A stretch of 49,846 nt of DNA from Methanofollis fontis (GTDB lineage: Archaea > Halobacteriota > Methanomicrobia > Methanomicrobiales > Methanofollaceae). Both the position numbers and the translations under genes were made by a program. The notes under the pieces are model-generated. The model had not been told where the DNA came from. It saw nothing but the letters and a program-made list of their open reading frames with translations, and did no database searches. Location of the stretch: contig NZ_PGCL01000008.1 in assembly GCF_004297185.1 (NCBI RefSeq), forward strand, positions 1 to 49,846. Reading direction: 5' to 3'. Shown in pieces: positions 1 through 49,846 of this stretch (position 1 is the stretch's first letter; the number at the start of each line of letters is the position of its first letter).

Positions 1-1
1 G

Positions 2-265
2 GAGCGCCTCAAAGTGGAAGTGACCGGCGAGAGCGGTGACGCCTTTACCTTCCGGGCCGAAACACCGGGCTTCTCGTATTTCGCCATCACCGCCCTGCCG
101 GAGAAGGCCCCGGTCGTAGCAGAGAATATGACACCCTCAGCGACGCTGACGCCTGCAGAACCGGTGGAGACGGCAGAAACCCTGCCCCCGGCGACACAGA
201 AGAGCCCGCTTGTCTTTGCTCCCGTTGCAGCGCTCGGGGCCCTGCTGCTGATCAGGCGGAGATAA
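2..265 (+). CDS. C-terminal end of a PGF-pre-PGF surface protein (5' truncated by window edge)
   Basis: The reading frame is open from the first bases of the window, so only the last 87 residues are visible. They contain the TPGFSYFAITA signature seen at the end of PGF-pre-PGF domains in methanogen surface proteins, then a Thr/Pro/Glu-rich spacer, then a hydrophobic segment closing with RRR. That layout (spacer, membrane segment, basic tail) is what is expected of an exported protein anchored at the cell surface. The same signature recurs near the C-terminus of the protease at 1268-5815, so the two are likely paralogous at this end. The N-terminal architecture lies outside the window and cannot be stated. 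Confidence 0.75.
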   Translation, partial: ERLKVEVTGESGDAFTFRAETPGFSYFAITALPEKAPVVAENMTPSATLTPAEPVETAETLPPATQKSPLVFAPVAALGALLLIRRR

Positions 266-269
266 CTCC

Positions 270-309
270 TTTTTTTTAGGTGTCAGGCTGCCCGTAAAAA
301 GAGAAAAAA
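270..309. terminator. Back-to-back oligo-T terminators between convergent genes
   Basis: A run of eight T at 270-277 follows the stop of the upstream plus-strand gene. On the minus strand, A-runs at 296-300 and 304-309 read as T-tracts after the stop of the TIGR00266 gene. Archaeal polymerase terminates at such U-tracts without needing a hairpin. Confidence 0.55.
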
Positions 310-314
310 GGGAT

Positions 315-1028
315 TCAGATCTTGATATTGATCCCGCCGGCCCCGCCTCCCGAGGTGTCGTGGGGGAGGAAGGGGATGAGGGACGATGCAAGTTTTGCGA
401 CGTCCATCGACTGGAGGATCACCTTTCCGGGACCGGTGAGGGTGGTCAGGAAGAGACCTTCGCCGCCGAAGAAGACGGTCTTCACGCCGCCTGCCAGCTG
501 GATGGAGTAGTCCACCCCTGCCTCAAACCCGACCACAAGCCCGGTCTCCACCCGCACCACTTCGCCGGGCGCAAGGTCCATCTCGATGATGTCGCCGCAG
601 CAGTGGAGGAAGGTGGTCCCTGAACCCGACAACCGCTGGAGAATGAAGCCTTCGCCGCCGAAAAAGCCCGAACGGATCTTCTTGGTGAAGGCAATGTCGA
701 GATGCACGCCCTCCTCAGAACAGAGATAGGCATCCTTCTGGGCGATGAACTCGCCCTTTGTGACATCCACAGGAAAGATCCGGCCAGGGACGTTCCCGGC
801 GAAGGAGACAAAGCCGCTGCCCCCCTGCGGGGTGAACTCGGTCAGGAACAGGCTTTCGCTGGTGAGCACCCGCTTCAGGCCGCCGAGAAGTCCGCCCTTC
901 ATATGGGAGTCCATCTGCATGTTCCCGCTCATGTTCACCATTGCGCCGGCCTCGGCATTGATCCGCTCCCCCTGGTCCAGGGAGAGTTTTACCATCTGCA
1001 GGTTGTCACCGATGATCTCGTGTTTCAT
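315..1028 (-). CDS. TIGR00266 / AIM24 family protein
   Basis: A 237-residue protein that matches the TIGR00266 (AIM24-like) family: an N-terminal segment with EAGAMV, a central GGLLGGLKR, repeated FFGGEG motifs (two copies, typical of the internally repeated beta-sandwich fold), and a Gly-rich C-terminus. No signal peptide or membrane segment is seen, so it is probably cytoplasmic. The biochemical role of the family is not established; a role in membrane or tryptophan-linked processes has been guessed from context elsewhere. The start is supported by AGAGG seven bases upstream of the ATG and a TATA-like GATATAATC near 1062. It is divergent from the papain-like protease gene. Confidence 0.85.
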   Translation of the reverse strand: MKHEIIGDNLQMVKLSLDQGERINAEAGAMVNMSGNMQMDSHMKGGLLGGLKRVLTSESLFLTEFTPQGGSGFVSFAGNVPGRIFPVDVTKGEFIAQKDAYLCSEEGVHLDIAFTKKIRSGFFGGEGFILQRLSGSGTTFLHCCGDIIEMDLAPGEVVRVETGLVVGFEAGVDYSIQLAGGVKTVFFGGEGLFLTTLTGPGKVILQSMDVAKLASSLIPFLPHDTSGGGAGGINIKI

Positions 1029-1216
1029 CGTCAGTCCTCTGAGAGAGTCGCACCGGCGATTATATCACCCTTTTCCTTTTTTCACCCCTCTGAGAGCACG
1101 TCCTGATCGCCCTGATTGAATATTCCGGTCATTAGGGTGCCTTTTCCCTTTATTTCTGTATGGAATTCCAGGAAAAACAAAAATTTCGGTTTATGGGCGT
1201 GTACATATTCGATTGC

Positions 1217-1263
1217 CATATATGGAATGGCATACCATCACTCCACATCGTTCATGCGGTGAT
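1217..1263 (+). promoter_or_regulatory. TATA box and ribosome binding site of the protease gene
   Basis: CCATATATGG at 1217-1226 is a good TATA box and would start transcription near 1247. GGTGATC at 1257-1263 is complementary to the 3' end of archaeal 16S rRNA and sits four bases before the ATG at 1268. This decides that start over the in-frame ATG at 1160, which lies upstream of the TATA box. Confidence 0.65.
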
Positions 1264-1267
1264 CGTG

Positions 1268-4200
1268 ATGAAATCCCCCACACCCTTCCTGATATTCTGT
1301 GCTTTTACCCTCCTCCTCGCCGTGCAGGGGGCATCAGCCGTCCAGTTTGAATGTGCGCCCCTCAATCCGGCCTTTGTCTCCTATGGTGAGGGTGGCGGTG
1401 CGGTCGCTTCCGACGCTCTCTGCAGTCGCATGGCCGGTTCCCTGACGGAACAATCGCCCTATCCACTGACCGGTCTTGTTCCTGCTCCTGCTCTGCTGGT
1501 CTGGCCCGAACATTCGGTTGTCTCTGCGGAGCCCGAACCGCTCCCTGCCGCCTTCGACCTCAGGGATGAGGGGCGGGTCACCCCGGTGCGGGACCAGGGG
1601 CGGTGCGGGAGCTGCTGGGCCTTTGCAACCTATGCCTCCCTTGAATCGACCCTGCTCACCGACACCGGGATCGCATGGGACTTCTCAGAGAACAACATGA
1701 AGAACCTCTGCTCGAACCTCTATCCTGAGGGCTTCGATGTCGGCCCATGCGGCGGCGGTCAGGCGTTTGTGTCCACTGCCTACCTTGCCCGCTGGAGTGG
1801 TCCGGTGAATGAGTCCGACGACCCCTATCTCCTGCCGGTGCCCTCTCCTGACTCGCCCACCGACTGTGCGCCGGTGGTCCATGTCGGGGATGTCACCTTC
1901 CTCCCGCCGAGAGACGGCCCGCTCGGCAACGATCCGGTCAAGCGGGCTATCAGGGACGAAGGTGCTCTCTGGGTGGGATTTAACGTGAACTGGTCTTGTT
2001 TTACCGACAATTGCCTCACCTATTACCGTCCAGCCGACGGAAGGTATGAAAGCGATGGCGGACACGCCGTGGCCCTGGTGGGCTGGGACGACGCCTATCC
2101 TGCATCGAACTTCACGGTCTCCCCTCCCGGTGATGGAGCCTTCATTGCAAAGAACTCCTGGGGTGAGGGTGTCGGCGACCGGGGCTACTTCTACATCTCA
2201 TACTATGAGCCCGAACTCGGGAATTTCTGGGATGAGAACTCCACGTTCGTTGGCGATGACCTGGATTTCACGTCGGTGCTCTTCACCGGCGAGCCCGTTG
2301 GTGCCCTGGATCATGTCTATGGGTATGACCCCCTCGGCTGGACGACGAGCATCGGCACCGGTGATGCAACGACGCTCTATGGTGCGAACCTCTTTACATC
2401 CGACGGCTACGAGGACCTGCGGTCGGTGGGCTTCTACACCCGCGAACCCGGCACCGACTATGTCGTCGCCGTCTTCCGTGACATCGACACCCCGCCGGGC
2501 AATGCCTCGGGCCCTGTGGCATGGACCCCGGGCACCGCCACCCTGCCCGGTTACCACACCGTCAACCTGCCCGCGGCGGTCCCCCTCTCGCCGGGCCAGA
2601 CCTTCTCGGTGGTGCTGAAGATCGCCGCCCCCACCGATACCCGCTCCCTCGTGGTGGAGAAGCCGATCGAGGGGTATTCGAGCAATGCCACCGCTGCACC
2701 CGGTCAGAGTTATGTGAGCGTCGACGGCGACGATTGGGAGGATCTGACCGACATAATGCCTGACACCAACCTCTGCATCAAGGCGTTCACCACCGATGCC
2801 CTTCTGGTGCCGCAGGACTATCCGACCATCCAGGCGGCGGTCGATACCGCCGCGGCCGGTGAGACGGTCTGGGTGGAGAGCGGCACCTATGAAGAGAGCG
2901 TCGTCGTGAACACCACGATCACCCTGCTGGGGATCGACACCGGCGAGGGTCTGCCGGTGATCGATGCCGGCGGGAACGGCAGTGCTCTCTCGGTCCTTGC
3001 CGACGGCGTGAATGTCGAGGGCTTTGTGCTGAGCGGCGGGGGCGATGAATACGGGGATGCCGGACTGATGGTCCGGGCGAACGCTGCCGGGATCGTCGGG
3101 TGCATCGCCACAGAGAATGCCGGGATGGGTTTCTCTCTCTGGAAATCAGAGAACAGCACGCTCATCTGCTGTGAGGCGAACACCAACGCCGACGATGGCA
3201 TGTATATCTCGGAATGTTCAGGGACCACTCTCAGGGATTGCGGTGCCGATGACAATGGGGGGAACGGGATCATGGTGTATTCCTGCAGCGGCACCGCCAC
3301 CGCCATGAACAGTCGGGCCAGTATCTCCAGCGGGTATGACGGGACTCATGGTCATACGGCACACGACATTGCACCGCTGTTTGATGATTTCTGTGTCGGT
3401 GCACCTGCCGTGACTGCGCAGGAGGACCTCTGTGAGGTCCGCGCCTCAGATGGGGGCGATTCTGGCGGCTGCATCGGCCTCATCGGATGCGATGCCGGGA
3501 ACAATACGGGTTCGGGCATCTATGTTTCCGGTTCTTCATCCGTCCTCCTTGACGGATGCACGGCAACCGAAAACGAGGACGGCATCAACATCCGGTATTC
3601 AGAGAACTGCACCCTCACGAACAACTCGATGGCGTCGAACTGCTACAACTTCGGCCTCTACGGGGGCAGTGATGCCGATTATGTCCATGAAATCGACCTG
3701 AGCAACACGGTCGACGGAAAACCCGTCTATTATCTCCGCGGCGCCACCGGTAACCCTGCAGGGGACTTTGCCGATGCCGGGACGATCTATGCGATCGATT
3801 CTGTGGGGCTGGAGATCCGTGGCCTCACCCTCTCGGACAACCGGTATGGCGTCTTCTTCTGGAACACCACCGCCTCCACCCTTGAGGGCGTGACGGCACG
3901 GGAGAACTGTTATGGCATCCGGATTGCCGGGTCGTCGGCGGTCGGGCTGGACGGATGTGAGGCCGCGGAAAATACGGATATGGGCATGTATATCCATGGT
4001 TGTTCTGCCGTGGAGGTCGCCGGATGCAGGGCGACGGAGAACGAGTATGATGGTATATTCATCTCCGGTTCAGAGGGGTGCAGGCTGAGCGGGAACGTGA
4101 TGGACGGCAACCATTACAACTTCGGGCTCGACGGCTGGAATGACACCCACTTTATCCATGAGATCGATCTGAGCAACACGGTCGACGGAAAACCCGTCTA

Positions 4201-5815
4201 TTATCTCCTCAACGCCACCGGCAATCCTGCAGGGGACTTTGCCGATGCCGGGACGATCTATGCGGTCAACTGCACCGGGCTGGAGATCCATGACCTGATA
4301 CTCTCCAACAGTTATGCCGGTGTCTATCTCTGGAAGAGCACGGGCGTCACCATGGACAGCATCCTGGTAACCGATGATTATTATGGAATCACTCTCGGGG
4401 GGTGCTCTGCGATCGCCATCCAGAACTGCACCGCCGTGGGAACGGATACGGGGATAGATGTGTATCATTCAGCAGACTGCCAGATCTCGGAGTGCATTGC
4501 GACATCCAATAATTACTATGGGATCGCACTCTGGGACGCGGAGGGGTGCGATATCGACGGGTGTAGCGTGCAGGACAATGGCGAATTTGGCATGATTCTC
4601 GATGAGGTCGGCAACTGCAGCATCAACGGCTGTCTGGCGCAGGGCAACGACTACCTGGGCATGTTTCTTATGAATGCCGAACACTGCTCTCTCCAGGAGT
4701 GCAGTGTCTCCGGCGGTTTGTATGGGATTGCACTCTGGGGATTGGAGGATTGCCAGGTCGCTTCGTGCACGGTGCAGGAGAATGATCTCATGGGAATCCT
4801 GCTTGGTGAAGCCATAACCACTGTCATTACGGGCTGCACCATGTCCGATACCCTGTTTGGATGCGGGATCTCGGACTCTGTGGACTGTCAGGTCTATCTC
4901 AACTCGTTCTGCAACGCGAGTGCAGCTGAGTATGATTCCCTGGACATCCTCTGGGCCTCCCCCGGAACCCTCACCTACCATTATGGCGGGCGCACCTGGA
5001 CCTCACCGATGGGCAACCACTGGGGAAAAGCCTACAACGGCACCGATCAGAACGGCGACGGCATCGGTGACGTGCCCTATGCCGGCGATGGTTTCACCGA
5101 TGCGTATCCGCTCATGGAGACCCCTGACCGATATTTCTTCGGCGATGATGGGGGTGACGACGATTCCGGTGACATCGCCGCCGCCGGCAACCTGAACCCC
5201 GGTGACACGGCGACGATGCACTTTTCGGGTTCGGCGGTAACCGGGATCACCCTCAGGGCAGCAGAACGGATCGACGGTGTGATGATCGGAATCGATCCGG
5301 TGACGGACGGGCCCGATGGTCTGGACGGTCCGGTCTACCAGTATCTCGCCGCCGACCTCACCTACACAACCGACGCTGCGATCGCCGAGGCGGTCTTCAC
5401 CTTCGATGTGCCGGCGGCATGGCTGGAGGAGCAGGGGCTGACACCGGAGGGCATCACCCTCTGGCGCTATCATGAGGGGGCATGGTTGGCGCTCCCGACG
5501 GTGTTGATTGGTGAGGAAGGGGGCCGTTATGTCTATCGTGCGACCTCGCCGGGCTTCTCCTACTTCGCCGTGGCGGCAGGAGAGGCGGCCGAAGTGGCGG
5601 CGAGCGTTCCGCCTGTGGAGGCTGAGATTCAGGTGATAACTCCGCCTGGTGCGGAGGCAGAGGCCAATATGCCGGCGACGGCGGTTCCCATCACCGCGAC
5701 GGCGACCCCGCCCACCGCGAACCCGACCGACACCCCTGCGCACCAGACGCCCGTCTGGTGGGGGATCGCCCTCACCGCCATTGCGGCATTATCCCTCTTC
5801 AGGCGGGAAGCGTGA
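1268..5815 (+). CDS. Secreted papain-family (C1) cysteine protease fused to NosD-type beta-helix and PGF-pre-PGF domain
   Basis: A 1515-residue exported protein. Residues 1-24 form a signal peptide ending GASA. Residues about 95-310 are a papain fold with all catalytic positions: Gln110 and Cys116 in DQGRCGSCWAF, His266 in GGHAVALVGW and Asn296 in AKNSWGEG. A lectin-like beta domain follows (about 315-505). From about 513 (PQDYPTIQAAVD) to 1280 there is a long right-handed parallel beta-helix of NosD/periplasmic-copper type, rich in Cys, Asn and Gly, ending in the HWGKAYNG...DQNGDGIGD module. Then a PGF-pre-PGF domain (SPGFSYFAVAA), a Thr/Pro linker and a C-terminal hydrophobic segment with a basic tail. 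The inference is a surface-anchored protease whose beta-helix binds or displays a polymer; the substrate is unknown. Two beta-helix segments are near-identical duplicates. T6 at 5845-5850 probably terminates it. Confidence 0.9.
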   Translation: MKSPTPFLIFCAFTLLLAVQGASAVQFECAPLNPAFVSYGEGGGAVASDALCSRMAGSLTEQSPYPLTGLVPAPALLVWPEHSVVSAEPEPLPAAFDLRDEGRVTPVRDQGRCGSCWAFATYASLESTLLTDTGIAWDFSENNMKNLCSNLYPEGFDVGPCGGGQAFVSTAYLARWSGPVNESDDPYLLPVPSPDSPTDCAPVVHVGDVTFLPPRDGPLGNDPVKRAIRDEGALWVGFNVNWSCFTDNCLTYYRPADGRYESDGGHAVALVGWDDAYPASNFTVSPPGDGAFIAKNSWGEGVGDRGYFYISYYEPELGNFWDENSTFVGDDLDFTSVLFTGEPVGALDHVYGYDPLGWTTSIGTGDATTLYGANLFTSDGYEDLRSVGFYTREPGTDYVVAVFRDIDTPPGNASGPVAWTPGTATLPGYHTVNLPAAVPLSPGQTFSVVLKIAAPTDTRSLVVEKPIEGYSSNATAAPGQSYVSVDGDDWEDLTDIMPDTNLCIKAFTTDALLVPQDYPTIQAAVDTAAAGETVWVESGTYEESVVVNTTITLLGIDTGEGLPVIDAGGNGSALSVLADGVNVEGFVLSGGGDEYGDAGLMVRANAAGIVGCIATENAGMGFSLWKSENSTLICCEANTNADDGMYISECSGTTLRDCGADDNGGNGIMVYSCSGTATAMNSRASISSGYDGTHGHTAHDIAPLFDDFCVGAPAVTAQEDLCEVRASDGGDSGGCIGLIGCDAGNNTGSGIYVSGSSSVLLDGCTATENEDGINIRYSENCTLTNNSMASNCYNFGLYGGSDADYVHEIDLSNTVDGKPVYYLRGATGNPAGDFADAGTIYAIDSVGLEIRGLTLSDNRYGVFFWNTTASTLEGVTARENCYGIRIAGSSAVGLDGCEAAENTDMGMYIHGCSAVEVAGCRATENEYDGIFISGSEGCRLSGNVMDGNHYNFGLDGWNDTHFIHEIDLSNTVDGKPVYYLLNATGNPAGDFADAGTIYAVNCTGLEIHDLILSNSYAGVYLWKSTGVTMDSILVTDDYYGITLGGCSAIAIQNCTAVGTDTGIDVYHSADCQISECIATSNNYYGIALWDAEGCDIDGCSVQDNGEFGMILDEVGNCSINGCLAQGNDYLGMFLMNAEHCSLQECSVSGGLYGIALWGLEDCQVASCTVQENDLMGILLGEAITTVITGCTMSDTLFGCGISDSVDCQVYLNSFCNASAAEYDSLDILWASPGTLTYHYGGRTWTSPMGNHWGKAYNGTDQNGDGIGDVPYAGDGFTDAYPLMETPDRYFFGDDGGDDDSGDIAAAGNLNPGDTATMHFSGSAVTGITLRAAERIDGVMIGIDPVTDGPDGLDGPVYQYLAADLTYTTDAAIAEAVFTFDVPAAWLEEQGLTPEGITLWRYHEGAWLALPTVLIGEEGGRYVYRATSPGFSYFAVAAGEAAEVAASVPPVEAEIQVITPPGAEAEANMPATAVPITATATPPTANPTDTPAHQTPVWWGIALTAIAALSLFRREA
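3698..4265 (+). repeat. Internal duplication within the beta-helix of the protease
   Basis: DNA from about 3698 to 3795 recurs at about 4169 to 4266 (offset 471 nt, 157 codons). Both copies encode LSNTVDGKPVYYL and NPAGDFADAGTIYA almost without nucleotide change, while sequence between them has diverged. This fits duplication of a helix block followed by conversion of the conserved core. Confidence 0.8.
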
Positions 5816-5992
5816 TCGGCGGCGGTGCCGTCTCATCCCCTCTCTTTTTTGTCGTGATCCGGTTTCGGCACCCCCTCCCCCGTGCGAATGATAGGGATCT
5901 TGAAATATGCAGAAATATAACAGGAAAGTGTGCCGATACCTGAATAGTGGCACGATGCCTCTTATCTGGTCCTTCAAGATGTGGTGAATGCG

Positions 5993-7468
5993 ATGAATCG
6001 AAAAATGCCCGGAATTCATGCTCCCAGAGATGCCGTACAGAGATTGGGCCGGCACGCCTGCTCTGTGGCGATGCTGTTTCTCCTGATCTGTCTCCTCGCC
6101 GCCCCTGCCGCTGCCGCCCTCACCACCACGGAGGTGACGATCACAAAACTCGCCTCCGACGATGAGACGGTCCTCTGCAGGGCGACGGTGGACTGGGTCT
6201 GGATGATGGAGAACCTGCCCGTTCTCGGAGACGGTCAGACGGTCTATTATACGCAGGGCCCGGTCTTTGAAGGGGCATGGGAGGATACACATCCAGGCGA
6301 GACCTACGACCCCTGGAATCCTGACGAGGACGTGAACATCCTCTATAAGGACCACGGCGAGTTCATGGGCACCGATGTGGCAGCGCTCCTCGACCTTGTC
6401 GGCGGGGCAGACCCGGCGGACCTGGTGGCGTTCAGGGCGGCGGACGGTCTGACGAAGCGCTGGCCCGCGGCGTACATCGACACTCCCGACCCCGGGCAGG
6501 GCCCCTTCGGGCTCATCTGGTATCACGGGGATGATCTCGGGTACGTGAACGAGAGTTTTGATCACGGCATGCGGCTGTATTTTTTCGGGGAGACGACGAA
6601 TGCGGCCGGAATGCATGTCTGGGGGAACTGGGACATGCACGAGTCCTGGAATGAGACCTTCTGGTACTACTACAACGGCCACTACCCCTCGGCCAGCGGC
6701 ACCTCCGTGATGTATGTCAGGAACATCACGATCCACAGTGCCATCTCGCCATATGCGCCGGTGGCAGGGTTCTCCGCCGATCCCCTCAGCGGCGATGCGC
6801 CGCTTTCGGTGCAGTTCACCGACACCTCGATGAATGCGCCGACCGCCTGGTGGTGGAAGTTCGGGGACGGCGCCACCTCTGACGAGCAGCACCCGGTCCA
6901 CGTCTATCGGGCCGAAGGGAACTATACGGTGACGCTCGCCGTCTCGAATGCGTGGGGGAACGATTCCCTGACGCAGGAAGATTGTATCCGTGTGGACCGC
7001 CCGCCCATGACCGTCAACTTCAGCGCCGCACCCCTGGAGGGTTTCGTCCCCCTGAGTGTCCAATTCACCGGTCTGACGGAGGGTTCACCCTCGTCATGGA
7101 ACTGGTCGTTCGGGGACGGCGCCACCTCCGGAGAACCAAATCCGGTGCATCCCTATACCGTCCCCGGCACCTATGACGTCTCCCTCTCGGTGGACGGCGG
7201 TGCCGGGTCCTGTGTGAAACCGGAGTATATCCGTGTCCTCCCCTGTCTCCCCGGCGATGCGAATGGCGACGGTGCGGTGAATCAGGCCGACACCCTCCGC
7301 GTGCTGAAGGAAGTCGTCGGTCTTGTGGCGAAACCGGAGGCCGGAACCGAACGCTTCCATGCCACCGACGTGCACCGGAACGGCGTCATCGAGACCGGCG
7401 ACGCCCTCTATATTGCGCAGTGCAACGTGGGGCTGAGGGACCGCTGGTTTGAGGTGGTGGAGGGATGA
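5993..7468 (+). CDS. Secreted protein with two PKD domains and a C-terminal type I dockerin
   Basis: A 491-residue protein with a signal peptide (hydrophobic stretch about 25-42). Residues 43-250 form a module I know only as common in methanogen secreted proteins (VLGDGQTVYYT, KDHGEFMGTDV, GNWDMHESW); its function is unknown. Two PKD domains follow (about 255-335 and 338-417), each with the FGDG hallmark. The C-terminus is a complete dockerin with two calcium-loop helices, DANGDGAVNQAD and DVHRNGVIETGD, which in other systems binds cohesin domains. There is no membrane anchor, so surface retention would have to come through the dockerin. The ATG at 5993 is chosen over an upstream GTG at 5981 because GGTGA at 5983-5987 lies five bases before it. 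Confidence 0.85.
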   Translation: MNRKMPGIHAPRDAVQRLGRHACSVAMLFLLICLLAAPAAAALTTTEVTITKLASDDETVLCRATVDWVWMMENLPVLGDGQTVYYTQGPVFEGAWEDTHPGETYDPWNPDEDVNILYKDHGEFMGTDVAALLDLVGGADPADLVAFRAADGLTKRWPAAYIDTPDPGQGPFGLIWYHGDDLGYVNESFDHGMRLYFFGETTNAAGMHVWGNWDMHESWNETFWYYYNGHYPSASGTSVMYVRNITIHSAISPYAPVAGFSADPLSGDAPLSVQFTDTSMNAPTAWWWKFGDGATSDEQHPVHVYRAEGNYTVTLAVSNAWGNDSLTQEDCIRVDRPPMTVNFSAAPLEGFVPLSVQFTGLTEGSPSSWNWSFGDGATSGEPNPVHPYTVPGTYDVSLSVDGGAGSCVKPEYIRVLPCLPGDANGDGAVNQADTLRVLKEVVGLVAKPEAGTERFHATDVHRNGVIETGDALYIAQCNVGLRDRWFEVVEG

Positions 7469-7480
7469 TCCTGCCGCCCT

Positions 7481-8890
7481 TCAGGGATCTCGCGTACTGA
7501 ACGAGCAGAGGGTGGCAAGTCCTGCCACGACCGCACCCGCAAGGAAGGTCGTCTGAAACCCCCCGACGAGTGCCGCCGGATCGACCGACGCTGGTATGGC
7601 GCCGGTGACCACCGCGGCGGCAAAGAGCGCCTCGAAGACCGCCACGCCGACGACCGCCCCTCCGTCCCGGATCGCCATCATCACGCTTGAGGCCATGCCC
7701 TGCCGGTCGGCAGGGCTGCACCGCAGGATCAGGCTTGAACTCGGCGGGATGAAGAGTCCGGTGGCGGTCCCCATCAGGGCGAGGGAGAGCAGCATGAAGG
7801 GGACTGGTGTGGCCCCGTCAAGCCCCGAGAACAGCAGAAAGGAGATGCAGAGGATCGCCGTCGCAACCGTGCAGATCCCCCGTGAACCAAAACGGTCGGA
7901 GAGTCGTCCGGCGATCGGTCCGGCGATGAGCATCATCACCGACGGCACCATCAGGACCAGTCCGGAGATGTCCGGCGTATAGCCCCGGACCAGCTCCAGA
8001 TAGAAGGGGAAGAGGAAGATCGCTCCTGTATACACAAGCATCAGGAGAAGGGCGGCGGCATTTGCAAAGGAGAAACTCCGATTCGAAAACAGGTGCAGGT
8101 CGATGACCGGTTCAGGGTGGCGTCGCTCCTGCACGAAAAATGCAATGGAAAGTATGAGCGCCGCCGCATATGCCGCACAGATGGGTGTGGAGGTCCAGCC
8201 GAGGTTCTGCCCCATGTTCAGGGCGAAGATGCCGCTCCCGAGTGCCCCGAAGATCAGTGCCGCCCCGCCAAGATCGAACGGCGTCTCGGGCCGCGACACC
8301 GGCAGGGAGGGGATCACCCGCACCGCCAGCAGCAGGGCGACAAGACCGACCGGGATATTGATAAAAAAGATCCAGCGCCAGGTGAGATAGGCGGTCAGAA
8401 ACCCGCCGACCGCTGGACCAGCGGCGATGCCCAGGGAGGCAAAGGAGGTGGTGATCCCGAGTCCGGTTCCCCGCACGGCGGCGGGCAGCAGGGTCGAGAC
8501 CATCGCCGGACCGATGGCAGTGAGCATCGCTGCTCCGATCGCCTGCAGCACGCGGAAGGCGATCAGGGGGAGTATGTCGGTTGCCAGTCCACACAGGAGC
8601 GATCCGGCCAGAAATATCGTGAACCCTGAGAGAAAAACGGGCCTGAACCCGATCCGGTCGCCGATCTTCCCGAATGCCGGCAGAAAACTGGAGAGGACGA
8701 GGAGGTAGGCGATCGAGACCCATGAGACCGGACCGGTTCCGATGCCGAAGGATGCGGCAATCGTCGGCAGGGAGATATTGACGATGCTCACGTCGAGCGA
8801 TCCCATAAAGGCCGCGAGGGCGATGACAAAGATGATTGCGCGTTGTGTGCCCCTCTTCTCCTTTTCTGCCCCGGATGCGGCATTCATCAT
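7481..8890 (-). CDS. MFS drug/proton antiporter, DHA2 (EmrB/QacA) type
   Basis: A 469-residue membrane protein with about fourteen hydrophobic segments, fitting the 14-helix DHA2 branch of the major facilitator superfamily. The first helix carries LDVSIVNISLPTI (motif D1 of DHA2 exporters), the loop after helix 2 has GKIGDRIGFRPVF (motif A), and helix 5 has the GPAVGGFL antiporter motif C. The likely role is proton-driven export of toxic organic compounds; the substrate cannot be read from sequence. It is convergent with the dockerin gene, only 12 bases apart. A perfect inverted repeat just upstream of the start codon is a candidate operator. No ribosome binding site is evident, so either of the two adjacent ATG codons may be used. 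Confidence 0.88.
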   Translation of the reverse strand: MMNAASGAEKEKRGTQRAIIFVIALAAFMGSLDVSIVNISLPTIAASFGIGTGPVSWVSIAYLLVLSSFLPAFGKIGDRIGFRPVFLSGFTIFLAGSLLCGLATDILPLIAFRVLQAIGAAMLTAIGPAMVSTLLPAAVRGTGLGITTSFASLGIAAGPAVGGFLTAYLTWRWIFFINIPVGLVALLLAVRVIPSLPVSRPETPFDLGGAALIFGALGSGIFALNMGQNLGWTSTPICAAYAAALILSIAFFVQERRHPEPVIDLHLFSNRSFSFANAAALLLMLVYTGAIFLFPFYLELVRGYTPDISGLVLMVPSVMMLIAGPIAGRLSDRFGSRGICTVATAILCISFLLFSGLDGATPVPFMLLSLALMGTATGLFIPPSSSLILRCSPADRQGMASSVMMAIRDGGAVVGVAVFEALFAAAVVTGAIPASVDPAALVGGFQTTFLAGAVVAGLATLCSFSTRDP

Positions 8891-8893
8891 TTG

Positions 8894-8912
8894 AAGGTGC
8901 CATGTGCACCTT
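8894..8912. promoter_or_regulatory. Inverted repeat immediately upstream of the DHA2 exporter
   Basis: AAGGTGC, five bases, then GCACCTT: a perfect 7+5+7 dyad lying 3 to 21 bases before the start codon at 8890. The position is right for a repressor site or for a hairpin masking translation initiation. No regulator gene is adjacent. Confidence 0.4.
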
Positions 8913-9047
8913 TTTGTTCTTTCCGTTTTTTCTCGGACGAATTATCGGCGCACAGCATGGGTGTCGCCTACAGGTGGAGACGGATCGATTGTCCGGGTTT
9001 GGTTTATGGGGCAGAAAATGGCGATGACAGAATAACAAAAAATGGTA

Positions 9048-9119
9048 TGGACCCGGCGGGAATTGAACCCGCGGCCTCATCGTTGCGAACGATGCGATCT
9101 TCCCCTGATCTACGAGCCC
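9048..9119 (-). tRNA. tRNA-Ala (anticodon CGC)
   Basis: The minus strand folds into a full 72-nt cloverleaf. The acceptor GGGCTCG pairs with CGGGTCC, including the G3-U70 wobble that identifies alanine tRNAs. The D stem is GATC/GATC. The anticodon stem CATCG/CGATG encloses TTCGCAA, giving anticodon CGC, which reads GCG. The T arm is GCGGG-TTCAATT-CCCGC. The discriminator is A and CCA is not encoded. No intron is seen. Confidence 0.93.
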
Positions 9120-9249
9120 GCATGCTGGATCACGCTCTGATCCTGCCTAATAGTATTGCCGCCGTCACCTTATATCTGTTCCTGATGGGCACATGCCGAC
9201 GGCAGATGAAAGAGTGAACGATACGGCGGAGGCCGCGCAAGGTGCGTCC

Positions 9250-9257
9250 AAAAAAAA
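9250..9257 (-). terminator. T8 terminator after tfb
   Basis: Eight A on the plus strand, read as T8 on the minus strand, start three bases past the tfb stop codon. Confidence 0.55.
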
Positions 9258-9259
9258 GA

Positions 9260-10270
9260 TCAGAGGATGATCTCGATATCCAGTTTCTCTGCCAGTTCCT
9301 TGTAGCGGTTGCGGATTGTCACCTCGGTGACACCCGCCACCTCTGCCACCTCGCGCTGGGTCCTCCGTTCCCCGGAGAGGATCGAGGAGATGTAGATGGC
9401 GGCGGCGGCGACGCCGGTCGGTCCCCTGCCGCTCGTCAGTTCACGCTCGCCTGCCTGTCTGAGGATCTCGACGGCGCGGCTCTGCACCTCGCCCTTCAGG
9501 GTGAGGCCGGAGCAGAAGCGGGGCACATAGTCGATCGGGGAGGTCGGGAGGAGTTTTAAGCCCAGTTCGCGGGAGATGAACCGGTATGTGCGCCCGATCT
9601 CCTTGCGGGATACCCTGGACACCTCGGCGATCTCATCGAGCGTCCTCGGGACCGAGCACTGCCGGCATGCGGCATACAGGGCGGCGGCAGCGACGCCTTC
9701 AATCGATCTGCCCCTGATCAGGTTCTTGTCCACGGCGTCACGGTAGATCACGGCGGCGGTCTCCCGCACGTTCCTCGGCAGACCGAGGGCCGACGCCATC
9801 CGGTCGAGTTCGGAGAGGGCGAAGGCAAGGTTCCGCTCTGTGGCGTTCGAGACACGGATACGCCGCTGCCACTTCCGCAGGCGGTAGAGCTGCGCCCGGT
9901 TCTTCGACGAGATGGCGCGCCCATAGCTGTCCCGGTTGCGCCAGTCGATCATCGTCGAGAGACCCTTGTCGTGGATGGTGAAGGTCATCGGGGCACCGAC
10001 ACGGGAGCGCTTCACCCGCTGGTCATGGTCGAAGGCACGCCATTCCGGACCGCGGTCGATGAACTCCTCGTCGATCACGAGGCCACAGTTCTTGCAGACC
10101 AGTTCTGCACGTTCATAATCGTGGACGAGCTGACGGCTGCCGCACTCCGGGCAGACGTTCTCGGTTGCCTCCTCGCGCTTTCTCTCCTGCTCCTTGACGG
10201 TGGTGCGCACTCTCTTCTTGAGAGCCTCGCGCTCACTCTGGAGCATCTTCAATTTCTCGATTTCTGCCAT
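9260..10270 (-). CDS. tfb: Transcription initiation factor B (TFB, archaeal TFIIB)
   Basis: A 336-residue protein that recruits RNA polymerase to TBP-bound promoters. The N-terminal zinc ribbon has Cys40, Cys43, Cys59 and Cys62 (CPECGS and CKNCGLV), followed by the B-reader/linker ([10 protein letters not shown]) and two cyclin-fold repeats of about 90 residues each. The second repeat ends with the HTH that contacts the BRE ([21 protein letters not shown]). Length is typical of archaeal TFB, with a charged N-terminal extension of about 35 residues. Its start lies inside the 3' end of gar1 (22-base overlap), so the two are translationally coupled. Confidence 0.97.
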
Positions 10271-10503
10271 TTCCCGTCACCTTTTGTATAGAGTTTCTCG
10301 CCTGTCCGTATCGTGCAGTTCTGTCGGCACCTGACTGCAGCGAAGGGCGAGGCCACATTTCCAAAGATATCCACAATTTTTCCTGCCGGCCTGAGGCGTC
10401 TATCGAACACCTCTCCATAGAGGCGGGGCAGTTGGGCGGCATCACACCTCAGGATAAGGGTGTGAGAACCGCAAATTTTAATAATCGGCCCCACTAGTTT
10501 CAA
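10249..10503 (-). CDS. gar1: H/ACA RNA-protein component Gar1
   Basis: An 84-residue protein of the H/ACA guide-RNP, which together with Cbf5, Nop10 and L7Ae makes pseudouridine in rRNA. The core [19 protein letters not shown] followed by SPFAAVRC is the Gar1 beta-barrel signature. I choose a TTG start at 10503: GAGGT lies seven bases upstream of it and a TATA box lies at 10545-10552. In-frame ATG codons further upstream (10557, 10545) lie at or before the TATA box and would not be in the transcript. The 3' end overlaps tfb, an arrangement common in methanogens, which supports the assignment. Confidence 0.85.
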
Positions 10504-10544
10504 TAGGATTACCTCGTCAAGACCCCTCCGAAGAAGGGATAGCA

Positions 10545-10552
10545 TATATAAA
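10545..10552 (-). promoter_or_regulatory. TATA box of the gar1-tfb operon
   Basis: TTTATATA on the minus strand predicts transcription from about 10522. That leaves a leader of roughly 19 nt, containing the GAGGT ribosome binding site before the TTG start of gar1. Confidence 0.65.
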
Positions 10553-10598
10553 TGCATTCCAACAATATTTAAAAGTATCGATAAAGTATAAATATCGA

Positions 10599-11255
10599 TT
10601 AAATGCCGAGTAAATCCGAAAGAATATTTAAGGATGCTGATCTGCCGCTTTCTTCCTCTGTTAGCCCTGCACCGCGTGCCACCGCCATTTTTTCCTCTGC
10701 CGTCAGGAGGTCGGAGGGCGCATGGGCATCAGAGTTCACCACGAGCATGCACCCCGCCTCCCGGGCGATCCCGGCCACATACCCGTTTGTGCGATTGTGC
10801 CCACCGCGTGAGGTGATCTCCAGGGCAACGCCGTTTCTGGACGCCAGTCGTGCATCCTCCGGTGTGATAAAACCCGGATGGGCGAGGACGTCCACATCTT
10901 TCGAGGCGCAGGCGGCGTGATTGGTGCCAGCTGCCACAGGTTCCACCGTCGTCTCACCGTGCACCACGACCACATCGGCCCCTTCGTCTCTGGCCCGTTC
11001 TGCAAGCCCGGCGATCTCCTCGGGCGGCACATGGGTGATCTCCACCCCTGCCAGCAGTCGCACGCCGTAGCGGGCCGCACTCGATTTCAGGCAGGTGGCG
11101 GCGTCGATCACCTGCGTGATATTCGTGCAGTCGACATGGTCGGCGATGGCGACGACCTCGTAGCCGAGGACAGCGAGGCGGCGGACGAGTTCGATGGGGA
11201 GCAGTTCGCCGTCGCTCATCAGGGTATGGGTGTGGAGGTCGTAGAGACCGCTCAT
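10599..11255 (-). CDS. PHP-domain metal-dependent phosphoesterase (histidinol-phosphatase-like)
   Basis: A 218-residue protein of the polymerase and histidinol phosphatase (PHP) family. Metal ligands are visible in DLHTHTLMSDG (His8, His10), AIADHVD (His40), GVEITHV, VVHGET, LAHPG and NSDAHAP, in the order expected for the trinuclear site. Family members hydrolyse phosphate esters, and histidinol-phosphatase is the usual annotation; a specific substrate cannot be assigned because no his genes are nearby. The start codon overlaps the srp19 stop by four bases (ATGA), so it is co-transcribed and translationally coupled with srp19. It is followed by gar1-tfb after 95 bases. Confidence 0.88.
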   Translation of the reverse strand: MSGLYDLHTHTLMSDGELLPIELVRRLAVLGYEVVAIADHVDCTNITQVIDAATCLKSSAARYGVRLLAGVEITHVPPEEIAGLAERARDEGADVVVVHGETTVEPVAAGTNHAACASKDVDVLAHPGFITPEDARLASRNGVALEITSRGGHNRTNGYVAGIAREAGCMLVVNSDAHAPSDLLTAEEKMAVARGAGLTEEESGRSASLNILSDLLGI

Positions 11256-11524
11256 CGCTTCACCTCAAGGGCGCCGGCGACCTTTCTGATCACCGAACCC
11301 TTTGGCTCCTCACTGGAAACCACGGCACGCCCCTCCCGGCGATGCCAGTGGGCGGGGTGGTGCTTCTCCTCTGTCCGATAGGTGTATCCGCATTTCTTGA
11401 GGGCGGCCTCGAGATCGGCGAGGCTCGGATTTTTTGCGGCAGCAGCCCTCGGGACCCGTCTCCCTTCGGCCCGCTTCAGTCCGGCATGAAAATAGCAGGG
11501 ATAGAGGATGCACTCATGTTCCAT
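11252..11524 (-). CDS. srp19: Signal recognition particle 19 kDa protein
   Basis: A 90-residue SRP19, which binds helices 6 and 8 of 7S RNA and prepares it for SRP54. The signature blocks are CILYPCYFHAGLKRAEGRRVP, NPSLADLEAALKK and KHHPAHWHRREGR. The length is normal for the archaeal protein. No Shine-Dalgarno sequence precedes the ATG; instead a TATA box centred 27.5 bases upstream points to a leaderless transcript. That TATA box is shared with hypB. The stop codon overlaps the start of the PHP gene. Confidence 0.93.
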   Translation of the reverse strand: MEHECILYPCYFHAGLKRAEGRRVPRAAAAKNPSLADLEAALKKCGYTYRTEEKHHPAHWHRREGRAVVSSEEPKGSVIRKVAGALEVKR

Positions 11525-11546
11525 TGCTTATGAGATTACTGATGAA

Positions 11547-11556
11547 CCTATATAGG
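11547..11556. promoter_or_regulatory. Palindromic TATA box shared by hypB and srp19
   Basis: CCTATATAGG is a perfect palindrome centred at 11551.5. It lies 26.5 bases from the hypB ATG on the plus strand and 27.5 bases from the srp19 ATG on the minus strand. Both distances equal the usual TATA-to-start-site spacing, and neither ATG has a ribosome binding site. A single bidirectional core promoter producing two leaderless mRNAs is the simplest reading. Confidence 0.65.
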
Positions 11557-11577
11557 GGTCGCGTTCATAGATCTTGT

Positions 11578-12225
11578 ATGCATCATATCGACGTCTCCAT
11601 TGAGAAGGATGTCTATGCAGCGAATGACCGCCTCGCTGCTGCGAATGCCGCTCACCTGAAGGAGCACGGTGTTCGGGCATTCGATCTCCTCGGTGCGATC
11701 GGTTCGGGGAAGACGGCGCTGATCGAACGGATGGTGCCCCTCCTCCGTGAACGCAACCTCCGTGCAGGCGCTATTGCCGGGGACGTCTATGGCGACGACG
11801 ACTTCAGACGCATCGTGGCCCTTGGCATTCCTGCCGTCAATGCCAACACCGGCACCGAGTGCCACCTCGATGCCCATATCGTGGAGCACGCCATCGCGGA
11901 CCTTCCCCTGGATGCGATCGATCTCCTCTTCATCGAGAATGTCGGCAACATGGTCTGTCCGACCGATTTCGCCCTCGGTGCGGAGAAAAGAATTGTGGTG
12001 GTCTCGACGACCGAAGGGGACGACGTTGTGAACAAGCATCCGATGATGTTTCGCGGTTCCTCGATTGCGGTGATCAACAAGACCGATCTCGCCCCGTTTG
12101 TTGGGTGCGACATGGACCGGATGGAGGCGGACATGCGCCGGTACAACCCGGAAATGAAAATTTTCCGGACGAATATGAAGAGCGGAGAGGGCGTTATGGC
12201 CGTCGTTGATGCAATACTGGAGTGA
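11578..12225 (+). CDS. hypB: Hydrogenase nickel incorporation GTPase HypB
   Basis: A 215-residue SIMIBI-class GTPase that delivers nickel, with HypA, to [NiFe] hydrogenases. The P-loop GAIGSGKT is at residues 39-46. Switch and metal-site motifs GDVYGDDD and NTGTECHLDA follow, then IENVGNMVCP, and NKTDL gives guanine specificity. There is no His-rich N-terminal nickel-storage stretch. The ATG at 11578 is taken as start because the Met-His-His N-terminus fits the family and the TATA box lies about 27 bases upstream; an in-frame codon at 11434 would lie inside srp19. No other hyp or hydrogenase gene is in the window. Confidence 0.93.
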   Translation: MHHIDVSIEKDVYAANDRLAAANAAHLKEHGVRAFDLLGAIGSGKTALIERMVPLLRERNLRAGAIAGDVYGDDDFRRIVALGIPAVNANTGTECHLDAHIVEHAIADLPLDAIDLLFIENVGNMVCPTDFALGAEKRIVVVSTTEGDDVVNKHPMMFRGSSIAVINKTDLAPFVGCDMDRMEADMRRYNPEMKIFRTNMKSGEGVMAVVDAILE

Positions 12226-12249
12226 TCACCCTTAAATACGGTGAGCCTG

Positions 12250-12308
12250 AATATATATAGCACTCTGGTAGGGATTAATCGGTCTCACAGAACAACACCT
12301 GAGGTGAT
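12250..12308 (+). promoter_or_regulatory. TATA box and ribosome binding site of S8e
   Basis: AATATATATAG at 12249-12259 is a strong TATA box and predicts a start near 12281. GAGGTGAT at 12301-12308 matches eight bases of the anti-Shine-Dalgarno complement and lies three bases before the ATA at 12312. An in-frame TGA at 12300-12302 bars any start further upstream. Confidence 0.65.
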
Positions 12309-12311
12309 ACT

Positions 12312-12689
12312 ATACAGTGGCAAGGAAGATCCGTCCGGCGCCAGACCGGCGGCAGGAACCACCCGGCCTGCGGGAAGAGGCGGTTTGAAATCGGCCGTGC
12401 AGCGGCAGAGACCCATGTTGGGGAGAACAGGAGCCGGCTCATGCGGGTCAGGGGCGGAAATGTGAAGGTCAGGGCGCTCCGCGCCGATATGGCCTCGGTC
12501 TCGAACCCTGCAACCGGCGAGACAAAGAAGGTCGGCATCCAGACAGTGGAGGCAAACCCGGCAAACATCAACTATGTCCGCCGGAACCTCCTGACGAAAG
12601 GTGCGATCATCAGGACCGAGATCGGGCGGGCGCGTATCGTCAGCCGCCCGGGACAGGACGGCGTCGTTAACGCCGTTCTGATCGAATAA
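12312..12689 (+). CDS. rps8e: 30S ribosomal protein S8e, apparent ATA start codon
   Basis: A 125-residue S8e, normal family length. From 12315 the frame reads QWQGRSVRRQTGGR, the conserved N-terminus that usually follows Met, and continues through KRRFEIGR, VRGGNVKVRALRA and NYVRRNLLTKGA to the C-terminal VNAVLIE. The codon in the initiator position is ATA, not ATG, GTG or TTG. Only GGT, GAT, ACT and ATA separate it from an in-frame TGA, and a strong GAGGTGAT sits three bases upstream. Gene callers that require a canonical start will begin at the ATG at 12441 and lose 43 conserved residues. Either AUA initiates here or there is a single-base error. T7 at 12691-12697 ends the gene. Confidence 0.88.
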   Translation: MQWQGRSVRRQTGGRNHPACGKRRFEIGRAAAETHVGENRSRLMRVRGGNVKVRALRADMASVSNPATGETKKVGIQTVEANPANINYVRRNLLTKGAIIRTEIGRARIVSRPGQDGVVNAVLIE

Positions 12690-12690
12690 C

Positions 12691-12697
12691 TTTTTTT
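12691..12697 (+). terminator. T7 terminator after S8e
   Basis: Seven T immediately follow the S8e stop codon (12687-12689) and touch the stop of the convergent DsrE-family gene. Confidence 0.5.
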
Positions 12698-13035
12698 CAG
12701 GGTTTGAGGTAGGCATACCCCTCGGCCTGCCGGCGTACGATCTCCCCGACACCGGAGGGGACGATCGTTACGCATCGCGGGAGGTCGTCCTTTGTAAACC
12801 CGTGGCTCCTGAGGCTGTTGGAACAGGCCGCGAAACTGACGTTCTTTCCGGAGAGTGCCTTCACTTCGTCTGCATGTTTTCCGGTGATCAGGAACGTTTT
12901 CACCCCCTCTCCATTGCCGACCACTTCGATTGCAACATCATCGTCGAGATCGTCAAGCAGGTTCCTGATATTTGCGAATACGCCCGGAGCGCTCCTGTTG
13001 TCGTTCAGATGGAAGAGTGCCCTGTATGTGGTCAT
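12697..13035 (-). CDS. DsrE-family small protein
   Basis: A 112-residue cytoplasmic protein of DsrE/DrsE-like fold: an N-terminal beta strand RALFHLND, an alternating alpha/beta core with VAIEVVGNGEGV, and the Cys-containing segment SFAACSNSLRSHG at the position of the sulfur-carrying cysteine. The C-terminal ends VPSGVGEIVRRQAEGYAYLKP. Family members handle sulfur transfer or act as subunits of such complexes; the role here is not known. The ATG at 13035 is selected because GGAGG lies eight bases upstream; an in-frame codon at 13110 has no such site. Confidence 0.8.
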   Translation of the reverse strand: MTTYRALFHLNDNRSAPGVFANIRNLLDDLDDDVAIEVVGNGEGVKTFLITGKHADEVKALSGKNVSFAACSNSLRSHGFTKDDLPRCVTIVPSGVGEIVRRQAEGYAYLKP

Positions 13036-13127
13036 GATGGATCCCTCCTCCCTCCCATGCAGGTTAAAGGTTCTCCTCTCTCTCAGGACAGCAGAGATTA
13101 TCTGGTCCACATGCGCATAGGTGTATG

Positions 13128-13550
13128 ATGCGCAGAATATACTACCGCTTTCCGGCCCGTTTCGACCTAAATTTTACCCTGTCTTCACCTTTCCGCGGGG
13201 TGCTCGGGGGTGTCGCCGCCCTTCACCGCAGCCATACGACCCGTCGGAAGGACGGTGATCTCTTTAAGCATGATGTCCTCATCGATGTTGCCGATGACAG
13301 GACGCATTTTCTGCCGCTCGACATGCTCTCTGGTTCGCTCGGCGATGTGACAGAATCGGTCGATTTCAGGATGGCGATCCACGAGACCCTGCTGCGGGCC
13401 GAAGGGCGCCGCCCGATCTCTGAGAACCGCTTTTTGTTCCGGGTTGTGGACCGGGGCGACCGGACTGAGGTTTTCGTGGTCAAGGAGGGGACCGGTGGGG
13501 CGATGGATGCGATGCATGTGAAAGAAATGCTGAAGGGTGCCTGCGAGTGA
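13128..13550 (+). CDS. Uncharacterised protein, coupled to a DUF2240 gene
   Basis: A 140-residue protein that I do not recognise. It has no signal peptide or membrane segment and reads as a mixed alpha/beta soluble protein with blocks DVLIDVADDRTHFLPLD and NRFLFRVVDRGDRTEVFVV. Two adjacent ATG codons exist (13125 and 13128); GGTG at 13120-13123 gives better spacing to the second. Its stop overlaps the GTG start of the next gene by four bases (GTGA), so the pair is translationally coupled and probably functions together. The coupling and amino-acid composition make it a real gene, but no function can be assigned. Confidence 0.75.
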   Translation: MRRIYYRFPARFDLNFTLSSPFRGVLGGVAALHRSHTTRRKDGDLFKHDVLIDVADDRTHFLPLDMLSGSLGDVTESVDFRMAIHETLLRAEGRRPISENRFLFRVVDRGDRTEVFVVKEGTGGAMDAMHVKEMLKGACE

Positions 13551-14011
13551 GCCTGAAGATCACGGTAGCGGCCCCGTTCAAGCAGATGCACCGCGCTGAA
13601 ATGGACCGTAACCAGTTTGTTTTTTTTCTGGCTCTCGACCGGAAGTGGATGAATGTGGACCAGGCGAACGCCGTTCTCCGTCTCGCCGCATCGTCCGGAC
13701 TGGTGGAGATCGAGAATGGGAAGGTTTTTCCGGCATTTGATGTGGCATCGGTATCGATTCCGCTCGGCTTCAGGCCGGGGCCGGAGATCTTCGAGGCGCC
13801 TGATCCCTGTCATGACCTTGTGCGTCGCATTGCCGACGCCACCGGGAGGGAGGAGAACGCGGTGATCGCCGAGATGAACGGTGTGATCGACGGTGAATTT
13901 GACGGGCATCTCAGGGCCGGCGCCGCCGCCGTGCTTCTGGCCCGCCGCTACAACGTGACGTGGTCGGATCTCCTTCCTGCGATCCGTGAGGGTGTGCTCG
14001 AGGAGAGGTGA
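13547..14011 (+). CDS. DUF2240 family protein
   Basis: A 154-residue protein resembling the archaeal DUF2240 family. An N-terminal helical, winged-helix-like part (VFFLALDRKWMNVDQANAVLRLAASSGLVEI) resembles DNA-binding folds, followed by IPLGFRPG and a C-terminal helical domain ending DLLPAIREGVLEE. The function of the family is unknown. The GTG start overlaps the stop of the preceding gene. It could be a nucleic-acid-binding factor, but this is inference from the N-terminal fold only. Confidence 0.75.
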   Translation: MSLKITVAAPFKQMHRAEMDRNQFVFFLALDRKWMNVDQANAVLRLAASSGLVEIENGKVFPAFDVASVSIPLGFRPGPEIFEAPDPCHDLVRRIADATGREENAVIAEMNGVIDGEFDGHLRAGAAAVLLARRYNVTWSDLLPAIREGVLEER

Positions 14012-14082
14012 GGCTCCGGGCGGACCGGCAGACCTGATACTATTATTTTACGCCACGGCTGCTCTGCTGAGGGTGTGGCAGG

Positions 14083-14115
14083 AAAAAACAGAGTGCCGCC
14101 TGATTTCAAGGCGGC
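14083..14115 (-). terminator. Hairpin plus T6 after the infB-S6e unit
   Basis: GCCGCCT at 14095-14101 and AGGCGGC at 14109-14115 form a perfect 7-bp stem with a 7-nt loop. On the minus strand it is followed by a T6 tract (A6 at 14083-14088). It begins 31 bases beyond the S6e stop codon and resembles a bacterial intrinsic terminator. Confidence 0.5.
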
Positions 14116-14145
14116 GATCGGTGTTGGGCGGGTGCGCCGGGCACC

Positions 14146-14550
14146 TTATTCTGCGGCTTCTGCCTCTTCGGTCTTGCCGAGGAGTGTGTCCACTGACTTC
14201 TCGCCGTATTTTGCGATGACGGCGTTGATCTGGACGAAGTCCGTTGTGATCTCGTTGCCGCGGATCGACTTCCTGCGGCGTTCGCCTGCATGGGTGGGGT
14301 GGAAACCGAAACCCTCGGAGAGGAGGATCTTCCTGCGTCCCGCGCCCGGAAGGTCCCGCCGTGCGGCAATGCCGGTCCGGTCAGACCCGCCGGTGATCGT
14401 GATGGTGTATCCGGTAAGCCCGAGGGGTCCGCCTTCAATCTCGTCCCCGATCTTCTTTCCGACAAACCCTGATGCGGCCGCCCCGCTAGCCTCGATATTG
14501 TAGGCGCGGCCCGCCTTCGTGTCAGATACGACAACTTTGAAATCGACCAT
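14146..14550 (-). CDS. rps6e: 30S ribosomal protein S6e
   Basis: A 134-residue S6e of the small ribosomal subunit. Recognisable blocks are DFKVVVSDTKAGRAYNIE, GKKIGDEIEG, YTITITGGSDRTG and the basic RRKSIRGNEIT. The archaeal length lacks the phosphorylated C-terminal tail of eukaryotic S6, as expected. GGAG lies eight bases before the ATG. It follows infB on the same strand after 70 bases, a linkage of S6e and aIF5B that is common in archaea, and both probably end at the hairpin-T6 near 14083-14115. Confidence 0.95.
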   Translation of the reverse strand: MVDFKVVVSDTKAGRAYNIEASGAAASGFVGKKIGDEIEGGPLGLTGYTITITGGSDRTGIAARRDLPGAGRRKILLSEGFGFHPTHAGERRRKSIRGNEITTDFVQINAVIAKYGEKSVDTLLGKTEEAEAAE

Positions 14551-14620
14551 TATTATGACTCCTTCTCGACCTGATGGTATCAGACGTGTCTATCATGTTG
14601 GGTACGCAGGGTATTAAATA

Positions 14621-16429
14621 CTACTTGCCCCAGAAGGGGTGCTCCTTCCTGCGCATGGATGTGTATTCCTCGAGAACCTCTTTCATTCCCTGTTTGAGGG
14701 TTGGAAGCATCTCTTTTTCGAGCACTTTCACGTGGTGTTCCGGGATCTCGGCATAAAGTTCGTCCGTCTCATTGATCTGCCGTCCGATGGTCGGACCGTC
14801 GATGGAGATGGCCACTTCGGCACCTGCGTCGGCTTCTGAGACGTTTTCGCCCCGGATCTGGATCGTCTTCAACTGGCCGATCCGTTTGCCGTCCCGCCTG
14901 ACGAGGTTGACGCCGTTGCGGAGTTTGCCGCCGAGGATCCGCACCCCCACCACCGCCGGGTTGCTCTGCCGGAAGGTACAGCCCTCCAGGATGGTGATCT
15001 TTGCGGGAAGGATGATGTGCTCGAAGCGTGCGGCCTCGATCCGCCGCTGCTGCTCCTCGACCCATTCGGTGTAGTCGTCGATGAGCTTGTAGATGATGTC
15101 GCCGGTGAAGACGGTGGCCCGGCATGTCGGGTCCTTCAGCATCTCCAGGGCGTCCGGGAGGATGGGGGTGTTGAAGGCGAGGAGGACGGCATTGAGTTTG
15201 TCCTTGATCGTCCCGACCTCGATGAGGTCGTGGCGGGAGACCGGACCGACCTCTGCCCGCATGATCCCGATCTCATGGTCCTGCAGCTCCTTTGCCAGTG
15301 CCTCCAGTGCGCCGATGGTGTCCGCCTTGATGAAGATCCCCTCTTCGGCGAGGTTGACATGGATCTCCTCGACCTCGCGCCGCACCTCCTCGTTGATCTC
15401 ATCGCGGTCGGCCGGCGTGCGGACGACGCGGAGCGGCGATCCGGCGATGACCCCCTCCAGGTGCGGGGCGGAGACCTTGATCCCGGCGGCGGCGGTGACC
15501 GTCTTCACCCGTTCAAACCGTTCCTCGACGAGGATCTCCGACATCGGACGGGGTTTGAGGAGGGACCTGACCTTCTGGTTGATGACGCCGTCGGCGGTGG
15601 CGACGGCAATCTCCTCGCCGACCGAGATGGTGCCGTCGTAGAGGATGACGTCCAGGGTCATGCCGAGACCGCGCTCCTCCTTCACCTCGAGCACCGTGCC
15701 GGCGCCCGGACCGTCCACCGAGACGGCGAGGGCCTCGGTCATATAGCGCTGGGCAAGACCGATGAGCATCATCAGCAGGTCGGGCACCCCCTCGCCGGTG
15801 ACCCCGGAGACCGGGACGATGGCGACGTTCCGGGCGAAGTCGCTCACGCGGTCGAAGCGCTCGCAGGCGAAATCCATCTCAGAGAGTTTTCCGATCAGCT
15901 CGTAGGTCTTGTTCTCGAAGATCTGTTTGGCGCGGTCACCCTGCGTCTCGAAGGTCTTCTTGAAGGGGGCGTTTTTGTTCACCCGCCACCCATGGATCCG
16001 GTCGATCTTTGTGGCGGCGACGACGAAGGGGGTGCGGTAGGTGCGGAGGATCTCAAGCGCCTCAATCGTCTGGGGCTGGAACCCCTCATTGATATCGACG
16101 ACCAGGATCGCCATGTCGGCAAGCGCCCCGCCCCGTGCGCGGAGTGTGGTGAAGGCATGGTGGCCCGGTGTGTCGATGAAGAGGAGGCCGGGAACGTTGA
16201 TCTGGAGGTTCTGGAGCGCACCGCTCATCCGTCCGATGGCGTCGAACGGGACGAGGGTCGCCCCGATATGCTGGGTGATCGCCCCTGCCTCGCCGGAAAC
16301 CACGGACGATCCCCGGATCCAGTCGAGGAGAGATGTTTTGCCGTGATCGACGTGTCCAAGGACACAGACGATGGGTGTCCTGATATTTGAGCCCTCGCTC
16401 TCCTTTCCTGCCTTCTTCTTCTTTGCCAT
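14621..16429 (-). CDS. infB: Translation initiation factor aIF5B (IF2 homologue)
   Basis: A 602-residue translational GTPase that promotes subunit joining and initiator tRNA placement. From the ATG at 16429 the basic leader MAKKKKAGKES precedes the GTPase domain: G1 GHVDHGKT at residues 25-32, G3 DTPGH, G4 as ATKID. Domain II and the long linker follow, then the C-terminal initiator-tRNA-binding domain (EYTSMRRKEHPFWGK). Archaeal length, without the long N-terminal extension of eukaryotic eIF5B. A GTG at 16444 in frame is an alternative start; neither has a decisive ribosome binding site. It is probably co-transcribed with S6e. Confidence 0.95.
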   Translation of the reverse strand: MAKKKKAGKESEGSNIRTPIVCVLGHVDHGKTSLLDWIRGSSVVSGEAGAITQHIGATLVPFDAIGRMSGALQNLQINVPGLLFIDTPGHHAFTTLRARGGALADMAILVVDINEGFQPQTIEALEILRTYRTPFVVAATKIDRIHGWRVNKNAPFKKTFETQGDRAKQIFENKTYELIGKLSEMDFACERFDRVSDFARNVAIVPVSGVTGEGVPDLLMMLIGLAQRYMTEALAVSVDGPGAGTVLEVKEERGLGMTLDVILYDGTISVGEEIAVATADGVINQKVRSLLKPRPMSEILVEERFERVKTVTAAAGIKVSAPHLEGVIAGSPLRVVRTPADRDEINEEVRREVEEIHVNLAEEGIFIKADTIGALEALAKELQDHEIGIMRAEVGPVSRHDLIEVGTIKDKLNAVLLAFNTPILPDALEMLKDPTCRATVFTGDIIYKLIDDYTEWVEEQQRRIEAARFEHIILPAKITILEGCTFRQSNPAVVGVRILGGKLRNGVNLVRRDGKRIGQLKTIQIRGENVSEADAGAEVAISIDGPTIGRQINETDELYAEIPEHHVKVLEKEMLPTLKQGMKEVLEEYTSMRRKEHPFWGK

Positions 16430-16630
16430 CTCCCGCGCCCCCACATTTCCGGCCCCTTTTCGGGGAAATCCGGATTATTGCTATGTATTAGGGCATCTCC
16501 CCCTATTAATTCTCTCCCGTGCCGGCGCTTTGAGGTTCGGGGGGAGTGTACAGGGTCAGAATCGGCCTTCCCGGCGCCCGGCCTGCCGATAGGTTAATCA
16601 ATGGTATCATCTAACATTGTAGAGTATTTT

Positions 16631-16703
16631 GCCGGGGTGGGGTAGTTGGTCATCCTAGGGGACTGTGGATCCCCCGACCCGGGTTCGAGTCTCGGCCCCG
16701 GCC
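16631..16703 (+). tRNA. tRNA-His (anticodon GTG)
   Basis: The acceptor GCCGGGG pairs perfectly with CCCCGGC and is followed by a C discriminator, as in histidine tRNAs. The anticodon stem GGGGA/TCCCC encloses CTGTGGA, giving anticodon GTG. The T arm is CCGGG-TTCGAGT-CTCGG. One extra base lies between the D stem and the anticodon stem in this fold. The base before the acceptor is T, so whether G-1 is encoded depends on how the end is drawn. CCA is not encoded. Confidence 0.9.
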
Positions 16704-16743
16704 CTCTTTCATTTAGTGAGTTGCATTTTCGTATTCTGAGCAT

Positions 16744-17943
16744 TCAGGTTCCTGAAGCTCGTCCCGTCTCCATCCTCCGTTTTGCATGGAAGAATACGGG
16801 CAGCGCCAGCATCTGCATCCCGGCGGCGAAGCCGATGGCCAGGGGTATCGAGATCCCGTAGACCCATCCGATTACGGCGCTGCCCGCAAACCATCCTGCC
16901 CCATATATGGTGTTGAAGATGCCGTAGGCCCGTCCGCGCTTTGAGAGGTGGGTGTAATCAGCGACTGCGGCGCGCAATACGGTCTCCTGAATGCCCATCG
17001 CCGCTCCCCAGAGGGCCGCGGCTGCAAGCGCCATGGACGGGGATGACGTGAAGGCGAGGAAGGGTACGGCGATGCCGATGATGGGTGCGGCAGCGAGCAC
17101 CGAAAGGCCGATGCGGTCGTAGAGGCGCCCTGCGATGAGGGCGACCGCGGCGTCGACGCCCATGGCGACGGCATAATACAGGGGGATCTCCGCCTCTGAG
17201 AGTGTGGCGGTGGCGGTGAGGTGATAGGCGATGAGTGGAAAGGCGACGAAACCGGCCATGGTGAGGGCGGTGAAGATGGCGTAGGGGACAAGGGTGCTGG
17301 TGGGCGGTGCCTGCTGCGCCGGTCCGCCCGCCCTCTCGAGTGCCGCCGGCGCCGGGGCCCGACTCCGGGTGACGACGAGTGAGAGCATCATCAGGGCGAA
17401 GGGGATGAGCAGCAGGGCAAATCCGGCCCGGTAATTGCCGTGCAGGAGGAATGCGGCGGAAAAGATGATCGGCCCGATGATCGCACCGATCTGGTCGAGC
17501 GCCTCATGGATCCCGAACCCCCATCCCCGTCCGACGCTTGAAGTCACATTCGAGAGGATGGCGTCCTTGGCCGGTGCCCGGATCCCCTTCCCCATCCGTT
17601 CAACGATGAAGAGCAGGGCGGCCATCTCCCATGACCCGGCGAGGGCGAGCAGGGGGACGGCGATCAGCATGCCGTAGCCAAGGAAGGTGAGCGTCCAGTA
17701 ACGGTGCGTGGCGTCGGCGAGGTGCCCGGAGAGGAGGCGAAGGGCATAGCCGAGGAACTCTCCCAGTCCTGCCACGACCCCGACGACGAGGGCCGAACCC
17801 CCGAGGGCAAACAGATAGGGTCCGGTGACGCTCCTCGCCCCCTCATAGATGACGTCACCAAAGAGGCTGACGATGCCGAAGAGCAGGATGATCAGATATG
17901 CTGCCCTCCGATCAAGGGGTGTGGACGGAGCGGGGTCGGGCAT
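16744..17943 (-). CDS. MFS transporter (12-helix type)
   Basis: A 399-residue major facilitator protein with about twelve hydrophobic segments in two halves. The first half has FGDVIYEGARSVTGPYL and SGHLADATHRYW (motif A region), the second half AGRLYDRIGLSVL, a second motif A copy. MGKGIRAPAKDAILSNV in the loop after helix 4 and GFGIHEALDQIGAIIGP in helix 5 resemble a subgroup of archaeal and bacterial putative exporters of unknown substrate. Only export or efflux can be proposed. It lies between tRNA-His (40 bases past the tRNA) and the RND exporter gene on the same strand. Confidence 0.85.
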   Translation of the reverse strand: MPDPAPSTPLDRRAAYLIILLFGIVSLFGDVIYEGARSVTGPYLFALGGSALVVGVVAGLGEFLGYALRLLSGHLADATHRYWTLTFLGYGMLIAVPLLALAGSWEMAALLFIVERMGKGIRAPAKDAILSNVTSSVGRGWGFGIHEALDQIGAIIGPIIFSAAFLLHGNYRAGFALLLIPFALMMLSLVVTRSRAPAPAALERAGGPAQQAPPTSTLVPYAIFTALTMAGFVAFPLIAYHLTATATLSEAEIPLYYAVAMGVDAAVALIAGRLYDRIGLSVLAAAPIIGIAVPFLAFTSSPSMALAAAALWGAAMGIQETVLRAAVADYTHLSKRGRAYGIFNTIYGAGWFAGSAVIGWVYGISIPLAIGFAAGMQMLALPVFFHAKRRMETGRASGT

Positions 17944-18002
17944 GGTGATTGTGACTCCGACGCTCCGGCGTATAGGTCTGCCGATGAACGAGGCGCCGCT
18001 GG

Positions 18003-18009
18003 AAAAAAA
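18003..18009 (-). terminator. T7 terminator after the RND exporter
   Basis: A7 on the plus strand reads as T7 on the minus strand four bases past the stop of the HAE3-type gene. Confidence 0.5.
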
Positions 18010-18012
18010 GGG

Positions 18013-20322
18013 TTATACCGAAGGCTGCGCCGCCGGTTGTGCGCCGTTACGGTTGGAATAGCGGTACATCAGTGAGAGCACCGCCGGCATCGCCAGGATG
18101 CCGCCGATAAGCGAGAAACCGACGGTGATCACGGTCACAAGGCCGAAGTTCGAGATGATGTTGAACTCCGAGAGGATGAGGGCGGAGAACCCGAAGACTG
18201 TTGTCATGCCGGAGACGGTGATCGCCATCCCGATCTTCTGGACGGCGGTCTGGATGGCCGTGTAGATGTCGAGGCCGCGTGCGAGTTCCTCCTCGCAACG
18301 CTCCATGATCAGGATGGTGTACTCCGAGGCCACGCCGATGGTCATCGACCCCAGGGTGGCGGTCATCGGGCTGTAGTCCAGCCCGAAGAGGTACATGATC
18401 GCCCCGTTCCACCCCACGATCATCACGATCGGGATGAGGGGGGTGATGGCGCTGGAGCGCCGGTAGACCAGCAGCAGAAATCCAAAGATGAGCACAAAAC
18501 CGGCGATGACCATCGTCGTCTTTGACCTGGCGATATCGTCCATCAGGTTGGTGAACATGTCCAGCGTCCCGGTCACCATCACCGTGGTGCCCGGGGGCGC
18601 CTGATAAAAGGCGGCCTCCTTCTCCAGGTTCTTGATCATCGACCGGGCGATGTCCATTTCCATGTCTACGGTGGAGAACTCGATGACGGCCTCCATGTTG
18701 CCGTTGAGATAGCGTTTTCTGGTGTCCTCGGGGATCGTCCCGACGACGTCTCTGACCTGACTCTCATATACCGGCAGCACGCCGTTGTTGTATTGCCGGA
18801 TCAGGGTGACGATGCTCGTGGCGCCGATGATCTTGTCGTTTCGCTCCAGTTCATACGTGGTGAACCCGTCGATCCACTGGAGGGTTTCGATGGAGAGGAC
18901 GTCCTCGCCGGTCACGACCACCGGTACGGTGGAGGTGGAGCCCATCGTCCTGGTCACCTTCTCCATGTCCAGAAGCGCCGGCATGTCCGAGGGCACGAAG
19001 GTGTCCTGGTCGGCGTTGATCGGCACCTCCTCGTCCATCTGGTAACCGACGACGGCGACCAGGGCGAAGATCAGCAGGATGGGGACCGGGTTCTTTGCGA
19101 TCGTGTAGGCGACCTTGCCGAGCAGGTGGTTGTAGTGCTCGGTGAAGGACCCCCGTGTGCCCTGTTCATGGGTCGGTTCCGTCTCGCAGCCCTTCCAGTC
19201 GAGTTCGCAGGCCTCCACGTCATCGAGTCTTCCCTGCCGCACCTTCGGACGATATTTCGAGATGATGCCGAAGACGGGGACGATGATCAGGGCGGAGAGA
19301 TAGCAGGAGACTACCCCGATGGTGCAGGTCACCCCGAAATCGGCGACCATCGGGACCGGGGAGATGAACATGGCGATGAAGCCGAGTGATGTCGCCACCA
19401 TGGCGATGAGGACGGCGGGACCGGAGTTGCCGACGGTCGCCCTCACTGCCTGCGGGATGGTGCCCCGCTGCATCTCCTCGTCAAAGCGCGTATGGAACTG
19501 GATCGCATAGTCGATCCCGATCCCGATGAGCACCGGGAATGCGCCGATGACGGTCATCGAGATGGGGATGCCGAAGAGTCCCATCATCCCGAAGGTCAGG
19601 ATCACGCCGGTCGCCACGATGAAGACCGGCAGCAGGCGGTAGCGGACGTGGGAGAAGAGGAAGGTCACGGCCAGAACCATCAGGAGCATCGCCGCGAGGA
19701 TGAGGGTCCCCATCGATGACCCCATCTCCTGCTGCATCTCCTGTTCGAAGGCCGGATTGCCCGAGACCGTGACCGTCAGGCCGGGAGGGGGATCGGAGAT
19801 GGCGATGACCGTGCGGATGCTGTTGAGCACCTGCTGCTGAACGGATTCAGATACGCCAGGATCGAGGGTGATGCCGGTGATGGTCATCATCACGGACGGG
19901 AGATAGCGCTCCAGTGTCTCCGGGGGGATGCCCTGCATGATGGCGCTCACCTCGCCGCTGGAGGTCGGCACCCTGCCGCCGTTCACCTGTTTCATCATAT
20001 CTACGATGCCTGAGACCGAGTCCACATACTGCTCGTTTCTGATGTCGGCCTCGAGGTTGTCGATGTACTGCAGAATAGTTGGATCGGTGACGTCATCGCA
20101 CTCGAAAATGAGCATGATGGCGTCTGATCCATAGGTGTCAGAGTAATGGGCGAGCATTGCCCCGGTGGGTGTGTTCTTATCGATGTAGGTGTCGTCCCCC
20201 GTCTCCATCGTCACCATCGTAAGACCGCCGATGGCAAGCAGAAAGATGGCAGCGGCGACACCGAGCACGATATAGGTGTGTGCATTGATGACGTCTGCAA
20301 GACGTTCATAGGGTGTATTCAT
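18013..20322 (-). CDS. RND superfamily exporter, hydrophobe/amphiphile efflux-3 (HAE3/MMPL) type
   Basis: A 769-residue membrane protein built of two tandem halves. Each half has one helix, a large extracytoplasmic loop (about 45-205 and 430-590) and a five-helix bundle, twelve helices in all. GIGIDYAIQFHTRFDEE in the first half and GVASEYTILIMERCEEE in the second half are the paired helix-4 motifs carrying acidic residues for proton coupling. HAE3 proteins are found in archaea and in HpnN-type hopanoid transporters; the archaeal substrate is unknown, with lipids or hydrophobic compounds most likely. A TATA box CCTATATACG near 20369 and GGAG eight bases before the ATG define the start. No membrane-fusion partner is adjacent, as usual in archaea. 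Confidence 0.9.
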   Translation of the reverse strand: MNTPYERLADVINAHTYIVLGVAAAIFLLAIGGLTMVTMETGDDTYIDKNTPTGAMLAHYSDTYGSDAIMLIFECDDVTDPTILQYIDNLEADIRNEQYVDSVSGIVDMMKQVNGGRVPTSSGEVSAIMQGIPPETLERYLPSVMMTITGITLDPGVSESVQQQVLNSIRTVIAISDPPPGLTVTVSGNPAFEQEMQQEMGSSMGTLILAAMLLMVLAVTFLFSHVRYRLLPVFIVATGVILTFGMMGLFGIPISMTVIGAFPVLIGIGIDYAIQFHTRFDEEMQRGTIPQAVRATVGNSGPAVLIAMVATSLGFIAMFISPVPMVADFGVTCTIGVVSCYLSALIIVPVFGIISKYRPKVRQGRLDDVEACELDWKGCETEPTHEQGTRGSFTEHYNHLLGKVAYTIAKNPVPILLIFALVAVVGYQMDEEVPINADQDTFVPSDMPALLDMEKVTRTMGSTSTVPVVVTGEDVLSIETLQWIDGFTTYELERNDKIIGATSIVTLIRQYNNGVLPVYESQVRDVVGTIPEDTRKRYLNGNMEAVIEFSTVDMEMDIARSMIKNLEKEAAFYQAPPGTTVMVTGTLDMFTNLMDDIARSKTTMVIAGFVLIFGFLLLVYRRSSAITPLIPIVMIVGWNGAIMYLFGLDYSPMTATLGSMTIGVASEYTILIMERCEEELARGLDIYTAIQTAVQKIGMAITVSGMTTVFGFSALILSEFNIISNFGLVTVITVGFSLIGGILAMPAVLSLMYRYSNRNGAQPAAQPSV

Positions 20323-20425
20323 GAAGTGGTCTCCGGATAGAGTAGGGATCGCCGTCGGTCACGATCGTATATAGGTGCGCAGGTTCGGAATATAGTGTTT
20401 GACGCCATCCCCGGGAAAACCGGGG

Positions 20426-20797
20426 TCATGGCGGGATCGCCCGCCGGTAGTCGGCAACGATCTCACGTGTGATCTCCATCGCCGCTTCATCCGGGGTTTT
20501 TCCGGCGAGGGTGATGCCGTATTCGGATGCGGTGCCGAATACCCGCAGGGGGTCGGTGACGGTGATGCCGTCGTCTCCGTCACCGGTGGTATGGAGGAGG
20601 TGTTCTGCCTGCCTGACCAGGGCATCGACCTCATCCGGGTCCGCACCCCCGACCATGAAGAGGCGGTGGAGCAGTTCGACGGTGGCGCAACAGGCGGGAG
20701 AGGGGAAAAAGCCGGTCTCTTCCCAGATGGCGTCTGTTTCTGCCCCGTATCTGGTGTGCGAGTCCCGGTAGGCTATCCTGTTTGCCGGGTGTTCCAT
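20426..20797 (-). CDS. Uncharacterised small protein
   Basis: A 123-residue soluble protein that I do not recognise. It has blocks WEETGFFPSPACCATVELLHRLFMVGGADPDEVDALVRQ (mostly helical, with an adjacent Cys pair) and TPDEAAMEITREIVADYRRAIPP at the C-terminus. GGAG five bases before the ATG at 20797 favours that start; in-frame ATG codons at 20836 and 20878 have weaker sites. A TATA-like CATAAATGC near 20905 fits a minus-strand transcript. It lies downstream of the divergent TrmB region and upstream of the RND exporter gene on the same strand. It is probably real by composition and signals; the function is unknown. Confidence 0.6.
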   Translation of the reverse strand: MEHPANRIAYRDSHTRYGAETDAIWEETGFFPSPACCATVELLHRLFMVGGADPDEVDALVRQAEHLLHTTGDGDDGITVTDPLRVFGTASEYGITLAGKTPDEAAMEITREIVADYRRAIPP

Positions 20798-21208
20798 CCG
20801 ATCTCCGTGTGGTGCCGGTATGCCGGTGTGCGTCATGGTCGTACCTGGCGGGAGCGTTTGGGCCGGATGGCACATCAAGGTGATGGAACGAAAAGGGGTT
20901 GCATTTATGGGTGGGGGTGGTTCCGGTTGTATGCCCTGGTCCGGGGAGGGGAATGGTTTTCCCCGCCTGCCCCGGTTTTCCGGTCTTTCTGGTTGGAGGT
21001 GGTGTTGTGAATTCTGGCAGAAAGGGTTCGAATACCCCCTTGTGGGGTGATGCCCGTGTGAAGAGTGGTGATCTCGTATGGCGTGCAGATGGCGTCTGCG
21101 AACCCTTTGCTGCAGATGATCGGTTGGGGCGACGACATCAAATATCTGGTGAAACTCATCGGGGTTTCAACCGTCACCTTTACCCGCCCGGCGGTCGCAC
21201 CGGATCGC
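20798..21208. other. 411-base intergenic region upstream of the TrmB gene
   Basis: No convincing gene. It holds a short hairpin (GGGGAA at 20948-20953 with TTCCCC at 20959-20964), a GC-rich dyad ACCCC/GGGGT near 21036-21050 and a TATA-like CAAATATC near 21140 that could serve the TrmB gene. Open frames here lack conserved content. Confidence 0.5.
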
Positions 21209-21982
21209 ATGCCAGACGATCTGCTCCCCCTCCTCCGGAACCTTGGACTCAACGACTACGAGGGGCGTGTCTACTCCACCCTGCTCTCGCTCAGGAAGGC
21301 GACCGCCCGCGACATCCACGAACTGAGCGGGGTGCCGAGGGGGAGGATTTACGATATCCTCCATGATCTGGCCAGACGGGGCTTCATCGGGATCGAAGAG
21401 GGATCGCCGACCTGTTACTATCTGCTCGACCCGGACGATGTGATCGACCACATCAAGGAGGAGTATCTCTCCTCGCTCGAGCAGACCAGAAAGGCGATCC
21501 GGAACCTTTCGGTGGCGCACCTCCGACCGCCGCCGTCGTTTTATATGCTCAGGAGCGACTGGGCGATCGCCAACCACCTGACCTCGATGTTTAAGAGGGT
21601 GCGGAACCGGATGGTGATCCTGTGCAATGATCCCTCGTTTTTGCGGTCATATATGGACGAACTGAGGGCGGTGTCGAAGAGGGCCGACCTCTACATCGTC
21701 GTCAGGGATGCAGAGGCGTTCGCGGCGGTAGATCTCCCGGTCTATGAGGGGAGCGGCGCCCTCTCCGAATTGCTCTCCCTGCATAAAGGTCCGGATAGAA
21801 AATCGTTCGGCACCGCCATATTCATGGATGACGGCGATTTCTTCGCACTTTCGGTGCCGGGTTCGGACGGCGGGGCCTTCACCGGGTCCGATGCACCGAT
21901 GATGCGCTTCCTGCTGCAGTCCATCATCATGCACCTGGAGGCGGAGTACGATCTGCCGCCCGGCGGGATTTCCCCCTCCTGA
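21209..21982 (+). CDS. TrmB-family transcriptional regulator
   Basis: A 257-residue DNA-binding protein. Residues about 1-75 are the TrmB winged helix: LLRNLGLNDYEGRVYSTLL, KATARDIHELSGVPRGRIYDIL (recognition helix) and LARRGFIGIEEGSP (wing). A helical linker with a coiled-coil tendency follows (EEYLSSLEQTRKAIRNL), then an alpha/beta domain resembling the phospholipase-D-like effector part of TrmB proteins, which in characterised members binds sugars. The start at 21209 puts the helix-turn-helix at the N-terminus as in the family; the in-frame extension to 21065 has no homologous content. It lies 68 bases before, and on the same strand as, the sulfite-reductase-like gene, so it may regulate it. 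Confidence 0.85.
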   Translation: MPDDLLPLLRNLGLNDYEGRVYSTLLSLRKATARDIHELSGVPRGRIYDILHDLARRGFIGIEEGSPTCYYLLDPDDVIDHIKEEYLSSLEQTRKAIRNLSVAHLRPPPSFYMLRSDWAIANHLTSMFKRVRNRMVILCNDPSFLRSYMDELRAVSKRADLYIVVRDAEAFAAVDLPVYEGSGALSELLSLHKGPDRKSFGTAIFMDDGDFFALSVPGSDGGAFTGSDAPMMRFLLQSIIMHLEAEYDLPPGGISPS

Positions 21983-22050
21983 CCCCGGTCTGCCGGTATC
22001 TTTATTATTTGCCAGTGCATGATGAGGCGTGTTCAGGGGGGGACTGAAGA

Positions 22051-22716
22051 ATGCAAGAGGGACCGAGAGGTGCGATACTCCAGCGCGACAAGCAGACGTA
22101 TGCGATCGTCCCGCGCACGCCTGCAGGGATCGTGACGCCTGAAGTGCTGGAGACGATCGCCAAGGTGGCACGCCGCTATGAGATCCCGGTGATCAAGATC
22201 ACCTCGGGACAGCGGATGGCGCTCGTCGGGATCAAGCCAGAGGACGTGGACCCGATCTGGAACGAACTCGGGATGACGGTCGGGGAGGCGACGGCGCCGT
22301 GCGTCCACTATGTGCAGGCATGCCCGGGAACGGCGGTCTGCAAATATGGTGTGCAGGACTCGCTTGGCTTTGGCCTGCGGATCGAGGAGGACTATCAGGC
22401 GATGAATCTCCCGGCAAAACTGAAGATGGGGGTTTCCGGGTGCCCTCGCTGTTGCGGCGAGAGTTATATGCGGGATGTCGGGGTGATCGGGACGGCGAAG
22501 GGATGGACGGTCACATTCGGGGGAAATTCCGGTGGGAGACCGCGGATCGGGGATGTGATCGGGCGGGACCTCACGACCGAAGACGCCCTCTCGCTGGTGC
22601 GCCTCCTCCTCGAATTTTACCGGGACTCAGGGAAACCCGGCGAACGCACGCCGCGTATGGTCGAACGCCTCGGGATCGAGGCGGTGAAGGAAGCGATCGG
22701 TGGAAAAGGGCCCTGA
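22051..22716 (+). CDS. Small siroheme/4Fe-4S sulfite or nitrite reductase-like protein
   Basis: A 221-residue protein equal to a single nitrite/sulfite reductase repeat, a form known in methanogens as dissimilatory sulfite reductase-like protein. The ferredoxin-like half (TPEVLETIAKVARRYEIPVIKITSGQRMAL) precedes the cofactor half. Cys91 and Cys97 (CX5C in ACPGTAVCKYG) and Cys131 and Cys135 (CX3C in GCPRCCGES) provide the siroheme-coupled 4Fe-4S ligands; Cys134 is an extra cysteine. There is no fused ferredoxin or F420-binding domain, so it is not an Fsr. Proposed roles in the family include sulfite or nitrite reduction or tetrapyrrole chemistry; which applies is not known. A G-rich stretch precedes the ATG. 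Confidence 0.88.
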   Translation: MQEGPRGAILQRDKQTYAIVPRTPAGIVTPEVLETIAKVARRYEIPVIKITSGQRMALVGIKPEDVDPIWNELGMTVGEATAPCVHYVQACPGTAVCKYGVQDSLGFGLRIEEDYQAMNLPAKLKMGVSGCPRCCGESYMRDVGVIGTAKGWTVTFGGNSGGRPRIGDVIGRDLTTEDALSLVRLLLEFYRDSGKPGERTPRMVERLGIEAVKEAIGGKGP

Positions 22717-22732
22717 GGGGGTTGACCCCGGT

Positions 22733-24154
22733 TCACTGCTCCCCTTCTCCGGGCTTGTTCTGGATCTCGCGAGCGATGGAGCAGAAGTAGGTCCGGTCGG
22801 CAAATCGGACGAAGGTCCGGGAGACCTCGACATCGAAGACGGTGCCGTTTTTTCTGCGGTGGACCGAGCGGATCTGTTCACGCCGTCCGGGTCGGGCGTC
22901 GGTCCACATCCGTTTCCACCTGCCAGGCGTGATGGAGGGGTTGATCCCGAAGGCGGTGGCCTCCAGGATCTCTGCGGGGGAGTAGCCGAGGAGGTCGCAT
23001 GCCGTTTTGTTTGCCTGATACACCGTTCCTCCCTCATCGAAGAGGAGGATCGAGTCCGAGGCATGGTCGAACGCAAACCTGGTGAACAGGAGCTCCTGCT
23101 CCACCTCCTCCTTCTCGGCGATCACCGCCAGCAGGGTGCGGTTCGCCTCCGCCATCTCTGCAGTCCGCCGGGTGATCAGGCTTTCCATATTGGTGTGGTA
23201 GTCGTGCAGACGTTCTTCGCAGTGTTTTTCTGCCGTAATGTCGCGGCCGGTGAGGTGGTAACCATCCGGAGTGCCGTCATTGTCGAAGAGGGCCCGGAAT
23301 GTCCAGCGTTCATGGTTCATGCTCCCGTCTCTCCCCACCGTTCTGAGGTCGAGTGTTCTGGCGGGTGAATCGGGTGTCAGGGCGGCAAGCGCCTGTGCCG
23401 CTCGTTCTCTTTCCGCCGGTGGAAAGAGCGGGAGGAAACGGTGACCTATGAGGTGATCCCGTTGTTTTCCGGCATGGCGACAGAATGCCTCGTTCGCCAG
23501 GGTGATGGTGAGGTCGTCGGCGGTGGCGAGCACAAACTCGGTGCCGTCCGCCGTGAGGGCCTCATGCCGCCGCCGCCAGGTCTCCCGTTCGGCTGCCGCC
23601 CTTCGTTCGCCGCTCTCGTCGATGAGGACAATGGCGGCGCCCTCCCTGCCGGTGTCGAAGACGACCGGGATGAGGTGAAGACTGAGGTCATGGCGGGCAC
23701 CCGAGAAGGTGGTCGTCACCGGGACGACCGCCTGCACGCCCGCCACTGCCTCCCGGCACCGTTCGATGACGGAAGAGTCGGTAAACATGGGAAAGGGGAG
23801 ATTTCCCAGTCGTTCGCCATAGATCACCTCGAGAGTGCATCCGAGCAGTTCCAGCGCCTGCCCCCCGGCGATCTCCACTTCAAGGCGGGCATTGACCACG
23901 ATGGTCGGGTGGCGGGCGATGTGGAGGAGAGCGGATACGGGCACCCGTCTGGCCAGAAAATAGTTGCGGGCGGTGCCGATCTGTTTCCGGTCCACATCTC
24001 CCTTGAGGGCGAGCATCTCCAGATATTTTGCGGCGGTGTTCCGGTGGAGGCCCGTCGCCGCGGCGATCTCCGAGATCGAGAGGCCCTTCGGGTGGTTCCT
24101 GAGCAGTTCCCTGATGGCGATGGCATCCTTGATGCCGCTGGTGGTCCGGCCCAT
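22733..24154 (-). CDS. HTH-PAS sensory regulator, divergent from acs
   Basis: A 473-residue soluble protein. The N-terminal winged helix (about 10-65) has IRELLRNHPKGLSISEIAAATGLHRNTAAKYLEML, a clear DNA-binding unit. Three PAS-like sensor segments follow: about 70-190, 200-320 (FVLATADDLTITLANEAFCRHAGK to GRDITAEKH) and 355-470 (FAFDHASDSILLFDEGGTVYQANKTACDLLGYS), with a short coiled coil between the last two. There is no kinase or receiver domain, so it probably senses a ligand and acts directly at DNA. The ATG at 24154 is preferred over 24178 because a TATA-like GATAAATC near 24190 would start transcription near 24164. That ATG sits inside a perfect palindrome, suggesting autoregulation. 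Confidence 0.8.
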   Translation of the reverse strand: MGRTTSGIKDAIAIRELLRNHPKGLSISEIAAATGLHRNTAAKYLEMLALKGDVDRKQIGTARNYFLARRVPVSALLHIARHPTIVVNARLEVEIAGGQALELLGCTLEVIYGERLGNLPFPMFTDSSVIERCREAVAGVQAVVPVTTTFSGARHDLSLHLIPVVFDTGREGAAIVLIDESGERRAAAERETWRRRHEALTADGTEFVLATADDLTITLANEAFCRHAGKQRDHLIGHRFLPLFPPAERERAAQALAALTPDSPARTLDLRTVGRDGSMNHERWTFRALFDNDGTPDGYHLTGRDITAEKHCEERLHDYHTNMESLITRRTAEMAEANRTLLAVIAEKEEVEQELLFTRFAFDHASDSILLFDEGGTVYQANKTACDLLGYSPAEILEATAFGINPSITPGRWKRMWTDARPGRREQIRSVHRRKNGTVFDVEVSRTFVRFADRTYFCSIAREIQNKPGEGEQ

Positions 24155-24225
24155 ATGCACTGCATATGTGTGGTGCATACCGAGGATTTATCATTATCTA
24201 TCATGATCTATCTGATCATATGCAC
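24152..24225. promoter_or_regulatory. CATATGCA palindrome and third half-site between the HTH-PAS gene and acs
   Basis: CATATGCACTGCATATG at 24152-24168 is a perfect 8+1+8 inverted repeat over the regulator's start codon. A third copy, CATATGCAC, lies at 24217-24225 in the position of the acs promoter. Between them is an AT-rich stretch of repeated TATC/GATA elements. The arrangement fits operator sites bound by the divergently encoded HTH protein. Confidence 0.5.
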
Positions 24226-24263
24226 GGCATAATCGCCCGGCAGGGAACTGGAGGTGCAGACTG

Positions 24264-26156
24264 ATGGACGGCAACGTTGATGTGAAACGTGGCGAACGCG
24301 TGGTCCGCCCGCCACCCTCTCCGGGGGAGGGATCCCGCCTCGGAGACTGGGAAACGGCATACGCACGCTATCGGGAGGACCCGGAGGGATTCTGGGCGGC
24401 GGTGGCAGGTGAGCTTGAGTGGTTCAGGCCCTGGGACCGGGTGCGCGAGTGGCGCCACCCCTATGCCCGCTGGTTTGTGAACGGTGCACTGAACATCACC
24501 CACAACTGCCTCGACCGTCATGCCTCGGGCGACCACCGGAACAAGGTCGCCCTGATCTGGCGGGGGGAGGAGGAGGGTGACGAGCAGGTGCTCACCTACC
24601 GGCAGCTCCACCGGGAAGTGATGCGGTTTGCAAACGCCCTCAAGAACCTCGGCGTCGGCAAGGGGGATACGGTCTGCATCTACATGCCGCTTGTGCCCGA
24701 ACAGATCGTGGCCATGCTCGCATGCGCCCGCATCGGTGCGGTGCACAGCATCGTCTTCGGCGGTTTCGGTGCATCCGCTCTCCACGCCCGGATCCGTGAT
24801 GCAAAGGCGAAGATCATCGTCACCGCCGATGTCGGTTACCGGCGGGGCAAACGGGTCGCCCTCAAGACCATTGTGGACGAGGCGGTCGTCAACGCCCCTT
24901 CGGTCGAACGGATCATCGTGCTGCGCCGGACACGGCCGGAACTCGAACTCTATTCCGAGCTGGAGGTCGATTACGAGGAGTGCATGGCGGCGGCCGATGC
25001 GTTCTGCCCGCCGGAGGTGATGGACGCCGAGGACCCCCTCTTCATCCTCTACACCAGCGGCACGACCGGGACGCCCAAGGGGATCGTCCACACCTGCGGC
25101 GGATACATGGTCGGCGCCTACTACACCTCGCAGTATGTCTTCGATATGCGCGAGAACGACGTCTACTGGTGCACGGCCGACCCGGGCTGGATCACCGGGC
25201 ACTCCTATATCGTCTACGGGCCGCTGGCGGCGGGGGCGACGGTGCTGATCACCGAGACCGTTCCCGACCACCCCGACCCCGGCGTCTGGTGGCGGATCAT
25301 CGAAGATTTCGGCGTGACGATCTTCTATACCGCTCCGACGGCGATCCGCATGTTCATGAAATTCGGGGAGGAGTGGCCGAAACGCTCCTCGCTCGACTCC
25401 CTCCGCCTCATCGGATCGGTCGGCGAACCCCTCAACCCCGAGGCCTTCGAGTGGTATTACCGGGTGATCGGCGGGTCGGCCTGCCCGGTGCTGGACACCT
25501 GGTGGCAGACCGAGACCGGGATGCACATGATCACCACGCTGGCCGGCGAACCGATGAAGCCCGGGTTTGCCGGGAGGCCGATCCCGGGTGTGGCCGCCGA
25601 TGTGGTCGACCGGGAGGGCAATCCGGTCCAGCCCGGTGTCGGGGGGCTGCTCGTGATCACCGAACCATGGCCGGCGATGATGCGGGCGGTCCACAACAAC
25701 GACGAACGCTACCGGCAGTACTGGACGACGGTGAACGGCTACTACACGGCCGGAGACCTGGCGGTCAAGGACGAGGACGGGTATATCATGGTGCTCGGCA
25801 GGGCGGATGACATCATCATCGTGGCCGGTCACAACCTGGGGACGGCGGAGGTGGAGTCGGCCCTTGTCTCGCATGAGGCGGTGGCTGAAGCGGCGGTGAT
25901 CGGTATTCCCGATGCCCTGAAGGGGCAGGCGGTGAAGGCCTTCGTGATCCTGCGGCTCGGGCATGCCCCCTCTGAGAAGCTGAAGTCAGATCTCGTCTAC
26001 CACGTCCGCATGAGCATCGGGCCGATCGCCATGCCCTCGGCGATCGAGTTCGTCGAGAGTCTTCCAAAGACCCGGAGCGGCAAGATCATGCGTCGCGTGC
26101 TGAAGGCGCAGGAGATGGGGATCGATCCCGGCGACATCTCGACGCTGGAGGAGTGA
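24264..26156 (+). CDS. acs: Acetyl-CoA synthetase (AMP-forming)
   Basis: A 630-residue ANL-family enzyme that makes acetyl-CoA from acetate, ATP and CoA through acetyl-AMP. The P-loop-like A3 motif YTSGTTGTPKG is at residues 263-273; WWQTETG (A5) and YTAGDLAVKDEDGY (A8 region) follow, and the C-terminal catalytic Lys607 is in RSGKIMRR. Trp in the acetate pocket is conserved in the WWQTE context. The position usually reading ISGHRLGT reads VAGHNLGT here, a substitution near the hinge worth noting. GGAGGTG lies seven bases before the ATG. In a hydrogenotrophic methanogen it would serve acetate assimilation. The divergent HTH-PAS regulator probably controls it. Confidence 0.95.
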   Translation: MDGNVDVKRGERVVRPPPSPGEGSRLGDWETAYARYREDPEGFWAAVAGELEWFRPWDRVREWRHPYARWFVNGALNITHNCLDRHASGDHRNKVALIWRGEEEGDEQVLTYRQLHREVMRFANALKNLGVGKGDTVCIYMPLVPEQIVAMLACARIGAVHSIVFGGFGASALHARIRDAKAKIIVTADVGYRRGKRVALKTIVDEAVVNAPSVERIIVLRRTRPELELYSELEVDYEECMAAADAFCPPEVMDAEDPLFILYTSGTTGTPKGIVHTCGGYMVGAYYTSQYVFDMRENDVYWCTADPGWITGHSYIVYGPLAAGATVLITETVPDHPDPGVWWRIIEDFGVTIFYTAPTAIRMFMKFGEEWPKRSSLDSLRLIGSVGEPLNPEAFEWYYRVIGGSACPVLDTWWQTETGMHMITTLAGEPMKPGFAGRPIPGVAADVVDREGNPVQPGVGGLLVITEPWPAMMRAVHNNDERYRQYWTTVNGYYTAGDLAVKDEDGYIMVLGRADDIIIVAGHNLGTAEVESALVSHEAVAEAAVIGIPDALKGQAVKAFVILRLGHAPSEKLKSDLVYHVRMSIGPIAMPSAIEFVESLPKTRSGKIMRRVLKAQEMGIDPGDISTLEE

Positions 26157-26183
26157 GGGGGGTGTTCGAACCCCCGTCGATCC

Positions 26184-26191
26184 TTACATAT
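26184..26191 (+). promoter_or_regulatory. TATA box of the aldehyde dehydrogenase gene
   Basis: TTACATAT is centred 27 bases before the ATG at 26215 and no ribosome binding site is present, so a leaderless transcript is likely. Confidence 0.5.
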
Positions 26192-26214
26192 GGGCGTTCA
26201 TCCCTCTCTCATCC

Positions 26215-27639
26215 ATGACAGCACCACGCCCCTTCCTCGTCGGCGGGGAATGGCGAACGAACGATTCGGTCCTGGAGGTGACATTCCCCCATGACGGAAC
26301 GACGACGGCGCGTGTCTGCCGCGCCGCCGCGGACGACTGCGAGGATGCCGTCCGGGCGGCCGTACGGGGCTTCGCCCTGAGCCGGAGGCTCCCGCTTCAT
26401 GAACGTATTTCCGTTCTCCGGCGGCTTGCCGCCCTCATCGAGGCGCGAAAAGATGAGATCGCAGAGGTGATCACCATGGAGGCCGGAAAAACCGCCACTC
26501 TTGCCGCCATCGAGGTGGAGCGGGCGCGGGATACGATCCTCCTCTCGGCCGAGGAGGCGGGACGGGTCTATGGGGAGATCCTGCCCCTCGACCTGACACC
26601 CGCCGCCGCCGGGCGGACCGCCTATCTCCGCCGGGTGCCGCTCGGCATCGTGCTGGCGATCACACCCTTCAACTTTCCCTTCAATCTCGCCTGCCATAAG
26701 GTGGGGCCGGCAGTGGCGGCTGGAAACGCCGTCATCCTCCGCCCCTCCTCACAGACTCCGGTCTCCGGACTGATCCTGGGTGAACTCCTGCTCGAGGCGG
26801 GCTACCCGCCGGAGGCGGTCTCGGTCCTCCCCTGCAGCACCGACCTGGCTGAATGGATGGTGAGGGATGGACGGATCGCCTGTCTCTCCTTTACCGGCAG
26901 TCCGGCGGTGGGGTGGAGTCTGCGGGAGATCGCCGGCAGAAAACGGGTCGGTCTGGAACTCGGCGGCAATGCCGCGGTGATCGTCCACCGCGATGCCGAT
27001 CTCCCGTATGCCGCTGAACGTATCGTGCAGGGTGGGTTCTCCAATGCCGGGCAGGTCTGCATCTCGGTCCAGCGGGTGTTCATCCATCGCGACGTCTACC
27101 GGAGCTGTGTCGAGATGATCCTGGAGGCGTCCGGGAGCCTTCGTACCGGCGACCCCCGCGATCCCGCAACCGACGTCGGACCGATGATCTCCGAGGGTGC
27201 GGCCGCTGCTGCCATGGAAAAGGTGGACGAGGCGGTGCAGGAGGGCGCCAGCGTCCTCTGCGGCGGGACACGCTCCGGCACCCTCTTTGCCCCCACCGTG
27301 CTCGCCGACACCACGGCCGGCATGCGGGTGAACGCCACCGAGATCTTTGCCCCGGTCATCACCGTGACGCCCTACAGCCGTTTTTCTGAGGCACTGGCGG
27401 CGGCGAACGATTCGGTCTTCGGCCTCCAGACCGGGATCTTCACCGATTCACTGGAACGGACCTTTGCCTCGTTCGATGAGGTCGAGGCCGGCACCCTCAT
27501 TGTCAACGATATCCCGACCTTCCGGGCCGATGCCCAGCCCTATGGTGGTGTGAAGGCCTCGGGAATCGGGCGTGAGGGGCCCAGGTATGCGATCGAGGAG
27601 ATGACCGGGATGCGGGTGATGGTGCTGAACCGCCGGTAA
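26215..27639 (+). CDS. NAD(P)-dependent aldehyde dehydrogenase
   Basis: A 474-residue member of the aldehyde dehydrogenase superfamily. FNFPFNLACHKVGPAVAAGN is the cofactor-binding strand-loop, SFTGSPAVG the Rossmann turn, Glu248 in LELGGN the general base and Cys282 in FSNAGQVCISVQR the nucleophile. The C-terminal PYGGVKASGIGREG is typical of the superfamily. In methanogens the nearest known role is lactaldehyde dehydrogenase for coenzyme F420 (CofA); glyceraldehyde-3-phosphate (GapN-like) or succinate-semialdehyde oxidation are alternatives. It follows acs by 58 bases but has its own TATA box. It ends nine bases from the convergent histidine kinase. Confidence 0.88.
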   Translation: MTAPRPFLVGGEWRTNDSVLEVTFPHDGTTTARVCRAAADDCEDAVRAAVRGFALSRRLPLHERISVLRRLAALIEARKDEIAEVITMEAGKTATLAAIEVERARDTILLSAEEAGRVYGEILPLDLTPAAAGRTAYLRRVPLGIVLAITPFNFPFNLACHKVGPAVAAGNAVILRPSSQTPVSGLILGELLLEAGYPPEAVSVLPCSTDLAEWMVRDGRIACLSFTGSPAVGWSLREIAGRKRVGLELGGNAAVIVHRDADLPYAAERIVQGGFSNAGQVCISVQRVFIHRDVYRSCVEMILEASGSLRTGDPRDPATDVGPMISEGAAAAAMEKVDEAVQEGASVLCGGTRSGTLFAPTVLADTTAGMRVNATEIFAPVITVTPYSRFSEALAAANDSVFGLQTGIFTDSLERTFASFDEVEAGTLIVNDIPTFRADAQPYGGVKASGIGREGPRYAIEEMTGMRVMVLNRR

Positions 27640-27648
27640 AAAAAGTAT

Positions 27649-30621
27649 TCAGAACTGACGGGCACCCTGATCGGCGATCTCATGTGCTTCGGCAGGGGTC
27701 GTCCGCCACCCGTCCCTCTGCACGTGGATCTCAAAGCGCGCTCCTTCTCCCTCGGTCCCGGTCTCGATGATCTGCATGCCGGTGATCGAGCAGATCTCCC
27801 TGGAGAGGAAGAGACCGAGTCCGGTATGGTTGCCCACGCCCCGCTTGAAGATCTGTTCCTTCTGGGCGTCGGGAACGCCTCTGCCATCATCCTGCCAGAT
27901 GATCCTGCCGTAGCCGTCGTCCTGATCCCAGGAGACCGTGATCTGTCTGACGGTGCCACCGTGGCGGATGGAGTTGTCGAGCAGGTTGTTGAAGACCTTC
28001 CCGAAGAGGGGATCGGCGTAGACCTCAATCCCCTCGATTGTGGAGGTGATGGTGACCCCCTCCGCCCTGAGGGGGATGATCGTCCTTTGTATGTCGATCC
28101 ATTGTGGTTTTCCCACTCCGATATCCTGGTAATCTCTGGTGAACTCGATCTGCTCCCTGATATTCTCTGCCGCATTCTTCATCAGGCGCAGATAATCGGT
28201 GATGGGTCCTGCCTCCGCCTCCTCCTCTGCAATCTCAACATACCCGAGGAGGACGGTGAGTTGATTGAGAATGTCATGGCGGGTGATCGAACTCATGATC
28301 CGCAGTTTATCGTTGGTATGGGAGAGGGACTCGGAGAAGCGTTTGAGTTCGGCGGCGTGGTATTCGAGTTCCTTCTCCATGATCTGTCGTTCGGTGATAT
28401 CGGTGAAGACCAGCAGAACGGCATCCCTGTTCTGGTAGATGATCGGCGCCGCCCTCATCATGACGGGCAGGGGCGAGTTTCCATATGCATACAGTATGAT
28501 CTCGATGGTTTTTCCGGTGGCGCCGTCCTGTGCTCCTTTCACCTGTTCCTTGAATGATTCTACTGAAGAGGGGGCAACGAGGGCCGAAATCTGCATGCCA
28601 GTCAGATCACCGCCGTCCGGTGCGAGCGCTGACCCTGATGCCGGGTTGGCAAACACGATCTCGCCTTCTGTGGAGATGACAATGATATATTCGGGCAGTC
28701 CCTCGATCAGTTGCCGGTTCAGGAGGTCCTTCTCTGCTGCTTCTTCCTCCGCCTGTTTGCGCTGGGTGATGTCGCGGATGGAGACGACGATGATGCGATC
28801 GCCCCTGTAGAGGATTGTCCTGCCGATGGCCTCGACAACCCTTTCCTCCCCGGTTGTGGTGATAACAGAGTATTCGGCGAGGTAATTTTCTCTCCCGCCC
28901 CGGGCCTTCATCACGTCCCTGAAGACTTCCTGTGCTGATGTCGGGTGGACAAAATCGAGCACAGATCGTCCGATTGCCTCATCGACCGATTCGATGTCGG
29001 CGAGATCACAGGCAGCGTTATTTGCATAGAGGATGATCCCGTCCATGTCCAGTATGAGGGCGCCGTCGATGAGAGCGTCCATCAGGGTCGAAAAAAATTC
29101 TTCCCGCTCCCTCAGGGATTCTGCTGCTCTCCACTCCTGTGTAATGTCCCTGAAGCTCCATACCTGTCCGCCAGTGTCGTTTTCCCCGGCATGGAAACCT
29201 ACCCGGTATTCTAAGACCCTCCTATCTTTAAGGGTGAGGATGCCCCGGCATTTTCCCCCGGGGTGCTTCCCGCGTGTCCCCACATAATCCTGGAATGCCC
29301 GGGGGTCGATCGCCAGATCTGCAATTTGCTCCCTGACTGCCTTTTCTGTGAGTTCATCTCCGGATAACCGCCACATTTCCCTGAACTTTCGGTTGCAGGT
29401 GACAACCTCCCCGTGGGCATCGATGGCGATGATGCCGTCGTGCACGGTTTCGAAGGTGGCGGCGAGGGTGGCCTCACTCTTCCTCAGGGCTCCTTCCGCC
29501 TGTTTTCTGTCGGTGATGTCCCGGAGGGTGCCCTCGATGTGCCCGCCTTCTCCATCTGCTTCTGGTACAAAGCGGGCATTGATGGAAAGCGTGATCAAAC
29601 GCCCGCCCTTTGTTCTGAAGCACATTTCCCGGTCATGGACGCCTGAGGTTTCCAGCACCTCGGTGAGGATTTTCTGTGCCTCTTCTTCTGAGAAGAACAG
29701 GAACCCCGCATCTCTGCTGACGATCTCCTCAGGTTTCCATCCGAGGATCCGCTCACATGAGGGGGAGGCGACCTCCACCATCCCCATGGTGGTGATCCTG
29801 AAATAGACGTCGATAAGGGAGGAAAAAATCAGACGATAGTTTTCTTCACTGGATTTCAGCGCCTCTTTTGCCAGGAGGAGGTCGGTGATGTCGGTGGAGG
29901 TGACGATGACGGCTGGTTCGCCCTCAATAATGCAGGTGTCTGCGGAGATGTCGAGCGTCCGTTCGGCACCCTCCGCTGTTATCACCCGCATGAGCGAGCG
30001 GGACGGGGGCAGTTCGCCCCTGACCCGTCCCTGCGCATATGCCTTCATGGCGTTGCGGTCATCTGGATGGACGAGGTCCCACATGTCCATTGCGGCGAGC
30101 TGGTCGGTACTATAGCCGATCAGACGTTCTGCCGCGGGGTTTGCATACCTGATCCGGTCATTCTGGTGAATCCAGATCATCGCCGCCGTCGTCTCAGATA
30201 TCGCCCTGAAGACCTCTTCTCGCTCCTTCAGGGCGTCCATAATGCGGTTGCGCTCTACCGCCACCCGTACCTTATGGGAGAGATCTGTCAGCCATGCCGC
30301 AGGATCCCCGCCTTTCTCGACATAGAAATCGGCGCCGCTGTTGAGTGCCTCAATGGCGACTTTTTCATGCCCCTTGCCGGTGAAGAGGATGAAGGGAATG
30401 GTGCTGCCCTGTGCGCGGATCTCCCTGAGGAGCAGAACGCCGGTGGATTCGGCCATGTCATAATCTGCGACGATGGCATCATATCTCCCCCCGGCAAGCA
30501 TCTGCAACGCCCCGGCGACTGTCCCGGCGGTATCGATGGTGAATGCATCATCCTCTTCGAGGAGAAGGCGGATGATATTGAGCATTTCTGGCTCGTCATC
30601 GACACAGAGCAGGGAGATCAT
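27649..30621 (-). CDS. Hybrid sensor: receiver domain, five PAS domains, histidine kinase
   Basis: A 990-residue soluble signalling protein. Residues 1-120 are a receiver domain with Asp8/Asp9, phospho-acceptor Asp53 (IVADYDM), Thr81 and Lys103. Five PAS domains follow (about 130-255, 256-385, 386-510, 511-635, 636-765), most ending in the DIT linker signature. The dimerisation helix holds the candidate phospho-His in SSITRHDILNQL. The ATPase domain has an N box (FNNLLDNSIRHGG), G1 (DDGRGVP) and G2 (HTGLGLFLS). There is no transmembrane segment, so the signal is cytoplasmic (redox, gas or small molecule). An N-terminal rather than C-terminal receiver implies phosphorylation input from another kinase. 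GGTGA lies seven bases before the ATG. No cognate output gene is adjacent. Confidence 0.92.
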   Translation of the reverse strand: MISLLCVDDEPEMLNIIRLLLEEDDAFTIDTAGTVAGALQMLAGGRYDAIVADYDMAESTGVLLLREIRAQGSTIPFILFTGKGHEKVAIEALNSGADFYVEKGGDPAAWLTDLSHKVRVAVERNRIMDALKEREEVFRAISETTAAMIWIHQNDRIRYANPAAERLIGYSTDQLAAMDMWDLVHPDDRNAMKAYAQGRVRGELPPSRSLMRVITAEGAERTLDISADTCIIEGEPAVIVTSTDITDLLLAKEALKSSEENYRLIFSSLIDVYFRITTMGMVEVASPSCERILGWKPEEIVSRDAGFLFFSEEEAQKILTEVLETSGVHDREMCFRTKGGRLITLSINARFVPEADGEGGHIEGTLRDITDRKQAEGALRKSEATLAATFETVHDGIIAIDAHGEVVTCNRKFREMWRLSGDELTEKAVREQIADLAIDPRAFQDYVGTRGKHPGGKCRGILTLKDRRVLEYRVGFHAGENDTGGQVWSFRDITQEWRAAESLREREEFFSTLMDALIDGALILDMDGIILYANNAACDLADIESVDEAIGRSVLDFVHPTSAQEVFRDVMKARGGRENYLAEYSVITTTGEERVVEAIGRTILYRGDRIIVVSIRDITQRKQAEEEAAEKDLLNRQLIEGLPEYIIVISTEGEIVFANPASGSALAPDGGDLTGMQISALVAPSSVESFKEQVKGAQDGATGKTIEIILYAYGNSPLPVMMRAAPIIYQNRDAVLLVFTDITERQIMEKELEYHAAELKRFSESLSHTNDKLRIMSSITRHDILNQLTVLLGYVEIAEEEAEAGPITDYLRLMKNAAENIREQIEFTRDYQDIGVGKPQWIDIQRTIIPLRAEGVTITSTIEGIEVYADPLFGKVFNNLLDNSIRHGGTVRQITVSWDQDDGYGRIIWQDDGRGVPDAQKEQIFKRGVGNHTGLGLFLSREICSITGMQIIETGTEGEGARFEIHVQRDGWRTTPAEAHEIADQGARQF

Positions 30622-31099
30622 GAAGGTTCACCTATCCTGCCCCCGGGCAGGATCGATCTATTGATGAGTATGTGCTGTTCCCTTCTTTTAATCTGTCGAA
30701 TGTTTTCTGTGAGGGAAAAACAGCATTAATGGATTTATTTGATTTAAAATCTCCTTATTTTTGTTTTTCACTGCCTGGAGGGTTTTTTCCAAATCTCCCT
30801 CCCGGTATACAGACGTGGGTCGTAGTGGTGCCGACTCTGTCTGCGGCACGCCCTGCCGATGTTCGGAGGTGAAAAGCAGATGTCCACGCCCTGATCGACC
30901 GGCAATTCCGCCCTGACGGTTATCATGTCGGGGTAATGTGGGGGTCGCCGCCAGGCAGGCGGTGATGCACCTGTATGTCATCTCATTCCGCGCTATGCCG
31001 CGGATTTTGCCGATCCGCGGGGCGGGGTGCGCGGTGTGGTCCCGGACCGTCGTATCTGCTGAATGGTCGTTCATCCGGGATAAAAAAAGATATGGGGGT
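30622..31099. other. 478-base intergenic region with an AT-rich block and a hairpin
   Basis: No convincing gene. Positions 30670-30800 are markedly AT-rich compared with the rest of the window and probably hold the promoter of the histidine kinase. A perfect hairpin lies at 30998-31020: CCGCGGAT, seven bases, ATCCGCGG. It lies 80-100 bases past the lipoprotein stop codon on the minus strand but has no following T-tract. Confidence 0.5.
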
Positions 31100-31825
31100 T
31101 CAGGAGATGGAAATGCTCCAGTTCCCTCGTGAATTGATATTGAGCAGATAGTTGCCAGCTTCGGGGATGGTTGAGGTGGCGTTGCCGCTGAACGGGCAGT
31201 GCTCATAGTGGAAGGGCTGGACATAGGTGTTGGTCGGGTCCATGATGATCGCGCCGGAGGTGTTGTAGAGCCAGACCCAGAAGACCTCGCCGCCGTCGCA
31301 GGATGCCGAAAAGGTGACATTGCCCTCCGGGAGATCGATCCAGGTGCTCACCGAATCGCCCGCACCGCTGAATGTGAAGGGGATCTCCTGTGCCCTCTCC
31401 TGCGGCGGTTCTGCGATACTGATGGTCCAGTCGCCGTCGGCGGTGACATTCACCTGATAGGTGCCGTTCTCCTCGGTGCCCACTGCCTGGACGCCCGAAT
31501 AGGGGGCGGTGGCGTGGACGACCTGGTCATAGATCGTCTGGCCTGAGATCTCGACCACAAACGGTCCGCTCCCGTCGGCGGTCATATCGAAGAGGAGGAG
31601 TTCACCGATGAGGTCGACTGAGCGCGTGGCGTTTCCGGTCCCGCTCAGCACGCTCTCCGCCGCTGCCGGTGTGGTGGGGGTGGGGGTGAGCGTTGGTGTC
31701 TCTGTCCCGGTGTCGGGCGTGCTCCCCAGACATCCTGCCCCAAGAAGAAGGACGGCGAGGATGAGGGCTGTGGCAATCAGCATGTGTCGCATGGAGAATG
31801 ATGAGATCGTCAGACGGATAAGCAT
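31100..31825 (-). CDS. Secreted lipoprotein of unknown function
   Basis: A 241-residue exported protein with a signal peptide ending in the lipobox LLLGAGC, a Thr/Pro-rich spacer (TPTLTPTPTTP) and a beta-rich body. The body contains two similar units, each ending in an NWSIS/DWTIS strand (WTISIAEPPQ and the C-terminal WSISIS), suggesting a duplicated beta-sandwich of about 95 residues. It would be lipid-anchored to the outer face of the cytoplasmic membrane. GGAGG lies three bases before the ATG at 31825; the ATG at 31792, which gives a more usual signal peptide, is the alternative start. It is divergent from the alpha/beta hydrolase gene. No ligand can be inferred. Confidence 0.8.
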   Translation of the reverse strand: MLIRLTISSFSMRHMLIATALILAVLLLGAGCLGSTPDTGTETPTLTPTPTTPAAAESVLSGTGNATRSVDLIGELLLFDMTADGSGPFVVEISGQTIYDQVVHATAPYSGVQAVGTEENGTYQVNVTADGDWTISIAEPPQERAQEIPFTFSGAGDSVSTWIDLPEGNVTFSASCDGGEVFWVWLYNTSGAIIMDPTNTYVQPFHYEHCPFSGNATSTIPEAGNYLLNINSRGNWSISIS

Positions 31826-31882
31826 GCTCCTCCCCGGGCCATTTCGAAGTCTCTATCTGTTGGTCCTTCCATCTCAGGATGA

Positions 31883-32680
31883 ATGCAGATGAAGAGCGTG
31901 CCTGTGGATGATATCGAGATCGCCTATCAGGAGATCGGTGAGGGCGATCCCCTGGTGATGATCACCGGATCCTCGGCGACGATGGATATGTGGTCGCCCG
32001 CCCTGCTGGATGCCCTTTCCCGTCAGCGCCGCCTGATCCTGTTTGATAACCGGGGGATGGGCTTCACCACCACCTCAGACAGGGAGTTTTCCATCCCCCT
32101 GTTTGCTGAGGATACCGTCGGATTGATGGACGCCCTCGGTATCGAGCGGGCGGACATATTCGGGTGGTCGATGGGAGGATATATCGCTCAGGAACTGGTG
32201 CTCCACCACCCGGAGAGGGTGAACCGGATGGTGCTCTATGCCGCCAGTCCAGGCGGGGAGGCAGAAGTCCCGCCGTCTGATGCGGTGATCGCGGCCCTCG
32301 GGGACACATCCGGATCCCCGGAGGAGCAGGGGATGCGCCTATTGTCCCTGCTCTTTCCCCGCGAATGGATGGAGCAGAACCCCGATCCCTCGGCATATTT
32401 TCCATTCGTCACTGAAACAATGCTTCCAGAGAGCATCATACGCCAGAACCGTGCGTGCGAAACCTGGGAGGGTACAGCATCCCGTCTCTTTACCATACCG
32501 TCCCCTGTGCTCCTCATCACCGGCACCGGGGACGTGATCGTCCCGCCGGAAAACTCCTATATTCTCGGTGAGGGGATCACCGACTCGTGGATCGTCAAGG
32601 TGCCGGGCGGCGGTCACGGGCTGATGTACCAGGAACCACAAAAAATGGCCGAGATTGTGCAGTTCTTCCTCAGTTGCTGA
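31883..32680 (+). CDS. Alpha/beta-fold hydrolase
   Basis: A 265-residue cytoplasmic protein with a standard alpha/beta hydrolase core. The nucleophile Ser96 lies in GWSMGG, the oxyanion region is in the MITGSSATMDMW loop, the acid is in ITGTGDVIVPP and the catalytic His in GGGHGLM. DNRGMGFTTT resembles esterases and haloperoxidase-like members. The substrate is unknown; carboxylester or lactone hydrolysis is most likely. The ATG at 31883 is preceded by AGGATGA; an ATG two codons later is possible. T7 at 32692-32698 follows the stop codon. No neighbouring pathway genes narrow the role. Confidence 0.85.
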   Translation: MQMKSVPVDDIEIAYQEIGEGDPLVMITGSSATMDMWSPALLDALSRQRRLILFDNRGMGFTTTSDREFSIPLFAEDTVGLMDALGIERADIFGWSMGGYIAQELVLHHPERVNRMVLYAASPGGEAEVPPSDAVIAALGDTSGSPEEQGMRLLSLLFPREWMEQNPDPSAYFPFVTETMLPESIIRQNRACETWEGTASRLFTIPSPVLLITGTGDVIVPPENSYILGEGITDSWIVKVPGGGHGLMYQEPQKMAEIVQFFLSC

Positions 32681-32691
32681 GGTCGTACCCC

Positions 32692-32698
32692 TTTTTTT
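32692..32698 (+). terminator. T7 terminator after the alpha/beta hydrolase
   Basis: Seven T lie 12 bases past the stop codon of the hydrolase gene. Confidence 0.45.
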
Positions 32699-32818
32699 GG
32701 CGTCCCCTCCCTGATCCTCACGATCCCGAGGTGACCGTCGAGGCAGACTGACCGCTCTGTTTTTGGTGTGTCGGGGATATCCGGGATGGGGCGAATGGGT
32801 GTGGAGGTGGGGGACGAC

Positions 32819-34129
32819 GTGAGGGCAGAGGGCGCCGGCAGGCGGGTGCTCATCCCCCTGCTGATGGTGAACTTCATCAACACCCTGGGGTTCAGCATCG
32901 TCATCCCCTTCCTGATCTTTCTGGTGGAGGGATATGGCGGCAACCCCTTCATCTACGGTCTGCTCGGTTCCACCTATCCGGCATGCCAGCTCCTGGGCGC
33001 TCCTGTGCTCGGGCGCTGGTCTGACCTCTACGGGCGGCGGCGGATCCTGCTGCTCAGCCAGTTCGGCACCGCCCTCTCCTGGTGCCTGTTTCTGGCATCT
33101 TTTTTTGTCCCGTTCACTATGCTGCTTGCTGTCGACTCGCCGGTGGCGGGTGCGTTCCTGCTGACCCTCCCCCTCGTGGTCTTGTTTGCGGCGCGGGCGC
33201 TCGACGGGATCACCGGCGGCAACGTCTCGGTGGCGAACGCCTATCTCGCCGACATCACCCCGGAACGGGAGCGGAGCAGGAATTTCGGCCGGATGTCGAT
33301 CTCGACGAACCTCGGGTTTATCGTTGGACCGGCACTCGCCGGTGTGCTGGCCGCCGGGGTCTATGGCGAGATGGCCCCGGTGCTCGGGGCGCTCTTCATC
33401 TCGGTCGCCGGTCTGGTCGTCATCCTCCTCTGGCTGCCAGAATCTGGAAGGTGCGCTATCAGGAAGGGGGAGGGGCGGGGCGGGATCATGCGGGTGCTGG
33501 GGATGGAACCGGCGAGATGCAATGGTCCGGCCGACCTGAAGAAAACCCGGATCCGGGCGATCCTGAGTCTGCGGCATATCCCTTTCCTGATGCTCCTCTA
33601 TTTTGTCCTCTTTCTCGGGTTCAATATCTACTACACCTCATTTGTGGTGTTTGCGGCAGGAGATCTCTCCTGGACGGCAGCGGAGATCGGGCTCTATTTC
33701 TCGGTTCTGAGCGTATTGATGGTCATCGTCCAGGGGCCGGTGCTCTCGTGGGCGTCCGGGCGATGGGCGGAGAGCACCCTGATCGTCCTCGGGTGCTGGG
33801 TGCTCGGGCTGAACTTCCTCCTCCTCCTCACCGAACACCTCGCCCTGATCTACCTTGCCGTCGTCTTTTTTGCGCTCGGGAACGGGCTGATGTGGCCTTC
33901 GTTCCTCGCCCTCCTCTCAAAGATCGCCGGCCCCGTCCATCAGGGGGCGGTGCAGGGTGCTGGCGGCAGCGCCGGCGGTCTGGCGAGTATCGTCGGGCTT
34001 ATCTCTGGCGGTCTGCTCTATGGGGCGATCGGAAGCCGTACCTTCCTGATCGCTGCCGCGATTGTATTTGCTGCAGGCGCCCTCTCCTTCAGGCTCGTCG
34101 GGATCGGGCGTGAGTTCGAGGCCGGTTGA
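32819..34129 (+). CDS. MFS transporter, tetracycline-exporter-like (DHA1)
   Basis: A membrane protein of 436 residues with twelve hydrophobic segments. GRWSDLYGRRRILL is the motif A loop after helix 2, GNVSVANAYLADITPERERSRNFG the loop after helix 4, and NLGFIVGPALAG the helix-5 antiporter motif. The order and spacing resemble TetA/MdtG-type DHA1 exporters. The role would be proton-coupled efflux of an unknown compound. A GTG at 32819 is chosen because GGAGGTG lies nine bases upstream and the protein then begins shortly before helix 1; in-frame starts at 32768, 32786 and 32795 cannot be excluded. It is convergent with the DUF3795 gene. Confidence 0.85.
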   Translation: MRAEGAGRRVLIPLLMVNFINTLGFSIVIPFLIFLVEGYGGNPFIYGLLGSTYPACQLLGAPVLGRWSDLYGRRRILLLSQFGTALSWCLFLASFFVPFTMLLAVDSPVAGAFLLTLPLVVLFAARALDGITGGNVSVANAYLADITPERERSRNFGRMSISTNLGFIVGPALAGVLAAGVYGEMAPVLGALFISVAGLVVILLWLPESGRCAIRKGEGRGGIMRVLGMEPARCNGPADLKKTRIRAILSLRHIPFLMLLYFVLFLGFNIYYTSFVVFAAGDLSWTAAEIGLYFSVLSVLMVIVQGPVLSWASGRWAESTLIVLGCWVLGLNFLLLLTEHLALIYLAVVFFALGNGLMWPSFLALLSKIAGPVHQGAVQGAGGSAGGLASIVGLISGGLLYGAIGSRTFLIAAAIVFAAGALSFRLVGIGREFEAG

Positions 34130-34144
34130 GACCCCCTCCCCGGA

Positions 34145-34381
34145 TCAGTCCAGTCCCCTGAGGTGCCGGCAGAACCCCTCCTTCACCGGCCCATCGGCGG
34201 TGAGGGCGCAGGGGAACTCGGGGCATGCAAAACAGTAGCGTATTCCCTTCCGGTGGGCGCAGGTGGCGATGGCGCAACAGGGGTTCTCCTGTGGGATGCA
34301 TCCCACCCCCGGGCGGGGGCAGGTGCCGTCCGTCATCTTCGGGCAGACCTCACAGGCGATGCCGCAGACACCGATCTTCAT
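34145..34381 (-). CDS. DUF3795 cysteine-rich protein
   Basis: A 78-residue protein of the DUF3795 family. It carries CGIACEVCPKMTDGTC at the N-terminus and further cysteines in GCIPQENPCCAIATCAHRKGIRYCFACPEFPC, twelve in all, consistent with iron-sulfur or zinc binding. The function of the family is unknown. The ATG at 34381 overlaps the TGA of a short upstream reading frame by ATGA, suggesting translational coupling. It ends 15 bases from the convergent MFS gene. Confidence 0.85.
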   Translation of the reverse strand: MKIGVCGIACEVCPKMTDGTCPRPGVGCIPQENPCCAIATCAHRKGIRYCFACPEFPCALTADGPVKEGFCRHLRGLD

Positions 34382-34497
34382 GCTATCTCTTCTGCATGGC
34401 CGGCGATAAACCCGGCGATCTCTTCTGAGGGGGTTTTGCCCCAACAGGCGGGGAGCGGGAGGCCCAGATTGATGTATTCGATGCTCCGTCTGCTCAG
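34378..34497 (-). CDS. Possible 39-codon ORF coupled to DUF3795, no canonical start
   Basis: The frame ending at the ATGA overlap with DUF3795 reads RRSIEYINLGLPLPACWG then KTPSEEIAGFIAGHAEEIA, a protein-like composition with an amphipathic C-terminal helix. It is closed upstream by an in-frame TGA and has no ATG, GTG or TTG; the first plausible initiator is CTG at 34497, two bases after GGTGAT. It could be a small protein with a rare start codon, the remnant of a longer gene, or chance. I do not recognise a family. Confidence 0.3.
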   Translation of the reverse strand: MSRRSIEYINLGLPLPACWGKTPSEEIAGFIAGHAEEIA

Positions 34498-34574
34498 GTA
34501 TCACCATCGGCAGACGATCGAGACTGATCGATGGATGTAAACCGATCCCTGAGAAACATCGATCGAGACGGACC

Positions 34575-35702
34575 ATGCACTACAGGAGCATACCACGCAC
34601 CGGCGAATCGGTACCCGCCCTCGGGATGGGCGCCATGCGCCTGCCGCAGACCCCTGAGGGTTCTGTTGACGAACGGGCGGCGGTCGCCCTGATCCGGGCA
34701 GCGATCGACGGCGGTGCGTCCTATATCGATACGGCGGTGTCCTATCACCACGGCGAGAGCGAGGCGGTCGTCGGCCGCGCCCTCCAGGACGGATACCGGG
34801 AACAGGCATTTCTGGCCACAAAACTCCCGGTCAGGCGGGTGCACTCGAGGGAGGATATGGAGCGCTCCCTGGACGAATCCCTCCGGCGCCTTGGGACCGA
34901 TCACCTCGATGCCTATCTCCTCCATTCCCTGACGCGCTCGGGATGGAACCGCCTCTGGGACGAGGAGGTCGATCTCTTCCTTGACGAGGCGAAGGCCGAC
35001 GGGCGGATCCGCTATGCGGGTTTCTCATTTCATGACGCCTTCCCGGCATTCCGGGAGATCGTCGATGCCTATGCCTGGGACCTCTGCCAGATCCAGTACA
35101 GCTACCTGGACGGCACCTATCAGGCAGGCACCGCGGGACTCAGGTATGCCGCTGAACGGGACCTCGCCGTGGTGGTGATGGAACCGTTGCGGGGCGGGAT
35201 GCTGACGTCGCCCCCTGATGAGATCCGGGCGATCTTCGATGAATCTGGAGTCTGCCGGACTCCCGCTGCATGGGGGCTTGCATGGGTGCTCGACCATCCG
35301 GAGGTGACGACTGTGCTTTCCGGAATGAACCGCCCCGAACACCTGGCAGAAAATCTGGAGACCGCCGCCCTGGCGACCCCGGGATCCCTCTCGGCGGAGG
35401 AGCGTGCGGTCGTCGCCCGCGTGAAAGGGCAGTGGCGGGAGCGCATCCGCGTCCCCTGCACTGCCTGCTGCTACTGCATGCCCTGCCCGGCCGGCGTGAA
35501 CATCCCTGAATGCCTGGCCCGCCTGAACGAGATCGCCCTTTTTGGCGATGAGGAGCATGCCCGGTTCTTCTACCGCCACCAGCTCGGCGAGACCGGGTAT
35601 GCCTCGCTCTGTGCGGAGTGCGGCGCTTGCGAGCAGATCTGTCCGCAGGAGATCCCGGTGATCGATCACCTCCGGGAGGTGGCCGCCCTCTTCGGGCGGT
35701 GA
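34575..35702 (+). CDS. Aldo/keto reductase with C-terminal 4Fe-4S ferredoxin-like domain
   Basis: A 375-residue fusion. Residues 1-285 are a TIM-barrel aldo/keto reductase with the catalytic tetrad Asp52, Tyr57 (IDTAVSYHHGESE), Lys83 and His117. Residues from Cys295 form an iron-sulfur module: CTACCYCMPCPAGVNIPEC and CAECGACEQICPQEIPV, the second a classical CX2CX2CX3CP cluster motif. This fused type is widespread in anaerobes and probably takes electrons from ferredoxin rather than only NAD(P)H; the substrate is unknown. It is followed by an iron-sulfur flavoprotein gene after 50 bases on the same strand, suggesting a redox pair. The upstream region carries a TATA-like TGTAAACC. Confidence 0.9.
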   Translation: MHYRSIPRTGESVPALGMGAMRLPQTPEGSVDERAAVALIRAAIDGGASYIDTAVSYHHGESEAVVGRALQDGYREQAFLATKLPVRRVHSREDMERSLDESLRRLGTDHLDAYLLHSLTRSGWNRLWDEEVDLFLDEAKADGRIRYAGFSFHDAFPAFREIVDAYAWDLCQIQYSYLDGTYQAGTAGLRYAAERDLAVVVMEPLRGGMLTSPPDEIRAIFDESGVCRTPAAWGLAWVLDHPEVTTVLSGMNRPEHLAENLETAALATPGSLSAEERAVVARVKGQWRERIRVPCTACCYCMPCPAGVNIPECLARLNEIALFGDEEHARFFYRHQLGETGYASLCAECGACEQICPQEIPVIDHLREVAALFGR

Positions 35703-35752
35703 GGCAAGATATATGAACGCACTGTACGTATCAGGGCGCTGGAGATGATGAG

Positions 35753-36328
35753 ATGAAGGTGGTCGCATTCAACGGGAGCCCCAGGAAGGACGGGAACACC
35801 GCCCGTCTCCTCAGGGCCGTGCTCGCAGAACTCGAAAAAGAAGGCATCGAGACTGAGATCGTCCATATTGGTGGGAGGAGCATCCACGGCTGCACCGCCT
35901 GCATGAAGTGTTTCGAGAACAAGGACAGAAAGTGCATCATCGATAAAGACATCGTGAATGAGTGCATCGGGAAGATGGCGGAGGCCGACGGCTTCGTCAT
36001 CGGATCACCGACCTACTTTGCGGATGTCAACACCGAGACCAAGGCCCTCATCGACCGTGCCGGTTTTGTGGCCATCGCCAACGACGGGATGTTCGCCAGA
36101 AAGGCGGGCGCCGCCGTCGTCGCCGTCCGCCGCGCCGGTGCCGTCCACGCCTTCGACACTATCAACCACCTCTTCGGCATATCGAATATGTTCACGGTCG
36201 GGTCCTCCTACTGGAACCTCGGGCTCGGACTGGCGCCGGGCGATGTGGAGAAGGACGAGGAGGGACTGCAGACGATGCAGAACCTCGGACAGAACATGGC
36301 CTGGCTTTTGAAGCGGATCCGGGAATAA
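35753..36328 (+). CDS. Flavodoxin-fold iron-sulfur flavoprotein (Isf-like)
   Basis: A 191-residue protein of the NADPH-dependent FMN reductase/Isf family. FNGSPRKDGNTARLL is the FMN phosphate loop, and GSPTYFADVNTETKALIDR lies near the isoalloxazine. The compact cysteine motif Cys47-X2-Cys50-X2-Cys53-X7-Cys61 should hold a 4Fe-4S cluster beside FMN. Methanogen Isf proteins pass ferredoxin electrons to O2, H2O2 or other acceptors. GGAGATGATG precedes the ATG. Its position directly after the ferredoxin-type aldo/keto reductase supports a shared electron-transfer or oxidative-stress role, which is inference. Confidence 0.9.
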   Translation: MKVVAFNGSPRKDGNTARLLRAVLAELEKEGIETEIVHIGGRSIHGCTACMKCFENKDRKCIIDKDIVNECIGKMAEADGFVIGSPTYFADVNTETKALIDRAGFVAIANDGMFARKAGAAVVAVRRAGAVHAFDTINHLFGISNMFTVGSSYWNLGLGLAPGDVEKDEEGLQTMQNLGQNMAWLLKRIRE

Positions 36329-36388
36329 CCGGAGGGGTCCGGAACCCGGCGTCGTCGGGACGCAATAAAAAGATGCAGGGGGCGGTCT

Positions 36389-36691
36389 TTACCCCTCGAC
36401 CGGGTACTGGATCTCGGTCATCAGGTCCCCTGCTGTGGTCTCTGCCGGGTCGTTGAGGTAGACCTCGCGCTCAGGACCGCCGCCACCTCGTCCAGGGAGA
36501 ACCCGAGGGTCGCAAGGCTTCGGATCCTGACGGCCCGGTCGATCTGTGCGATTGCATGGTAGCGGTAGCCGGAGCAGAGGTTTTTTGTTGCCGGCACAAG
36601 GAGACCCTTGCGGTCAATAGCAATGCAATGCCTTCTTTGACAACCGGGTCAGGTGCGAGAACGTCCCGATCGGGATCTGATCGACTGGCAT
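36389..36691 (-). pseudogene. Degraded MerR-family regulator with GyrI-like C-terminal remnant
   Basis: Reading the minus strand from an ATG at 36691 gives a MerR N-terminus (IPIGTFSHLTRLSKKALHCY) that hits TGA. Shifting by one base (an extra T) restores DRKGLLVPATKNLCSGYRY, then IDRAVRIRSLATLGFSLDEVAAVL, completing the winged-helix HTH. About two codons later the frame changes again and reads EVYLNDPAETTAGDLMTEIQYPVEG to a TAA, the typical end of a GyrI-like effector domain. Intact relatives (BltR-like) have about 270 residues, so roughly 150 residues between the HTH and the C-terminus are deleted. With one frameshift and one out-of-frame deletion the gene is non-functional. Confidence 0.8.
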
Positions 36692-36831
36692 GGTAGGATC
36701 AATGATGGAAGGCGGCGATACATAGTGCCTGGTTCTCTCCCCCCGGGGGTGAGTTCGGGGTGGTCGGAAAAATGTTCCGGGGAGGGGGATTGGCCGTATC
36801 TGTTCCGGTGATCACTGCCCGTGTGAAGCAC

Positions 36832-37020
36832 CTAGAAGATTCCGAACCATGCCGAGTACGAGACGACGATCATCACGATGAGCAGTATGATCAGCCCTTT
36901 GTAGACGCATCCCGGACAGATGCCGATGCTGCTTCCCGTGCACTCGGGGCAGTAGGTTTTCTGGCAGACCCGGCAGGTTCCGGTGGATTTTTTCTCTGGA
37001 TGGCGTGAGCAGTGGCTCAT
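36832..37020 (-). CDS. Small zinc-finger membrane protein
   Basis: A 62-residue protein. The first 40 residues carry a B-box-like zinc-binding array: CSRHPEKKSTGTCRVCQKTYCPEC, then GICPGC. One transmembrane helix (KGLIILLIVMIVVSYSAWF) follows. The orientation is probably with the zinc finger in the cytoplasm. A TATA box GGTATATTACC centred about 28 bases upstream and the absence of a ribosome binding site indicate a leaderless start at 37020; an in-frame extension to 37092 would run across that TATA box. It is divergent from nudC. Similar small proteins occur in methanogens without known function. Confidence 0.75.
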   Translation of the reverse strand: MSHCSRHPEKKSTGTCRVCQKTYCPECTGSSIGICPGCVYKGLIILLIVMIVVSYSAWFGIF

Positions 37021-37042
37021 GAAAGAGAAATGAGGTTCGGGC

Positions 37043-37069
37043 GGTAATATACCTGCCTTTTTGATATTT
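37043..37069. promoter_or_regulatory. Divergent TATA boxes for the zinc-finger gene and nudC
   Basis: GGTAATATACC at 37043-37053 serves the minus-strand zinc-finger gene (about 28 bases to its ATG). GATATTT at 37063-37069 lies about 25 bases before the ATG at 37091 on the plus strand. Both genes would be leaderless. Confidence 0.45.
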
Positions 37070-37090
37070 CGGTGCCGCTCCTTCACAACC

Positions 37091-37930
37091 ATGAAGAGAT
37101 CAGGGAGAGCATATTCAACGATGACAGCATTCGTCCCGCACTATGCCACCGACCGTCTGGTTTTTCATGACCCTGACCCGACGGACGCCCCTCCCCTCTA
37201 TGTGCATGTCGTTGATGCTGCTGTCGTCTGTGGACCGGGCGGTCGGGTGCTCCATGAGGCGCCGCCCGACGGGTGCGGGGACGCTTCGATCCCCCTCGGG
37301 AGCCTTGATGGGCGCCAGGTGTTCGCCCTCGGGTGCGAGGCGGTGCCGGAAGGGTTCAGGGCAGTCCCCCTCCGCGACCTCTTCGGGCTGGTGGATGACG
37401 AGACGCTTGGCATTGCCGGGCGGGCGGTGCAGTGCATGGAGTTCGACCGCACCCACCGCTACTGCGGGCGGTGCGGCACTGAAACCAGAATGAAGGAGGA
37501 CGAGATCGCCCGTGTCTGCCCATCCTGCGGTCTGGTCGTCTATCCCGTCCTCTCGCCGGCTGTGATCGTCCGGGTGGTGCGGGGGGATCGGATCCTGCTT
37601 GCCCGCTCCCCCGGTTTTCCCCGGGGACGGTATTCGGTGATCGCCGGTTTCGTCGAACCCGGGGAGACACTCGAGCATGCCGTACAGAGGGAGGTGGCGG
37701 AGGAGACCGGCATTTCCGTTGCCAATCTCCGCTACTTCGGCAGCCAGCCCTGGCCCTTCCCCCACTCCCTGATGATCGGGTTTACCGCAGACTATGCCGG
37801 CGGCGAGGTCCGCCCGGATGGCGTGGAGGTGGAGGAGGCCGCGTGGTTCACGGCCGACTCCCTCCCTGATCTCCCGGGCAGGGCAAGCATTTCACGGGCG
37901 CTGATCGATGACTGGCTTGAAGAACAGTGA
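37091..37930 (+). CDS. nudC: NAD+ diphosphatase (NudC-type Nudix hydrolase)
   Basis: A 279-residue enzyme that cleaves NAD(H) to NMN(H) and AMP and, in bacteria, removes NAD caps from RNA. An N-terminal beta domain precedes a zinc ribbon with Cys125, Cys128, Cys143 and Cys146 (CGRCG and CPSCG). The Nudix box runs from Gly186 to Ile208 with REVAEETGI, and the NudC-specific SQPWPFP motif is at 218-224. The ATG at 37091 fits a leaderless start; ATG 37121 (MTAFVPHY) is an alternative that removes a basic leader of ten residues. It lies 72 bases before nrdJ on the same strand. Confidence 0.92.
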   Translation: MKRSGRAYSTMTAFVPHYATDRLVFHDPDPTDAPPLYVHVVDAAVVCGPGGRVLHEAPPDGCGDASIPLGSLDGRQVFALGCEAVPEGFRAVPLRDLFGLVDDETLGIAGRAVQCMEFDRTHRYCGRCGTETRMKEDEIARVCPSCGLVVYPVLSPAVIVRVVRGDRILLARSPGFPRGRYSVIAGFVEPGETLEHAVQREVAEETGISVANLRYFGSQPWPFPHSLMIGFTADYAGGEVRPDGVEVEEAAWFTADSLPDLPGRASISRALIDDWLEEQ

Positions 37931-38002
37931 AACTGGTATAACGGATCACGCCAATCTGATGGTAGAGATCACTCCCCGATTCATGTTTTATGGTGCACCA
38001 CA

Positions 38003-40174
38003 ATGACTGATTCAGTAGTTGACAGCATCCTTGCGGCCCGGTACCTCCGCAAGGGCGAGAAAACGTTTGAAGATATCTGCCACCGCGTGGCTGTAGCGCT
38101 TGCGCGGAACGAGGGCGAGCGCCAGGAGTATTATGAGGCGATGCACTCCCTCCGCTTCCTCCCCAACTCCCCCACCCTGATGAATGCCGGCACCGAGATC
38201 GGGCAGCTCTCGGCCTGTTTCACCCTGTATGTCGGCGACTCGATCCCGGAGATCTTCCATGCCCTCGAATGGGGGGCGCTGATCCACAAGAGCGGGGGCG
38301 GCACCGGCTACAACTTCTCAAAGATCCGTCCTGAGGGCGCGCCCGTCCAGTCCACCGACGGCGTGGCATCCGGCCCGATCTCGTTCATGAAGGTCTTCAA
38401 CGCCGCCACCGATGTGATCAAGCAGGGCGGGCGGCGGCGCGGGGCGAACATGGGCATCCTGAATGTCTGGCATCCCGACGTCCTCCGTTTCATCCATGCG
38501 AAGAATGTGGAGGGCGAACTCTCGAACTTCAACATCTCGGTGATGGTCAACGACCGCTTCATGGAGTTCGTGGAATCCGGCCAGATGGGCAAGGTGTGGA
38601 TCACCCACCCCTACACGGACGAGGAGATCACGGTCGGCGCCATCTGGAACGGCATCATCGATGGCATCTGGCGGAACGGCGAGCCCGGTGTCCTCTTCTA
38701 CGACGAGATCAACCGGAAGAACCCGACGCCGCAGCTGGGCGATATTGATACGACCAATCCTTGCGGCGAACAGCCGCTTCTCCCATTCGAGTCCTGCGTT
38801 CTGGGATCGATCAATCTTTCGAAGTTTGTTTCAGGATCTGCCATCGATGAAGAGAGTTTGAAGCGGACCGTCCGCATGGCGGTGCGTTTCCTGGACGCCG
38901 TCATCGACAACAACGTCTTCCCGATCCCGCAGATCGAGGAGGCGACCGGAAAGACCAGGAAGGTCGGTCTCGGGCTGATGGGTGTCCACGACGCCCTGCT
39001 GATGCTTGGTCTTCCCTACGACGCAGAGGAAGGGCGCCGCCTCTGCGAGCGGGTGATGGCCCTGGTAAACGATACGGCGGTCGAGGAGTCGCACGTCCTT
39101 GCCGGGGAGAGAGGCGTCTTTCCGGCATTTGAGGGGAGTGTCTGGGGTGAGTATGGGATGCGCAACGCCGCCCTCACCACCATCGCCCCGACCGGCACCA
39201 TATCCCTGCTTGCCGGGTGTTCGAGCGGGGTCGAACCGGTCTTCTCCTATGCCTATACCCGGAAAAACACCGTCGGCAAGACCTTCGTGATGCTCCACCC
39301 GATCTTCGAGGCCGAACTCAGAAGAGTGGTCGGTGCGCTCGGACTCGGCAGCGATGAGGTCGAAGAGCGGGTGCAGGCGGTGATCGACCATGTCCACGAG
39401 ACCGGGACGGTGCGGGACATCGGGTGGCTTCCGGTCTCCTTCAGGCGCCTCTTCCAGACCGCCCTCGATATCGACTGGCGCGACCATGTGCGCATGCAGG
39501 CAGTCTTCCAGCGTCATGTGCATGCCTCCATATCCAAGACGATCAACATGCCCAATGCCGCCACCCGCGAGGAGATCGGCGAGGCGGTGCTGATGGCATG
39601 GCGGAGCGGTCTCAAGGGGATGACCATCTACCGGACGGGCAGCCGCGAGGACGTGGTGCTCGCCCTGAAGGAGAAGAAACCGGCGGAAAAACCCGAAGAA
39701 AAACCGACCACCCGCCCGAAGGAGCTGGCAGGGCGGACCTATCTCTGCCAGTCGGGGTGCTGCCGCCTCTATATCACCGTCAACCTCCTCGGTGACCGCC
39801 CGTGGGAGGTGTTTATCAGGACCGTCGGGAGCGGGGGCTGCGAGGCGAACTCCAATGCCCTCGGCCGTGCGATCTCCACCGGTCTCCAGAACGGCGTTCC
39901 CTATCAGAAGTTTGTCAAGCAGTTCGCAAAGGTGAACTGCATATCGGCCCTGAAGAACCCCGCCTCTGAGGGCCTCTCCTGTGCCGATGTCGTCGGCAGG
40001 TGCATCGACCTTGCGGCGTCGAAGCAGACGATCACCACCCTGGACACCTGGGAGATCACCGACGTCACCGGCAAGAAGAAGAATCTCTGCCCTGAGTGCG
40101 GCGCCGAACTCGATTTCGGCGAGGGGTGCAACCAGGGCATCTGCAAGAATTGCGGTTGGAGCGGCTGCAGCTAG
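38003..40174 (+). CDS. nrdJ: Adenosylcobalamin-dependent (class II) ribonucleoside reductase
   Basis: A 723-residue vitamin B12-dependent ribonucleotide reductase making deoxyribonucleotides. The thiyl-radical cysteine is Cys254 in NPCGEQ, and the reducing pair is Cys72 (LSACFTL) and Cys265 (FESCVLGSINL), with the same 11-residue spacing as in characterised NrdJ. PTGTISLLAGCSSGVEP is the phosphate-binding loop. A TSCPD-type domain follows (about 575-660), and the C-terminus has CPECGAELDFGEGC...CKNCG, a zinc finger carrying the swinging thiols. No N-terminal ATP-cone is present, so allosteric activity control is probably absent. T6 at 40219-40224 follows the stop codon. It should allow oxygen-independent DNA precursor synthesis. 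Confidence 0.95.
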   Translation: MTDSVVDSILAARYLRKGEKTFEDICHRVAVALARNEGERQEYYEAMHSLRFLPNSPTLMNAGTEIGQLSACFTLYVGDSIPEIFHALEWGALIHKSGGGTGYNFSKIRPEGAPVQSTDGVASGPISFMKVFNAATDVIKQGGRRRGANMGILNVWHPDVLRFIHAKNVEGELSNFNISVMVNDRFMEFVESGQMGKVWITHPYTDEEITVGAIWNGIIDGIWRNGEPGVLFYDEINRKNPTPQLGDIDTTNPCGEQPLLPFESCVLGSINLSKFVSGSAIDEESLKRTVRMAVRFLDAVIDNNVFPIPQIEEATGKTRKVGLGLMGVHDALLMLGLPYDAEEGRRLCERVMALVNDTAVEESHVLAGERGVFPAFEGSVWGEYGMRNAALTTIAPTGTISLLAGCSSGVEPVFSYAYTRKNTVGKTFVMLHPIFEAELRRVVGALGLGSDEVEERVQAVIDHVHETGTVRDIGWLPVSFRRLFQTALDIDWRDHVRMQAVFQRHVHASISKTINMPNAATREEIGEAVLMAWRSGLKGMTIYRTGSREDVVLALKEKKPAEKPEEKPTTRPKELAGRTYLCQSGCCRLYITVNLLGDRPWEVFIRTVGSGGCEANSNALGRAISTGLQNGVPYQKFVKQFAKVNCISALKNPASEGLSCADVVGRCIDLAASKQTITTLDTWEITDVTGKKKNLCPECGAELDFGEGCNQGICKNCGWSGCS

Positions 40175-40218
40175 GTGCAGCGTGAGGGGGGAGGCACCCG
40201 CCACTCCCATCTCCATCA

Positions 40219-40224
40219 TTTTTT
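40219..40224 (+). terminator. T6 terminator after nrdJ
   Basis: Six T lie 45 bases past the nrdJ stop codon, before an AT-rich intergenic stretch (40250-40330). Confidence 0.4.
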
Positions 40225-40345
40225 GAGGGGTCTTTGCCGATAATGTCGTCTAAATTGAAATAAAAACCAATTTTTTAAATTTTCATTTTTTATATTTTGA
40301 GATGCTTATATGTCGCATTGCAGTATAATATCCCGCTGAACTGAG

Positions 40346-40618
40346 ATGCCTTCCCTGTGCAGTGATGAGTGTGTTGTTGCGATGCGGTGCGACCGTGATG
40401 TAAAATACATTGTTATTGACCAGTATCTCTTTGAAGTCCTCTCCAAAATCTCATCCGTTGATGATCCTGCCCTTGAAAATGAGTTATGCCGACTCCTGAA
40501 ACGCATGCCGGTGAATGAGGGCATCGTCCACGTAAACGATGAATATCTGGAACAGATCTTTCGTATCTGCTACGGCTATATAAAGAACAATTCTGTGTGC
40601 GCCGCCATGCCTGATTAA
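40346..40618 (+). CDS. Uncharacterised 90-residue protein in an AT-rich island
   Basis: A 90-residue soluble protein that I do not recognise, with a central block YIVIDQYLFEVLSKI and a C-terminal DEYLEQIFRICYGYIKNN; it is largely helical. Its base composition is clearly lower in GC than the surrounding genes, and it is preceded by a very AT-rich stretch (40250-40330) with several TATA-like elements (TTATATG near 40308, TATAATAT near 40325). A start at Met13 (40382) is possible. The composition suggests a recently acquired or weakly constrained gene. The coding call rests on composition and promoter signals, with no family match. Confidence 0.5.
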   Translation: MPSLCSDECVVAMRCDRDVKYIVIDQYLFEVLSKISSVDDPALENELCRLLKRMPVNEGIVHVNDEYLEQIFRICYGYIKNNSVCAAMPD

Positions 40619-40850
40619 TAACGAGGCGTTCGGGCTCTGATGTGGTTTTTCGGGGTTCTCAGGCTTTTTTACTTTTCCCGGTATCAGAATCCTCTGGAAA
40701 TGGGGCGGGGTTCACACCGGTTCATCTGTGTGACCGATGATCGAATGGTGCACCTGTCAGGGGTGGTGTCCCTGTGCAGTGTCAGAACTCTGTCCTGGAG
40801 AATCGATACTAAAAATAGGGTGATTGCCGGTTTTCCCCTTCCGGGGATAT

Positions 40851-43800
40851 TCATTCTTCATTTCTTCTTCTGAAGTACAGGACGCCGGCGACAATCAGAA
40901 CGATGATGATCACCGCCCCGAACCAGAGCGACATCCCCTCTGATCTGTCTGGCGATGTCCCGGTGATCTCCGGTACCACGGTCAGATATGGCTGTTCGTC
41001 TCCGAAGAGTGCGTAGGTGCTGAAATGATCGATATGGACCGTGATTGTCCTCTGACTCTCATCGATCTCTCCGGCGATGCGCTCCCATTCGTTGCTTGAG
41101 GTGTTGAGCCACCCGACCTCTGCACTGGGTCCGAATTTCTTCCATTCGTCCTCTGAAAGAATGAATGTGAGGGCGATGTCCGGTGAGAAGGTCGTTCCAT
41201 CAGGGGTACACTCATAGGCGGAGATTGCCTGCGGGTGCTCAACCGCCCCGATTCCAGCGGCAGCCGGGAGGTCGGTTGTGGGCACGGCGACGATACGGAT
41301 CGCGTCAACCGGCCTGCCGGACGCATCGCGTGCCGTCACTCCGACCTCGATGGAGAGGCAGGCGGTATGGTCATCCGCCCACACAATCACCGGTCTCTCC
41401 ACCTCGCCGCCGGTCCCGAGCGGCAGGTCTGCCGTCGTGATAAACTCCACTCCCTCCACAGATGTTGAGGCGGGGTGGGTCACCGTCGGTTCCGGCGTAG
41501 GTGCAGGTGTGGTCTGGACCGGTGTGGGTGTCGGCGTTATCGTCGGCGTTGGTGTCGGCATATCGCTGTCATCGTTATCGTTCGGATACGAGACAGTGAT
41601 GAACCGCTGTTTTTCGGCAGTAATGGTGCCATATGCGTTCGTGGCCGTCAGGGAGACCGTGTATGGGCCCGAACCCTGGTAGATATGCACCGGGTTCTGT
41701 TCGGTTGAGGTCTGCCTGTCGCCGAAGTCCCAGAGCCATGAGGTCGGCGTGCCGGTGGTCCGGTCGGTGAACCTGACCATCAGCGGGGCAGAGCCGGAGA
41801 GCGGTGTTGCGGTGAAATCGACCGTCATCAGGTTGGTGACGGTGATGTAGTCCATCTCTTCTGCCGTGTCCTCTCCTGCCGGGTTCGTGATCGAGAGAGC
41901 GACGTCATAGGTGCCGACGGCCGTGTAGGTGTGGACCGGGTTCTGCTGGGTCGAGGTCTGCCCGTCGCCGAAGTCCCAGTGCCAGGTCTCGGGATGGCCG
42001 TCCGAGTAGTCATAGAACTGCACCATGAGCGGTGCGGACCCTGCGAGCGGGGTGGCGGAGAAGCGTGCCACCGGATCTTCGTAGACGGTGTACGCCACAA
42101 GCGCCTTGTAGGAGAAACCATCCGGCGAGAGGGCGGTGAAGGTGTAGATGCCGTCGGCATAGGTGTAGGTCGTCTCGAGGTGGGTGACCGTACCGTCGGC
42201 GGCGAGGCTGAGGATGGTGAAACTGTCCGCCCCGCCCCATGCATCCACATAGGCGGCGGAGGCGCTCATCACGATGATCGCATCGGAGACCGTGATGTTC
42301 CCGAACTTGGATTTGTTGATCTCCATCGTATAGGCCACTTCTTCGAGTTCCGCGCCTTCAGATTCGCTGACGGCGAGCTGGAAGAGTCGGCCCATCGTCT
42401 CGTTCACGGCACCACGGGTGATCGTGACATTGAGGCGGGTGTCCGGGTCGGTCAGGCCGGAGAGGGCGCCGGAGATGTTTGCACTGATGCCGGTCGTGAC
42501 CGCGCCCACGTCGCCGCTGAGGTCAACGGCATTCGTGATATTGCCGATCGAGGCACCGGTGCACTCACCGGTCCATTCCGAGGAACGGTTCTCCAGGCCT
42601 GCGGTGCGGATGGTGATGTCGATGCCGGGGTTGCGGACACAGATGGTGGTGTTGTCGTCGGTGATGGTGGCGTTCCGGTTTGCGGTGAGGTTGATGGCGA
42701 CCTCCTGCGTGGCATCGTCGAAGGTCATGTTCGAAACCGTGACGGGCCGGGTGTCATTGAGGGCGGTCGGCACCGGTGTGATGGTGATGTAACCGGGCCG
42801 CATGTCGTCGAACTGGTAGGTGGCATTCTCTCGAGTCCACTGTGGATTGATAAGCCGGAGCTGGCGTTCACAGGGCAGACCGTTCGAGTGCACCTGCAGG
42901 TCGATGAGGGAGACGACGTCCTCGCTCGTGATGGCGTCCGGGGCGGCTGCACTGACCTGGAGCCAGCCGTTTGCGTTCCTGATATCGGAGGAGACGTTGA
43001 GGCCCGGCATGGTGGCATTGGCCCGGATATCGGTCACCGTCATGACCGTGCGGTTGTACTCCATGATGAAGGAGAGGTCGGTGACCTCATTGAGCCCTGC
43101 TGCCGTGACGGTCAGGTATTTCGACGATTCGACCGGCAGTGCCCCCGAGGGTGCGTCCACGGCGGTTCGAGCCTCGACGGCGATGGCGCCGTTCTCACGG
43201 ATGACCGGCGATTCGTGGTCGGCGGTGTGGGCGGTGGCGTCCGTGATGGCGAGAGTGGCGGTCTGCCGGAGGCCTTCGATTGCGGGTGCGGACCGGAAGG
43301 TGATGTTTGCAACCGCAGCAGTGCCTTCGGCGGTGATGCCGGAGCCGTCGGCGATGGCAATGGAGACACGGCCGTTGGTGTTGTCAATCGTGGCATCGAA
43401 GACCGCCGCCTCGGTGAGGGGGGTCGGAGCGGCGCTGTCCACGGTGATGAGTGCCGGGTCATAGCCGATGGTGAAGGCGAGGGCGGTCGTGGCATCGAGT
43501 CCTTCGGCGGTCACCGGGAATTCGCCGCTCTCGTTTGCCGGGAGTCTGCCGGTGGGAGCGGTGAGCGTAATGGCAGGTGTGCTGCTCACGACGATGTAGT
43601 CTTCCCTGGTGAGGGTGTCCTGTCCATAGCCGTTTGCAACGGTGAGGGAGACGGTGTAGGTCCCCTCCTCTGTGTAGGTGTGGAGCGGGTTCCTCTCATC
43701 AGAGACATTTCCGTCACCAAATGTCCAGTTCCAGGTCTCAGGGCCGTCGGTAGAGGTGTCGGTGAAGGTCACCTGCAACGGTGCGTCACCCGAGAGGGGT

Positions 43801-46800
43801 GTGGCGGTGAACGCGGCCACCGGTGCGGTTCCGACCGGGGTGAGGGTGAAAGAGACCTCTGCTGTCTCGTCTGTGGCGACCTCTATGGATCGGGCGGATG
43901 ACGGGTTGTAGCCGGCTTTCTCGACGGTGAGCGTGTGACTGCCGACCGGGATGTCAGGGAGCGTGGTGTTCGTGAGGGCAGTGGTGTTGCAGCCGTCCAG
44001 CCAGATCCATGCTTCGTCTGGTGAGGAGGTGACATGGATCGAGCCGCTCTCCTGTGTGAGGGTAAAGAAGACCTCACTCTCCTCATCCGGCACGACCGTC
44101 ACGCTCCGGTTTGTCGGGCGCAGGTAACCGGGTTTCTCGACGGTGACCGTGTGAGTGCCGGCGGCGATACCGGTGAGGGTGGTGTTCGTGAGCTGACCGG
44201 TGTTCTCGCCGTCCAGCCAGATGGTGGCGTTCGCCGGACTGGAACCGACGCGGATGGCACCGGGGTGTGATATGAGGGTGAAGTCCACCGTTTCAATGGT
44301 GCCGACGGTTACGGTCGCAATCCTGCTCTGGGCATCGTATCCCTCCTTTTCGACGGTGACATTGTAGGTTCCGACGGGCTGATCAGCGAAGGTGAAGTTT
44401 GTGATTTCACCGGTTTCGGTGCCGTTCAGTGAGATCCGGGCACCGGCTGGTGTGGAGTTCACCTGCAGTGTGCCTGTCTGGCCAACAAGGGTGAAGTCGA
44501 CGAGTTCGGTTTCGTCCCTAGAGAGGGTTACAATCCTGCTCTGGGCGTCGTATCCCTCCTTTTCGACGGTGACATTGTAGGTTCCGACGGGCTGATCAGC
44601 GAAGGTGAAGTTCGTGCTTTCACCGGTTTCAGTGCCGTTCAGTGATATCCGGGCACCGGCTGGTGTGGAGTTCACCTGCAGTGTGCCCGTCTGGCCCACA
44701 AGGGTGAATGCGACGAGTTCGGTCTCGTCCTTCGAGAGGGTTACAATCCTGCTCTGGGCGTCGTATCCCTCCTTTTCGACGGTGACGTTGTAGGTTCCGA
44801 CGGGCTGATCAGCGAAGGTGAAGTTCGTGCTTTCACCGGTTTCAGTGCCGTTCAGTGATATCCTGGCACCTGCTGGTGTGGAGTTCACCTGCAGTGTGCC
44901 CGTCTGGCCCACAAGGGTGAATGCGACGAGTTCGGTCTCGTCCTTCGAGAGGGTTACAATCCTGCTCTGGGCGTCGTATCCCTCCTTTTCGACGGTGACG
45001 TTGTAGGTTCCGACGGGCTGATCAGCGAAGGTGAAGTTCGTGCTTTCACCGGTTTCAGTGCCGTTCAGTGATATCCTGGCACCTGCTGGTGTGGAGTTCA
45101 CCTGCAGTGTGCCCGTCTGGCCCACAAGGGTGAATGCGACGAGTTCGGTCTCGTCCTTCGAGAGGGTTACAATCCTGCTCTGGGCGTCGTATCCCTCCTT
45201 TTCGACGGTGACGTTGTAGGCTCCGACGGGCTGATCAGCGAAGGTGAAGTTCGTGATTTCGCCGGTTTCAGTGCCGTTCAGTGATATCCTGGCACCTGCT
45301 GGTGTGGAGTTCACCTGCAGTGTGCCCGTCTGGCCAACAAGGGTGAATGCGACGAGTTCGGTTTCGTCCTTCGAGAGGGTTACAATCCTGCTCTGGGCGT
45401 CGTATCCCTCCTTTTCGACGGTGACGTTGTAGGTCCCGACCGGTTTGTCTGCCAGGGTGGCGTTCGTGAGGTCTCCCGTATCAGTGCCGTTCAGGTAGAC
45501 CGCTGCTCCTGCCGGGGTGGAGTTGATCTGGAGTGTCCCGAGCTGCTGGACGAGCGTAAAGGAGACATCCTCGGTCTCGTCCTTCGAGAGGGTGACGATC
45601 TCTGTCGCCGGATCGTATCCATTCAACTCGACGGTGACATTGTAGATCCCGACCGGTTTGTCTTCGAGGGTGGCGTTCGTGAGGTCGCCGGTTGCGGTGC
45701 CGTTCAGGTATACCGCTGCCCCCGAGGGAGTGGAGTTGATCTGCAATGTCCCGAGCTGCTGGACGAGGGTAAAGGAGACATCCTCGGTCTCGTCCTTCGT
45801 GAGGGTGACGACCTCTGTCGCCGGGTCGTATCCGTCCAGTTCAACCGTGACGTTGTAGGTCCCGACCGGTTTGTCTTCGAGGGTAGCGTTCGTGAGGTCT
45901 CCCGTGGCCGTTCCGTTCAGATATACCGCCGCTCCGGAGGGAGTAGAGTTGATCTGCAACGTCCCGAGCTGCTGCACGAGCGTAAAGGAGACATCCTCGG
46001 TCTCGTCCTTGGTGAGAGTGACGATCTCCGTTGCCGGATCGTATCCGTCCAGTTCAACCGTGACGTTGTAGGTCCCGACGGGTTTGTCTGCGAGGGTAGC
46101 GTTCGTGAGGTCGCCGGTTGCGGTGCCGTTCAGGTAAACCGCCGCTCCCGCCGGTGTGGAGTTGATCTGCAATGTCCCGAGCTGCTGCACGAGCGTAAAG
46201 GAGACCTCCTCGGTCTCGTCCTTGGTGAGAGTGACGACCTCTGTCGCCGGATCGTATCCGTCCAGCTCCACGGTGACATTGTAGGTCCCGACCGGTTTGT
46301 CTGCGAGGGTGGCGTTTGTGAGGTCTCCGGTTGCGGTTCCATTCAGGTAAACCGCTGCTCCCACCGGCGTGGAGTTGATCTGCAACGTCCCGAGCTGCTG
46401 GACGAGCGTAAAGGAGACATCCTCGGTCTCGTCCTTGGTGAGAGTGACGATCTCCGTTGCCGGGTCATACCCGTTCAGTTCAACCGTCACATTGTAGGTC
46501 CCGACCGGTTTGTCTTCGAGGGTGGCATTCGTGAGGTCTCCGGTTGCGGTGCCGTTCAGGTAAACCGCCGCTCCCGAGGGCGTGGAGTTGATCTGCAGTG
46601 TCCCGAGCTGCTGCACCAGGGTGAAACTCACGTCCTCGGTCTCGTCCTTGGTGAGGGTGACGACCTCTGTCGCCGGATCGTATCCGTCCTTCAGGACGGT
46701 GACATTGTAGGTCCCGACCGGTTTGTCTTCGAGGGTTGCGTTCGTGAGGTCCCCGGTTGCGGTGCCGTTCAGGTAGACCGCCGCTCCTGCCGGAGTGGAG

Positions 46801-49800
46801 TTGATCTGCAATGTTCCGAGCTGCTGCACGAGGGTGAATGCGACCTCCTCGGTCTCGTCCTTGGAGAGGGTGACGATCTCCGTTGCCGGGTCGTATCCGT
46901 CCAGTTCAACCGTGACGTTGTAGGTCCCGACCGGTTTGTCTTCGAGGGTAGCGTTCGTGAGGTCTCCCGTGGCCGTTCCGTTCAGATATACCGCCGCTCC
47001 GGAGGGAGTAGAGTTGATCTGCAACGTCCCGAGCTGCTGGACGAGCGTAAAGGAGACCTCCTCGGTCTCGTCCTTGGAGAGGGTGACGATCTCCGTTGCC
47101 GGGTCGTATCCGTCCAGTTCAACCGTTACATTGTAGGTGCCGACCGGTTTGTCTGCGAGGGTGGCATTCGTGAGGTCGCCTGTAGCAGTGCCGTTCAGGT
47201 AGACCGCCGCTCCGGAGGGAGTGGAGTTGATCTGCAATATCCCGAGCTGCTGCACCAGGGTGAAACTCACGTCCTCGGTCTCGTCCTTGGAGAGGGTGAC
47301 GATCTCGGTCGCCGGGTCGTATCCCTCCTTTTCGACGGTGACGTTGTAGGCTCCGACCGGTTTGTCTGCGAAGGTGAAGTTTGTGATTTCGCCGGTTTCA
47401 GTGCCGTTCAGTGAGATCCGGGCGCCTGTTGGTGTGGAGTTCACCTGCAGTGTGCCTGTCTGGCCAACAAGGGTGAATGCGACGAGTTCGGTCTCGTCCT
47501 TCGAGAGGGTTACAATCCTGCTCTGGGCGTCGTAACCCTCCTTTTCGACGGTGACGTTGTAGGTCCCGACTGGTTTGTCTGCCAGGGTGACGTTCGTGAG
47601 GTCTCCCGTGGCCGTTCCGTTCAGATAGACGCTGGCTCCTGCCGGAGTGGAGTTGATCTGGAGTGTCCCGAGCTGCTGGACGAGCGTAAAGGAGACATCC
47701 TCGGTTTCGTCTTTCGTGAGGGTGACAATCTCTGTTGCCGGATCGTATCCCACCAGTTCAACGGTGACATTGTAGGTCCCGACCGGTTTGTCTGCCAGGG
47801 TTGCGTTCGTGAGGTCGCCCGTAACAGTGCCATTGAGATATACCGCTGCCCCCGAGGGAGTGGAGTTGATCTGCAATGTCCCGAGCTGCTGGACGAGCGT
47901 AAAGGAGACCTCTTCGGTCTCGTCCTTGGAGAGGGTGACGATCTCCGTTGCCGGATCGTATCCCTCCAGTTCAACGGTGACATTATACGTCCCGACCGGT
48001 TTGTCTGTGAGGGTGGCGTTCGTGAGGTCCCCGGTTGCGGTTCCGTTGAGATAGACCGCCGCTCCGGAGGGCGTGGAGTTGATCTGCAGTGTCCCGAGCT
48101 GCTGCACGAGGGTGAATGCAACCTCCTCGGTTTCGTCCTTGGAGAGGGTGACGACTTCCGTTGCCGGGTCGTATCCGTCCAGTTCAACCGTCACATTGTA
48201 GGTCCCGACCGGTTTGTCTGCGAGGGTGACGTTCGTGAGGTCACCGGTTGCAGTTCCGTTGAGATATACCGCCGCTCCGGAGGGAGTGGAGTTGATCTGC
48301 AATATCCCGAGCTGCTGCACCAGGGTGAAACTCACGTCCTCGGTCTCGTCCTTGGAGAGGGTGACGACCTCTGTCGCCGGATCGTATCCATTCAACTCGA
48401 CGGTGACATTGTAGGTCCCGACCGGTTTGTCTGCGAGGGTGGCGTTCGTGAGGTCTCCCGTATCAGTGCCATTGAGATATACCGCTGCCCCCGAGGGAGT
48501 GGAGTTGATCTGCAATGTTCCGAGCTGCTGGACGAGCGTAAAGGAGACTTCCTCGGTCTCGTCCTTGGAGAGGGTGACGATCTCGGTTGCCGGGTCGTAT
48601 CCCTCCAGTTCAACGGTGACGTTGTAGGTCCCGACCGGTTTGTCTGCGAGGGTGACGTTCGTGAGGTCGCCGGTCGCGGTGCCGTTGAGGTAGACCGCCG
48701 CTCCCCAGGGAGTGGAGTTGATCTGCAATATCCCGAGCTGCTGCACGAGGGTAAAGGAGACATCCTCGGTCTCGTCCTTGGAGAGGGTGACGATCTCTGT
48801 CGCCGGGTCGTATCCGTCCTTCAGGACGGTGACATTATAGGTCCCTACGGGTTTGTCTGCGAGGGTGGCATTCGTGAGGTCACCGGTTGCGGTTCCGTTG
48901 AGATAGACCGCCGCTCCGGAGGGCGTGGAGTTGATCTGCAGTGTCCCGAGCTGCTGCACGAGGGTGAATGCAACCTCCTCGGTTTCGTCCTTGGAGAGGG
49001 TGACAATCTCGGTTGCCGGGTCGTATCCGTCCAGTTCAACCGTCACATTGTAGGTCCCGACCGGTTTGTCTGCGAGGGTGACGTTCGTGAGGTCACCGGT
49101 TGCGGTGCCATTCAGGTAGACACTGGCTCCCGCCGGTGTGGAGTTGATCTGCAATGTCCCGAGCTGCTGCACCAGGGTGAAACTCACGTCCTCGGTCTCG
49201 TCCTTGGAGAGGGTGACGATTTCCGTTGCCGGGTCGTATCCGTCCAGTTCAACCGTGACATTGTAGGTCCCGACCGGTTTGTCTGTGAGGGTAGCGTTCG
49301 TGAGGTCTCCGGTTGCGGTGCCGTTCAGGTAGACCGCCGCTCCGGAAGGCACAGAGTTCACCTGCAGCGTTCCCACCTGCTGCATAAGCGTGAAACTCAC
49401 ATCTTCTGTCTCATCCTTTGTGAGGGTGACGATCTCCGTTGCCGGATCGTATCCGTCCAGTTCAACCGTCACATTGTAGGTCCCGACCGGTTTGTCTGTG
49501 AGGGTAGCGTTCGTGAGGTCTCCGGTTGCGGTGCCGTTCAGGTAGACCGCCGCTCCGGAAGGCACAGAGTTCACCTGCAGCGTTCCCACCTGCTGCATAA
49601 GCGTGAAACTCACATCTTCTGTCTCATCCTTTGTGAGGGTGACGATCTCCGTTGCCGGATCGTATCCGTCCAGTTCAACCGTCACATTGTAGGTCCCGAC
49701 CGGTTTGTCTGCGAGGGTTGCGTTCGTGAGGTCACCGGTTGCGGTGCCGTTCAGGTATACCGCCGCTCCTGCCGGCGTGGAGTTGATCTGCAATGTTCCG

Positions 49801-49846
49801 AGCTGCTGGACGAGGGTGAACGCAACCTCCTCGGTCTCGTCCTTGG
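40851..49846 (-). CDS. Giant PEGA-repeat surface protein with PKD and cohesin-like domains (5' end beyond window)
   Basis: More than 2990 codons are visible and the N-terminus lies beyond the right edge. In order: at least 28 PEGA domains (43830-49846); a PKD domain (about 43580-43829); two cohesin-like domains (about 43170-43575 and 42760-43165; the first has LAFTIGYDPALITVDSA and VANITFRS); a PGF-pre-PGF-like region with SPDGFSYKALVAY (about 42080-42750); two more PKD domains (WHWDFGDG, WLWDFGD; 41590-42075); a Thr/Pro linker (TPTPTITPTPTP); a beta-rich domain; and a C-terminal membrane helix with RRRNEE. The inference is a long extended stalk anchored in the membrane and carrying binding modules near the cell, heavily N-glycosylated. 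Its role could be adhesion, sheath or scaffold. Confidence 0.9.
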   Translation of the reverse strand, partial: KDETEEVAFTLVQQLGTLQINSTPAGAAVYLNGTATGDLTNATLADKPVGTYNVTVELDGYDPATEIVTLTKDETEDVSFTLMQQVGTLQVNSVPSGAAVYLNGTATGDLTNATLTDKPVGTYNVTVELDGYDPATEIVTLTKDETEDVSFTLMQQVGTLQVNSVPSGAAVYLNGTATGDLTNATLTDKPVGTYNVTVELDGYDPATEIVTLSKDETEDVSFTLVQQLGTLQINSTPAGASVYLNGTATGDLTNVTLADKPVGTYNVTVELDGYDPATEIVTLSKDETEEVAFTLVQQLGTLQINSTPSGAAVYLNGTATGDLTNATLADKPVGTYNVTVLKDGYDPATEIVTLSKDETEDVSFTLVQQLGILQINSTPWGAAVYLNGTATGDLTNVTLADKPVGTYNVTVELEGYDPATEIVTLSKDETEEVSFTLVQQLGTLQINSTPSGAAVYLNGTDTGDLTNATLADKPVGTYNVTVELNGYDPATEVVTLSKDETEDVSFTLVQQLGILQINSTPSGAAVYLNGTATGDLTNVTLADKPVGTYNVTVELDGYDPATEVVTLSKDETEEVAFTLVQQLGTLQINSTPSGAAVYLNGTATGDLTNATLTDKPVGTYNVTVELEGYDPATEIVTLSKDETEEVSFTLVQQLGTLQINSTPSGAAVYLNGTVTGDLTNATLADKPVGTYNVTVELVGYDPATEIVTLTKDETEDVSFTLVQQLGTLQINSTPAGASVYLNGTATGDLTNVTLADKPVGTYNVTVEKEGYDAQSRIVTLSKDETELVAFTLVGQTGTLQVNSTPTGARISLNGTETGEITNFTFADKPVGAYNVTVEKEGYDPATEIVTLSKDETEDVSFTLVQQLGILQINSTPSGAAVYLNGTATGDLTNATLADKPVGTYNVTVELDGYDPATEIVTLSKDETEEVSFTLVQQLGTLQINSTPSGAAVYLNGTATGDLTNATLEDKPVGTYNVTVELDGYDPATEIVTLSKDETEEVAFTLVQQLGTLQINSTPAGAAVYLNGTATGDLTNATLEDKPVGTYNVTVLKDGYDPATEVVTLTKDETEDVSFTLVQQLGTLQINSTPSGAAVYLNGTATGDLTNATLEDKPVGTYNVTVELNGYDPATEIVTLTKDETEDVSFTLVQQLGTLQINSTPVGAAVYLNGTATGDLTNATLADKPVGTYNVTVELDGYDPATEVVTLTKDETEEVSFTLVQQLGTLQINSTPAGAAVYLNGTATGDLTNATLADKPVGTYNVTVELDGYDPATEIVTLTKDETEDVSFTLVQQLGTLQINSTPSGAAVYLNGTATGDLTNATLEDKPVGTYNVTVELDGYDPATEVVTLTKDETEDVSFTLVQQLGTLQINSTPSGAAVYLNGTATGDLTNATLEDKPVGIYNVTVELNGYDPATEIVTLSKDETEDVSFTLVQQLGTLQINSTPAGAAVYLNGTDTGDLTNATLADKPVGTYNVTVEKEGYDAQSRIVTLSKDETELVAFTLVGQTGTLQVNSTPAGARISLNGTETGEITNFTFADQPVGAYNVTVEKEGYDAQSRIVTLSKDETELVAFTLVGQTGTLQVNSTPAGARISLNGTETGESTNFTFADQPVGTYNVTVEKEGYDAQSRIVTLSKDETELVAFTLVGQTGTLQVNSTPAGARISLNGTETGESTNFTFADQPVGTYNVTVEKEGYDAQSRIVTLSKDETELVAFTLVGQTGTLQVNSTPAGARISLNGTETGESTNFTFADQPVGTYNVTVEKEGYDAQSRIVTLSRDETELVDFTLVGQTGTLQVNSTPAGARISLNGTETGEITNFTFADQPVGTYNVTVEKEGYDAQSRIATVTVGTIETVDFTLISHPGAIRVGSSPANATIWLDGENTGQLTNTTLTGIAAGTHTVTVEKPGYLRPTNRSVTVVPDEESEVFFTLTQESGSIHVTSSPDEAWIWLDGCNTTALTNTTLPDIPVGSHTLTVEKAGYNPSSARSIEVATDETAEVSFTLTPVGTAPVAAFTATPLSGDAPLQVTFTDTSTDGPETWNWTFGDGNVSDERNPLHTYTEEGTYTVSLTVANGYGQDTLTREDYIVVSSTPAITLTAPTGRLPANESGEFPVTAEGLDATTALAFTIGYDPALITVDSAAPTPLTEAAVFDATIDNTNGRVSIAIADGSGITAEGTAAVANITFRSAPAIEGLRQTATLAITDATAHTADHESPVIRENGAIAVEARTAVDAPSGALPVESSKYLTVTAAGLNEVTDLSFIMEYNRTVMTVTDIRANATMPGLNVSSDIRNANGWLQVSAAAPDAITSEDVVSLIDLQVHSNGLPCERQLRLINPQWTRENATYQFDDMRPGYITITPVPTALNDTRPVTVSNMTFDDATQEVAINLTANRNATITDDNTTICVRNPGIDITIRTAGLENRSSEWTGECTGASIGNITNAVDLSGDVGAVTTGISANISGALSGLTDPDTRLNVTITRGAVNETMGRLFQLAVSESEGAELEEVAYTMEINKSKFGNITVSDAIIVMSASAAYVDAWGGADSFTILSLAADGTVTHLETTYTYADGIYTFTALSPDGFSYKALVAYTVYEDPVARFSATPLAGSAPLMVQFYDYSDGHPETWHWDFGDGQTSTQQNPVHTYTAVGTYDVALSITNPAGEDTAEEMDYITVTNLMTVDFTATPLSGSAPLMVRFTDRTTGTPTSWLWDFGDRQTSTEQNPVHIYQGSGPYTVSLTATNAYGTITAEKQRFITVSYPNDNDDSDMPTPTPTITPTPTPVQTTPAPTPEPTVTHPASTSVEGVEFITTADLPLGTGGEVERPVIVWADDHTACLSIEVGVTARDASGRPVDAIRIVAVPTTDLPAAAGIGAVEHPQAISAYECTPDGTTFSPDIALTFILSEDEWKKFGPSAEVGWLNTSSNEWERIAGEIDESQRTITVHIDHFSTYALFGDEQPYLTVVPEITGTSPDRSEGMSLWFGAVIIIVLIVAGVLYFRRRNEE
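43830..49846 (-). repeat. Tandem PEGA array, 28 units, 26 on an exact 213-bp period
   Basis: From 49846 down to 44259 every unit is 71 codons (213 bp); two diverged units (72 and 71 codons) follow to 43830. Units fall into an A type (GAAVYLNGTATGDLTN, GYDPATEIVTL) and a B type (GARISLNGTETGE, GYDAQSRIVTL, LVGQTG). Neighbouring units at 49345-49770 and at 44820-45245 are identical or nearly so at the DNA level, so expansion is recent. Each unit carries about four N-X-S/T sequons. Confidence 0.95.

Follow-up and report, generated by a model that had tools for sequence, protein, structure and literature searches.

The end of one contig of the archaeon Methanofollis fontis raises the question of what kind of protein is built on a very long run of PEGA domains, where its missing beginning lies, and what such a molecule could do at the cell surface. 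The window analysed here, 49,846 nucleotides long, is the complete contig NZ_PGCL01000008.1 (C8) of the assembly GCF_004297185.1, and its end falls within the PEGA array. The open frame of 2,997 aa (40851..49844, minus strand) leaves the window at the 5′ side. The region 40851..49846 (minus; 2,997 codons and a stop) is thus the C-terminal third of a 5′-open gene, which continues onto contigs C12 and C6, so that these coordinates hold only about 38% of it; the whole protein is about 2.7 times as long as the part seen in the window.

The Pfam scan found 28 PEGA domains in the C8 part (PF08308; 1,426 bits, E=0, gathering cut-off 20.8 bits). They follow one another as 71-aa (213-bp) units at 43836..49799 (minus), in each of which as many as four N-glycosylation sequons occur, and Tandem Repeats Finder gave a period of 213 in 25.9 copies with 85% matches at 44320-49844. 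One more, partial unit stands at the contig end (49800..49846, minus), within a 127-bp sequence common to the end of C12. The preliminary description of this DNA had claimed at least 28 PEGA domains in an extreme surface stalk, 26 of them on an exact period. The 28 domains were confirmed, and the figure of 26 proved right or slightly low, with 27 starts spaced by exactly 71 aa from aa 16 to aa 1862 and the next step being 72 aa. Matches of the array to SEF14, Head_fiber, TcaA and other Pfam families were discarded as repeat-driven artefacts, no stretch passing alone.

Downstream of the array, all on the minus strand, come a PKD domain (43590..43832), a cohesin above the Pfam cut-off (PF00963, E=1.3e-9; 43173..43586), a second cohesin-like module below it (E=0.0019; 42756..43169), a 222-aa domain without a Pfam match (42090..42755), two further PKD domains (41838..42077 and 41592..41834, assigned by Pfam like the first), a Thr/Pro-rich linker (41475..41591), a membrane-proximal domain without a Pfam match (40989..41474), and a transmembrane helix followed by an RRR tail (40875..40928, assigned by eye). 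The PKD/cohesin-like modules and the membrane anchor described previously are therefore present, as three PKD domains, one clear cohesin and a hydrophobic helix with RRR. Against NCBIfam, the giant protein gave only weak, below-cut-off overlaps (LIC10124, anammox S-layer) from its PEGA/PKD modules. Relatives of the 222-aa domain, at about 25-42% identity, are part of large proteins in each of the genus's 12 genomes; the AlphaFold2 model of this domain (pLDDT 37.5) gave no usable fold prediction.

The remainder of the gene was found on two other contigs. C12 (3,030 bp) carries a PEGA frame open at both ends, with 14 PEGAs, and the C6 part comprises 3,857 aa from the first ATG, with a signal peptide-like start, seven GLUG blocks and 17 PEGAs. 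The first 127 bp are identical in C6 and C12 and absent elsewhere on C6, C12 and C8. The last 127 bp of the window (sequence Y, 49720..49846) are also the last 127 bp of C12; this assembly-graph junction recurs nowhere else on the three contigs, and in the searchable genome Y occurs at full identity only at these two contig ends. The 127-bp shared ends look like the trace of a de Bruijn assembler with k=127 at a collapsed repeat, and the simplest path would be C6-R-C12-R-C8, where R = 419+213n bp. Contig C15 has 632 bp (419 + 213), the size predicted at n=1; the agreement is one of length, with about 5% coincidence expected among ten such contigs.

Gene order points the same way. The ribonucleotide reductase (RNR) gene flanking the giant gene on C8 (38003..40174, plus strand; not part of the giant protein) is the synteny anchor that places C8 beside C6, for in eight congeners RNR and the radical-SAM/B12 gene of the C6 side point towards each other across 0.2-9 kb. 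In some of these congeners homologues of C6 genes lie in between, namely Macro genes in congeners G001, G003 and G006 and a subtilase-dockerin gene in G011. The giant gene is absent from all eight slots; as judged from this gene content, the slot varies in what it holds and received the giant gene by insertion. Taken together, the assembly graph and the conserved gene order in congeners allow us to conclude that C6, C12 and C8 belong to one gene. If C12 is traversed once, it encodes at least 7,975 aa with at least 61 PEGAs (814 kDa of known sequence), or 8,117 aa and 63 PEGAs if C15 is the missing link, again on a single C12 pass. The complete N-terminus, for which a search had been proposed, is thereby located on C6, and the suspicion that the assembled copy number may be wrong was well founded, since the contig breaks inside the array.

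The N-terminal part on C6 begins with a hydrophobic, signal-like segment, after which come the seven GLUG blocks (Pfam Glug, 476 bits), most of them with at least one PEGA behind. One such block has a match in 3n6z, a putative IgA1 protease, and we take the GLUG repeats of the giant protein to be of the beta-helix-forming kind; we know of no proven ligand for such repeats. By sequence, the PEGA units matched nothing in the PDB. A three-unit AlphaFold2 model is all-beta (pLDDT 94.9, pTM 0.72), and in a fold search of the PDB it was best matched by the TIE protein of B. anthracis, the BcpA pilin and the Sulfolobus S-layer protein SlaB.

How alike are the units? The preliminary description called them near-identical, which was overstated: adjacent C8 units share 87% DNA identity on average (range 73-100%), and the sole adjacent pair of fully identical 213-bp units lies at 44688..45113 (minus), within a 329-bp exact direct repeat. 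At the protein level, the 71-aa units are 84.9% identical in the mean of all pairs and 90.6% identical when adjacent. The local homogenisation that it also proposed was borne out: identity drops with distance in C8, being 0.87 between neighbours (lag 1) and about 0.78 by lag 9, and none of the 5000 permutations reached the mean identity of adjacent units. Over all pairs, mean pS is 0.45 and pN/pS is 0.22. The large silent divergence together with the low pN/pS indicates an old array under purifying selection, with a few recent duplications. For 43 of the 45 units of M. fontis the nearest unit is in its own genome, thus indicating that expansion and homogenisation were lineage-specific.

At E<1e-40, the 358-aa C-terminal module was found in 8 of the 199 genomes of the order Methanomicrobiales: M. 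fontis, five genomes of genus g18 and two of genus g2, and no congener. The g18 genomes include Methanogenium marinum, Methanogenium sp. CSMAG_280 and M. cariaci, and the module is 56-85% identical among the species with homologues. The homologue of G012 is an unbroken frame of 9,331 aa in a 3.16-Mb single-contig genome, with 81 PEGA and 53 GLUG repeats and the same head-stalk-anchor order as in M. fontis. In G042, a frame of 4,330 aa that is preceded by a frame break holds 42 PEGAs; G078 has 19 in 3,610 aa, G037 has 13 in 3,701 aa, and the M. marinum homologues have 15 and 11. In a search for PEGA across 393 genomes of the phylum, the matches listed in frames above 3,000 aa were all from G000, G012, G037 and G042. 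The relatives' genes hold 11 to 71 exact 71-aa units. As read from these frames, array size clearly differs between species, and the claim that unit number is labile stands for the comparison between species (13 to 81 PEGAs).

Two of the homologous loci deserve a further remark. In the single-contig genome G042, the frame changes at L063 15431-15497, where frames of 2,520 and 4,330 aa overlap; this is a candidate sequencing error, pseudogene or switch. In M. marinum, two adjacent GLUG+PEGA giants of 3,393 and 1,859 aa stand in tandem (L042 2552-19327). Stops or frame changes disrupt the second M. marinum paralogue and the M. cariaci copy (loci L045 and L044), and on the strength of these broken copies the gene may have been lost repeatedly. 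It has also likely been transferred between families: the surface module of M. fontis is 85% identical to that of G042, while the flanking RNR shares just 76% with its G042 counterpart and 83-89% with those of congeners, the reverse of what vertical descent would give.

The distinctive feature of these units is their sequons. The known 7,863 aa hold 324 N-X-S/T sequons against 112 expected from shuffles (z=25), and sequons stand at unit positions 6, 17, 26 and 38 in 37, 39, 39 and 39 of 39 units, respectively. The 17 PEGA units of other proteins of this genome have four sequons in total, or 0.24 per unit vs. about four here. No support was found for the suggestion that the PEGAs bind polymers of the envelope; what sets them apart is the four conserved sequons per unit. 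The first of these is NSTP, with proline next to it; proline after a sequon usually weakens glycosylation. Units of relatives have 2.5 to 5.6 sequons, about four in most, at partly different positions; for instance, G042 units have lost position 17 and gained 11, and those of G037 have sequons at 6, 26, 40, 48 and 59. That the number is kept while positions turn over suggests selection for glycan density in the stalk. An STT3/AglB oligosaccharyltransferase is encoded in the genome (PF02516, C1:556955-558031, E=1.6e-20).

We consider it fairly probable that the giant gene encodes a membrane-anchored, N-glycosylated, periscope-like stalk that displays a beta-helix head and varies in length through repeat recombination. 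The signal peptide and the seven GLUG blocks separated by PEGAs would make up the distal head, and the run of at least 49 PEGA domains would form a rigid beta-sandwich stalk, fixed at the membrane by the PKD, cohesin, cohesin-like, PKD and PKD modules and the transmembrane helix. N-glycans, probably present on as many as four sites of each unit, would keep the stalk stiff, soluble and protease-resistant. Recombination between repeats would alter the unit number, such that projection length differs between lineages, as in a periscope-like adhesin. In function, the protein would thus most resemble a periscope-type fibrillar adhesin, with an N-glycan cover probable and a dock at its base possible. 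A bolder version of this reading seems to us possible but rather doubtful, namely that PEGA here has become a dedicated N-glycan carrier in which selection maintains about four glycans per 71-aa unit, making a length-tunable, glycan-sheathed periscope rod that has a basal cohesin dock and moves between families by gene transfer; the exchange of position 17 for 11 in Methanogenium would exemplify a turnover of sites at a steady count.

The likeness to bacterial Periscope Proteins (PMC8201768; PMC9704523) lies in the predicted surface anchoring, an N-terminal head, a stalk of folded domains, labile array length and homogenised repeats. These proteins are defined by tandem repeats of more than 50 residues with at least 80% sequence identity (Whelan et al. 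2021, PMC8201768), and the giant protein has 71-aa units at 84.9% mean pairwise identity. Its surface attachment is indicated, from sequence only, by the signal-peptide-like N-terminus on C6 and the C-terminal transmembrane helix; as for strain variation, the range of 13-81 PEGAs is one between species. The Periscope Proteins are built of SHIRT, Rib, G5 and similar domains, in contrast to PEGA, a stalk of about 50 units and four sequons per unit in the giant protein, and neither of the two papers mentions archaea or PEGA. The adhesin-like proteins of methanogens offer another comparison. They have right-handed beta-helix N-terminal repeats, to which the GLUG blocks matching 3n6z may correspond, but their stalks consist of archaeal Big domains with roughly 15-34% identity rather than PEGA units with about 85%. 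The Pfam scan of the giant protein found no Big family, and by its stalk sequence it is not in the Big-domain class; the paper on these adhesins mentions neither PEGA nor GLUG. The PEGA surface proteins of Methanosarcina and others (PMC2447325; PF08308) belong to the same family, with surface location assumed, but usually have few copies, as compared to at least 61 here. No paper on PEGA/GLUG giant proteins was found.

The cohesin invites a different reading, in which the protein is a membrane-anchored scaffoldin whose main job is the cohesin-dockerin docking of secreted proteases and other proteins with a dockerin, the PEGA/GLUG part only tethering it to particles or neighbours. As in scaffoldin systems, an anchored protein with a cohesin, here followed by the second, cohesin-like module, is accompanied by dockerins on secreted proteins of the same genome. 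Six dockerin ORFs are above the cut-off, with the duplicated Ca-loop motif visible, and among their products are two subtilases, one beta-propeller protein and one protein that also has a cohesin; in the four M. fontis cases followed to the end, the dockerin is C-terminal with no transmembrane segment after it. One of the dockerin ORFs lies in the window (5981-7468, plus) and encodes a secreted PKD-PKD-dockerin protein. Another, with a subtilase domain, four PKDs and a C-terminal dockerin (L009 12884-15859, C6), lies two places upstream of the giant gene and shares its strand, with a Macro-domain gene between the two. Unlike in scaffoldins, only one cohesin is clear and PEGA and GLUG dominate, cohesins being one or two of more than 65 modules, and the docking is a prediction. 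Moreover, the genome has another cohesin protein (with a sub-cut-off dockerin match in a whole-protein scan), the ORF list notes no dockerin neighbour at the G012 homologue, and G011 carries the subtilase-dockerin homologue in the same slot without the giant gene, so that its nearness to the giant gene may be due to chance. We therefore regard a scaffoldin as unlikely. In the periscope-like stalk, the membrane-proximal cohesin could still keep secreted proteins that bear a dockerin, the nearby subtilase among them, close to the cell.

Less probable still is a mucin-like shield of the halomucin type, in which hundreds of N-glycans would form a hydrated coat with no specific ligand. The 324 sequons of the known parts, a pI of 4.05 and the retention of about four sequons per unit under positional turnover agree with such a glycan brush; but a coat needs neither well-folded beta domains nor a large GLUG head, and the single transmembrane anchor and the exact 71-aa spacing better fit a rod. 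Halomucin of Haloquadratum walsbyi, as described in the excerpts available (PMC4330952, PMC11573180), is likewise a giant archaeal surface protein of more than 7,000 aa with patchy presence, and a GLUG-containing gene was aligned to it in one genome; it differs in being a proposed desiccation coat, and these excerpts report no PEGA array.

That the protein is a SlaB-like stalk, crossing the S-layer or holding it up, is very improbable. SlaB was among the fold-search matches and the stalk bears N-glycosylation sequons, which are typical of S-layer proteins, but an S-layer component should be conserved, whereas the C-terminal module is patchy in the order, missing from congeners, and attached to proteins whose length differs several-fold. 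An assembly artefact or a functionless selfish repeat expansion, which the contig end inside the array and the broken copies in relatives (M. cariaci, the M. marinum paralogue, the G042 frame break) might have suggested, hardly deserves credence, given the purifying selection between units, and the worry about an artefact voiced in the preliminary description is answered by the unbroken 9,331-aa homologue on a single contig and by the synteny that joins the C6, C12 and C8 contigs.

If the periscope-like reading is true, the periscope-protein idea, defined in bacteria, extends to archaea, with a gene and a product among the largest in this domain. Very long arrays of similar domains are expected to misfold, and these proteins are a natural system in which to ask whether N-glycans take the place of other stabilising features; the sequon turnover between lineages makes this idea directly testable. 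The locus is also a warning that short-read archaeal assemblies tend to split such genes.

Two minor observations concern the flanking genes. On C6, a 437-aa protein with four PEGAs and no sequons adjoins the radical-SAM gene (L009 17228-18541), and 436-aa frames with PEGA matches lie beside the radical-SAM gene in G004 and G011, which suggests a conserved neighbour. The RNR of M. fontis, G001 and G005 lacks an intein-like insertion of about 360 aa that is present at about residue 254 in G002, G003, G004, G006, G008, G010 and G011 (e.g., L091).
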